Below, in pieces: positions 1-39,167 of a stretch of 39,167 nt of DNA. Under the pieces are notes generated by a model, which was not told where the DNA came from, ran no database searches, and saw nothing but the letters and a program-made list of their open reading frames with translations. The stretch comes from Bacteroidaceae bacterium. GTDB lineage: Bacteria > Bacteroidota > Bacteroidia > Bacteroidales > Bacteroidaceae. Every line of letters starts with the position of its first letter. Positions within the stretch are counted from its first letter, which is position 1. The stretch lies in assembly GCA_017536695.1 (NCBI GenBank), contig JAFXGX010000031.1, positions 1-39,167 of the forward strand, given 5' to 3'. The position numbers and the translations under genes are program-made.

Positions 1-560
1 AGACCCTTGTTTTGAACAAACATTTCGCACTCCCTCAAAGTAAAAGGTTGAAGGGCTATGCGCTGCGTTACACGATTATGAAGACCTCCGTGGTCATTAA
101 TAACCTTATTGATAATCCATGAAGTTGCGGAACCACAAATAATTAAAACTATATCCTTTCGAGCAGATGCCCAACCATTCCAAAAATGCTCAAAAGCAGA
201 TAGAAAATTTGAACGTGGGGTATCCATCCAAGGAAGTTCATCGAGGAAGACAATCTTCTTTTCATCAGTAGAATTCTTCAAATAGTGTGAAAGCAAACTG
301 AACGCCTCTAACCAAGATTGCGGTATCGGACAGTCATCATAACCAGCATCACGAAGTGAAATAGCAAAACTAAACAACTGGTCCTTGGTCTTACCTTTTG
401 CCAAACCCGTATGCTGGAATGTAAACTTATAACCAAAAGTCTCACGTATGAGATAGGTTTTACCTACACGTCTACGACCATAGACTGCGATTAATTCTGA
501 ATACTCAGATGCTGCCGCAGAAAGCAATATTTTCTGCTCTTCTTTTCTACCGATTATCAT
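1..560 (-). CDS. AAA-family ATP-binding protein, C-terminal part beyond the window
   Basis: The reading frame starts at the ATG whose complement is at 558-560 and runs off the left edge, leaving about 186 residues. The N-terminus MIIGRKEEQKILLSAAASEY is followed by a Walker A loop (GRRRVGKT, about residues 29-36), and a Walker B-like stretch IVFLDELPWMDT lies near residue 106. This is the arrangement of the archaeal-type AAA ATPases that are abundant in Bacteroidetes (full length about 450-500 aa, usually with a C-terminal DUF234 nuclease-like domain not visible here). Cellular role is unknown for the family; many copies per genome are usual and some act with toxin or mobile loci. Walker motifs intact, so no sign of decay in the visible part. 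Confidence 0.85.
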   Translation of the reverse strand, partial: MIIGRKEEQKILLSAAASEYSELIAVYGRRRVGKTYLIRETFGYKFTFQHTGLAKGKTKDQLFSFAISLRDAGYDDCPIPQSWLEAFSLLSHYLKNSTDEKKIVFLDELPWMDTPRSNFLSAFEHFWNGWASARKDIVLIICGSATSWIINKVINDHGGLHNRVTQRIALQPFTLRECEMFVQNKG

Positions 561-581
561 AACTAATGAGTTTTGTTTACG

Positions 582-589
582 CAAAAATA
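582..589 (-). promoter_or_regulatory. Bacteroidetes -7 box for the ATPase gene
   Basis: On the minus strand this reads TATTTTTG, matching TAnnTTTG, about 22 nt upstream of the ATPase start codon. A clear TTTG box at the usual distance is not seen, so this is a partial match only. Confidence 0.35.
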
Positions 590-610
590 AGACAAAAACT
601 TTATATAACG

Positions 611-643
611 CGCCAAATCTATGAAAAATATTGCGATTTGGCG
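611..643. repeat. Inverted repeat upstream of the ATPase gene
   Basis: Arms CGCCAAATC (611-619) and GATTTGGCG (635-643) are perfect 9-bp complements around a 15-nt AT-rich loop. It lies upstream of the ATPase promoter-like site and could be an operator or a small hairpin; no evidence decides between them. Confidence 0.4.
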
Positions 644-727
644 GATTATGACATATTTTTCACAAGAAAACATCGGTTTGGTTTCATTTAGTTGACAACA
701 GTTGGCGATAATACGACAGAAAAATCG

Positions 728-735
728 TACCTTTG
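728..735 (+). promoter_or_regulatory. -7 box starting an untranslated leader or RNA
   Basis: TACCTTTG matches TAnnTTTG. TTG-containing sites lie upstream (702-704 and a TTGACA at 692-697), somewhat further than the usual 19-21 nt. Just downstream begins a sequence related to the 85-bp promoter repeat found twice before mscL at 15183. Confidence 0.4.
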
Positions 736-1086
736 CACTGCGTGCGAAAGCAGGCTGCACTCATTGCGAAATGCTCAAACAAGTTTTGCATCTCACTCGT
801 TTGCACAGCCTTTGCATATAGAAAAAGAAGTGAACTTCTGGATGGGAAAGCCACGAGTAAGCGAGCAGGCAGATGCTTGCATATGCATGCAGCGAGCGAG
901 AGTGGGTTCGTGAAACAAATTCAGTTTTTCCATGACTCAAGAGAACGAACGTTGGAACGGCAAAAATGGCGGATTTTCTACCGCCTAGAAGGTGAAAAAA
1001 GGTTCTCTACCGTTTTAAACGTAAGACTCTCATAATTAAACAGTTCTACATGTTGCATCGGAAAAAGAGCATCAGATAATTAAAAC
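736..1086 (+). other. Gene-free transcribed stretch, possible ncRNA or long leader
   Basis: No convincing protein is encoded between the promoter-like site at 728 and the terminator at 1087-1137. The first 80 nt are a diverged copy of the 85-bp unit at 15183 (shared blocks include AGGCTGCACTC and AACAAGTTT). Bases 841-920 are the reverse complement of sequence resembling 18155-18220. A small hairpin GGCGG-attttcta-CCGCC lies near 968-985. The simplest reading is an RNA of about 400 nt, or an attenuated leader of the sigma-factor gene. I do not recognise a known RNA family. Confidence 0.25.
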
Positions 1087-1137
1087 ATAATCATTGGTGT
1101 CACATAAGAAACAGGGACACTAATGATTATTTTTTTT
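1087..1137 (+). terminator. Intrinsic terminator upstream of the sigma-factor gene
   Basis: Arms 1087-1101 and 1116-1130 are complementary over 15 bp with one G-T pair and are followed by seven T residues. It has no protein gene directly upstream on the plus strand, so it must end a non-coding transcript or attenuate the gene at 1194. Confidence 0.75.
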
Positions 1138-1193
1138 AAAAAAAACGAATCATCGGCGAACAAAACAGGCTTCTTGGATGTTAATATTGCAAG

Positions 1194-1715
1194 ATGCAGG
1201 AAACACAAAAAGATAGAACCGTGGAGAAGAGTGACATCAACGAAAAGCTGCTGGCGATGGAACGCGAGCTGTTCATGTATGCAAAAGCATTGACTCATGA
1301 AGAGAACAGGGCCGAGGACCTGTTGCAGGAGACCAACTTGAAGATACTTATCTCGCATGAGAGTTTTAAGGGCGGGTCAAAGTTCAGGAACTGGGCAAAG
1401 AAAATAATGCTCAACTCATTCCTCAACAACATCAAGCACGAGGAGAAGGTCTGCGTTGTGGAGGACTACAACAACTACTACCACGACATGATGTACATGC
1501 CTGAGCGTAGCGACATAGCAAATGAGACGCATGACATTTACTACGCTATTGACAAGCTGCCCGATGACTGGAGCAAGATGATGAGACTGTTGATGACCGG
1601 ACACAAGTATGATGAGATTGCATCAAAGCTCAACATCCCTGTAGGAACGGTCAAGAGCCGAATCTTCAATTCAAGGGAAATACTCAAGAAACAGCTGAAG
1701 GAGTACCTTGAATGA
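1194..1715 (+). CDS. RNA polymerase sigma factor, sigma-70 family (ECF-like)
   Basis: A 173-residue protein with the two-domain layout of ECF sigma factors. The sigma-2 region covers about residues 20-80, with the signature around EENRAEDLLQETNLKIL and FRNWAKKIMLNSFLN. Sigma-4 covers about 118-172, where LPDDWSKMMRLLMTGHKYDEI leads into the helix-turn-helix EIASKLNIPVGTVKSRIFNS. It should direct core polymerase to a small regulon. No anti-sigma gene follows: downstream lies decayed DNA and an oppositely oriented gene, so it appears to be a solitary factor. The start at 1194 is the first ATG of the frame and lies 57 nt after a terminator hairpin, which makes attenuation possible. Confidence 0.9.
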   Translation: MQETQKDRTVEKSDINEKLLAMERELFMYAKALTHEENRAEDLLQETNLKILISHESFKGGSKFRNWAKKIMLNSFLNNIKHEEKVCVVEDYNNYYHDMMYMPERSDIANETHDIYYAIDKLPDDWSKMMRLLMTGHKYDEIASKLNIPVGTVKSRIFNSREILKKQLKEYLE

Positions 1716-1754
1716 GATGCCATTGTTTCCCGACAATCATCAAGGTATCCCTTT

Positions 1755-1841
1755 CAGCCATTATACGCTAAACAGCCAATAAGGCAAAGCCGGTAATATA
1801 TTTATCGGTTCCTTGCATTATTGTCATATCTATCCGTGGTC
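1755..1841. repeat. Diverged copy of the promoter-proximal segment at 3116-3206
   Basis: CAGCCATTATAC (1755) and TTATTGTCATATC (1818) recur at 3116 and 3179 with exactly the same 63-nt spacing, and both are followed 20-odd nt later by a TCTTTG. The 3116 copy ends in a good TATCTTTG -7 box; this one does not. It overlaps the decayed coding fragment on the other strand. Confidence 0.45.
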
Positions 1842-2071
1842 TTTGAGGGGAGCCTCCAAAATAGTCAGCACACACTGTTTTGTTATCCAACACTTTGTAA
1901 TGGTTCAGATAATCGCCACTTTAATCACACCGTCTATTTTATTCTCAAAGATGCGGTACAGATGCTGCTCATTGTTACGCGAACAATGGCATCGGTAGGT
2001 TCAACAAGTGTAGGCTTCGGTTTCTCCACCAAAGCGAACTTTCCTTTTTCTATGTATGTGTATGCTAGCAT
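1768..2071 (-). pseudogene. Decayed zinc-dependent alcohol dehydrogenase plus unrelated or shifted fragment
   Basis: On the minus strand an ATG at 2069-2071 opens a 45-codon frame beginning MLAYTYIEKGKFALVEKPKP and continuing DAIVRVTMSSICTASLRIK before a TAG at 1934-1936. This matches the N-terminus of Bacteroidetes zinc-dependent alcohol dehydrogenases, including the first zinc cysteine in SICT. The normal protein is about 350 aa, so most of it is gone. In another frame 1917-1768 encodes about 49 residues (including DNKTVCADYFGGSPQRPR) that I cannot place; it may be the remnant of a second gene. No intact frame links the two. Confidence 0.55.
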
Positions 2072-2104
2072 AAACTTGTAATATTTTCTTTGTTTACAGA
2101 GCTG

Positions 2105-2722
2105 CTATAATTCATTAATTACCCTTTGGAGTTGCTCTAAAAAACCGGCGCCATGCCCGCCATCCATTTGTACATGGTGAAACTGAAAGGATATGGGCAA
2201 TGTGGTACAGAACCAATTACGGCGATACCGTCCCCACATGACCATTGGATTGCAGAACTTGTCGGTATATTGGTTTACAATGCTGTCGAGTTCCGTCCCT
2301 GTCATTGCGGATGTTCCCACAATCATACTATCCTCAAGGAATGAACTCTTGCACTGTGTGGCTGCCTGTGCTGTCAGCCTGTTGTATTCCTTGGCGAATT
2401 GTTCGGCATCATCGGTATATGCAATATCGCAAGAATTGATACCCCCTTTGCTGTTGTTTACAATAACGTTTATTGCAATGCTGTCGTATTTGAAGAGTTT
2501 CTCTTTTTCGGGTAGGATATAGAACTCTTTTATGTTGCTTGCAGCCTTTCCAATGCACCAACATAACAGGGCATTGAATTTGATTCCACGTCTCTTACTT
2601 GCCCTGAGCAACTTGGTTACATTGAATGTTTTTGTCAATGTAACCATTGGCATAGGAGAGGTCATCCAAAGCGAGAAGGCTTCGGCACGTGTGGTTTCTT
2701 GAGGAGCTATTTCTATTTTCAT
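2105..2722 (-). CDS. Chloramphenicol acetyltransferase-like (CatA family) O-acetyltransferase
   Basis: A 205-residue protein with the fold signature of trimeric type A chloramphenicol acetyltransferases. The catalytic histidine motif is present near the C-terminus (FHHVQMDGGHGAGF, equivalent to HHxxxDG), and the N-terminal part has the family pattern around SPMPMVTLTKTFNVTKLL. Length is typical (about 205-220 aa). It would transfer acetyl from acetyl-CoA to a hydroxyl acceptor. Many chromosomal CatA-like proteins in Bacteroidetes are not proven to confer resistance, so the substrate is open. A possible small gene (2747-2896) lies 24 nt upstream in the same direction. Confidence 0.85.
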   Translation of the reverse strand: MKIEIAPQETTRAEAFSLWMTSPMPMVTLTKTFNVTKLLRASKRRGIKFNALLCWCIGKAASNIKEFYILPEKEKLFKYDSIAINVIVNNSKGGINSCDIAYTDDAEQFAKEYNRLTAQAATQCKSSFLEDSMIVGTSAMTGTELDSIVNQYTDKFCNPMVMWGRYRRNWFCTTLPISFQFHHVQMDGGHGAGFLEQLQRVINEL

Positions 2723-2746
2723 ATTATTATAGTCTTACTGTTTTAA

Positions 2747-2896
2747 TTATGTGATAATATAGGTGCTGGCGGTTAATTTAGAGTTCCCTAGTCGCTTATT
2801 TTTTATATCATCAACATGATGCACCCTTCTGCCTTTGTGAAAATTTGACAGATTCGAATATTCATATAGTTCTTCCATGAGTATCGTATCTATCAT
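2747..2896 (-). CDS. Small open frame upstream of the acetyltransferase, unrecognised
   Basis: ATG at 2894-2896, TAA at 2747-2749, 49 residues. The product is strongly basic in the middle (FHKGRRVHHVDDIKNKRLG) with an acidic and tyrosine-rich start. I recognise no family. It is co-directional with the acetyltransferase and 24 nt from it, so it could be a short upstream cistron, a regulatory leader peptide or the tail of a decayed gene. The residue composition looks protein-like, but the evidence is thin. Confidence 0.25.
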   Translation of the reverse strand: MIDTILMEELYEYSNLSNFHKGRRVHHVDDIKNKRLGNSKLTASTYIIT

Positions 2897-2997
2897 AATA
2901 ATATTTACTATTAAAATACATAATATTCAATATACAGGTATTTACAACAAATGTACTTTATTTCCGGTTACAATAGTTGCTTTTCAAAAGAAAAAAC

Positions 2998-3080
2998 GAC
3001 TTTGATTTCACGAATTTGTTCCCGCTCGGCAAAACAAGTAAACTTTCTTTGCTCTCACTTACTCGCAACTTCACTTTAAT
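2998..3080 (+). repeat. Interspersed repeat, GCAAGTAAACTTTCTTTG family
   Basis: Shares the core CGGCAAAACAAGTAAACTTT and TTCTTTGCTCTCACTTA with copies at 18165-18250 and 20203-20275. The rest of 2897-3172 shows no gene. In all three sites the element lies upstream of a plus-strand gene. Confidence 0.5.
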
Positions 3081-3172
3081 CCCGTACTAATATTATACAC
3101 CTGGCAACCGCATCCAGCCATTATACACTACAGCATCGCACAAGACAAGAATCTGTAATATTTTACGGACTT

Positions 3173-3206
3173 TTTGCCTTATTGTCATATCAATTCGTTA
3201 TCTTTG
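3173..3206 (+). promoter_or_regulatory. Promoter of the nucleotidase operon
   Basis: TTTG at 3173-3176 and TATCTTTG at 3199-3206, 22 nt apart, fit the Bacteroidetes -33/-7 pattern with slightly long spacing. The first transcribed bases resemble the 85-bp unit at 15183 (GTGCTAAAGCGCAAA versus GCGCTGAAGCGCGAAA, and a shared ACTCGCTGT). Confidence 0.6.
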
Positions 3207-3265
3207 TGCTAAAGCGCAAACACAGTCTGTACTCGCTGTAAAACAGATATACAAAACAGGATATT

Positions 3266-3712
3266 ATGAGCCGTAAAAGGATTTATTTTGACATGGATGG
3301 CGTGCTGGTCGACTTTGAGTCGGGTGTAGCCAAGTTAAGTGATGAGTTAAAGGAGGAGTACAAAGGACGCATCGATGAGGTTCCCGGACTGTTTACCCTC
3401 ATGGAGCCCGCGCCTGGCGCCGTGGAGGCCGTACAGCTGTTGGCAAAACACTTCGACGTATATATCCTCTCTACATCGCCATGGAACAATCCCACCGCTG
3501 CAAGCGACAAGATTGAATGGGTCAAGAAGTACATGAACAGCATATTCCACAAGCGCGTGATAATAACCCACCACAAGGAGTTGCTATTGGGCGACTACCT
3601 CATTGATGACCGCAGCAAGAACGGTGCCAGCGAGTTCAAGGGAGAATGGCTGCAGTTCGGTTCGGAGCAGTTCCCCGACTGGGACGCTATACTCAACTAC
3701 CTTCTGTTGTAA
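3266..3712 (+). CDS. 5'(3')-deoxyribonucleotidase, HAD family
   Basis: A 148-residue protein that dephosphorylates deoxynucleoside monophosphates, by family. The HAD nucleophile loop YFDMDGVLVDF gives Asp9 (nucleophile) and Asp11 (acid/base). The second motif is LSTSPWNN (about residue 73) and the late acidic motif DYLIDDRSKNG (about residue 113) supplies the magnesium ligands. Length and the short cap fit the NT5C-type enzymes common in Bacteroidales. It starts 60 nt after a recognisable promoter and is followed after 31 nt by a small gene, so the two probably form an operon. Confidence 0.9.
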   Translation: MSRKRIYFDMDGVLVDFESGVAKLSDELKEEYKGRIDEVPGLFTLMEPAPGAVEAVQLLAKHFDVYILSTSPWNNPTAASDKIEWVKKYMNSIFHKRVIITHHKELLLGDYLIDDRSKNGASEFKGEWLQFGSEQFPDWDAILNYLLL

Positions 3713-3743
3713 CCACAAACAACAACCTACCCGGACTTTCATT

Positions 3744-4082
3744 ATGAACATAGCGGAAAAGAATCTTATAATCACCGATGGGGACCTTGATGTAGAGGTT
3801 GCCGTTTATGCAATGGTAAACGAGTTCTATGAGTTGGTTATTGAGTACTGCCACAATGATGACATTTCGCCTTACAGGAGTTTCAAGAGGTCGGCGACCG
3901 TGGAGAGGGAAGAGACCCGCGAAATGGCCAAGCAGCTGAACATAAAGGTCGAGGATTTACCGAAAAGGATATACGAAGAGTGCGGTGTATCGTACGGAAG
4001 CACTCCGTCACATGCTGAAACTGTTTTTCAGGAAACTTTGGATTTCATACTTGACTGCGGCGCAAGATACGAACTAAAGTAG
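3744..4082 (+). CDS. Hypothetical acidic protein
   Basis: A 112-residue protein starting at the ATG 31 nt after the nucleotidase stop; an upstream start inside the nucleotidase is unlikely because that extension is only an overlapping frame. The sequence is acidic and predicted mainly helical (EREETREMAKQLNIKVEDLP), soluble, with no signal peptide, membrane segment or recognised catalytic motif. Cotranscription with the nucleotidase is the only functional hint. I do not recognise the family. Confidence 0.7.
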   Translation: MNIAEKNLIITDGDLDVEVAVYAMVNEFYELVIEYCHNDDISPYRSFKRSATVEREETREMAKQLNIKVEDLPKRIYEECGVSYGSTPSHAETVFQETLDFILDCGARYELK

Positions 4083-4111
4083 GCAAACCCCAACGGGGCG
4101 AAACTTTACAG

Positions 4112-4131
4112 CACAGGCTGTCAGGCCTGTG
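4112..4131. repeat. Small hairpin after the hypothetical gene
   Basis: CACAGGC and GCCTGTG form a 7-bp perfect stem with a 6-nt loop, 30 nt after the stop at 4082. No T-run follows, so it may be a weak terminator or an mRNA 3' stabiliser. Confidence 0.35.
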
Positions 4132-4317
4132 GGAAAGGCGCAAACTTGTGAATATGTAAACAAACAATACCAACAAAACCAATAGCCAATGGGAACCCCG
4201 ACATTGAAAGAGCCGAGCGCGAGCAAGTTCGCCACAGGCAAAACCGAATATCCGCCAATGCATACATGTGAGTAAGGTGTTTCACAATTAATAATACATT
4301 CACAATGATTGTCATTC

Positions 4318-4325
4318 TATATTTG
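4318..4325 (+). promoter_or_regulatory. -7 box upstream of the AlaX-like gene
   Basis: TATATTTG matches TAnnTTTG. If active, the transcript would carry a leader of about 210 nt into the gene at 4547, and that leader contains the two repeat pieces at 4352-4387 and 4475-4510. Confidence 0.4.
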
Positions 4326-4351
4326 CACTGTCATTGACTCGTTTTGCTTTT

Positions 4352-4387
4352 CGCAACCCAAACGGCATAACCTACTGCTATGCTACG
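4352..4387 (-). repeat. Reverse-oriented piece of the 17.4-kb repeat family
   Basis: The reverse complement closely matches the core at 17448-17483 (blocks CGTAGCATAGC, AGGTTATGCCG and GGGTTGCG). It sits alone in the intergenic region 4083-4546, in opposite orientation to the array at 17.4-18.05 kb. Confidence 0.55.
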
Positions 4388-4474
4388 TTTGACCTGTTGC
4401 TGCAAAACTCGCCGATAACAAAACGTTGTTTTGTCATTCTGACGACAGAAAGGAGGAAGAATCTCATAAGAAAC

Positions 4475-4510
4475 GATGAAGAGATCTTTCACTTCGTTCA
4501 AGATGACAAG
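4475..4510 (+). repeat. Diverged single copy of the 29-kb repeat family
   Basis: The block AGAGATCTTTCACTTCGTTC followed by AAGATGACAAG parallels the units at 29.2-29.9 kb, which read GAGATCCTTCCGTTCCGTC then AGGATGACAAG. It lies 37 nt before the AlaX-like gene. Confidence 0.5.
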
Positions 4511-4546
4511 TCCTATATATAATATATCACACCTATCAAACATTCT

Positions 4547-5008
4547 ATGGAAATAAACCAACCAGCAGCAAAGTTTCAGGATATATCAATCGCACCTATG
4601 CACACCACAGAGCATATTCTTAACCAGACAATGGTTCGTATGTTCGGGTGCGAGCGCAGCCGTAATGCTCATATCGAGCGCAAGAAGAGCAAGTGCGACT
4701 ATACCCTGCCCTGCGCACCTACAGAGGAGCAGATTGCAGAGATTGAGGAGCGTGTAAACGCAGTCATTGCACAGAATATGCCTGTAAGCATTGAGTTCGT
4801 GACGCGCAACAATGTTCCCCAGGAGGTTGACCTCGGGAAACTCCCGGCAGATGCCAGTGACACGCTGCGCATAGTGCGTGTGGGTGACTACGACGTCTGC
4901 GCATGCATTGGGACACATGTGGAGAATACAAGCGAAATCGGCAACTTCCGCATCATCAGCCACAGCTATGAGAACGGCACACTGCGTCTGCGTTTCCGAC
5001 TCGCGTAA
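4547..5008 (+). CDS. AlaX-like alanyl-tRNA editing protein
   Basis: A 153-residue protein resembling the free-standing editing domain related to alanyl- and threonyl-tRNA synthetases (tRNA_SAD family). The zinc motif HxxxH is read as HTTEHILNQTM at about residues 19-29, and CxxxH as CIGTHVENTSEIGNF at about 120-134. The second motif normally reads CGGTHVxxTGEIG, so both metal-binding halves are intact. It should hydrolyse mischarged tRNA, typically Ser-tRNA(Ala), in the cytoplasm. It is short but complete for a stand-alone AlaX. It is followed by the separately promoted gene at 5101. Confidence 0.8.
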   Translation: MEINQPAAKFQDISIAPMHTTEHILNQTMVRMFGCERSRNAHIERKKSKCDYTLPCAPTEEQIAEIEERVNAVIAQNMPVSIEFVTRNNVPQEVDLGKLPADASDTLRIVRVGDYDVCACIGTHVENTSEIGNFRIISHSYENGTLRLRFRLA

Positions 5009-5070
5009 AAGAGCATAAGAGAGCCGGCCGATAATCAGGTGAAGCATGCTGGTTTTTCGGTATTTTTTTA

Positions 5071-5078
5071 TAAATTTG
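5071..5078 (+). promoter_or_regulatory. -7 box of the chorismatase-like gene
   Basis: TAAATTTG matches TAnnTTTG 22 nt before the ATG at 5101, predicting a leader of about 15 nt. No clear TTTG box lies at the usual distance upstream. Confidence 0.45.
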
Positions 5079-5100
5079 CATCTCGGAAACAATAGCATGC

Positions 5101-6192
5101 ATGTTCAATAAAAGAGAAACGATATTCACGACAAGGAGTTGCGGTACATTGGAAGAGATGTGCCATGACATTCTTGTACAGGCAAGCGGAGAAAGATTGC
5201 TGAAAATAGCCTTTTTCTGCGGTGCTTCCAATGACAGCGAATATCTTGAAATACTGGGCACGTTGCGTTCGGCTGTTGACTGTTTTTTCCCAACTGACAA
5301 GCCTCTTGTCAGCTACATTGCCCAAAAACCCGGAGATTCTCAGCTTGCTGCCGAGGCTATATATCTTACCGACACGGGGGCCAGCATTGAGCATCATGAG
5401 CGCTACATATTACTGAGTGACGGCACATGCAGAGAGATTATTACCGAGGGCATCGTGCCTCATGACATATCAATGACCGCCTTTGAGCAGTCAATGGAGA
5501 TATTCTCGACAATAGGCGACATTCTTAGGAGCAACGGTTTCGTGCCAAGCGACATTTACCGCCAGTGGAACTACATACAGCATATCACGGCCGGCAATGA
5601 CGGCAGTCAGAACTATCAGGAGTTCAACGATGCACGTTCTATCTTCTATGCCGATGCCGACTGGAGCAACGGTTACCCGGCAGCGACAGGCATAGGCACC
5701 GGTGCAGGAGGAATAATGGTTGAGCTATGTGCCACCAAAGGCTACAATGCTCCCAACAAGCCCATTGACAATCCGTTGCAGATTGCAGCCCACAACTACT
5801 CGCAGAAAGTGCTTGACGGCAAGGTCGTGGAAATGTTGAACGAAAAGACAACGCCCAAATTCGAAAGGGCACGCATACTTGGCACTAAAATCTTCATATC
5901 GGGTACAGCCGCCATAAAGGGCGAGAGCAGCGACATGAGCAACGACACCGTAGAGCAAGCCTCAATAACAATGGAAATAATGAACAGGCTCATCGCCGCG
6001 GACAATATTCCGGTGGCAAACAACGGTGCACAATATGAGCTTCTGCGCGTGTATGTCAAGAGAGAAAGAGATATCCCAGCCACACGTTCCTACATGGATG
6101 GGCACTACCCCGCCGTTCCAAAGCATTATCTCGTAGCAGACATATGCCGACCCGAACTCCTCATTGAGATTGAAGGCGTGGCGCACATTTGA
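5101..6192 (+). CDS. FkbO/Hyg5-type chorismatase-like protein
   Basis: A 363-residue soluble protein whose second half follows the pattern of the FkbO/Hyg5/XanB2 chorismatases (RidA-like fold). Seen features are YRQWNYIQHI (about residue 158), NYQEFNDARSIFY, PAATGIGTGAGGIMVELCA (about 200-218), NPLQIAAHNYS and ILGTKIFISGTAAIKGE (about 258-274). Known members convert chorismate to 3-hydroxybenzoate, 3,4-dihydroxybenzoate-type dienes or 4-hydroxybenzoate. No aryl polyene, resorcinol or polyketide genes are next to it, so the product's use is unclear. Dcp follows after 49 nt and may be cotranscribed. The family assignment is by eye and the chemistry is inference; a non-enzymatic RidA-like role is the alternative. 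Confidence 0.55.
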   Translation: MFNKRETIFTTRSCGTLEEMCHDILVQASGERLLKIAFFCGASNDSEYLEILGTLRSAVDCFFPTDKPLVSYIAQKPGDSQLAAEAIYLTDTGASIEHHERYILLSDGTCREIITEGIVPHDISMTAFEQSMEIFSTIGDILRSNGFVPSDIYRQWNYIQHITAGNDGSQNYQEFNDARSIFYADADWSNGYPAATGIGTGAGGIMVELCATKGYNAPNKPIDNPLQIAAHNYSQKVLDGKVVEMLNEKTTPKFERARILGTKIFISGTAAIKGESSDMSNDTVEQASITMEIMNRLIAADNIPVANNGAQYELLRVYVKRERDIPATRSYMDGHYPAVPKHYLVADICRPELLIEIEGVAHI

Positions 6193-6241
6193 GTGGCACA
6201 CACGACCCAACCTTTTCAAACCACAACAAACAGACACCTTT

Positions 6242-8353
6242 ATGAAATTCAAAAAGACCATTCTGATGACAGCATTATCATTGGCTCTGTGCGGTTGCTC
6301 TACGCAGCAGCCCAAGGAGCAGGGCAACCCGTTCTTCAGCGAGTTCAACACACCTCACGGCATTGCACCTTTTGCCGACATTACCATAGAGCACTACCGC
6401 GAGGGCATGCTCAAAGGCATGGAGGAGCAGAAAGCCGAGATTGAGGCTATAATCAACAATCCCGAAGAAGCGACATTCGAGAACACAATCGTTGCTTTGG
6501 ACCAGAGCGGACAGTTGCTGCGCAAGGTACGCGGCACGTTCAGCCCGCTGTCGAGCAGCAACTCAAACGATGAGTTCAGAGCATTGCAGAAGGAGATGTC
6601 ACCGCTATCATCGGCACACAACGATGACATTTACTTGAACGAGAAACTCTTCGCCCGCGTAAAGAGCGTGTACGACTCAAGAGAATCACTCAACCTCACT
6701 GCCGAGCAGGCAAAGGTTCTCGAGAACATATACGACCGCTTTGTGAACAGCGGTGCCGAACTGAACGATGCCGAGAAGGCAAGACTGCGCGAGTTGAACA
6801 AGGAGATTTCAATGCTCCAGCTCGAGTTCTCGCAGAACCTATTGCACGAGACAAACAACACATTCGTTGTTGCCGAGAGCCTTGATGAACTGAAAGGATT
6901 GCCACAGGCAAACATCGACGCAGCAGCCAAAATGGCCGAGGAGAACGGTCAGCCCGGCAAGTGGATGTTCAACATGCAACGTCCCAGCTGCAACCCTGTG
7001 CTGCAGTATTGCAAGAACCGCGAACTGCGCCGGAAGGTATACGAGGCATACTACAACCGCGGTAACCAGAACAACGAGCATGACAGCAAGGAAATCTGTG
7101 CAAGGATTGTTGCATTGCGCCTTGAGAAGGCAAAACTCATGGGATATGAGAACTATGCACAGATGGCACTCAAGGACCGCATGGCAAGCACCCCCGAAGC
7201 GGTATACGAGCTTCTGATGCAGGTATGGGAGCCTGCTGTAGCCAAGGCAAAGGAGGAGATTGAGGACATACGCGCTGAAATCCGCAAGGAAGGAAAAGAT
7301 TTCGAGCCCGAGGGTTGGGACTACATGTACTACCTGGACAAAGCAAAGAAAGCAAAATTCGCCGTTGACGAGGAGGAGATACGTTCTTACCTTGAGATAA
7401 ACAATGTAATGCAGGGAATATTCCACGTAGCGAACAAGCTCTACGGCCTCACATTCAAGGAGGTTACCGCAGATGTCCCCGCATATGAACCCACAGCGAA
7501 GGCATTCGAGGTCATTGACCGCGACGGCAAACTGCTTGCAATCTTCTACAGCGACAACTTTCCGCGCGAGAGCAAGCGTGCAGGAGCATGGTGCACGTCG
7601 TTCCGTCCGCAGAGCTACAGGAACGGCGAGCGCATTATCCCCATAGTTGTCAACAGTTGTAACATGACACTCCCCAACAGCGAGGGCTATGCGCTGCAGA
7701 GCATCGACAATGTAGAGACCCTGTTCCATGAGTTCGGCCACGCACTGCACAACTTCATGCGCGACGTACAGTACAGCAGCGCAAGCGGCGTTGAGCGCGA
7801 CTTTGTTGAGTTGCCATCGCAGATAAACGAACACTGGGCATTCGAGCCCGAGGTGCTTGCAGTTTATGCCAAGCACTACAATACAGGGGAGGTCATACCC
7901 ATGGAACTTGTCGACAAGATTCAGGAGAGCGCCAAGTATGGCCAGGGTTTTGCCACAGTCGAGTATATCGCAGCATCGTTGAGCGACATGGACCTTCACG
8001 TGCTTACCGAGATTCCCGAGAATCTTAACGTAATGGATTTCGAGGCCGAAGGATTGGCAAAGCGCGGCATTCCCTCACAGATTATGCCACGTTACCGCAT
8101 GACAAACTTCAGCCACACCATGGGCGGCGGCTACACTGCCGGCTACTACAGCTACATGTGGGCCGAGGTACTCGATGCCGACGCATTCGAGGCTTTTGCC
8201 GAGACCGGTGACATCTTTAACCAGGAGGTTGCTGCCAAATTCCGCAACCACGTGCTCACACCAGGCGGCATTGAGGACGGAATGACAATGTACAAGAAGT
8301 TCCGCGGCCGCGAGCCACAGATTGACGCACTGTTGCGAAACAGAGGATTCTGA
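6242..8353 (+). CDS. dcp: M3-family peptidyl-dipeptidase Dcp, lipoprotein
   Basis: A 703-residue zinc peptidase. The start at 6242 is chosen because it gives a lipoprotein signal peptide (MKFKKTILMTALSLALCGCS, modified Cys at about residue 19); the frame is open further upstream but that extension has no such sense. The M3 zinc site is FHEFGHALH with the HExxH at residues 496-500 and the third ligand Glu in the following FVELPSQINEHW. Length is that of Dcp/oligopeptidase A enzymes. It should release dipeptides or cleave short oligopeptides at the cell envelope, a sensible job for a gut asaccharolytic or mixed forager. A perfect terminator follows 20 nt after the stop. Confidence 0.93.
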   Translation: MKFKKTILMTALSLALCGCSTQQPKEQGNPFFSEFNTPHGIAPFADITIEHYREGMLKGMEEQKAEIEAIINNPEEATFENTIVALDQSGQLLRKVRGTFSPLSSSNSNDEFRALQKEMSPLSSAHNDDIYLNEKLFARVKSVYDSRESLNLTAEQAKVLENIYDRFVNSGAELNDAEKARLRELNKEISMLQLEFSQNLLHETNNTFVVAESLDELKGLPQANIDAAAKMAEENGQPGKWMFNMQRPSCNPVLQYCKNRELRRKVYEAYYNRGNQNNEHDSKEICARIVALRLEKAKLMGYENYAQMALKDRMASTPEAVYELLMQVWEPAVAKAKEEIEDIRAEIRKEGKDFEPEGWDYMYYLDKAKKAKFAVDEEEIRSYLEINNVMQGIFHVANKLYGLTFKEVTADVPAYEPTAKAFEVIDRDGKLLAIFYSDNFPRESKRAGAWCTSFRPQSYRNGERIIPIVVNSCNMTLPNSEGYALQSIDNVETLFHEFGHALHNFMRDVQYSSASGVERDFVELPSQINEHWAFEPEVLAVYAKHYNTGEVIPMELVDKIQESAKYGQGFATVEYIAASLSDMDLHVLTEIPENLNVMDFEAEGLAKRGIPSQIMPRYRMTNFSHTMGGGYTAGYYSYMWAEVLDADAFEAFAETGDIFNQEVAAKFRNHVLTPGGIEDGMTMYKKFRGREPQIDALLRNRGF

Positions 8354-8373
8354 TTCCTGCAAAAGGAGATTAC

Positions 8374-8415
8374 AATTAAGCAGAACAGCCACCGAAGTGG
8401 CTGTTCTGCTTAATT
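8374..8415 (+). terminator. Perfect 19-bp hairpin terminator after dcp
   Basis: Arms 8374-8392 and 8397-8415 are fully complementary with loop CGAA. The 3' arm ends in TTAATT rather than a long T-run; the 5' side begins with AATTAA, so it could work in both directions. Confidence 0.85.
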
Positions 8416-8475
8416 TATGCTAAATAAAAGCGCCACAAGAAACAAACGGCATATGCAAGGCATTATATAGTCAAG

Positions 8476-8588
8476 AACGGCACCGCAGCCGACGGACATT
8501 CAATAAGTCACTCCGCGAGAGACTGCGACCTGGTCAACACCTGCATCACATAGAGGTCGTCATTGCTCCTGTTCGGCTGCGGTCCGTT
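8476..8588 (+). ncRNA. Candidate structured leader RNA (three-way junction) before the small heat-shock gene
   Basis: Three helices can be drawn by hand and pack tightly. P1 pairs 8476-8496 with 8567-8588: AACGG/CCGTT, an 11-bp core ACCGCAGCCGA/TCGGCTGCGGT, and GGA/TCC. P2 is 8506-8524 (AGTC/GACT, an A-A mismatch, CTC/GAG, loop CGC). P3 begins at the next base, 8525-8560 (GCGACCT/AGGTCGT around a 22-nt loop). P2 and P3 abut inside P1. The structure lies between the dcp terminator and the heat-shock gene, so it is probably its 5' leader, perhaps a thermosensor. No known family recognised. Confidence 0.45.
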
Positions 8589-8624
8589 TGAAAATGATTG
8601 TCAAACAACTTAAAAACAAAGACC

Positions 8625-9137
8625 ATGAGTATGCCAATGAAACATGGAGGACAGCACTGGATTCCAAGTATCTTCAACGATTTTTTCAACAACGAGCTTC
8701 TTGTCCGCAACAGCTGCACCGCACCTGCAATCAATGTCTTCGAGACAGAGAAGGAGTACAAGGTGGAGGTTGCAGCGGCCGGAATGTGCAAAGATGATTT
8801 CAAGATAAGTATCGACGGTGAGAATGACCTCACCATAACGATGGAGAAGAACTGTAATTGTGGCTGCGACAGCAAGGAGAAGGAAAAGGAGAACGCAGGA
8901 AAGGGATGCAGCACAGAGAAAGGCTGCGACACCAAGGACGAGAAGGAGGAGTGCAAAGGACGTTACATACGCCGCGAGTTCTCATACAGCAAATTCCAGC
9001 AGAAACTCATCATGCCCGAGAACGCCGATACAGCCAAAATTGAGGCAAAAGTGAAGCATGGAGTACTTTGCATACGCATTCCGAAGAAGATGAATGCACC
9101 ACAGGAAAAGACAGCAAGAGTAATTGAGATTGAATGA
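8625..9137 (+). CDS. Small heat-shock protein (Hsp20/alpha-crystallin) with Cys-rich insert
   Basis: A 170-residue holdase chaperone if started at the ATG at 8625; the frame is open to a TTG at 8598 and other ATGs lie at 8631 and 8637. The alpha-crystallin domain begins at APAINVFETEKEYKVEVAAAG (about residues 33-53) and ends with the beta8-beta9 strands KVKHGVLCIRIPKK and the IEIE tail. Between the strands near residue 75 and the conserved RRE (about 116-118) lies a charged insert of about 36 residues with six cysteines (77, 79, 81, 95, 101, 110). Charged Lys/Glu inserts at this place are common in Bacteroidetes Hsp20; the cysteines are not. Monocistronic between two terminators. Confidence 0.9.
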   Translation: MSMPMKHGGQHWIPSIFNDFFNNELLVRNSCTAPAINVFETEKEYKVEVAAAGMCKDDFKISIDGENDLTITMEKNCNCGCDSKEKEKENAGKGCSTEKGCDTKDEKEECKGRYIRREFSYSKFQQKLIMPENADTAKIEAKVKHGVLCIRIPKKMNAPQEKTARVIEIE

Positions 9138-9146
9138 AAAGCTATC

Positions 9147-9180
9147 AATATCAAGGCAATAGATTTATTGTCTTGATATT
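9147..9180 (+). terminator. Terminator after the small heat-shock gene
   Basis: Arms 9147-9161 and 9166-9180 pair over 15 bp with one G-T pair and a 4-nt loop, followed by TTATT. Confidence 0.75.
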
Positions 9181-9223
9181 TTATTATCAACTACTCACAG
9201 AGAATTAGAGGAGCATTGAATAA

Positions 9224-10312
9224 ATGAAGAAAGCACTTATTACAGGAGTCACAGGACAAGACGGTTCTTTCTTGTCAGAATTTCTAATCGATAAAAATTA
9301 TGACGTACATGGCACCATACGACGTTCATCGGTTGACTACCGCGAGCGAATAGCGCACCTTGAAGGACATCAGCAGTTTCACTTGCACTATGCCGACCTT
9401 GGCGATTCAATGAGCCTGGTACAGGTCATAGGCAAGGTGCGCCCCGATGAAATATACAATCTGGCGGCACAAAGCCACGTACAGGTAAGTTTCGACTCTC
9501 CGGAGTTCACTGCCAACATTGATGCGACAGGTGTCCTGCGAGTACTTGAGGCAGTACGCCTTTGCGGACTGGCTGAAACATGCCACATATATCAGGCATC
9601 GACATCAGAGCTGTACGGCAAGGTCGAGGAGGTTCCACAGAACGAGAACACTCCATTCCATCCTTACAGTCCGTATGCTGTTGCCAAACTGTATGGCCAC
9701 TGGATAGTCAGGGAGTACCGCGAGGCTTATAACATGTTCTGCTGTTCAGGAATCCTGTTCAACCACGAGAGCGAGCGTCGCGGAGAGACATTCGTGACAC
9801 GCAAGATTACCTTGGCAGCAGCCCGCATCGCCCAGGGCAAGCAGGACAAACTCTATCTGGGCAACCTCTCATCGTTGCGCGATTGGGGATATGCAAAGGA
9901 TTATGTTGAGTGCATGTGGCTCATGCTGCAGAACGACAAGCCCGAGGACTTTGTAATTGCCACAGGCGAGCAGCACTCGGTACGCGAATTCTGCTACCAC
10001 GCGTTCAAGCATGCAGGTATTGAACTTGAATTCATTGGAGAGGGAGCTGATGAGAAAGGCATAGACAAGGCTACAGGCAAGGTCCTTGTTGAAGTCTCTC
10101 CCGATTTCTACCGTCCTACCGATGTTGTCAATCTTTGGGGTGACCCGACGAAGGCGCGTAAAGAACTCGGGTGGAATCCACAGAAAACGACCTTCGAGCA
10201 GCTTGTAAAAATCATGGTAGAGTCGGATATGGCTAAAGTAGCCGTAGAGAAAGCTGGAGAAAAGGTCCGCACCAACCTCGCAGAGTTCCTTGAGCGCGGT
10301 ATCGTAAAATAA
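9224..10312 (+). CDS. gmd: GDP-mannose 4,6-dehydratase
   Basis: A 362-residue extended short-chain dehydrogenase that converts GDP-D-mannose to GDP-4-keto-6-deoxymannose, the first step to GDP-L-fucose. The NADP-binding loop is [15 protein letters not shown] (about residues 7-21), the active-site threonine region is [13 protein letters not shown], and the YxxxK pair is [12 protein letters not shown]. Other GMD marks are [23 protein letters not shown] and the late [11 protein letters not shown]. Length is typical. It is 15 nt upstream of fcl, making the standard two-gene fucose operon. Bacteroidales use the product for capsule and for fucosylated glycoproteins. Confidence 0.97.
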
Positions 10313-10327
10313 ACATATTGAACGGTC

Positions 10328-11269
10328 ATGGATAAAGATTCAAAAATATATGTAGCAGGACACCGCGGAATGGTAGGCTCCGCCATTGTGCGCGAACTGC
10401 AGCGTCAGGGTTACACAAACATAATAACACGCACGCACAGCGAGCTTGACCTGTGCCGTCAAGAGCAGGTTGAGCAGTTCTTTGCCACCGAGAGGCCTGA
10501 ATATGTTTTCCTTGCAGCTGCCAAGGTCGGCGGAATCATTGCCAACCACACAGCCCTCGCCGATTTCATGTACGACAACATTATGCTCGAGATGAATGTA
10601 ATCAATGCGGCATGGCGCAACGGATGCAAGAAACTGGAATTCCTTGGCTCATCATGTATATATCCGCGCATGGCACCTCAGCCCATGAAGGAGAGTTGCC
10701 TGCTGACATCGGAACTTGAGCCGACAAACGAAGCGTATGCGCTTGCGAAGATTTCGGGGCTCAAATACTGCGAATACCTGAACCGCCAGTACGGAACTGA
10801 TTTCATAAGCCTTATGCCTACAAACCTGTATGGTCCCAACGACAACTACCACCCCACTCACAGCCATGTGCTGCCAGCACTTATACGCCGTTTCCATGAG
10901 GCTAAGGAGAATGGGACAAACGAAGTAGTATGTTGGGGTGACGGAACACCTATGCGCGAGTTCCTGTATGTCGATGACCTTGCAAACCTTTGCGTATTCC
11001 TCATGAACAATTACAGCGGCAACGAGACTGTAAACGCAGGCACGGGGAAAGAGGTTTCAATAAAGGAACTCACTGAAATTGTGGCACGTGTTGTTGGCTA
11101 CAGAGGAGAAATCAGATGGGACACCACAAAGCCCAACGGCACACCCCGTAAGCTGCTCGATGTATCGAAGAGCGCGGCTCTTGGATGGAAATACAAGACT
11201 GAGCTTGAAGATGGCATCAAGTTGGCATATGAGGATTTCCTCAATAACCCTATGCGTGCAGAAAGATAA
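10328..11269 (+). CDS. fcl: GDP-L-fucose synthase
   Basis: A 313-residue epimerase-reductase that turns the product of Gmd into GDP-L-fucose with NADPH. The N-terminal loop is [16 protein letters not shown] (about residues 9-24), with the family signature [10 protein letters not shown]. The catalytic residues are in [16 protein letters not shown] (Ser/Cys) and [11 protein letters not shown] (YxxxK). The [20 protein letters not shown] block is diagnostic of the family. Length matches usual (about 310-360, at the short end). It follows gmd by 15 nt and ends 22 nt before a strong bidirectional terminator. Confidence 0.97.
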
Positions 11270-11290
11270 ACGATTCCACAAGAGATTGGA

Positions 11291-11339
11291 TATAAATCAG
11301 AAAGGTGTTGCGTTACACGCAACACCTTTCTGATTTATA
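11291..11339. terminator. Bidirectional terminator between fcl and the beta-galactosidase
   Basis: Arms 11291-11312 and 11318-11339 are perfectly complementary over 22 bp with a 5-nt loop. The genes on both sides converge on it (fcl stop 11269, galactosidase stop at 11354), so it can end both transcripts. Confidence 0.85.
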
Positions 11340-11353
11340 CAAAAACTGCATTT

Positions 11354-13666
11354 TCATTCGTACAGGAAGAACTGCGGACGGCCATAGAGACGGAAATCCT
11401 TGATGCAGCCAGGCAGGTTCACATCGCGCATGCAGATGCGGAAACCCTTAACAGTGCGTATGTTGCCAAGGTCGATGATAAGCTGATGCGGCAGAGCCTT
11501 GACATCCTTCTTCCATGCTGAATGCCAGTATGTCGACTCATCGCCGTCAATCACATCCTCGGCCACGCCTTCGCCGAGTGCCTCTGTGTTGGTGTGTACA
11601 ATCTCCCACTTCTTCTTGTCGATAGGGTTGCCGTTCTCATCAAGCAGCTCTACCTCACAGATACATGAGTTCTTGCCGTCATATGTACTCTGTATATCTA
11701 TGCATAGATGACGCAGTGTCTTCATGCCGTCAAAGGTAAACTCCTGCCAGCCGGTCTTCTTCTCGACAGTACCCTTGAAGATTCCGTCGAACTCGTCGAG
11801 GATGGGGACACGGTTATACTTGCGTGATGTCTTGAAGGCATTCTTGTCAGGACCGAGGACATTGAGGATAGGCCTGTCGACACCGCAAAGCGAACGCTTG
11901 CCAGTAGCTTCCATCTCAAAGACGACAATTTCGTTCTCGCCCTCCTTCATCCATGGAGCCGGCAGATAGATTGTCTGCTGAGGACCGATGCCCCAGAACT
12001 TTCCGAGTGAACGGCCGTTTACCCATACGGCACCCTTACCCCAACCGGTCATGTCGATGAATGTATCGCCTACCTTGTCAATTGTGAATGTACCGCGATA
12101 GAAGCCAGGCAGGTTACCCTCGTAGCGCATCTTGGGGAACACGAACTTGTCGACCTCGGCACGATGGAGAGGAAGCGATGTTATTGTCCATCCCTTGAGT
12201 TCCTCGCCAGCCAGAGTAACACCCTTTGTTATACCCTTGAGGTTGTTTACAAGATCCTTGCCGTAATTTACACGTCCTCCGTTCTCTACAAGAATCTCAA
12301 GCACAGAGTTCGGTTCTAAAACCTCTATCTCGATAGAGTTCTGGTGGAATCGTCGGTCGATGCTGCCGACAACCTTGCCGTTGAGCACTACGACTGCATA
12401 GTCGCGCAGTTCATCAATGACCAGCTTGCCCTTTACAGGCTCGGCAACTGTTGTCTCATAATGGATGTATCCGTAATCCTGGTTCATATCCTCCATGGTA
12501 AGAGTCTTTTCCGACTCCACACGTTCGCCGAATGCAACGGAGAGAGGAGCCCATTCGGTAAGCTCGACCTCGGCAAATGTGGTTGTCGGGTTGTCGGCCG
12601 GAACAGGAGGGAGTGTTACACCCTTGGGGAGATTCTTCTGAATTACCTCGCGGAAAGCATGATACTTGGGATATGCATTGCCATACTCGCCGAGCGGTGC
12701 ATCATAGTCATAACTTGTAGGCTGTGGCTCATATGAACCGTTGTTGGTATTGGCACCGTTGGTATATGCGAAGTTTGTTCCGCCATGGAACATATATATG
12801 CTGACAGATACATCATGGCTAAGCATCCAGTCGAGCTGCTCGGCAGGACGCTGGTAGTCGACAGCCGAATGCGGCAATCCCCATACGTCGAACCATGCGG
12901 GATAGAACTCAGCAACGAAGTATGGACCACCCGGATAGAAACGGTCGATTGATGTCATGATATCCTCGCCTACGGCACCGTTCACAGTCGGGAGGATGCC
13001 CGGGATGTAGCCGTTTGGCATCTGGCCAGAGCCGTCACATGTCATCAGGGGCACGTTGAAGCCCGCATTCTTTATCATCTCGGCGAGTTTGCCAAGATAT
13101 ACCTTATCATCGCTGTAGGAACCGTACTCGTTCTCGACCTGAACCATGATGATGTTGCCTCCATTTGTTACAGTGTGAGGAGCAAGTTCCTTGCCAAGAG
13201 CATTCAGGTAGCGCTCGCATGCTGCGAGGAACTCTGGGTTATCGCTGCGCCATTTTAGAGTGCTGTCTTTCTGCAACCAATAGGGATATCCGCCGAAGTC
13301 GAACTCGGCACATACATACGGACCGGGACGCAAAAGCACAAAGAGACCCTCTTCGGCTGCAATCTCAACAAAGCGGGCAATATCGGCCTGTCCCTCAAAA
13401 TTGAACTCTCCCGGCTGTGGCTCATGAACAGCCCAGAAGACATATGCCGAGACTGTATTCAATCCCATAGCCTTGGCACGCTGCATACGGTCACGCCAAT
13501 ACTCTACCGGAATACGCGGATAGTGCATCTCGCCACAGATGAGCTGAACCTTTTCGCCGTCATAAAGGAACTTGCCGTCCTTTATCTCGAACGTGTGCTT
13601 CTCCTTGCTGCAGGATGCGACTCCCAGTGCCAAGGCAAGCGCCAATAAGATGATAATCTTTCTCAT
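11354..13666 (-). CDS. GH35 beta-galactosidase, lipoprotein, with C-terminal F5/8-type domain
   Basis: A 770-residue exported enzyme. The signal peptide ends in the lipobox GVASC, anchoring Cys19. The GH35 barrel follows from about residue 28 (FLYDGEKVQLICGEMHYPRI; GLNTVSAYVFWAVHEP), with acid/base Glu180 in QVENEYGSY and nucleophile Glu253 in VAEFYPAWFD. Middle beta-sandwich domains include TGWGKGAVWVNGRSLG, typical of GH35. The last 130 residues (WQEFTFDGMKTLRHLCIDIQ and LGNIRTVKGFRICMRD) resemble an F5/8 type C discoidin domain that binds sugar. It should strip terminal beta-linked galactose from host or dietary glycans. No SusC/SusD or other glycan genes adjoin, so it is not in an obvious utilisation locus. 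Confidence 0.95.
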   Translation of the reverse strand: MRKIIILLALALALGVASCSKEKHTFEIKDGKFLYDGEKVQLICGEMHYPRIPVEYWRDRMQRAKAMGLNTVSAYVFWAVHEPQPGEFNFEGQADIARFVEIAAEEGLFVLLRPGPYVCAEFDFGGYPYWLQKDSTLKWRSDNPEFLAACERYLNALGKELAPHTVTNGGNIIMVQVENEYGSYSDDKVYLGKLAEMIKNAGFNVPLMTCDGSGQMPNGYIPGILPTVNGAVGEDIMTSIDRFYPGGPYFVAEFYPAWFDVWGLPHSAVDYQRPAEQLDWMLSHDVSVSIYMFHGGTNFAYTNGANTNNGSYEPQPTSYDYDAPLGEYGNAYPKYHAFREVIQKNLPKGVTLPPVPADNPTTTFAEVELTEWAPLSVAFGERVESEKTLTMEDMNQDYGYIHYETTVAEPVKGKLVIDELRDYAVVVLNGKVVGSIDRRFHQNSIEIEVLEPNSVLEILVENGGRVNYGKDLVNNLKGITKGVTLAGEELKGWTITSLPLHRAEVDKFVFPKMRYEGNLPGFYRGTFTIDKVGDTFIDMTGWGKGAVWVNGRSLGKFWGIGPQQTIYLPAPWMKEGENEIVVFEMEATGKRSLCGVDRPILNVLGPDKNAFKTSRKYNRVPILDEFDGIFKGTVEKKTGWQEFTFDGMKTLRHLCIDIQSTYDGKNSCICEVELLDENGNPIDKKKWEIVHTNTEALGEGVAEDVIDGDESTYWHSAWKKDVKALPHQLIIDLGNIRTVKGFRICMRDVNLPGCIKDFRLYGRPQFFLYE

Positions 13667-13797
13667 AACAGTTATTTATGGTTAGCAATGTTATATAAAT
13701 ATATAAATAAGGTAATTTTTGATAAAGATAGTCAAATCCGCCATTATATAAAACATAGCACTCCTTTTTTTTGATACTTGCCGGGAAAAGACAACAA

Positions 13798-13825
13798 AAG
13801 GGGCCTCACCATTGTGAGACCCCTT
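13798..13825 (-). terminator. Terminator of gap
   Basis: Arms of 11 bp (one G-T pair) read AAGGGGTCTCA and TGAGGCCCCTT on the minus strand around a 6-nt loop, followed on the minus strand by TTTTGTTG. It lies 27 nt after the gap stop and separates gap from the galactosidase gene. Confidence 0.8.
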
Positions 13826-13851
13826 CATATTTAGGCTTTGTTTGCCCCAAA

Positions 13852-14865
<1,014 letters not shown>

Positions 14866-15040
14866 TTAATTAAAACGTTTATAATTAAAAAAACTCTCGT
14901 AATTCTTTTATCAAATGGCCGATACAATCAACCACAATTACAATATTCAGCAGCCCTGCACGCCACAAGCACCAACGCCATTATCAACAGCACGAATATC
15001 ATTTTTGCCTTTTTCATACTTCGCCTACTAAACATCAATG

Positions 15041-15071
15041 CAAATTTAACAAAATGTTTTTAGATACAAAA
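15041..15071 (-). promoter_or_regulatory. Promoter of gap
   Basis: On the minus strand TTTTG (15071-15067) and TAAATTTG (15048-15041) are 18 nt apart, a good Bacteroidetes promoter. It predicts a leader of about 180 nt for gap. The rest of 14854-15182 holds no gene. Confidence 0.65.
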
Positions 15072-15182
15072 CAAATAACTGCCTAAAAATATAAAAAAAG
15101 AACTTTTCCTCCTATTTAATATTACTTTGCGGCCGCCGAAAACAAAAGATGGGAGCAAGCACAGATTTTTTCAATTATTTTT

Positions 15183-15363
15183 ACTATCTTTGCGCTGAAG
15201 CGCGAAAATAGGCTGCACTCGCTGTGAAAAACGTTGAAACAAGTTTCATGTTTCTTGCTTGTTTGCAACTATCTTTGCGCTGAAGCGCGAAAATAGGCTG
15301 CACTCGCTGTGAAAAACATTGAAACAAGTTTCATGTTTCTCGCTTGTTTGCAACTATCTTTGC
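15183..15363 (+). repeat. 85-bp tandem repeat carrying -7 boxes, upstream of mscL
   Basis: Two units, 15183-15267 and 15268-15352, differ at two positions (ACGTTG/ACATTG and TTCTTGC/TTCTCGC). A third partial start ACTATCTTTGC is at 15353-15363. Each unit begins with TATCTTTG, a -7 box, so the array offers three promoter-like starts at 85-nt steps before mscL (15435). Inside each unit are GCGCTGAAGCGC, a small palindrome, and AACAAGTTTCATGTTT. Diverged single copies are at 728-815 and 3199-3260. Confidence 0.85.
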
Positions 15364-15434
15364 AATCATTAATAAAACACGCTGTTCCGACAGGGAACAC
15401 AGAGCAAGAGTTTAACTTAAAATAAGAATATATT

Positions 15435-15908
15435 ATGGGATTCCTTAAAGATTTTAAAGCCTTCGCAATGAAGGGCAATGTCGTAGACATGGCTGTCGGT
15501 GTAATCATCGGTGGTGCATTCGGTAAAATCGTCACTTCAGTTGTAAATGACATAATCATGCCTCCTATAGGTCTGCTGGTCGGCGGTGTAGATTTCAAGG
15601 ATCTCAAGCTGGTTCTTCAGGCAGGTCAGGAAGAAGTCCTTAACGAGGCCGGCGAGGTAATTACCCCTGCCGTTGCCGAGGTTACTCTCAACTATGGCAA
15701 CTTCCTGCAGCAGACATTCGATTTCCTCATCATCGCATTCTCTATCTTCTGTATCATCCGTCTCATAGCCAAGCTTGGCGAGATGACCAAGAAAGAAGAG
15801 GAGGCAGCAGCTGCAGCCGCAGCCCAGGCACCGGCTCCTGCACCAGAGCCAAGCGCTGAAGAGAAGCTTCTTACTGAGATTCGTGACCTCTTGAAAGAGA
15901 AGAAATAA
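15435..15908 (+). CDS. mscL: Large-conductance mechanosensitive channel MscL
   Basis: A 157-residue inner-membrane channel that opens under high membrane tension and releases solutes on osmotic downshock. The conserved N-terminus [20 protein letters not shown] leads into TM1 ([23 protein letters not shown]). TM2 is [20 protein letters not shown] (about residues 96-115). The C-terminal helix [14 protein letters not shown] is preceded by an alanine/proline/glutamate-rich linker. The periplasmic loop is longer than in E. coli (157 versus 136 residues overall). It is monocistronic, behind the tandem promoter repeat and before a strong terminator. Confidence 0.97.
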
Positions 15909-15921
15909 CAACGCGCACTAA

Positions 15922-15956
15922 CGAGAGTGAGACCTTGCGGTTTCACTCTCGCTTTT
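15922..15956 (+). terminator. Terminator of mscL
   Basis: Arms 15922-15934 and 15939-15951 pair over 13 bp with one G-T pair and loop TTGC, followed by CTTTTT. Confidence 0.85.
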
Positions 15957-16070
15957 TAATAATCTTTTTTTTACCAGCCATACACAATTATTAAGCATTT
16001 AGCGCTTGTAGAAAAAAAGAAAAAACACTATTTTCGCAACAAATAAAAAACCATTAATTATATCTGATAT

Positions 16071-17378
16071 ATGAAACAGGACATGATTGTTATTCTGGAC
16101 CTCGGCAGTCACGAGAACACCGTACTTGCAAGAGCCATCCGCGCCCTTGGCGTCTACAGCGAAATCTATCCGCATGACATCACTGTAGATGAACTCAAGG
16201 CACTCCCCAATGTAAAAGGTATCATCATCAACGGCGGTCCCAACAACGTCATCGACGGTGTTGCCATTGATGTAAACAAAGAGATATACTCGGCAGGGTT
16301 CCCCGTCATGGCGGCAGGTCACGACAAGGCACTCTGCGACATCAGGATTGCCCAGATAGGCAACGACGTAGAAGAGGTGAAGGAGGCTGTCAAGGAGTTC
16401 GTTCTTGACACATGTAAGGCCGAGAAGAACTGGAACATGACCAACTTCGTGAACGACCAGGTAGAGCTCATCCGCCGTCAGGTAGGCGACCGCAAGGTAC
16501 TGCTTGCCCTCTCAGGCGGTGTCGACAGTTCTGTTGTGGCTGCGCTTCTTTTGAAAGCCATAGGCAACAACCTTGTATGCGTTCACGTCAACCACGGTCT
16601 CATGCGTAAGGGCGAGAGCGAGGCTGTCATAGACGTATTCAGCAAGCAGCTATGCGCAAACCTTGTATATGTCGACGCTACTGACCGTTTCCTCGACAAG
16701 CTTGCCGGTGTTGCCGACCCTGAGCAGAAACGCAAGATTATCGGTGGAGAGTTCATCCGCGTATTCGAGGAGGAAGCACGCAAGCTTGACGGCATTGACT
16801 TCCTTGGCCAGGGTACCATCTACCCCGACATCGTGGAGAGCGGCACCAAGACAGCCAAGATGGTCAAGAGCCACCACAATGTAGGCGGTCTCCCCGAAGA
16901 CCTGCAGTTCGAGTTGGTAGAGCCCATCCGTCAGCTCTTCAAGGATGAGGTACGCGCATGTGGTCTTGAGCTCGGCTTGCCATATGACATGGTATACCGC
17001 CAGCCATTCCCAGGTCCCGGTTTGGGTGTACGTTGCCTCGGTGCCATCACACGCGACCGTCTTGAGGCATTGCGTGAGGCAGACGCCATCCTTCGCGAAG
17101 AGTTCAAGATTGCCGGCCTCGACAAGACCGTATGGCAGTACTTCACCGTAGTGCCCGACTTCAAGTCAGTAGGCGTACGCAACAATGCACGTTCATACGA
17201 CTGGCCAGTCATCATCCGCGCCGTCAACACCGTTGACGCCATGACAGCGACCATAGAGCAGATAGAGTGGCCCATATTGTTGAAGATTACCGACCGCATC
17301 CTGGCCGAAGTCCCCAACATCAACCGCGTCTGCTACGACATGTCGCCAAAGCCAAGCGCCACTATTGAGTGGGAGTAA
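16071..17378 (+). CDS. guaA: GMP synthase with intact ATP-pyrophosphatase and degenerate glutaminase domain
   Basis: A 435-residue protein; normal GuaA is about 505-525. It starts like a class I glutamine amidotransferase (VILDLGSHENTVLARAIRAL; IIINGGPNN at 51-59). Where the catalytic cysteine should be (normally VLGICYG) it reads VMAAGHDKALCD (79-90). About 75 residues, including the His-Pro-Glu part of the triad, are missing. The synthetase half is complete: PP-loop LALSGGVDSS (146-154), VNHGLMRKGE, SGTKTAKMVKSHHNVGGLP, QPFPGPGLGVRCLG and the C-terminal KPSATIEWE. It should amidate XMP using free ammonia or ammonia from a separate glutaminase subunit. The frame is clean, so this is a domain-level change, not a frameshift. 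Confidence 0.93.
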   Translation: MKQDMIVILDLGSHENTVLARAIRALGVYSEIYPHDITVDELKALPNVKGIIINGGPNNVIDGVAIDVNKEIYSAGFPVMAAGHDKALCDIRIAQIGNDVEEVKEAVKEFVLDTCKAEKNWNMTNFVNDQVELIRRQVGDRKVLLALSGGVDSSVVAALLLKAIGNNLVCVHVNHGLMRKGESEAVIDVFSKQLCANLVYVDATDRFLDKLAGVADPEQKRKIIGGEFIRVFEEEARKLDGIDFLGQGTIYPDIVESGTKTAKMVKSHHNVGGLPEDLQFELVEPIRQLFKDEVRACGLELGLPYDMVYRQPFPGPGLGVRCLGAITRDRLEALREADAILREEFKIAGLDKTVWQYFTVVPDFKSVGVRNNARSYDWPVIIRAVNTVDAMTATIEQIEWPILLKITDRILAEVPNINRVCYDMSPKPSATIEWE

Positions 17379-17384
17379 TAAAAG

Positions 17385-17410
17385 AAGAGAGCTTCGGCTC
17401 TCTTTTTTTA
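17385..17410 (+). terminator. Terminator of guaA with UUCG tetraloop
   Basis: AAGAGAGC-TTCG-GCTCTCTT (17385-17404) followed by a T-run. It begins 7 nt after the guaA stop. Confidence 0.9.
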
Positions 17411-18050
17411 TTACTCCTTCCGAAGCAATTACAAAGCAATGGTCACGCGTAGCATAGCCAAAGGTTATGCCGCGTGGGTTGCGGTCGCGAAGCGATTGTA
17501 ATTGATTCAATGGGATGGCCCCGAAGGGGACAACTATTTTACTACAAGAACTGCCTATATAGAACATAGGAACAATAGTCGCACGCAGCGTGGATAAAAG
17601 TCACGCCACGCGGGGTGCGATTGCCGAAAACACCTGCCAACGAGTTAAAACCAAACTTGTTTGAGTTTTTACAACGAGTGCAGCAGTGTTTCAACAAAGT
17701 TAAAGGCAACAAAAGGTTGGTCAATGGGATGGCCCTGAAGGGGACAAAGACTATATTCCACAAAAGATGGAACCTCAAGGTTCCATCTTTTTATTACTCC
17801 TTCCGAAGCAATTACAAAGCAATGGTCACGCGTAGCATAGCCAAAGGTTATGCCGTGCGGGATACGGTTGCCACGGGCAACAATAAGTTGGTTCAATTAT
17901 CGCGAAGCGATGATAGAGGCCATTGTTTAGCAATAGTCACGCGAAGTGTCGCAAAGTGACACCGCGTGGGTTGCGATTGTCAAAGACAAAAACAATGGAC
18001 TCAATGGGATGGCCCCAAAGGGGACAAATCCTTACTATAAGAACTACCTT
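17406..18050 (+). repeat. Array of about four diverged repeats in a gene-free zone
   Basis: Four related segments lie roughly at 17406-17555, 17570-17750, 17789-17900 and 17915-18050. A near-exact block of about 67 nt at 17406 recurs at 17789 (offset 383), including CTTCCGAAGCAATTACAAAG and CGTAGCATAGCCAAAGG. A second shared block TCAATGGGATGGCCC-GAAGGGGACAA occurs near 17508, 17722 and 18001. The first and third copies both start directly at the T-run of a hairpin terminator. A reverse copy is at 4352-4387. I see no credible gene in 17411-18381. Confidence 0.75.
17762..17791 (+). terminator. Orphan terminator inside the repeat array
   Basis: AAAAGATGGAACC and GGTTCCATCTTTT pair perfectly over 13 bp around TCAA, with further T after. 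No gene lies within 380 nt upstream, so it is either a relic of a lost gene or a travelling part of the repeat. Confidence 0.7.
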
Positions 18051-18074
18051 AAAATCACACGCAACGCTTCAGTT

Positions 18075-18118
18075 CTCCCTCTTTGATAAGAGGGAGAACC
18101 CGAAGGGGGAGGGAGTTC
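18075..18118 (+). repeat. GAGGGAG-type palindromic element
   Basis: CTCCCTCTT-tgat-AAGAGGGAG with flanking GAACCCGAAGGGGGAGGGAG. Related elements occur at 20046-20175, 35304-35345 and 35641-35682. Confidence 0.5.
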
Positions 18119-18159
18119 TTACGTGGTTACTCTGTACGCAACACAGCAAAATTTTGTTT

Positions 18160-18250
18160 TCACGAACCCACTACCGCTCGGCAAAGCAAGTAAACTTTCT
18201 TTGCGCTCGCTTAATCGTGGCTTTCCAATGTTAGTGTTAGCACAGTTCAA
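18160..18250 (+). repeat. Interspersed repeat, GCAAGTAAACTTTCTTTG family
   Basis: Matches 20203-20275 over about 75 nt (AATAAACTTTCTTTGC there, AGTAAACTTTCTTTGC here, both followed by CTCG-TTAATCG and GTGTTAGCAC), and 2998-3080 over its first half. Its reverse complement resembles 841-920. Confidence 0.6.
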
Positions 18251-18278
18251 AGAGTGAAAAGAGAGTTTTCATTATAAA

Positions 18279-18312
18279 AGTTATTGCTCCCGGCTTCGCC
18301 AGGAGCAATAAC
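18279..18312 (+). terminator. Hairpin upstream of the CoiA-SLOG gene
   Basis: AGTTATTGCTCC (18279-18290) pairs with GGAGCAATAACT (18301-18312). No T-run follows on the plus strand; on the minus strand the hairpin is followed by TTTTATAATG. It insulates the gene at 18382 from the repeat zone. Confidence 0.55.
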
Positions 18313-18329
18313 TGTATTTATGAATATCA

Positions 18330-18361
18330 CTTGATTAAATGAATATAAATAAATATTTTTG
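18330..18361 (+). promoter_or_regulatory. Promoter of the CoiA-SLOG gene
   Basis: CTTG at 18330-18333 and TATTTTTG at 18354-18361 are 20 nt apart. The predicted transcription start is about 14 nt before the ATG at 18382, so the gene has its own promoter and a very short leader. Confidence 0.6.
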
Positions 18362-18381
18362 TACTACATAAATTAAGTTCA

Positions 18382-19791
18382 ATGGGCGGCGATATAAAAT
18401 ACAAATATGCTTTTGATGAAAAAGGTAATATTGTTTCAATAGAAGACCTTACAAAAGAAACAAGCAAACAGCAAACATTCAAGTGCATTGTTTGTGGCAG
18501 CGAATTACGTCCAAGAGCTATTGGCAGTAAACAAAGAAGAGCGCATTTCTATCATAAGGGAGTTGTTTTGTGCAATGGAGAAACTTATTTACACAAACTT
18601 TGCAAATTGTATATAAAACAACATTTTGACAATTCGGATAGTTTTAATATCTCTTACAAGGTATCTAAAAATTGCAGTGAACGCAATTGCAACCTTAGGA
18701 ACTGTAACTGCCATAAGGAAGACGAAATAAACCAAATTGATTTAAAAGAATTCTACGATACTTGCATAATAGAAACAAACATTAAAGGATTTGTTGCAGA
18801 TTTACTACTTACAAATTCCAAAGACACAAGTATTCCACCTATCCTAATTGAGATATGTGTTGCCCATCCTTGTGAAGATATAAAAAAGGAATCAGGATTA
18901 AAAATCATAGAAATATCCATAAAATCAGAAAAAGATATAGAAAACCTATTTTCAGATGGAACATTGTCAGAGAACTTAAACAAATGGATTGGGAATAGAA
19001 TTGAATTCATTTCTTTTAAACGCAACATAGAAGAAAAATTAATTTCTCCTATATCAAGATTTATATACCTACCAACAATCAGAACTAATCCTTTTTTCTG
19101 CGACTTCAAATGCGATATTGCAAACTACAAACTAATTGCAAATTCAGTTATTGAACTTAATATTATTAACTCAAAACATCAACATGAAAACAACAACTAC
19201 ACTATTGCATGCAATTGGCTAGCCAAACATATTGAATTTAAAAGATGTAATATTTGCAAATTTTATTATAAAACAACAAACAACGAAGAAGTTTCTTGTA
19301 GATTAAGTACCAAATACGACAAACCAATATTTCCTATGCTGGAATATGCCGAAAAGTGCAGTTGGTATCAAAAAAACACATTTAGTTTCAATGAAGATGA
19401 ATATAAAATATTAGAAATAAAAGAGAATAACTTCAATAAAAAAGATGCCTACTATGTTATGATAGCAGGAAGTAATAATTTTGACAACTATACTTTTTTT
19501 GAAGAAAAATGCAACCATTTACTTTCAGAAAAAATCAAAACACATAATGTAGTTATACTTGTTCAGAGTTCAAACGAAATAATCAATCTCGTTAAACAAT
19601 TCTCTTATAAACACAACCTACTTGTCATTCCCTTTAACACCATATGGGGGAAATATGGACCTATAGGAACAGAGATGTACAAAAAAACAGATGCTCTCGT
19701 TGCATTTTGGGATGGCAAAAGCGAATTCACAAAATCACTTATAGAAGAAGCTAAATACTATGGATTAAATGTTGAGGTATATCTTATTTAA
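18382..19791 (+). CDS. CoiA-like nuclease fused to a SLOG/DUF2493 domain
   Basis: A 469-residue AT-rich single gene. Residues 1-80 form a CoiA-type zinc ribbon: C35xxC38, then RRAHFYHKG and a CNGETYLHKLCKLY helix. Residues about 98-190 hold a cysteine cluster (CSERNCNLRNCNCH) and a nuclease-like core with Asp140 (GFVADLLLTN) and Glu157 (ILIEICVAH), as in CoiA and PD-(D/E)XK enzymes. A four-cysteine patch (CNWLAKH, CNICKF, CRLST, CSWYQK) lies in the middle. Residues 356-469 match DUF2493/YspA-like SLOG domains: YYVMIAGSNNFDNY, VIPFNTIWGKYGPIGTEMYK and DALVAFWDGKSEFTKSLIEEA; the usual GGARGAD loop is replaced by VQSSNEI. No competence genes adjoin. Function unknown; an anti-phage role is inference. 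Confidence 0.7.
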   Translation: MGGDIKYKYAFDEKGNIVSIEDLTKETSKQQTFKCIVCGSELRPRAIGSKQRRAHFYHKGVVLCNGETYLHKLCKLYIKQHFDNSDSFNISYKVSKNCSERNCNLRNCNCHKEDEINQIDLKEFYDTCIIETNIKGFVADLLLTNSKDTSIPPILIEICVAHPCEDIKKESGLKIIEISIKSEKDIENLFSDGTLSENLNKWIGNRIEFISFKRNIEEKLISPISRFIYLPTIRTNPFFCDFKCDIANYKLIANSVIELNIINSKHQHENNNYTIACNWLAKHIEFKRCNICKFYYKTTNNEEVSCRLSTKYDKPIFPMLEYAEKCSWYQKNTFSFNEDEYKILEIKENNFNKKDAYYVMIAGSNNFDNYTFFEEKCNHLLSEKIKTHNVVILVQSSNEIINLVKQFSYKHNLLVIPFNTIWGKYGPIGTEMYKKTDALVAFWDGKSEFTKSLIEEAKYYGLNVEVYLI

Positions 19792-19952
19792 AATACGAAG
19801 AAACACGATGAACAGATTTTAGTTTTCAATAGAATTGCATCTTTTCGACACCAGTTCTTGACACCAGTTGCCGTTTCAAAAGGCAAAATTTTGTGTTAAA
19901 GTATTGATGATAAAGTTAAAATATTTAACCCCAATTTAACTGTTCTAGTCGA

Positions 19953-20012
19953 GTAGTCGTAATGAAAAATAAGTTCGGAATTAATTCCGAACTTATTTTT
20001 CATTACGACTAC
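19953..20012. terminator. 60-bp perfect palindrome downstream of the CoiA-SLOG gene
   Basis: The 30-nt half GTAGTCGTAATGAAAAATAA then GTTCGGAATT is followed immediately by its exact reverse complement, with no spacer. As RNA it folds to a stem of up to 28 bp with loop AATT. It lies 161 nt after the stop at 19791 and is the strongest terminator candidate there, though no T-run follows. Confidence 0.6.
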
Positions 20013-20039
20013 CGAGGGTTTCAATGAGTAATAGTAGCA

Positions 20040-20280
20040 CGTAGCACCAAACTCCCTCCCCCTTCGGGTACTCCCTCTATAAACAGAGGGAGAGTTGTTG
20101 TGCCGTGCGGGTACTACAGCTCCTCCGCTTTTTAAAGAGGAGGTGTCACGTAGTGACGGAGGAGTTCAAAATAGAGGGAGAGTTATAGTGCCGCATGGGT
20201 GGCGCTTGCGAAGCAAATAAACTTTCTTTGCACTCGTTTAATCGCTGCTTTCGTGCGTCAGTGTTAGCACTCTTCAATAA
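20040..20280 (+). repeat. Cluster of interspersed repeats before the exported-protein operon
   Basis: Contains ACTCCCTCCCCCTTCGGGTA, a GAGGAGG/CCTCCTC palindrome around 20110-20165 with GTCACGTAGTGAC at its centre, and a GCAAATAAACTTTCTTTGC element at 20210 matching 18180. With the palindrome at 19953 these fill 19792-20330; no gene is seen in it. Confidence 0.5.
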
Positions 20281-20330
20281 AAACAAAAACCACCGCTCAC
20301 AGCCAAACGTAAATTAAAGCCATTGAATTG

Positions 20331-20362
20331 TTTCATCAATTACGGAAATTGCTCTATATTCG
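20331..20362 (+). promoter_or_regulatory. Promoter of the exported-protein operon
   Basis: TTTC at 20331-20334 and TATATTCG at 20355-20362, 20 nt apart, a near match to TTTG-TAnnTTTG. It places transcription start near 20369, which rules out a start codon upstream of it and supports the ATG at 20389. Confidence 0.5.
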
Positions 20363-20388
20363 CATTGCAACACAAAAGAAACATCAGA

Positions 20389-21582
20389 ATGAGACTCCTT
20401 ATTACTTTAACGGCAATGCTCATTGCATTGGCTGCTCCAGCGCAGAAGCAGCGCTTCATGTATGACGGAGAGAAGAAAATATACTACACATCGGTTGCCG
20501 ATGCCGAGAACAAACTGATAGACCACATAAAGAAGAACAAGGGTTACAGAAGTTTCCCCGAGAGGTTCTTTGCATACCTGATAAGCAACGATGAGCGTTG
20601 CTTCACATACGACTTCAGCAAGTTGCAAAAGGCTGCGGAGAGTGCAACAGCAAGACCTTTCAAGGTAAGTACATCCAAAGACGGCATGTTGCGTCTCTAT
20701 TCATGGGACATTAACGGCGGTACCATGTCGAGTTTCTCGGGAATTACATCGTACAAGGATGGAGGCAAGGTATACACGCACACTTTTATCTCAGGAGAGA
20801 TTGACATGGACGATTATATGAAGGAACCCGACGCTTCGAGCAAGACAGGTGCAATAGCATGTGGGGCTCACGACATTAAAAACATGAAACTCGACAGTGG
20901 GCAGACTGTATATGTGGTATCTGCGTACTCATCGGGTTCTGGGACATTATATTGCTCAACACTTGAAGCATACACAATAGAAAGCGGTGAACTTAAGACG
21001 TATGACCTATTTACATATGGTCCAAAAAAGAGTCACTGGATATCATATGACTGTAACCCGTGTGGCGTATATATAGGTGACATTGAATTTAACGGCGGTG
21101 ACCTTTATATACCCGAGACACGTGAGGGATACAACCCGTATGGCGGGGACCAGGAGACCGGGCGCCGCCTCTATTTTCAGTTTGACGGCAGCACATTCAA
21201 CTATGTAGGGATTGATTACCCCGAAGGACTCAACAAGAGCCTGTGCAACTTCGGGCACAATATGATTATCATTGAACAGGCACCATGGATAATACGCATA
21301 GACATAATGCCCGACGGCAAGGCAAGATATTCCTCTTGGAAAAACAAAAGCAGCAGGGAGACTCCCGACATGGTTGTGAGGAACGGCGCCCACACCTCAG
21401 AACCGGACCCCGAAGACAGGGAGCAAAGCACCGAAAAATACACATTCAGCAATGGAGAATACACCTATGAAGTCTCATGGACACAGAACTACTTTTTCAA
21501 CCCCATAAACCCACAAGACTGGAAACTTGTGGTCAAGAGAAAGGGGAAGGTGCTGATGACACTGAAGGAAAAGAAAAAGTAA
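20389..21582 (+). CDS. Exported protein of unknown function
   Basis: A 397-residue protein starting MRLLITLTAMLIALAAPAQK, a clear signal peptide with cleavage probably after AAPAQ. The mature part is rich in Tyr, Gly and Ser, predicted mainly beta (VYVVSAYSSGSGTLYCSTLE; GVYIGDIEFNGGDLYIPETR), consistent with a periplasmic or surface beta protein. No lipobox, no membrane helix beyond the signal, no catalytic motif I recognise. The start is fixed by the signal peptide and by the promoter at 20331-20362; an in-frame extension to 20323 would begin upstream of the promoter. A DUF4421-like gene follows after 17 nt in the same operon. Confidence 0.75.
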   Translation: MRLLITLTAMLIALAAPAQKQRFMYDGEKKIYYTSVADAENKLIDHIKKNKGYRSFPERFFAYLISNDERCFTYDFSKLQKAAESATARPFKVSTSKDGMLRLYSWDINGGTMSSFSGITSYKDGGKVYTHTFISGEIDMDDYMKEPDASSKTGAIACGAHDIKNMKLDSGQTVYVVSAYSSGSGTLYCSTLEAYTIESGELKTYDLFTYGPKKSHWISYDCNPCGVYIGDIEFNGGDLYIPETREGYNPYGGDQETGRRLYFQFDGSTFNYVGIDYPEGLNKSLCNFGHNMIIIEQAPWIIRIDIMPDGKARYSSWKNKSSRETPDMVVRNGAHTSEPDPEDREQSTEKYTFSNGEYTYEVSWTQNYFFNPINPQDWKLVVKRKGKVLMTLKEKKK

Positions 21583-21599
21583 AATACAGCAGCGCGTGC

Positions 21600-22588
21600 A
21601 TGAAAAAGATTCTGTTCATACTCTTTGTATTCGCTATTACCGACTGTTTGCCCCTGCAGGCGCAAACAGGTTTCTTTGGCAACATATGGGAATGGTTCAC
21701 AAGAGAAAAAAGTGACACACTGTATGTAACCCGTTCGGCACATCCCTTCAGCATTAAGGCAAGGACAACGACAATCATCAACACCAGCGACCTTGAATGG
21801 CAGAAACACGACAGCAGCCTTTCCTTGTTGGCACAGCCCACATTCAAGGCCGGTTTCCACATCAGTTACAGGGGGATTGGTTTGGGTTCCAAAAGGACGT
21901 GGGTAATCTTTTCAGCAAGAAGGGCGATAAGAACATGGAATTGTCGGCCAGTGCCTATGGAAGAGTGTTGGGCGGTGACTTCTCATACAGTACGTCGAGC
22001 CATTACAGCATAAACAAGTTGAATGGTGTAATATGCGACAAGGATATTGAAGGCGTGAAGAGCCGCAGAATGTATGCCAATGCTTATTATGTATTCAACA
22101 ACCGCAAGTTCTCCTACCCCGCAGCACTGACACAGAGTTACCGGCAGAAAAGGAATTGCGGAAGCGTCATTGCAGGGTTATCATTCATCCATAACACGCT
22201 TGAACTGGAACCCGACGCCATGTCGGCAGCCACAGAAGGCAAGATTCCTGTTTCACACATCATCAAACACTCGGTATACAATAGTTTGAGTATAAATTGC
22301 GGTTACGGTTACAATTGGGTAATAGACAGGCAATGGATGTTGCATGGCACGGCATTGCCTTCGTTATCATTCATCAACAAGTTGGAATACAAACTGGGAT
22401 ATGACACCGTATCCAAGAGAAACAACTTGGATATAGGTTGCATAGTACGTTTTGGCGCATTGTGGAATTACGAGCGCTACTATGCCGGTTTCACAGCCCT
22501 GATGTACGTGTACGGTACCGGATACAACAACATGTCCATGACCGACATGTATGCCAAGATACAGATGTCGGTGGGGGTAAGGTTTTAG
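21600..22588 (+). pseudogene. DUF4421-type outer-membrane protein gene with a frameshift
   Basis: The ATG at 21600 gives a signal peptide MKKILFILFVFAITDCLPLQ and a frame that leaves the family sequence after ISYRGIGLG. The family sequence resumes in the -1 frame (FQKDVGNLFSKKGDKNMELS through to the C-terminal MSVGVRF). Adding one T after 21888 (GGTTCC to GGTTTCC) restores one frame of about 330 codons. The restored protein has the DUF4421 signature ANAYYVFNNRKFSYPAALTQ then SYRQKRNCGSVIAGLSF and ends in an aromatic residue like outer-membrane barrels. The second part is well preserved, so the shift is recent, phase-variable or a sequencing error. No canonical -1 slippery heptamer is at the site. 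Confidence 0.75.
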
Positions 22589-22596
22589 CAGACACG

Positions 22597-25500
22597 CTAC
22601 TCCTTCAGGAACCTTACACTGTGCTTGCGGCCGCCCCACTCCCAACTTATGATATATGTGCCGCCGGGCAAATGAGACAAAGACTGTTCGGTAGTTGCCT
22701 TGAAGGTGTATAGCAGGTAACCGCCTGTGGTATATATGCGCACGTCCACCGTAGCCATTGCCTGTATGTCGGGTGAGACAAAACCAACGGTTTGCCGTTC
22801 CTTGTTATAACGCACGGCATAGTCTATATCCCGTTCATAACCAATGGGGTCTACAGCGGTTACCCCGGTTACCTCAACGAGTGACCATGCAGCATTGCTG
22901 TCGTCTGTTACAGCCGGCAGTACCCGGTTGCCGGCGTCAACCTCAACTCCAACAACTCCTGCAATGCTTGTGAGTGTAAAGAGTGTGTCAGCGACCTGGG
23001 TGGCAACAAAGCAACCGTTATCGCCATGCGGTGTATCATCGAAAACAAACATGGGCACTGTCTCATCAGAAACACTCAGATACGCCCCACCGCTGTAGAT
23101 ATTATAACAGTTCGGTTTTCCTTCAACAGACTGCAGCACAAAATGCTGGGCAGGATTGCCGGGTTCGGGAACCTCAACGGTAAGTCCAAAAGCGGTCGAC
23201 AGGTTCACTCCACCCGCGCTGCGCAAATTATACGTCTTTGTACAATCAACGGGGTTCAACAGTGCAAAAGCCGCCATTGCTTTACCGAGCAAAGCAATGG
23301 CATTGTCATATTCAACAACTGTTTCATACACTACTCCACGAAGCGAGGCCACAGTTTTCTCCAGCGCATTGACATTTGCGGTTGAATGCTGCAACGGCCT
23401 GTCACCCACCCACGACTGCGGCAAGGCAGCAAGCATATCCCCGGCCTCCTTCACCAATGCGACAAGTTCGGCAGCCTTCGTTTGCAGTTGGTTATCCTCA
23501 CCTACCTGTCGCGCCTCGAGCAACCACTCGCCAAAAGCATTGCTGCCCAATTGCGTCTCGTGCTTGTTGCCATAGACCTTTGAACCCTCATCGGTATATG
23601 TAGTAGCGAATACTCCGTTTACAGCATTTATGCGGTAATGGTCGTCCATTGGAAGTATGGTAAAAGCGGCATTGTTTTCATTGTATATCTCCTGGTACCC
23701 GTACATGTGCCACTGGTTCATTGTACCCAATGATACATATAGTCCATTGCACGATTTTATGCGGTATTTCCCATCTTCGCTTGAAGGTTCAAAGATAAAA
23801 TGCTGGGAGTTGTTTTCTGGTTCATATGTTCCAATACACACATTTTCTGTCGTGACATTGAGCACAAAACCGCTGTCGCGGTGCCTGAGCACATATTGCT
23901 GCATGGGCGAAGGTACATTAAGCACGCGTGCACTCTCCAAGGCATTCGCCAGGTTCACATTCCGCAGGACATAATCGTCCTTGACTGTGGATTCAAAACT
24001 GCGGGCGTCGGCAACGGCCCGGCGCAAAGTGTCTACCTTGCCGCTATTGTAAAGGAAAGGTGCCTCACCCACATTCCATGCAGTGAGTGAAGCCAAGAAG
24101 GTCTCGGCCTCGCACACGGTTGCCATAAGCATGTCCTTAACATCATCGGGAACGGCACCGGGTACCGATTCTTCGGGGACAACACGCCATTGACAGTTGT
24201 TACTCACAGAATTCATGTCGTCGTTGGTGTATGCTATCACTGGATTGCCGTTCTCATTTGTACCCATGGAGTTATTTACGACAAAGTTTGTGTATGCATT
24301 TATCATGTTGTAGTTTCCGTTTTCGTTCACAGTAAAGAGTTGCCACAATTGCCTTGTATCCTTGACATCTATAGCAGCAAGGTTCAATTGTGTGGCAGCA
24401 ACCCCCACATCAGAAGGGTCATTTAACGCCATTCCTGTACCTTTGTTAATGAAACGGCAGTATACTCCTTCTTTCTCAACTTTCCACAGTTGAGTGTTAC
24501 AATCGGGTTTTGGTGTGTTTACGACTATTCCCTTCCCGTCATCACTCACGTCGAGCACCATGTTATTCCCTTTGTTATATATGCGGTAATAGAACGAAGC
24601 ATCCGGTTCAAACGGCAATAACTCACCCGGAACCTCCCCACCACCTCCAATATTGACGCTATCACCATTGACACGTGCAGCAAAAAGTGATGTCAGGAAC
24701 TCGGCATGATCGGTAATAAACTCCTTCAACTGTGTAATGTAGTCGGTATAGGTTGTGTAAAGGAACACTTCGTCATAGACCCTTGAACTGATAGAGTAAC
24801 GCGAGTAGTTCAATTGTTGAGACTCATCGATGTGCGCAGCCATGCTGTCTATGTAATTCAGGAGATAAGCCTCAAGACCATCGGCAACATTTCTTGTCCA
24901 TGCGTCGTTAACAGCCTGGTTGAACCATGGGTCGGTTACCAGTCTCCGTACCCAAACTTTTGCAAGGTCCTCGCCCAACGCTTCATCGGCCATGCTGCTA
25001 TAGGTCATGTCGCCCACACGTATGCAGTTGTTGTAGGCAATGTCATAGTCCCACAATGGACCAAAGTATATTTTGGGGTCATCCTGCTCCTTGTAAATGT
25101 ATGTGCTCCAGAAGCCGTCGGGATTCGCGCTCAATTCCGTTGCAATGTACCACGCCACCAGAGTAGCCGAATCGGTCATTGCTCGGTAACCTGTTTCGGG
25201 GTCAGTGAAATCGCTGCTGAAGAGAGCACGCTCATAACTATCGACATATTCGCTTATGTAATCCTTCTGGGCTTGGTTAATGACATCTTCATCGGGAGAT
25301 TTCACTGTAACAAGCAGCCCTTTGCCTGTTGTAAAGTACACCGGTTCCGAACCGGCAAAGCCATCAATCTCAAGCAGATAACCGCCGGTGATGTTATCAT
25401 ATTCGTCGGCCAGGTAATCCTGTTCAAAAATCTCCACACGCTTATTATCGACATTCACCTGGTCGGACACCTGATAGTTGCCCACATATGTACCGTTGAT

Positions 25501-25920
25501 TACAAGGTCCACAAAATGAGCTGCGGGATTGAAAGGCATATTAAGGAATGCTCCCATGCGCGATGTCACGGCATTGCGTAGCAAAGACTTATCGGCATGG
25601 TTTGCCAACAATGTCCAACTTTTGTTCTTGGCATATCCCTTGCCCAGGAATTTGGTAGACTCCTTGAATTTTATGCGATAAGGTTTCTTGGCAAGGTTCC
25701 ATGTCGAATTTCCACGCCCTCTGATTTGCAATGAGTCATAGCGTACCGTATCGCTACCTGCTACATACACCATATCGGCATATATATATGTGCTTTTGCT
25801 GGTTATGGGCTTGCTTTCATGGGTATTGATATATACAGTCGGAATGTTTGTCACCTGATTGTACTGGGCCAAGCAAAACAACGGTACAAGAAGCATAAGT
25901 ATGATAAACTGACGACGCAT
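22597..25920 (-). CDS. Giant CotH-kinase-family protein with ricin-like region and sorting tail
   Basis: 1107 residues if started at the ATG at 25918-25920 (MRRQFIILMLLVPLFCLAQ, a signal peptide); five more codons from a TTG are possible but add nothing. The CotH domain spans about residues 50-400: KKPYRIKFKE, NKSWTLLANHADKSLLRN, FVDLVINGTYVGNYQVSDQV and GGYLLEIDGF. A ricin-type beta-trefoil region follows near 440-580 (YYRIYNKGNNMVLDVSDDGK; CRFINKGTGMALND), and a similar one near 690-800. The C-terminus (VRIYTTGGYLLYTFKA, LPGGTYIISWEWGG, SVRFLKE) resembles a type A sorting domain of the type IX secretion system. CotH relatives phosphorylate surface proteins; here the substrate is unknown. 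It is 39 nt downstream of the EamA gene, and its stop is 8 nt from that of the convergent gene. Confidence 0.9.
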   Translation of the reverse strand: MRRQFIILMLLVPLFCLAQYNQVTNIPTVYINTHESKPITSKSTYIYADMVYVAGSDTVRYDSLQIRGRGNSTWNLAKKPYRIKFKESTKFLGKGYAKNKSWTLLANHADKSLLRNAVTSRMGAFLNMPFNPAAHFVDLVINGTYVGNYQVSDQVNVDNKRVEIFEQDYLADEYDNITGGYLLEIDGFAGSEPVYFTTGKGLLVTVKSPDEDVINQAQKDYISEYVDSYERALFSSDFTDPETGYRAMTDSATLVAWYIATELSANPDGFWSTYIYKEQDDPKIYFGPLWDYDIAYNNCIRVGDMTYSSMADEALGEDLAKVWVRRLVTDPWFNQAVNDAWTRNVADGLEAYLLNYIDSMAAHIDESQQLNYSRYSISSRVYDEVFLYTTYTDYITQLKEFITDHAEFLTSLFAARVNGDSVNIGGGGEVPGELLPFEPDASFYYRIYNKGNNMVLDVSDDGKGIVVNTPKPDCNTQLWKVEKEGVYCRFINKGTGMALNDPSDVGVAATQLNLAAIDVKDTRQLWQLFTVNENGNYNMINAYTNFVVNNSMGTNENGNPVIAYTNDDMNSVSNNCQWRVVPEESVPGAVPDDVKDMLMATVCEAETFLASLTAWNVGEAPFLYNSGKVDTLRRAVADARSFESTVKDDYVLRNVNLANALESARVLNVPSPMQQYVLRHRDSGFVLNVTTENVCIGTYEPENNSQHFIFEPSSEDGKYRIKSCNGLYVSLGTMNQWHMYGYQEIYNENNAAFTILPMDDHYRINAVNGVFATTYTDEGSKVYGNKHETQLGSNAFGEWLLEARQVGEDNQLQTKAAELVALVKEAGDMLAALPQSWVGDRPLQHSTANVNALEKTVASLRGVVYETVVEYDNAIALLGKAMAAFALLNPVDCTKTYNLRSAGGVNLSTAFGLTVEVPEPGNPAQHFVLQSVEGKPNCYNIYSGGAYLSVSDETVPMFVFDDTPHGDNGCFVATQVADTLFTLTSIAGVVGVEVDAGNRVLPAVTDDSNAAWSLVEVTGVTAVDPIGYERDIDYAVRYNKERQTVGFVSPDIQAMATVDVRIYTTGGYLLYTFKATTEQSLSHLPGGTYIISWEWGGRKHSVRFLKE

Positions 25921-25959
25921 AATTACTTTATCCAATAAACAGAGTTAATTAAAACAACT

Positions 25960-26883
25960 TTATTTCGCACGGTTTATGAGGTAAATTCCTGCGGTTGCAA
26001 GTGCTGCTGCCGCTACATATTTCCAATAGAACGGTTCACCCAGACACATGCAAGATGTAACGGCACCTACAACGGGGATGAGCGAGTTAAAGATTGCCAC
26101 CTTACCCACTGGATTGCATGTGAGCAGCTTATTATAAAGCGTGAAGCCAAGTGCCGAGATACAGACAAGCAGAAAGAGTATCACAACGCCGGCCACCGTA
26201 ATGGCAGGGAGTGTTCCGCCCATGAGCAGGCCTGGGACAACAAGCATCACTCCACCGAAGGCAAGGCTGTAGCCTGTGCCCACAAACACATCTACGCGCT
26301 TGCCGAGACCGCGTGTCATCAAGCCCGCCAACGCCGCACATACGGTGTTAAGGATAATCATTCCGTCGCCCATGAAGGTAAAACCGCCACCATGCGCACC
26401 GCCGATGTTCAGCGCCATTATTCCGGCAAAGCCAAGCGTACAGCCGATAATTTTGTTTGCAGTGAGCCTGTCGCTCTTGAAGAAGATGCATGCAAGAAGC
26501 ACAAGCATAAAGGTGCCGAGCGAGTTGAGGATTGCTGCACGTGCACCGTCGCTGTAGGAGAGCCCCACATAAAAGAAATAATAGTGCAGTCCTGTATTGA
26601 GCAATGCGAAGAGCAGCACATAGAGCCAGCTTCCGCCGTTTGCGACAGCAAAGCTGCGACGTGTCGCAGCGGCTATGGCGAGCACGATGAGTCCTGCGAG
26701 GACAAAGCGTATACCGGCAAAGAGCATCTTGCTGCCTGTCATCAACTGTGTTATCTGGAACTCGGCAAAACCGAGCTTTATGAGAGGATAGGCCCATCCC
26801 CATGCCATTGCTGCCGACAAAGCGAACACAACCACCCACACCGGGCGTTGGAATATCGGAGTCTTTATATTGTTCTGTTCCAT
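25960..26883 (-). CDS. EamA/DMT-superfamily transporter
   Basis: A 307-residue protein with ten predicted membrane helices in two five-helix EamA halves. The first begins VWVVVFALSAAMAWGWAYPLIKLG and contains the GLHYYFFYVGLSYSDGARAAIL block; the second includes ALAGLMTRGLG and ends LATAGIYLINRAK. The characteristic GEPFYWKYV-AAALATAGIYL end is present. Members export amino acids, purines or other small metabolites; the substrate cannot be read from sequence. It lies just upstream of the CotH gene in the same direction, probably one operon, though no functional link is evident. A TAATTTTG -7-like site lies at 26892-26899, only 9 nt from the start codon, so the mRNA may be nearly leaderless. 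Confidence 0.9.
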   Translation of the reverse strand: MEQNNIKTPIFQRPVWVVVFALSAAMAWGWAYPLIKLGFAEFQITQLMTGSKMLFAGIRFVLAGLIVLAIAAATRRSFAVANGGSWLYVLLFALLNTGLHYYFFYVGLSYSDGARAAILNSLGTFMLVLLACIFFKSDRLTANKIIGCTLGFAGIMALNIGGAHGGGFTFMGDGMIILNTVCAALAGLMTRGLGKRVDVFVGTGYSLAFGGVMLVVPGLLMGGTLPAITVAGVVILFLLVCISALGFTLYNKLLTCNPVGKVAIFNSLIPVVGAVTSCMCLGEPFYWKYVAAAALATAGIYLINRAK

Positions 26884-26943
26884 AAGTAGTGCAAAATTAA
26901 CAAAATTATCAGTACTGCATTATGTTTTTTACCTGTTTGTTGT

Positions 26944-26951
26944 TACCTTTG
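26944..26951 (+). promoter_or_regulatory. -7 box of the phosphatase-acyltransferase-nth set
   Basis: TACCTTTG matches TAnnTTTG 28 nt before the ATG at 26979. A TTATG at 26920 lies at about the right distance for the -33 element but is not a clean TTTG. Confidence 0.5.
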
Positions 26952-26978
26952 CATATATAAGAAAAGCAAAGGACAATT

Positions 26979-27479
26979 ATGGCTACAACTATTTATATGA
27001 CCCGTCATGGCGAGACCATCGAGAATTCAAAAGGGCTTTTTCAGGGACAGACACCCGGACACCTGTCGCCGTTAGGTATTGAACAGGCACATTCGCTGCG
27101 CCCGCGTATTGCCGAACTGGAGTTTGATGTAGTGCTCTGCAGCGACCTCAAGCGTTGCCTCGACACTGCCGAGATAGCCCTCGAGGGGCGCGAGTGCACA
27201 TTCATCAAGGAACCGCTATTGCGTGAACGCGACCTTGGCAACCTTGCGGGCACACCTATCAAGGGAGCAGTATACAACGAGACGGTGGAGACCGAGGAGT
27301 CCATGAAGGAGCGTGCACACAAGTTCCTGGACAAAGTGCGCCGCGAGTACCCCGGGAAGAAGATTCTTGCCTTCAGCCACGGATTCTTCTGCCGCATAAT
27401 GGAGGCCGAGATAAAAGGCGTCACACACAGGGATGTTACCCTCTTCGGCAACTGCGAGATAAGGGAATTCATAGTATAA
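26979..27479 (+). CDS. Histidine phosphatase family protein
   Basis: A 166-residue member of the phosphoglycerate-mutase-like superfamily. The phosphohistidine motif is MTRHGETIEN with His10, followed by FQGQTPGHLSPLGIEQAHSL, and by CSDLKRCLDTAEIAL. The proton donor Glu is in LLRERDLGNLAG and the second His in KILAFSHGFFCRI. The length is short for a mutase and fits a broad phosphatase (for example CobC-like or a sugar/nucleotide phosphatase); the substrate is not readable. It is followed 23 nt later by an acyltransferase gene. Confidence 0.9.
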   Translation: MATTIYMTRHGETIENSKGLFQGQTPGHLSPLGIEQAHSLRPRIAELEFDVVLCSDLKRCLDTAEIALEGRECTFIKEPLLRERDLGNLAGTPIKGAVYNETVETEESMKERAHKFLDKVRREYPGKKILAFSHGFFCRIMEAEIKGVTHRDVTLFGNCEIREFIV

Positions 27480-27502
27480 AGCGGTTGTTAACAAACAAAC
27501 AC

Positions 27503-28522
27503 ATGAGACTGCAACAATTTGATATCCTAAAACTTTTTGCAATATATCTGGTCATTTTGGGACACTGCTTTCAGCACCTGTTGAGCAGTGACTACGTTGA
27601 CGAGCCCGGGTATATAATGATTTACTCATTCCACATGCCATTGTTCATGATGATATCCGGTTATTTTGCTGCTTCGGGTTTGAAAAGAGATTTAATGTCA
27701 GGTATAGTTACAAAAGCAAGGCAACTGTTGTTGCCTTGCTTTACTGCAGCATTACTCCTCACAACAGTTACAACACTAATAAACCAGGGTTCGTTCCTCG
27801 ATAAGTTGGACTTCCAACTGAAATCTGGTTTTTGGTTTCTCAAGACAGCATTCTTCTGTTTCCTTTTAGCAAGGATATCATATTGTTTTGGCAAATATCG
27901 GATAATTGCATTCGCTGCGACACTGGCATTGACACAGATTCCACACATATACAGAATAGATTACTTTACCACAAATATCGACATCATGTATCCCTGTTTC
28001 GTTACAGGAATTGTAATTAGGGAATACTGGGATATAATAGAAAAGAACTACAAAGCAATTGCCATTGCCACAGGGTGTATATTTTTAGTAATGCTTCTTT
28101 TCTGGAGCAAGGAGTTTTGGCAACCCACCGGTGCCTTAATGCACAAATTAAAGGGTGGAGAGTTTGCCGAAGCACTATACCTTGCATACCTGAGATATTA
28201 CAGGCTGATGATAGGAATTATAGGGTCAACATTCTTCATATCCCTGTCCCATTGGTGCATAAATGGAGTAAGAAACAAACTTATAGATACAATCAGTAAA
28301 TATGGCCAGTACACTTTAGGTATATATATTCTACAGACATTCATCCTTGAATCCTTAATGGCCAGATATATAAACTTCGACAATGTCAACAGTTTTATCT
28401 TCGGTTTTATTATAGCACCACTGCTATCCTTACTCCTGTTGGTTATATGCATTTTCTTGTCGAAGATTCTCGACAGTCACACAATCACTGCATTTTTATT
28501 CCTTGGCAAGAGAATCAAATGA
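27503..28522 (+). CDS. Acyltransferase 3 family membrane protein
   Basis: A 339-residue integral membrane protein with about ten helices. It starts MRLQQFDILKLFAIYLVILG; the catalytic histidine of the family is in VILGHCFQH and the following FHMPLFMMISGYFAA is the usual second motif. The start at 27503 is the first ATG; a TTG six codons earlier (27485) is possible. Such proteins O-acetylate or otherwise acylate capsule, lipopolysaccharide or peptidoglycan sugars at the inner membrane. No glycan cluster surrounds it, so the acceptor is unknown. It lies between a phosphatase and nth, probably cotranscribed. Confidence 0.9.
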   Translation: MRLQQFDILKLFAIYLVILGHCFQHLLSSDYVDEPGYIMIYSFHMPLFMMISGYFAASGLKRDLMSGIVTKARQLLLPCFTAALLLTTVTTLINQGSFLDKLDFQLKSGFWFLKTAFFCFLLARISYCFGKYRIIAFAATLALTQIPHIYRIDYFTTNIDIMYPCFVTGIVIREYWDIIEKNYKAIAIATGCIFLVMLLFWSKEFWQPTGALMHKLKGGEFAEALYLAYLRYYRLMIGIIGSTFFISLSHWCINGVRNKLIDTISKYGQYTLGIYILQTFILESLMARYINFDNVNSFIFGFIIAPLLSLLLLVICIFLSKILDSHTITAFLFLGKRIK

Positions 28523-28575
28523 ATTACTGAACAACGTTTTGCAGATATATTGATTACACACATCATATAATATCC

Positions 28576-29220
28576 ATGAAAAAAGCCGACCTATATAAAA
28601 AAGCCATTGAATACTTCGAGGTTGCTATTCCTGTGGCAGAGACGGAGCTGGACTACTCCACCCCGTTCGACCTGCTTGTGGCTGTCATCCTATCGGCGCA
28701 ATGCACCGACAAGCGCGTGAACATGGTTACCCCCGACCTCATAGCACGCTACCCCGACCCTTGGGAGATGGCACAGGCACACCCCGATGAAATCTACAAC
28801 TACATAAAGAGCGTATCGTACCCCAACAACAAGGCGAAACACCTTGTGGGTATGGCGCAGAAGCTGTGCAGCGACTTCGGCGGCGAGGTGCCCGACACAC
28901 TGGAGGAACTCATTACCTTGCCGGGCGTGGGACGCAAGACTGCCAATGTCATATTGTCGGTCGTGTGGGACAAGAGTGCCATGGCTGTGGACACACACGT
29001 GTTCCGCGTAAGCCACCGCATAGGGCTTGTGCCCAAACGATGCACCACCCCCTACAGTGTTGAGATGGAACTGATGAAGTACCTGCCGCATGATATCATC
29101 CCCAAGGCACACCACTGGCTCATACTGCATGGGCGTTACATGTGCACGGCAAGAGCCCCCAAGTGCTCAGCATGCGGACTGACCGAAGTGTGCAAAGAGT
29201 ACAACAAACGGGAAAAGTGA
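28576..29220 (+). CDS. nth: Endonuclease III
   Basis: A 214-residue DNA glycosylase/AP lyase that removes oxidised pyrimidines in base-excision repair. The helix-hairpin-helix is LPGVGRKTANVIL with catalytic Lys121, and the catalytic Asp139 is in AVDTHVFRVSHRIG, both one residue from the E. coli numbering. The [4Fe-4S] loop near the C-terminus is CTARAPKCSACGLTEVC, spacing C-x6-C-x2-C-x5-C, complete. Length is typical (E. coli 211). It starts 53 nt after the acyltransferase gene. Confidence 0.97.
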   Translation: MKKADLYKKAIEYFEVAIPVAETELDYSTPFDLLVAVILSAQCTDKRVNMVTPDLIARYPDPWEMAQAHPDEIYNYIKSVSYPNNKAKHLVGMAQKLCSDFGGEVPDTLEELITLPGVGRKTANVILSVVWDKSAMAVDTHVFRVSHRIGLVPKRCTTPYSVEMELMKYLPHDIIPKAHHWLILHGRYMCTARAPKCSACGLTEVCKEYNKREK

Positions 29221-29229
29221 AAGGTGAAA

Positions 29230-29905
29230 ACTGAAAGCTGGAGCGGAGCGAAGCATCTAAAAAAAGGAAACGAGATCCTTCCGTTCCGTCAGGATTACAA
29301 GTACGAAGGATGACAACAAGCACTTGTCATGCCGGAGCGGAGCGAAGTTTGGACAATGCCGTAGGGGCAGGGTCAGCCCGCCGAAGCGACATTAAGCAAC
29401 ATTACACGTTAAACAATAAACATTTTCCCCATTTTATTACCTCTTTTATTTAAAAAACATTATCTTCGCAAGATGAAATAGTGTCGGTGATTGTTTTTAT
29501 CGTTAGAGTGTAGAGGATTAGAGATCCTTCGTTTCACTCAGGATGACAAACAGACAGGATGACAACAACAGATACTTGTCATGCTGGAGCGAAGCGAAGC
29601 ATCTAAAAGAACGGGGAAAGAGATCCTTCCGTTCCGTCAGGATGACAAGTACGAAGGATTACAAACAGACAGGATGACAACAACAGATACTTGTCATGCT
29701 GGAGCGGAGCGAAGCATCTAAAAGAACGGGGAAAGAGATCCTTCCGTTCCGTCAGGATGACAAGTACGAAGGATGACAAACAGGCAGGATGACAATGACA
29801 AGCACTTGTCATGCTGGAGCAAAGCGAAGCATCTAAAAAAAGAGGTAGAGATCCTTCCGTTCCGTCAGGATGACAAGTACGAAGGATGACAAACATGCAG
29901 GGTAA
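29230..29905 (+). repeat. 115-bp tandem repeats between nth and pgk
   Basis: The block CTTGTCATGCTGGAGC begins at 29575, 29690 and 29805, giving an exact 115-nt period; a partial unit precedes (from 29520) and a related one lies at 29230-29345 (CTTGTCAT at 29323). Each unit contains GAGATCCTTCCGTTCCGTCA, GGATGACAAGTACGAAGGAT and GGAGCGGAGCGAAGCATCTA, with small inverted repeats GGAGCGGAGCGAAGC/CCTTCCGTTCC-like. A TAGGGGCAGGGTCAGCCCGC element lies at 29354-29373. No gene is seen in 29221-29980. Confidence 0.85.
29461..29468 (+). promoter_or_regulatory. -7-like box upstream of the pgk repeats
   Basis: TATCTTCG resembles TAnnTTTG with one change, the same variant as at 20355. No better match lies between it and pgk, so pgk mRNA may carry a leader of about 510 nt made largely of the 115-bp repeats. 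Confidence 0.35.
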
Positions 29906-29980
29906 CAAAACAAATGACAATAACGACACAATATTAAAAACGATTTTAACAACCATTACTAACATAAAATCAATTAAGCT

Positions 29981-31231
29981 ATGACAATTGACAATTTCAA
30001 GTTTGCCGGCAAGAAGGCAATCGTTCGCGTTGACTTCAACGTACCCTTGAACGAGGAAGGTAAGATTACCGATGACACACGTATCCGTGGTGCTCTTCCC
30101 ACATTGAAGAAGGTATTGGCCGATGGCGGTGCTCTCATCATCATGTCACACATGGGCAAGCCAAAGGGTAAGGTAAACGCAAAGTACTCTTTGAGCCAGA
30201 TTGTTGACGCTGTATCGGAGAAGCTTGGTGTACCCGTACAGTTCGCTCCCGACTGCGCAAAGGCTGCCGAGGCTGCAGCTGCATTGAAGCCAGGCGAGGT
30301 TTTGATGCTCGAGAACCTCCGTTTCTATCCCGAGGAGGAGGGCAAGCCTGTTGGCATAGACAAGGAGGACCCTGCATACAACGATGCAAAGAAGGCAATG
30401 AAGGAGTCACAGAAGGAGTTCTCAAAGACTCTCGCTTCTTATGCTGACTGCTACATCAACGACGCATTCGGTACAGCACACCGCCGTCACGCATCTACAG
30501 CAGTCATCGCTGACTACTTCGATGCTGACAACAAGATGCTCGGCTACTTGATGGAGAAAGAGGTTAAGGCTGTTGACAACATCCTCAAGGACATCAAGCG
30601 TCCTTTCACAGCTATCATGGGTGGTTCAAAGGTATCTACAAAAATCGGTATCATCGAGAACCTCATGGACAAGGTTGACAACCTCATCCTCTGCGGTGGT
30701 ATGACATACACATTCGCCAAGGCTCAGGGTGGTCAGATTGGCCGTTCTATCGTTGAGGACGACAAGCTCGACCTCGCTATCAGCATCATGGAGCAGGCTA
30801 AGGCAAAGGGTGTGAACCTCGTTCTCGCTCAGGACTGCGTTGCAGCTGACGACTTCTCTAACGACGCCAACACACAGGTGTGCCCCGCAGGTGCAATCCC
30901 CGAGGGTTGGGAGGGCTTGGATGCAGGTCCAGAGGCTCAGAAGGCATTCGCTGCTGCTATCGTTGACGCAAAGACTATCCTTTGGAACGGTCCTGCAGGC
31001 GTATTCGAGTTCGACAACTTCACAGCAGGTTCACGTGCTATTGCCGAGGCTATCGGCAAGGCAACTGCCAACGGTGCATTCTCACTCATCGGTGGTGGTG
31101 ACTCAGTAGCATGTATCAACAAGTTCGGTATGGCCGACCAGGTATCATACATCTCAACAGGTGGTGGTGCTCTTCTCGAGGCTATCGAGGGTAAGGTTCT
31201 CCCGGGCGTTGCAGCTATCAAGGGCGAATAA
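29981..31231 (+). CDS. pgk: Phosphoglycerate kinase
   Basis: A 416-residue glycolytic enzyme transferring phosphate from 1,3-bisphosphoglycerate to ADP. The N-terminal substrate motif is [20 protein letters not shown], with [10 protein letters not shown] and [14 protein letters not shown] following. The nucleotide half has [16 protein letters not shown], the hinge region, [13 protein letters not shown] and the glycine-rich [30 protein letters not shown] end. All substrate-binding arginines expected in the first half ([17 protein letters not shown]) are visible. Codon use is biased as in gap, in keeping with high expression. Confidence 0.98.
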
Positions 31232-31250
31232 TATCCCGCCGAAATAATTC

Positions 31251-31286
31251 ATAATAAACAGCGCGGCCAACCGCGCTGTTTATTAT
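31251..31286 (+). terminator. Terminator of pgk
   Basis: ATAATAAACAGCGCGG and CCGCGCTGTTTATTAT pair perfectly over 16 bp around loop CCAA. Confidence 0.85.
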
Positions 31287-31372
31287 ATAAAATCACCCCT
31301 TAGAGTCTATCAAGTTCTTAAGAACCTTAAAGCCCTTACACTAAAGTAAAAATCACATTTCACATTGGTTAA

Positions 31373-33571
31373 ATGGACGAAAAACGTATCACTGAAATAC
31401 AGAAGAGCGTCATCGACGCACTTGGCAAGGAGAGGCTGAAGAGAGCCATTGACATCCTGGGCGAAGAGATAGAGTCGCTCCAGGACTGGGAGTTGCGCAC
31501 ACGGTACAACGAGCTGCAGACAGCATACCGTTACATGCTCGACTATCTGCGCATGGGCATGCCCGACCCCGACAGGGAGCGTCTGCATGGCGAACTCATA
31601 GGCAAGTGCTACGTCATCAACGACCAGATAGCCATAGCAAGGCTTACCGAACACTCCACGAAGGTATACTGCCAAATGCGCCGCAAGTACAAAGGCCTGT
31701 CAGGCATCGACGGCATATACGCAAGACTCAAGGAGAACCACGCCAACACCCAGGTGGCACAGAGCCTTCCAGCCGAGGAGTGCCGCTCGCTGAACACCAC
31801 CCTCGCCAAGGAGCATGAGCAGCTGTTGCCGCAGCTCTTCGGCACATTGTGGAGCAGCAACTGCTGGAGCAAGGGCGACGCCGAGAAGGTGTACGGCATC
31901 ATCAGCAGCAACGAGATAAGCCTCAACGACCGTGCCGTGGCTGTGAGCGCCGTGACACTCAGCGCCCTCAAATGCATGGAGCCGCATAAGGTCACCACAC
32001 TGTGCAACATAGCGACCAGCAAGGAGAGCCTTCTCTCTACACGCGCCATTGTGGGCCTCATCATGGTGCTGTTCATGTACGAGAGACGCATCAAGCACTA
32101 CCCCGCCATTGCCAATGCCCTGGCAGCCATACGCGAGAACACGACCGTCATGCACCGCATACAGACAATACAGATACAGCTGCTGCGCTGCCGCGAGACA
32201 CAGAAGATTGACCGCAAGATGCGCGAGGAGATAATCCCCGCCATGATGAAGAATCCCAACCTGAGGAACAGCAAGCTCAGCATGGACATACTCAAGGAGA
32301 TTGAGGATGATGAGGACAAGAACCCCGAGTGGCGCAAGTGGATTGAGGAAGATGAAATCAAAGGCAAGATTGAGGAGATGAGCCGATGGCAGGTAGAAGG
32401 CGCCGACGTATACATGAGCACCTTCTCGCAGTTGAAGAGTTTCCCCTTCTTCGGCGAAATGAGCAACTGGCTGCGTCCCTTCGACACCAGCGTGCCATGC
32501 ATATCCGACATACTGCCCAAGGAGATCAGCGGCAACAAGAGCATCCTTGGTGCAATATGCGCCTCGCAGTTCTTCTGCAACAGCGACAAGTACTCGTTCT
32601 GCCTTACCTTCGAGCGCGTTCCCAAGGAGCAGCGCGACGCCATGATGGCACAGATGACAGAGGCCGGTCCCGACGCACAGGCGATAGATACCGCCACCGA
32701 GATACCCGCCGAGAAGAGAGCCGAGGTCGAGAGCAACCAGTATATACAGGACCTCTACCGTTTCTTCAAGGTTTCAAACTTCCGCGGCGAGTTTACCGAC
32801 CCCTTTACCCTGTCGCTCAACCTGCTGCAGAGCGAGACACTGACACCGCTCATCGACAGCAGCGAAGCCATGCTGCGCACCTTCCGCTACCTGGTAGAGA
32901 AAGAGTACTACGATGAAGCCTTCAAGGCCGGACGTCTGTTCGAGAAGAGCGGCGAGGGCGACGCACAGTTCTTCCAGGAGATGGGTTTCTGCGCACAGAA
33001 AGAGTGCGACTACGACACCGCCATCGACTACTACACCAAGGCCGACATCATCAAGCCAGACACCCTGTGGACCCTGCGCCACATAGCACAGTGCTACCGT
33101 CTGCAAGGCGAGTCAGAGAAAGCCCTCAGCTACTACCTCATGGCCGAGGAGCTCGCACCCGAGAACATCTCCCTGCTCATGCAGACAGGCGAGAGCCATG
33201 CAGCGCTCAAGCAGTACGACGAAGCCTTCGCCCGGTTCTACAAGGTAGAATACCTGAAGCCCGACTCACGCCGCGCCATGCGCGCCATAGCCTGGTGCTC
33301 GTTCATCACAGGCAAGGACAGCCAGGCCCGCGGCTATTACCAGCGCCTGATGGAGCTGTCCCACCCCGCCTTCGAGGACTACCTCAATGCCGCACATGTG
33401 GAATGGGTAACAAAGAACAATGCCAAAGCAATAGAACTCTACGAAAAGGCAAAAGAAATCTGCGGCAATGCCGACAAAGTAGCCGAGCACATCCTCAACG
33501 ACAAAGAAGTAATGTTTGAACGAGGAGTAAGCGAAACAGAACTGCAGTTGCTGATAGACATTATTAGCTAA
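31373..33571 (+). CDS. Tetratricopeptide-repeat protein of unknown function
   Basis: A 732-residue soluble protein without signal peptide. The first 500 residues are helical and charged with no motif I recognise (for example RAIDILGEEIESLQDWELRT, and a KEQRDAMMAQMTE segment). From about residue 520 to 720 there are at least four TPR units: AQFFQEMGFCAQKECDYDTA, WTLRHIAQCYRLQGESEKAL, ISLLMQTGESHAALKQYDEA and AMRAIAWCSFITGKDSQARG. It is probably a cytoplasmic scaffold. It stands alone between the pgk terminator and a repeat block; GC is as in the neighbouring core genes, so it is not obviously acquired. Confidence 0.85.
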   Translation: MDEKRITEIQKSVIDALGKERLKRAIDILGEEIESLQDWELRTRYNELQTAYRYMLDYLRMGMPDPDRERLHGELIGKCYVINDQIAIARLTEHSTKVYCQMRRKYKGLSGIDGIYARLKENHANTQVAQSLPAEECRSLNTTLAKEHEQLLPQLFGTLWSSNCWSKGDAEKVYGIISSNEISLNDRAVAVSAVTLSALKCMEPHKVTTLCNIATSKESLLSTRAIVGLIMVLFMYERRIKHYPAIANALAAIRENTTVMHRIQTIQIQLLRCRETQKIDRKMREEIIPAMMKNPNLRNSKLSMDILKEIEDDEDKNPEWRKWIEEDEIKGKIEEMSRWQVEGADVYMSTFSQLKSFPFFGEMSNWLRPFDTSVPCISDILPKEISGNKSILGAICASQFFCNSDKYSFCLTFERVPKEQRDAMMAQMTEAGPDAQAIDTATEIPAEKRAEVESNQYIQDLYRFFKVSNFRGEFTDPFTLSLNLLQSETLTPLIDSSEAMLRTFRYLVEKEYYDEAFKAGRLFEKSGEGDAQFFQEMGFCAQKECDYDTAIDYYTKADIIKPDTLWTLRHIAQCYRLQGESEKALSYYLMAEELAPENISLLMQTGESHAALKQYDEAFARFYKVEYLKPDSRRAMRAIAWCSFITGKDSQARGYYQRLMELSHPAFEDYLNAAHVEWVTKNNAKAIELYEKAKEICGNADKVAEHILNDKEVMFERGVSETELQLLIDIIS

Positions 33572-33590
33572 AAAGGTTTCGACAACACCG

Positions 33591-33745
33591 TAGGGGCATC
33601 CCTTGTGGGTGCCCTGAATGTTTATTGTGTAGTGTGCAATGTGTAACGATGTTTTGTAGGGGCATCCCTTGTGGGTGCCCTGAATGTTTATTGTGTAGTG
33701 TGCAATGTGTAACGATGTTTTGTAGGGGCATCCCTTGTGGGTGCC
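33591..33745 (+). repeat. 66-bp tandem repeat
   Basis: TAGGGGCATCCCTTGTGGGT starts at 33591, 33657 and 33723, an exact 66-nt period with two full units and one partial. GGGCA-tcccttgtggg-TGCCC is an inverted repeat. Between copies is TATTGTGTAGTGTGCAATGT. No gene is seen in 33572-34074. Confidence 0.85.
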
Positions 33746-33870
33746 CTAAGTAATGAATGTAGTACGTTTAATGTTTAAGACGAACCGGCGTGTTCGCACT
33801 TTTGTCCCGATACGCAGTGAACCGTAGGTCGACGCCCGCAGGGGCTTAAGTCAATGGTTCTCTACGCGCC

Positions 33871-33990
33871 ATTAACATCTATTAACACGGCAGTAAAGTA
33901 GCTGTAAACGTGTATTGTGTATTGTGTATTGCTTATTGTTTAAAGTTTAACGTGTAATGGGTAATTGTGTAGGGGCGGGGTCAGCCCGCA
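33871..33990 (+). repeat. Left direct repeat bracketing the RhuM gene
   Basis: Runs from ATTAACATCTATTAACACGG and AGTAAAGTAGCTGTAAACGT to TAGGGGCGGGGTCAGCCCGC. The same order of blocks recurs at 35404-35507 on the far side of the RhuM gene. Internally it has a GTGTATT microsatellite-like run. Confidence 0.7.
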
Positions 33991-34074
33991 CGATAGTGGT
34001 ACAACGTGAACGTTTAAGGGGAGAACTGGTGTGTTTACACTGTTACCTACAATCGCTCCTTACAAGTCGCAGTC

Positions 34075-35070
34075 CTATTTGCTTTTGTTTTTTGCCTCTT
34101 TGTTTAATTCCTTAATGGTATCCAAGTAAGACTGTTCAACCGGCGAGAGCGTACGTAACTCATATTTGCGATATTCGCTCTCCGCTTTGGACATTGCCAT
34201 AGCATGACTGACTTTTCCGGCACCATTGAGTAATAATTCACCTGTAGAAGAAAGGATATTATCAAGTTGCTGGATATAATCACTCATATACATTGGGCGG
34301 CGTTTCATTGCCTGTATCTCGGCAAAATCGAAATATCCCGATACAAGATTGTTCAATATCTTCAGTTCATCTTCACTCAAATAGTTCTTTGCAATTCTTA
34401 CATCTGCAAGCGTTGGATGTTCTCCTTTAAAGGTTGTCAATCCCATAAAAGGCTGTTCAGCGTCAGCGCGTTCATATATAACCTCGGCTGCTGTGTGTCC
34501 GTGTGCTGCAAAGTGCAGTTTGTTCTGCACAATCTTGAAGAACTCTATTGAAAGTTCGCTACGTGGGTCATAATCCACAGCTGTTGCATAGAGGTCAAGC
34601 ACCTGGCGATACATCACTTTTTCCGATGAACGGATATCCCTTATACGGTCAAGCAACTCTTTCCAATAGTTACCGCCTCCTAACTGTTTCAGGCGTTCAT
34701 CGTCCATTGTAAAGCCCTTTATGATATACTCCTTCAATCGCTCTGTGGCCCACTGACGAAAACGGGTTGCAGTAACTGAACGGACACGATAACCAAGCGA
34801 AAGAATCATATCGAGGTTGTAATGGTTTACCTCGTATGTTTTACCGTCAGAAGCAGTTGTTCGGAATTTCCGAACAACTGAACTTTCTATCAGTTCTTCA
34901 TCCTCGAATATATGCTTAATGTGCTCACTTACATTTGATTTGCTTGTTTGGTACAATTCACAAAGTTGCTGTTGAGTGAGCCACATAGTCTCCTCATTAT
35001 ACACCACATCAAGGTGTACTTTGCCATCCTCACTTTGGTAGATTACTATGTTGTTATCTGTTTTGTTCAT
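34075..35070 (-). CDS. RhuM-family protein (virulence RhuM / phage antirepressor-like)
   Basis: A 331-residue protein starting MNKTDNNIVIYQSEDGKVHL. RhuM signatures are TMWLTQQQLCELYQTSKSNV, a winged-helix-like DNA-binding start, then VRKFRTTASDGKTYEVNHYN, LDMILSLGYRVRS and ATRFRQWATERLKEYIIKGF. The C-terminal half (ELSIEFFKIVQNKLHFAAHG; AKNYLSEDELKILNNLVSGY) is typical. Function is not established; RhuM genes are common in genomic islands, including Salmonella SPI-3. The ATG at 35070 is preferred: the promoter at 35148-35178 lies inside the longer open frame that begins at 35181. It is bracketed by direct repeats of about 105-120 bp. Confidence 0.88.
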   Translation of the reverse strand: MNKTDNNIVIYQSEDGKVHLDVVYNEETMWLTQQQLCELYQTSKSNVSEHIKHIFEDEELIESSVVRKFRTTASDGKTYEVNHYNLDMILSLGYRVRSVTATRFRQWATERLKEYIIKGFTMDDERLKQLGGGNYWKELLDRIRDIRSSEKVMYRQVLDLYATAVDYDPRSELSIEFFKIVQNKLHFAAHGHTAAEVIYERADAEQPFMGLTTFKGEHPTLADVRIAKNYLSEDELKILNNLVSGYFDFAEIQAMKRRPMYMSDYIQQLDNILSSTGELLLNGAGKVSHAMAMSKAESEYRKYELRTLSPVEQSYLDTIKELNKEAKNKSK

Positions 35071-35147
35071 ATGTTCGACAATCAAAGCTGATACATTATT
35101 TACATATCCGGCACTCCGTTTGGCAAGTCCTCGCATAGTAGCAACTA

Positions 35148-35178
35148 CAAATATAATATTTTTGCAGGTATTAACAAA
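35148..35178 (-). promoter_or_regulatory. Promoter of the RhuM gene
   Basis: On the minus strand TTTG (35178-35175) and TATATTTG (35155-35148) are 19 nt apart, a textbook Bacteroidetes promoter. Transcription should start near 35141, about 70 nt before the start codon at 35070. Confidence 0.7.
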
Positions 35179-35299
35179 CAACGTAACAAAGCAACAAGCA
35201 GAAAGGCGTCAATGAGTAGTGTGTGTTGTTTACTGTGTAATGTTTAAAGGGCCAAATAATACATCAAAACCAAAACACGAGGACTTAGTGAGGAAATAA

Positions 35300-35421
35300 A
35301 AAACTGTCCCTCTTTTCAAAGAGGGACGAGCGAAGCGGAGGGAGTTCCGATACCCTTCCTTGTCATCCCGACAGAGCGTAGCGACGAGGGATCTCTACAC
35401 GTTATTAACATCTATTAACAC
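35300..35421 (+). repeat. 122-bp direct repeat, copy 1
   Basis: Begins AAAACTGTCCCTCTTTTCAA, contains the hairpin GTCCCTCTTTTCAAAGAGGGAC and GAGCGAAGCGGAGGGAGTTC, and ends ATTAACATCTATTAACACA. Copy 2 is at 35637-35758 (offset 337) with two visible mismatches. Confidence 0.85.
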
Positions 35422-35507
35422 AGCAGTAAAGTAGCTGTGAATGTGTAATATGTAATGTGTAACGTTTAATGGGTAATGTTTAACGTGTAGGGGCGGGGTC
35501 AGCCCGC
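35404..35507 (+). repeat. Right direct repeat bracketing the RhuM gene
   Basis: ATTAACATCTATTAACACAG, AGTAAAGTAGCTGTGAATGT and TAGGGGCGGGGTCAGCCCGC in the same order as 33871-33990, with indels in the TGTAAT-rich middle. A third piece of the first block is at 35740-35758. Confidence 0.7.
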
Positions 35508-35636
35508 CCTTGACTCTATTAATTTAGACATAAGTACAAATCTGCGAGTAAGCGAGTGTGTGGAAGTTCACTTACACACAAAGCAAGCGAAAGCAGATTC
35601 AACAAAGTTAAAAGGACATAAGGCCTTCGCAAAGAG

Positions 35637-35758
35637 AAAACTGTCCCTCTTTTCAAAGAGGGACGAGCGAAGCGGAGGGAGTTCCGATACCCTTCCTTGT
35701 CATCCCGACAGAGCGCAGCGACGAGGGATCTCTGCACGTTATTAACATCTATTAACAC
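35637..35758 (+). repeat. 122-bp direct repeat, copy 2
   Basis: Near-identical to 35300-35421 (GCGCAGCG versus GCGTAGCG; TCTGCACG versus TCTACACG). No gene is seen between 35182 and 35971; 35760-35940 shows nothing recognisable. Confidence 0.85.
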
Positions 35759-35971
35759 AACAATGTGTAGCTGAACAGTATATAAGATTAACCGGTACGT
35801 GGTTGCAGAGGGCGTGGAAGGCAATATTCTGGTACTTATCGGCGAATAGGCTTAATTTTCACCGATTTTGAGGAAATTTAAACAAAAAGATAAATAATAG
35901 TTCAATTTCCTCATGTAGACACCTAATAGTCGTGTAATGGGTAATAACATGATGTCACATTATATAAATAA

Positions 35972-36805
35972 CTACTTATTAGATATAAAGAAACTATCAA
36001 CTTCGTTTTTCATTTGGACAATAAAACTGTTTTTATCCTGTTTTTCAAACCATTTCTCTAAGGCTTGTTTAACAAACGGAATATACGAATTTACAGAAAC
36101 GACACCTTTTTCAATATCTAAAGAGAGAGAAATCAATCCTGTACTACAAGTAGCAATTAAAAAACCGCAGGAATAAGAAAAGTTTTCTTCTTTCAACATA
36201 TTTAAATTAAAACCCTTTTTGTAATCATAGGATTTAACACATGCATACATAGCCAATAAGCCTATTGGTGAAGCTATACTAACAAACCCTTGAATATATT
36301 TTTCAAGGTTAAAATTCTCAAGATTATTGTTTTCCTTTGAACCAGGTAATTTGCTATATTCCAATATTTGCGCCGTATTTGCTTCTACACGGCTGACGGC
36401 AAATATAATTTTTTGAATATTTTCTTGTAAACTTGTTGCTGATACCGTATATGAAGATGTAGCGTTTCTTACATCCTCTGCAGCTTTGTTTAATTTCTCA
36501 ATTTGACTAGAAGAGTTACTATTAATAAAATACGAATATATTATCGTTACAACCGCTAATATTATGGATATCAATGCAGATGCTAATGAAATAAAATCAA
36601 GAACATTTCTATTGTTGTAGAAACAGGTGGAAAAAATCGTAATAGACAAAATCAATATTACACTAGCTGAGAAAATATATGAAGCCCAACTTTTTTTAGA
36701 CTGACATTTAATCCTATATGCAGAAAGTCCAATTAAGCCTAATACTATTACCGTACAACAAACAATTATTGTCAGTAGTACACCCGATGAAAACATTTCA
36801 CTCAT
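35972..36805 (-). CDS. Membrane protein with three N-terminal helices and a coiled coil, unknown
   Basis: A 277-residue AT-rich gene product. Membrane segments lie at about residues 9-29, 41-62 and 69-93. A helical, probably coiled-coil stretch follows at about 100-150 (SQIEKLNKAAEDVRNATSSY). The last 110 residues are soluble, with a segment FSYSCGFLIATCSTGLISLS that may be a buried strand-helix unit and an ending QALEKWFEKQDKNSFIVQMK. No catalytic motif is recognised. It has no close partner on its strand (next gene 143 nt upstream). The layout (membrane anchor, coiled coil, cytosolic sensor) resembles membrane effectors of defence systems only in outline; that link is inference. Confidence 0.7.
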   Translation of the reverse strand: MSEMFSSGVLLTIIVCCTVIVLGLIGLSAYRIKCQSKKSWASYIFSASVILILSITIFSTCFYNNRNVLDFISLASALISIILAVVTIIYSYFINSNSSSQIEKLNKAAEDVRNATSSYTVSATSLQENIQKIIFAVSRVEANTAQILEYSKLPGSKENNNLENFNLEKYIQGFVSIASPIGLLAMYACVKSYDYKKGFNLNMLKEENFSYSCGFLIATCSTGLISLSLDIEKGVVSVNSYIPFVKQALEKWFEKQDKNSFIVQMKNEVDSFFISNK

Positions 36806-36948
36806 AACATTTTAATTAATTACATGCTACAAAGTTAAGTACATTTCTAACACATAAAAGAGAAATTTATAAAAATTTAGCTATAACAAGCATGAAACAT
36901 AATTAACATGAAACATATAAGATATAAATACTTTATAACAAATTTCCC

Positions 36949-37383
36949 CTACTCCTCTCCATTCTTGAAGTTAAAGTACATTGCTCTGCCCATTTCTTCC
37001 ATTACACGCTTATAGAATGACGGTTCTTCAAAAAGTTTAGCAAAAGAGTCCATCTGCTGCACATAGCACTCCTGGGCTACTTTTTCAAATACTTTAGGGA
37101 ATATGTTCTGTGCAAACATATTCACATCGGAATTCTTGGCTTGCTTGGTAAGTTTCTTACCTTGTTTTTGCATAGCATCATAAATTGTCTCAACAATTAC
37201 TCTATCAGCCTCGGTAAAATTGCCTTGGTACATTATATTGATTTTCTCAATGATGTTACCAAGCAAGTCACGCTTTTCTTCAGGTGTTTTACCGCACCCC
37301 CATTTACCTTTTAACATAACTGCATAACGAGGGTCTGGATTAGTTAAATATTTGGATAAATACTGTGATATATTTTCATTCAT
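36949..37383 (-). pseudogene. Chimeric remnant: KAP NTPase N-terminus joined to HsdR-like C-terminus
   Basis: The 144-residue frame is open but looks like two gene ends fused. Residues 1-33 (MNENISQYLSKYLTNPDPRY, then AVMLKGKWGCGKT) are the start of a KAP-family P-loop ATPase with a complete Walker A. Directly after the GKT, at about position 37284, the sequence becomes TPEEKRDLLGNIIEKINIMY through FPKVFEKVAQECYVQQMDSF and FYKRVMEEMGRAMY, resembling the tail of type I restriction HsdR subunits. Walker B and the rest of both proteins (hundreds of residues) are absent. The join keeps frame, so a fusion peptide could be made, but neither activity can remain. The HsdR match is by eye. Confidence 0.5.
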
Positions 37384-37612
37384 AACATTTGATTTAAATT
37401 ATCAATTTTACAATTTTTGTCTATACACAAAGATACCACATAACCCAAGCCATATCAATAGAACAAAGCCAAAAGATATCAACTTTTAAATGGCTGTTTT
37501 GAACAAAAAGCCCCAACGCAAGCACGTCGGAGCAAATATTGTAATTCTGATTAGGAATCTGAATATCCCACTGTTTAAAACGACCATCATAAGTATCAGA
37601 CAACTCTAATAT

Positions 37613-37652
37613 AAGTAACGCAAGTTGCAGGTACCTGCAACTTGCGTTACTT
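37613..37652. terminator. 40-bp perfect palindrome
   Basis: AAGTAACGCAAGTTGCAGGT is followed at once by its reverse complement, centred on GGTACC with no spacer. It lies 30 nt after the end of the minus-strand gene at 37682-38257 and is the likely terminator of that gene, although no T-run is present. Bases 37384-37612 hold only an unrecognised 60-codon minus-strand frame. Confidence 0.55.
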
Positions 37653-37681
37653 CAACTTATAATATATTTATTTACAAATCT

Positions 37682-38257
37682 CTATTTAATATCTGTGATA
37701 CCGTAAGGATTAAATCCAAAATGTTTGATAATATTGGCCTCTCCTGTAGATGTAACTCCGACAACATATACATCTTCACCATTAACTCTGTATGTTAGAA
37801 TATAATAATTATGTGGCTTTGCACTTAAACCGCTGTTAATTGGTATCATGCCCGATACATCAACAAGATTAATGGTAGTCTCTTCCATTTTTTTAAGCGA
37901 ATCAATCTTTACCTCGCGCGAAATAAGTTCTATTGCTATGGATGTTGCTCCATCAATATCTATAGATACAATCTTATTACGTCGGAATAATTTGCAAAGT
38001 TTTTTACCTAAACCAATCCAACCATCAATACCATCATTGATTTCTGCGCCTAATTTTAATGCTCTTAGTCCAATATCAATAATTAATAGCAAAACTATAA
38101 AATCAGCTCCTGGACCAATGTTAACATATTTAGCATCGTGTATTTCATCCAATTCAGTTAGTTTTACCAACTCATTTTTGTCATCATCAGACACGACATC
38201 CAAAATTTCATCACATAAAGGGCCGTCATTAACACCTACATCTAGTAATATTTCCAT
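37682..38257 (-). CDS. Hypothetical protein with one membrane-like segment
   Basis: A 191-residue AT-rich gene product. The N-terminus is very acidic (DEILDVVSDDDKNELVKLTE). Residues about 52-72 form a hydrophobic helix (FIVLLLIIDIGLRALKLGAE) followed by a glycine-rich then basic stretch (GWIGLGKKLCKLFRRNKIV). The C-terminal half is beta-rich (NYYILTYRVNGEDVYVVGVT). I do not recognise a family. The order acidic region, helix, basic loop, beta domain is unusual and might be a small membrane-associated effector or adaptor. It sits 91 nt downstream of the GIY-YIG gene on the same strand, so they may be cotranscribed. Confidence 0.65.
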   Translation of the reverse strand: MEILLDVGVNDGPLCDEILDVVSDDDKNELVKLTELDEIHDAKYVNIGPGADFIVLLLIIDIGLRALKLGAEINDGIDGWIGLGKKLCKLFRRNKIVSIDIDGATSIAIELISREVKIDSLKKMEETTINLVDVSGMIPINSGLSAKPHNYYILTYRVNGEDVYVVGVTSTGEANIIKHFGFNPYGITDIK

Positions 38258-38348
38258 TCGATTAAATTATAATATATCAAACAATAAACCTTAAGTTATT
38301 ACCTTTTATACCTAAACTCTTTTCTTCATCAAGTAATTTACAAATGCA

Positions 38349-39167
38349 CTACTCTTCTGTTATCAACTGTTGCAAAGAATCATCATAAGCAACCTTCTTG
38401 CCAGACATTAGAATATTTATAGCGTCATCAACTATATCCAAAGGAACTACATACCATTCTTTAGGTGTATAAATCCCTGCTGTCAGTTGCAGTTGAACTT
38501 TGTCGAAAAGGTGGTGAATGGCATTTTCAAGATTAACGGTCTTTACATTATACACCTTCCACACTGCAACAATTTCAACATCGGCATACAAATATGTTGC
38601 CTCGTTCTTCGCATTGGCAATACGTTCTTCAACAGTCTGAGTTGTAAAACCAATCTTGTATAAGTGTCGGTACTTTGTTATGTCGGGGTCTGTGGATTTT
38701 GATTTCAAGACATAGATATATCCATTGGCAATATCCTTGTCTGTAACAGTAAACTGCTTTTCCAAATAACCATCTTCATTCTCGTTGAATGTAACGGTAT
38801 ATCCGTCCTTGAACAAAGACTTGCCAAGTGTACGGAGCAGAATATCCGATTCTGTTCCGTTTTCATATATACACCTAATTCTACCGTCAATCTTATGGTT
38901 GTTGTCTTTTTGCAGTTTATGTATCTTTGCCAAATAGGTCAATACACCTCCAACAACGAAGAAATTACCTTCTTGCAAATGTGCTTCCTTAAACTTTATC
39001 AATCTTCGTTTCTTCTCCCTCAGTTCAGCGTGAACACGTTGGAACATCGGTTCATACTTCTCGAAATCCTCGCATTGAATACGCTTTCCAATATAGTCTG
39101 CTTGCGCCCTTTCAATATCCTTCCTCATATATTCGGGTAGGTCAAATATCGCCTCCATTTCGGGTGA
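38349..39167 (-). CDS. GIY-YIG nuclease family protein (T5orf172/MUG113-like), N-terminus beyond the window
   Basis: The frame is open through the right edge; the first ATG inside the window is at 39158 but the sequence there (DLPEYMRKDIERAQADYIGK) looks internal, so the true start is probably outside. After a helical, charged region of about 130 residues comes the GIY-YIG core: NGYIYVLKSKS, then HLYKIGFTTQTVEERIANAK with the YKIG and the conserved Arg, and NLENAIHHLFDKVQ with the usual Glu. The C-terminus reads AGIYTPKEWYVVPLDIVDDA. Such proteins are frequent in Bacteroidetes accessory regions beside restriction or conflict genes; they presumably nick or cut DNA. Substrate unknown. Confidence 0.85.
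   Translation of the reverse strand, partial: SPEMEAIFDLPEYMRKDIERAQADYIGKRIQCEDFEKYEPMFQRVHAELREKKRRLIKFKEAHLQEGNFFVVGGVLTYLAKIHKLQKDNNHKIDGRIRCIYENGTESDILLRTLGKSLFKDGYTVTFNENEDGYLEKQFTVTDKDIANGYIYVLKSKSTDPDITKYRHLYKIGFTTQTVEERIANAKNEATYLYADVEIVAVWKVYNVKTVNLENAIHHLFDKVQLQLTAGIYTPKEWYVVPLDIVDDAINILMSGKKVAYDDSLQQLITEE

Follow-up and report, generated by a model that had tools for sequence, protein, structure and literature searches.

Background

Thoeris ThsA has a SIR2-SLOG architecture, in which the effector domain is followed by a SLOG fold at the C-terminus, and works with a TIR partner gene. The DUF2493/YAcAr family (PF10686), a member of the SLOG superfamily, is marked by the ligand loop motif SGxxxGAD. 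Integron arrays and CIMEs are built of tandem units, each followed by a conserved site, with a tyrosine recombinase at a fixed locus, and guaA is a genomic island site. Proteins of the CoiA family (COG4469; PF25164 CoiA_N, PF06054 CoiA_nuc) consist of an N-terminal zinc ribbon followed by a PD-(D/E)XK-type domain, with an active site given as PD-EXQ (PMC1189080). A selection for phage defence in E. coli yielded 21 systems, one of which contains a CoiA-domain protein (Vassallo et al. 2022, PMC9519451), and the examples named in PMC9503650 include phage proteins in which SLOG is fused to an enzyme acting on nucleic acids, for instance HNH or 3'-5' exonuclease. Our literature search found no paper combining CoiA and SLOG, and no report of a CoiA-nuclease-SLOG fusion.

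The stretch of DNA analysed here, referred to throughout as the window, comprises 39,167 nucleotides from a Bacteroidaceae bacterium (contig JAFXGX010000031.1). It encodes such a fusion.

A CoiA-like nuclease joined to a SLOG fold

The fusion gene is an intact open reading frame running from ATG to TAA. A preliminary description, made from the letters alone, had read it as one gene joining a CoiA-like ribbon and nuclease to a DUF2493-type SLOG domain, and this reading is borne out. The domains follow one another as zinc ribbon, probable PD-(D/E)XK-type fold, four-cysteine cluster and SLOG fold:

18382..19791, + strand: CoiA-like nuclease-SLOG fusion gene (469-aa ORF)
18484..18573, + strand: zinc-ribbon region, CoiA_N-like, residues 35-64 (C35, C38, H55, F56, H58, C64)
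18577..19020, + strand: PD-(D/E)XK-like nuclease domain, residues 66-213 (D140 at 18799-18801, E157 at 18850-18852, K168 at 18883-18885)
19246..19359, + strand: four-cysteine cluster at the C-terminal end of the core (C289, C292, C306, C326)
19441..19788, + strand: SLOG-fold domain, residues 354-469, with eroded ligand-loop motifs

All of the motifs that had been picked out are present in the translation, namely C35/C38, RRAHFYHKG (with H55, F56 and H58), D140, E157, further cysteines, GSNNF and GPIGTEMYK. When the window protein is aligned with 23 relatives, among them proteins of Bacteroidota, Pseudomonadota, Campylobacterota and Cyanobacteriota, the residues H55, F56, H58, L70, H71, C98, E131, D140, E157, K168, E177 and C292 are invariant in all 24 rows. 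The named motifs are thus not a product of chance, since H55, F56, H58, D140, E157, K168 and E177 all belong to this set.

CoiA_N matches the window protein below the Pfam cut-off (20.8 bits, E 2.8e-4, against 26.3) but exceeds it in nine scanned relatives (L040, L032, L023, L029, L045, L016, L013, L098 and L100); the score is below cut-off in L021, L025, L034, L101 and L102, and L017 and L024 have no entry. CoiA_nuc (PF06054) gives no match to the window protein up to E 10, and none in the genomes of 61 relatives, with controls positive in 3 of 14. The PD-EXQ pattern is not reproduced: D140 and E157 are invariant, but position 159 is Cys in the window protein and Gln in only 3 of the 24 rows. 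The residues of a PD-(D/E)XK site are present as the conserved Asp and Glu together with the basic K168, which lies at a non-canonical position, and a literal P-D occurs in six wider relatives (alignment A7). In tblastn searches the N-terminal ~165 residues match plasmid proteins annotated as competence protein CoiA family (E 3e-11 and 1e-8), and also proteins annotated as hypothetical (down to 3e-13). Compared with the CoiA family, then, the fusion protein has no PF06054 match and mostly no Gln at the third catalytic position, while it carries an extra four-cysteine cluster and a SLOG domain and is patchy and mobile in its occurrence.

Direct assignment of the window protein to a family was rejected, as it has sub-threshold matches in Pfam and none in NCBIfam, PADLOC or, by sequence, the PDB. 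The models of PADLOC-DB 2.0.0 return no family up to E 10, the core and SLOG alignments, run as profiles against the PDB, return only weak matches that look unrelated, and a sub-threshold Pfam match to DUF5055 (22.3 bits vs. 25) led to no interpretation. In the case of the predicted structure, the best Foldseek match of the full model is homoserine dehydrogenase (E 1.5e-2), uninformative alone; for residues 1-213 the top two are SfsA (E 0.15) and EndoMS (E 0.21), neither significant, both of which we take to be nuclease-fold proteins. The fold statements rest on a second look with VIA, which can only re-rank Foldseek's own list.

The SLOG domain and its eroded loop

In the re-ranked Foldseek list for the predicted model, residues 354-469 match the SLOG fold, DprA being a weaker match than YpsA and ThsA. 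The domain shares both fold and overall sequence with DUF2493/YAcAr, from which it differs in its eroded loop motifs, its fusion to a nuclease and its position below the Pfam cut-off. The proposed link to DUF2493 fared unevenly: PF10686/YAcAr does not match the window protein or its C-terminal 131 aa, and the relatives L021 (3.6e-3) and L025 (5.9e-5) stay under the gathering score, but relatives and fold support SLOG. The C-terminal part recovers free-standing YAcAr proteins of relatives, in which PF10686 is strong (L009, 1.7e-14; L018, 1.1e-20) and in three of which (L009, L010 and L018) both SGxxxGAD and SxGT are kept. The C-terminal ~115 residues also match places in phage genomes, with a best E of 4e-9.

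The GGxxGxD loop had been described as replaced, rightly so, and the same is true of all six fused rows aligned. GAD is lost in every one of them and SxGT is altered in every one, L023 keeping the G and losing the T and the other five losing the G. Omega for the SLOG domain is 0.19-0.40 in the four inter-group pairs for which it was computable (dS 1.4 to 2.4, near saturation), and the domain changes faster than the core (55% vs. 74% identity between the window and L021). Purifying selection together with eroded loops indicates that the domain is kept for something, but probably not for the usual ligand; the erosion of the ligand loops likewise makes a simple nucleotide gating of the nuclease less likely. 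In the pair L021/L022 the SLOG domain has 7 nonsynonymous changes to 1 synonymous (omega 1.76), vs. 8:8 in the core, too few for a claim of positive selection.

Distribution and origin of the fusion

Scanning a collection of 84,980 species with one peptide pattern, which is expected to miss relatives, gave 27 loci besides the window, six of them (L020-L025) with a SLOG domain; another, L035, ends at a contig end before its C-terminus. The six all belong to Bacteroidales, in Bacteroidaceae or Prevotellaceae, and four of them (L020, L021, L022 and L024) come from ruminant guts. L020, L021 and L022 correspond to G037, G001 and G031 of the genus set, and with the window genome, G000, they bring the fused gene to 4 of the 44 genus genomes. 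In a tree of 31 rows (L035, L037, L038 and L046 being left out) the seven fused proteins and the core-only L026 form one clade with support of 100/100, so that one fusion and one loss suffice and the fusion arose once in the tree made. Some part of the window protein is matched in 10 of 149 other genomes among the relatives; of 394 further genomes from the phylum, 17 match the core profile, several of them only weakly or in part. These patchy matches, with CoiA_nuc absent from the 61 relatives' genomes, exclude the view that the homologues are only conserved, vertically inherited competence genes. A viral origin was considered and rejected: a search of viral contigs with alignment A1 found no relative, and phage and plasmid records have no place covering 80% of the fusion protein.

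Two variant architectures were seen along the way. L026 (7998-11262), the sole member of the fused clade without a SLOG domain, has a Schlafen-group-3 helicase gene (PADLOC candidate PDC-S41) 101 bp downstream, as if a helicase in trans were replacing the domain. L190 and L191, proteins of ~560 aa from another Bacteroidota family, combine the ribbon-nuclease core with a different long C-terminal region that has its own cysteine ribbon, an apparent second fusion type.

A guaA-linked cassette array

The gene lies downstream of a guaA-like gene, between two sequences that recur across the genus:

16071..17378, + strand: guaA-like gene, 435 aa, anchor of the cassette site in the genus
18122..18366, + strand: LEAD, cassette leader common to unrelated genes
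18268..18324, no strand: conserved hairpin (GTTATTGCTCC...GGAGCAATAAC) in the leader
18354..18361, + strand: candidate promoter -7 box TATTTTTG, found by eye
19843..19954, + strand: TRAIL, shared cassette trailer, opening with the att-like core TTTCGACACCAGTTCTTGACACCAGT (two GACACCAGT direct repeats, 19843-19868)
19953..20012, no strand: perfect 60-bp palindrome at the TRAIL end

The gene had been credited with its own promoter, and, judged by eye, the candidate box fits TAnnTTTG, which we take to be the Bacteroides -7 consensus. The hairpin and the palindrome had both been noted before and are real, and the hairpin, like the repeats, proves to belong to a cassette array found across the genus, in which unrelated genes downstream of guaA are bracketed by leader and trailer. 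Counting partial matches, TRAIL is found in 21 and LEAD in 22 of the 44 genus genomes. Over 26 loci plus the window, 18 forward genes have their stop codon 60 bp or less from TRAIL; the match starts no more than 10 bp from the stop in 13 of them and ~50 bp after it in G000 and G037. The genes preceding TRAIL are of about eleven kinds, as judged by eye, and several other units carry terminator-like hairpins at the TRAIL end, where the window has its palindrome (also by eye). The leader hairpin recurs with a nearly constant stem at 19 sites in the genus loci examined, a constancy partly built in, as the pattern demands part of the stem and other leader copies did not fit it. The pattern gave 22 matches, three of which repeat a site on its opposite strand. 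In the window as in G037, the fusion gene is the only ORF of at least 100 aa on its strand between leader and trailer. Rfam has nothing above gathering score in 15000-23000, and the window contains no tRNA.

The window's guaA-like gene is itself a paralogue, ~90 residues short in the glutaminase domain when set against the GMP-synthase model; another guaA-like frame of the genome, a longer one (G000:C9, 521 aa), is 50% identical to it over its C-terminal part. The 435-aa form has full-length matches at 88-100% identity in many genus genomes. Between guaA and the leader, 17396-18050 is a zone of short direct repeats: one of 93 nt is present in two copies, and a 23-nt unit recurs five times within the stretch that was searched. 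Other genus genomes have related copies in the corresponding position.

Acquisition of the gene

The suggestion that the gene had been acquired is confirmed more strongly than it was first put. The block 18121-19954 is 98.3% identical to that of G037 over 1834 bp, compared with ~81% in the collinear sequence that precedes the gene (alignment blocks of 5809 and 2086 bp); by piece the values are 93.9% for GAPDH, 72.0% for mscL, 86.6% for guaA, 89.4% for the leader and 97.3% for the trailer, vs. 99.86% for the coding part, where 2 of 1410 positions differ. The G037 contig stops 143 bp past the shared block. Since the leader is identical to that of G037 only from the right arm of the hairpin onward, one edge of the recent exchange between G000 and G037 may lie inside the hairpin. 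G019 presents the reverse situation, with guaA 97.9% and GAPDH 99.7% (631 bp) identical to G000 and a different gene of 206 aa in the slot, between a leader copy (90% over 132 bp) and a trailer copy (81%). The gene and its immediate flanks have thus been exchanged between genomes at the same guaA-linked site, and its horizontal acquisition is strongly supported. Its reported AT-richness is also evident, GC being 0.27-0.32 within the gene in 500-base windows vs. 0.43-0.57 over the flanking genes.

The core site and the recombinases

The part common to the sites is a core of 24-26 bp with the two GACACCAGT repeats. Allowing up to 6 mismatches, it occurs in 34 copies in 24 loci (187,110 bases), most of which were fetched for carrying a repeat or guaA, vs. 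0.2 copies expected in shuffles; it is present in 19 of the 24 loci and absent from G031:C14, G003, G033, G035 and G006. All of the copies in guaA-anchored loci lie on the guaA strand, and 7 of the 19 loci anchored in this way have one 125-242 bp after guaA. The window does not, its unit keeping the right core only. Outside the genus, the 24 loci L023-L046 yield two matches, both at 6 mismatches. The arms around the core combine as integration would be expected to combine them: G002 and G038 approximate attB, though leader and trailer follow further on, attL-like arms are found in G043, G014, G018 and, less closely, G039, and an attR-like one at position 6202 of G043.

Among five genomes searched, G043, G014 and G039 have a tyrosine recombinase (PF00589 above cut-off) adjoining guaA, followed by a gene for a protein of 295-296 aa and then by a serine recombinase; in G043 and G014 cassette units come next. 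The three-gene set by guaA, of tyrosine recombinase, 295-296-aa protein and serine recombinase, lies at:

L163, 829-4337
L164, 1942-5450
L091, guaA+304 to +3867

It resembles a parental element from which the cassette array could derive. Identity with an integron was considered and rejected, as the integron integrase (TIGR02249) is above cut-off in none of the 44 genus genomes, which are incomplete drafts, and sub-threshold in all 44, as it is in 14 of 14 controls. The array, which looks CIME-like or integron-like, differs from integrons and CIMEs in this respect, as well as in its shared hairpin leader and in having genes in both orientations.

Defence context

Encoded in the array are an HNH protein, with matches to a 5-methylcytosine-specific restriction enzyme (4e-7) and to TagI (2.3e-3), and also lipoproteins; G037 has a HipA_2 kinase in the stretch from guaA to the leader. 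Core-only relatives are found near AbiH (L039), type III RM (L034), a Schlafen-group helicase (L026) and cas2 with probably cas1 (L040). The expectation that relatives would lie in defence islands was not upheld: the excess of PADLOC matches near them (at least 11 of 76 near ORFs vs. ~4 of 75 far, Fisher p 0.10) is a trend only and not significant, in sets that were not built alike, the near set being hand-chosen from 144 neighbour ORFs with doubtful or distant ones dropped, and the far set a random 76 of 114 distal ORFs minus one shared with the near set. The near 11 is a lower count, made up of 8 individually scanned proteins plus one each for MTase_III, Cas1 and PDC-S02 (the owner of the last being unassigned), and draws on the best 25 of 90 families; the far 4 are distinct family names among 12 families. 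For PADLOC matches of E 1e-20 or better, every identified owner adjoins a relative without SLOG, three owners not having been individually scanned.

Several gene arrangements deserve mention in their own right. An apparent HsdR-N-like PD-(D/E)XK nuclease gene of 355-356 aa, recognised by eye from the motif PDIVFFK...FVIEMKKP (L168, L171 and L094), occurs as a cassette gene in G017, G032 and G036 with the same leader, which ends 18 bp before the start codon; it has no PDB match. At L182 (2-2118) a core gene directly precedes an hsdM-like gene of type I restriction, as seen by eye. In four loci a small gene with a C-terminal Xre/HTH_3 domain, likely a regulator, lies directly upstream (0-46 bp) of the core gene:

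L025, 6724-7236 (fused member)
L028, 7497-7988
L029, 7494-7985
L043, 7516-7986

Proposed function and movement of the cassette

Patchy distribution, other nuclease genes in the array and the published CoiA-domain defence protein lead us to infer, as the likeliest role of the gene, a one-gene restriction-like defence nuclease. The case is an indirect one, which makes the defence reading plausible, and the non-significant PADLOC excess counts against it. The comparison with the E. coli system of Vassallo et al. is by description only, and extends to a CoiA domain in phage defence; the word SLOG is absent from the main text of PMC9519451. As for the phage fusions named in PMC9503650, they join SLOG to other nuclease types and reside in phages, whereas the present one is CoiA-like and chromosomal and has an eroded loop. 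Taken as a whole, the proposal of a mobile one-gene cassette that most likely encodes a restriction-like defence nuclease is our preferred one, and we hold it tentatively, at somewhat less than even chances. The ribbon and nuclease would bind foreign or damaged DNA and cleave it, the putative catalytic residues being D140, E157 and the displaced K168. The SLOG domain, which changes faster than the core, may be the recognition or switch part, and with its canonical loops eroded its target would more probably be DNA, a phage protein or some altered ligand than the standard ADP-ribose signal. A tyrosine recombinase from elements like those of G043, G014 and G039 would act on the 24-26 bp cores and so spread the cassette.

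A nucleotide-gated effector in the manner of ThsA, with the SLOG domain binding a cADPR-type signal and turning the nuclease on, agrees with the general architecture, but we regard it as unlikely: the effector is nuclease-type rather than SIR2 (Pfam finds no SIR2 in the protein), GAD is lost and SxGT altered in all six fused rows, NCBIfam names no TIR partner among the ten window proteins scanned, and, in G037 as in the window, leader and trailer enclose no second ORF of 100 aa or more on the gene's strand. Less likely still is a helper of DNA uptake or recombination, in which the CoiA-like nuclease and a DprA-like SLOG module would process incoming single-stranded DNA; the patchy, cassette-borne distribution, the better fold matches to YpsA and ThsA than to DprA, the eroded loop and the lack of CoiA_nuc in the relatives' genomes all argue against it. 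A role in the service of the cassette platform, selfish or helping, in which the nuclease would process recombination intermediates, say, and not defend the host, would fit its place beside recombination-site-like repeats; we consider this very improbable, as unrelated genes occupy the same slot in other units and relatives outside the genus are without core repeats, save for the two matches at 6 mismatches in 24 loci.

A further alternative to the preferred reading concerns movement only, and supposes ordinary homologous recombination between dispersed intergenic repeats, in an array that is not site-specific. At 100-245 bp, the intergenic repeats, leader and trailer among them, have the length that this requires, and most of the arrays mapped lack a recombinase; we give it a substantial chance, short of even; against it stand the short core that the sites have in common and the arms, which combine as attB in G002 and G038, where no integrase is seen, and as attL and attR in G043 and G014, where there is one. 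The fullest form of the site-specific proposal is that, in a ruminant-gut Bacteroidaceae genus, an integron-like array downstream of guaA is operated by a tyrosine recombinase of non-integron type, that strains exchange single genes with their own leader hairpins at the 24-26 bp core, that the array is also a library of defence genes and that it carries, in the CoiA-nuclease-SLOG fusion, a defence effector of a new one-gene kind. This we put forward as a doubtful but possible reading.

The locus offers a natural experiment, with the same flanks and different cargo in G000 and G019 and different flanks and the same cargo in G000 and G037. If the proposal is true, CoiA-type nucleases, known from DNA uptake, would have been turned into mobile effectors whose SLOG domain serves a new purpose, and a cassette system outside the integrons would be spreading single genes in gut Bacteroidales. 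The array would then be a direct route to further candidate defence genes, to be read between leader and trailer.
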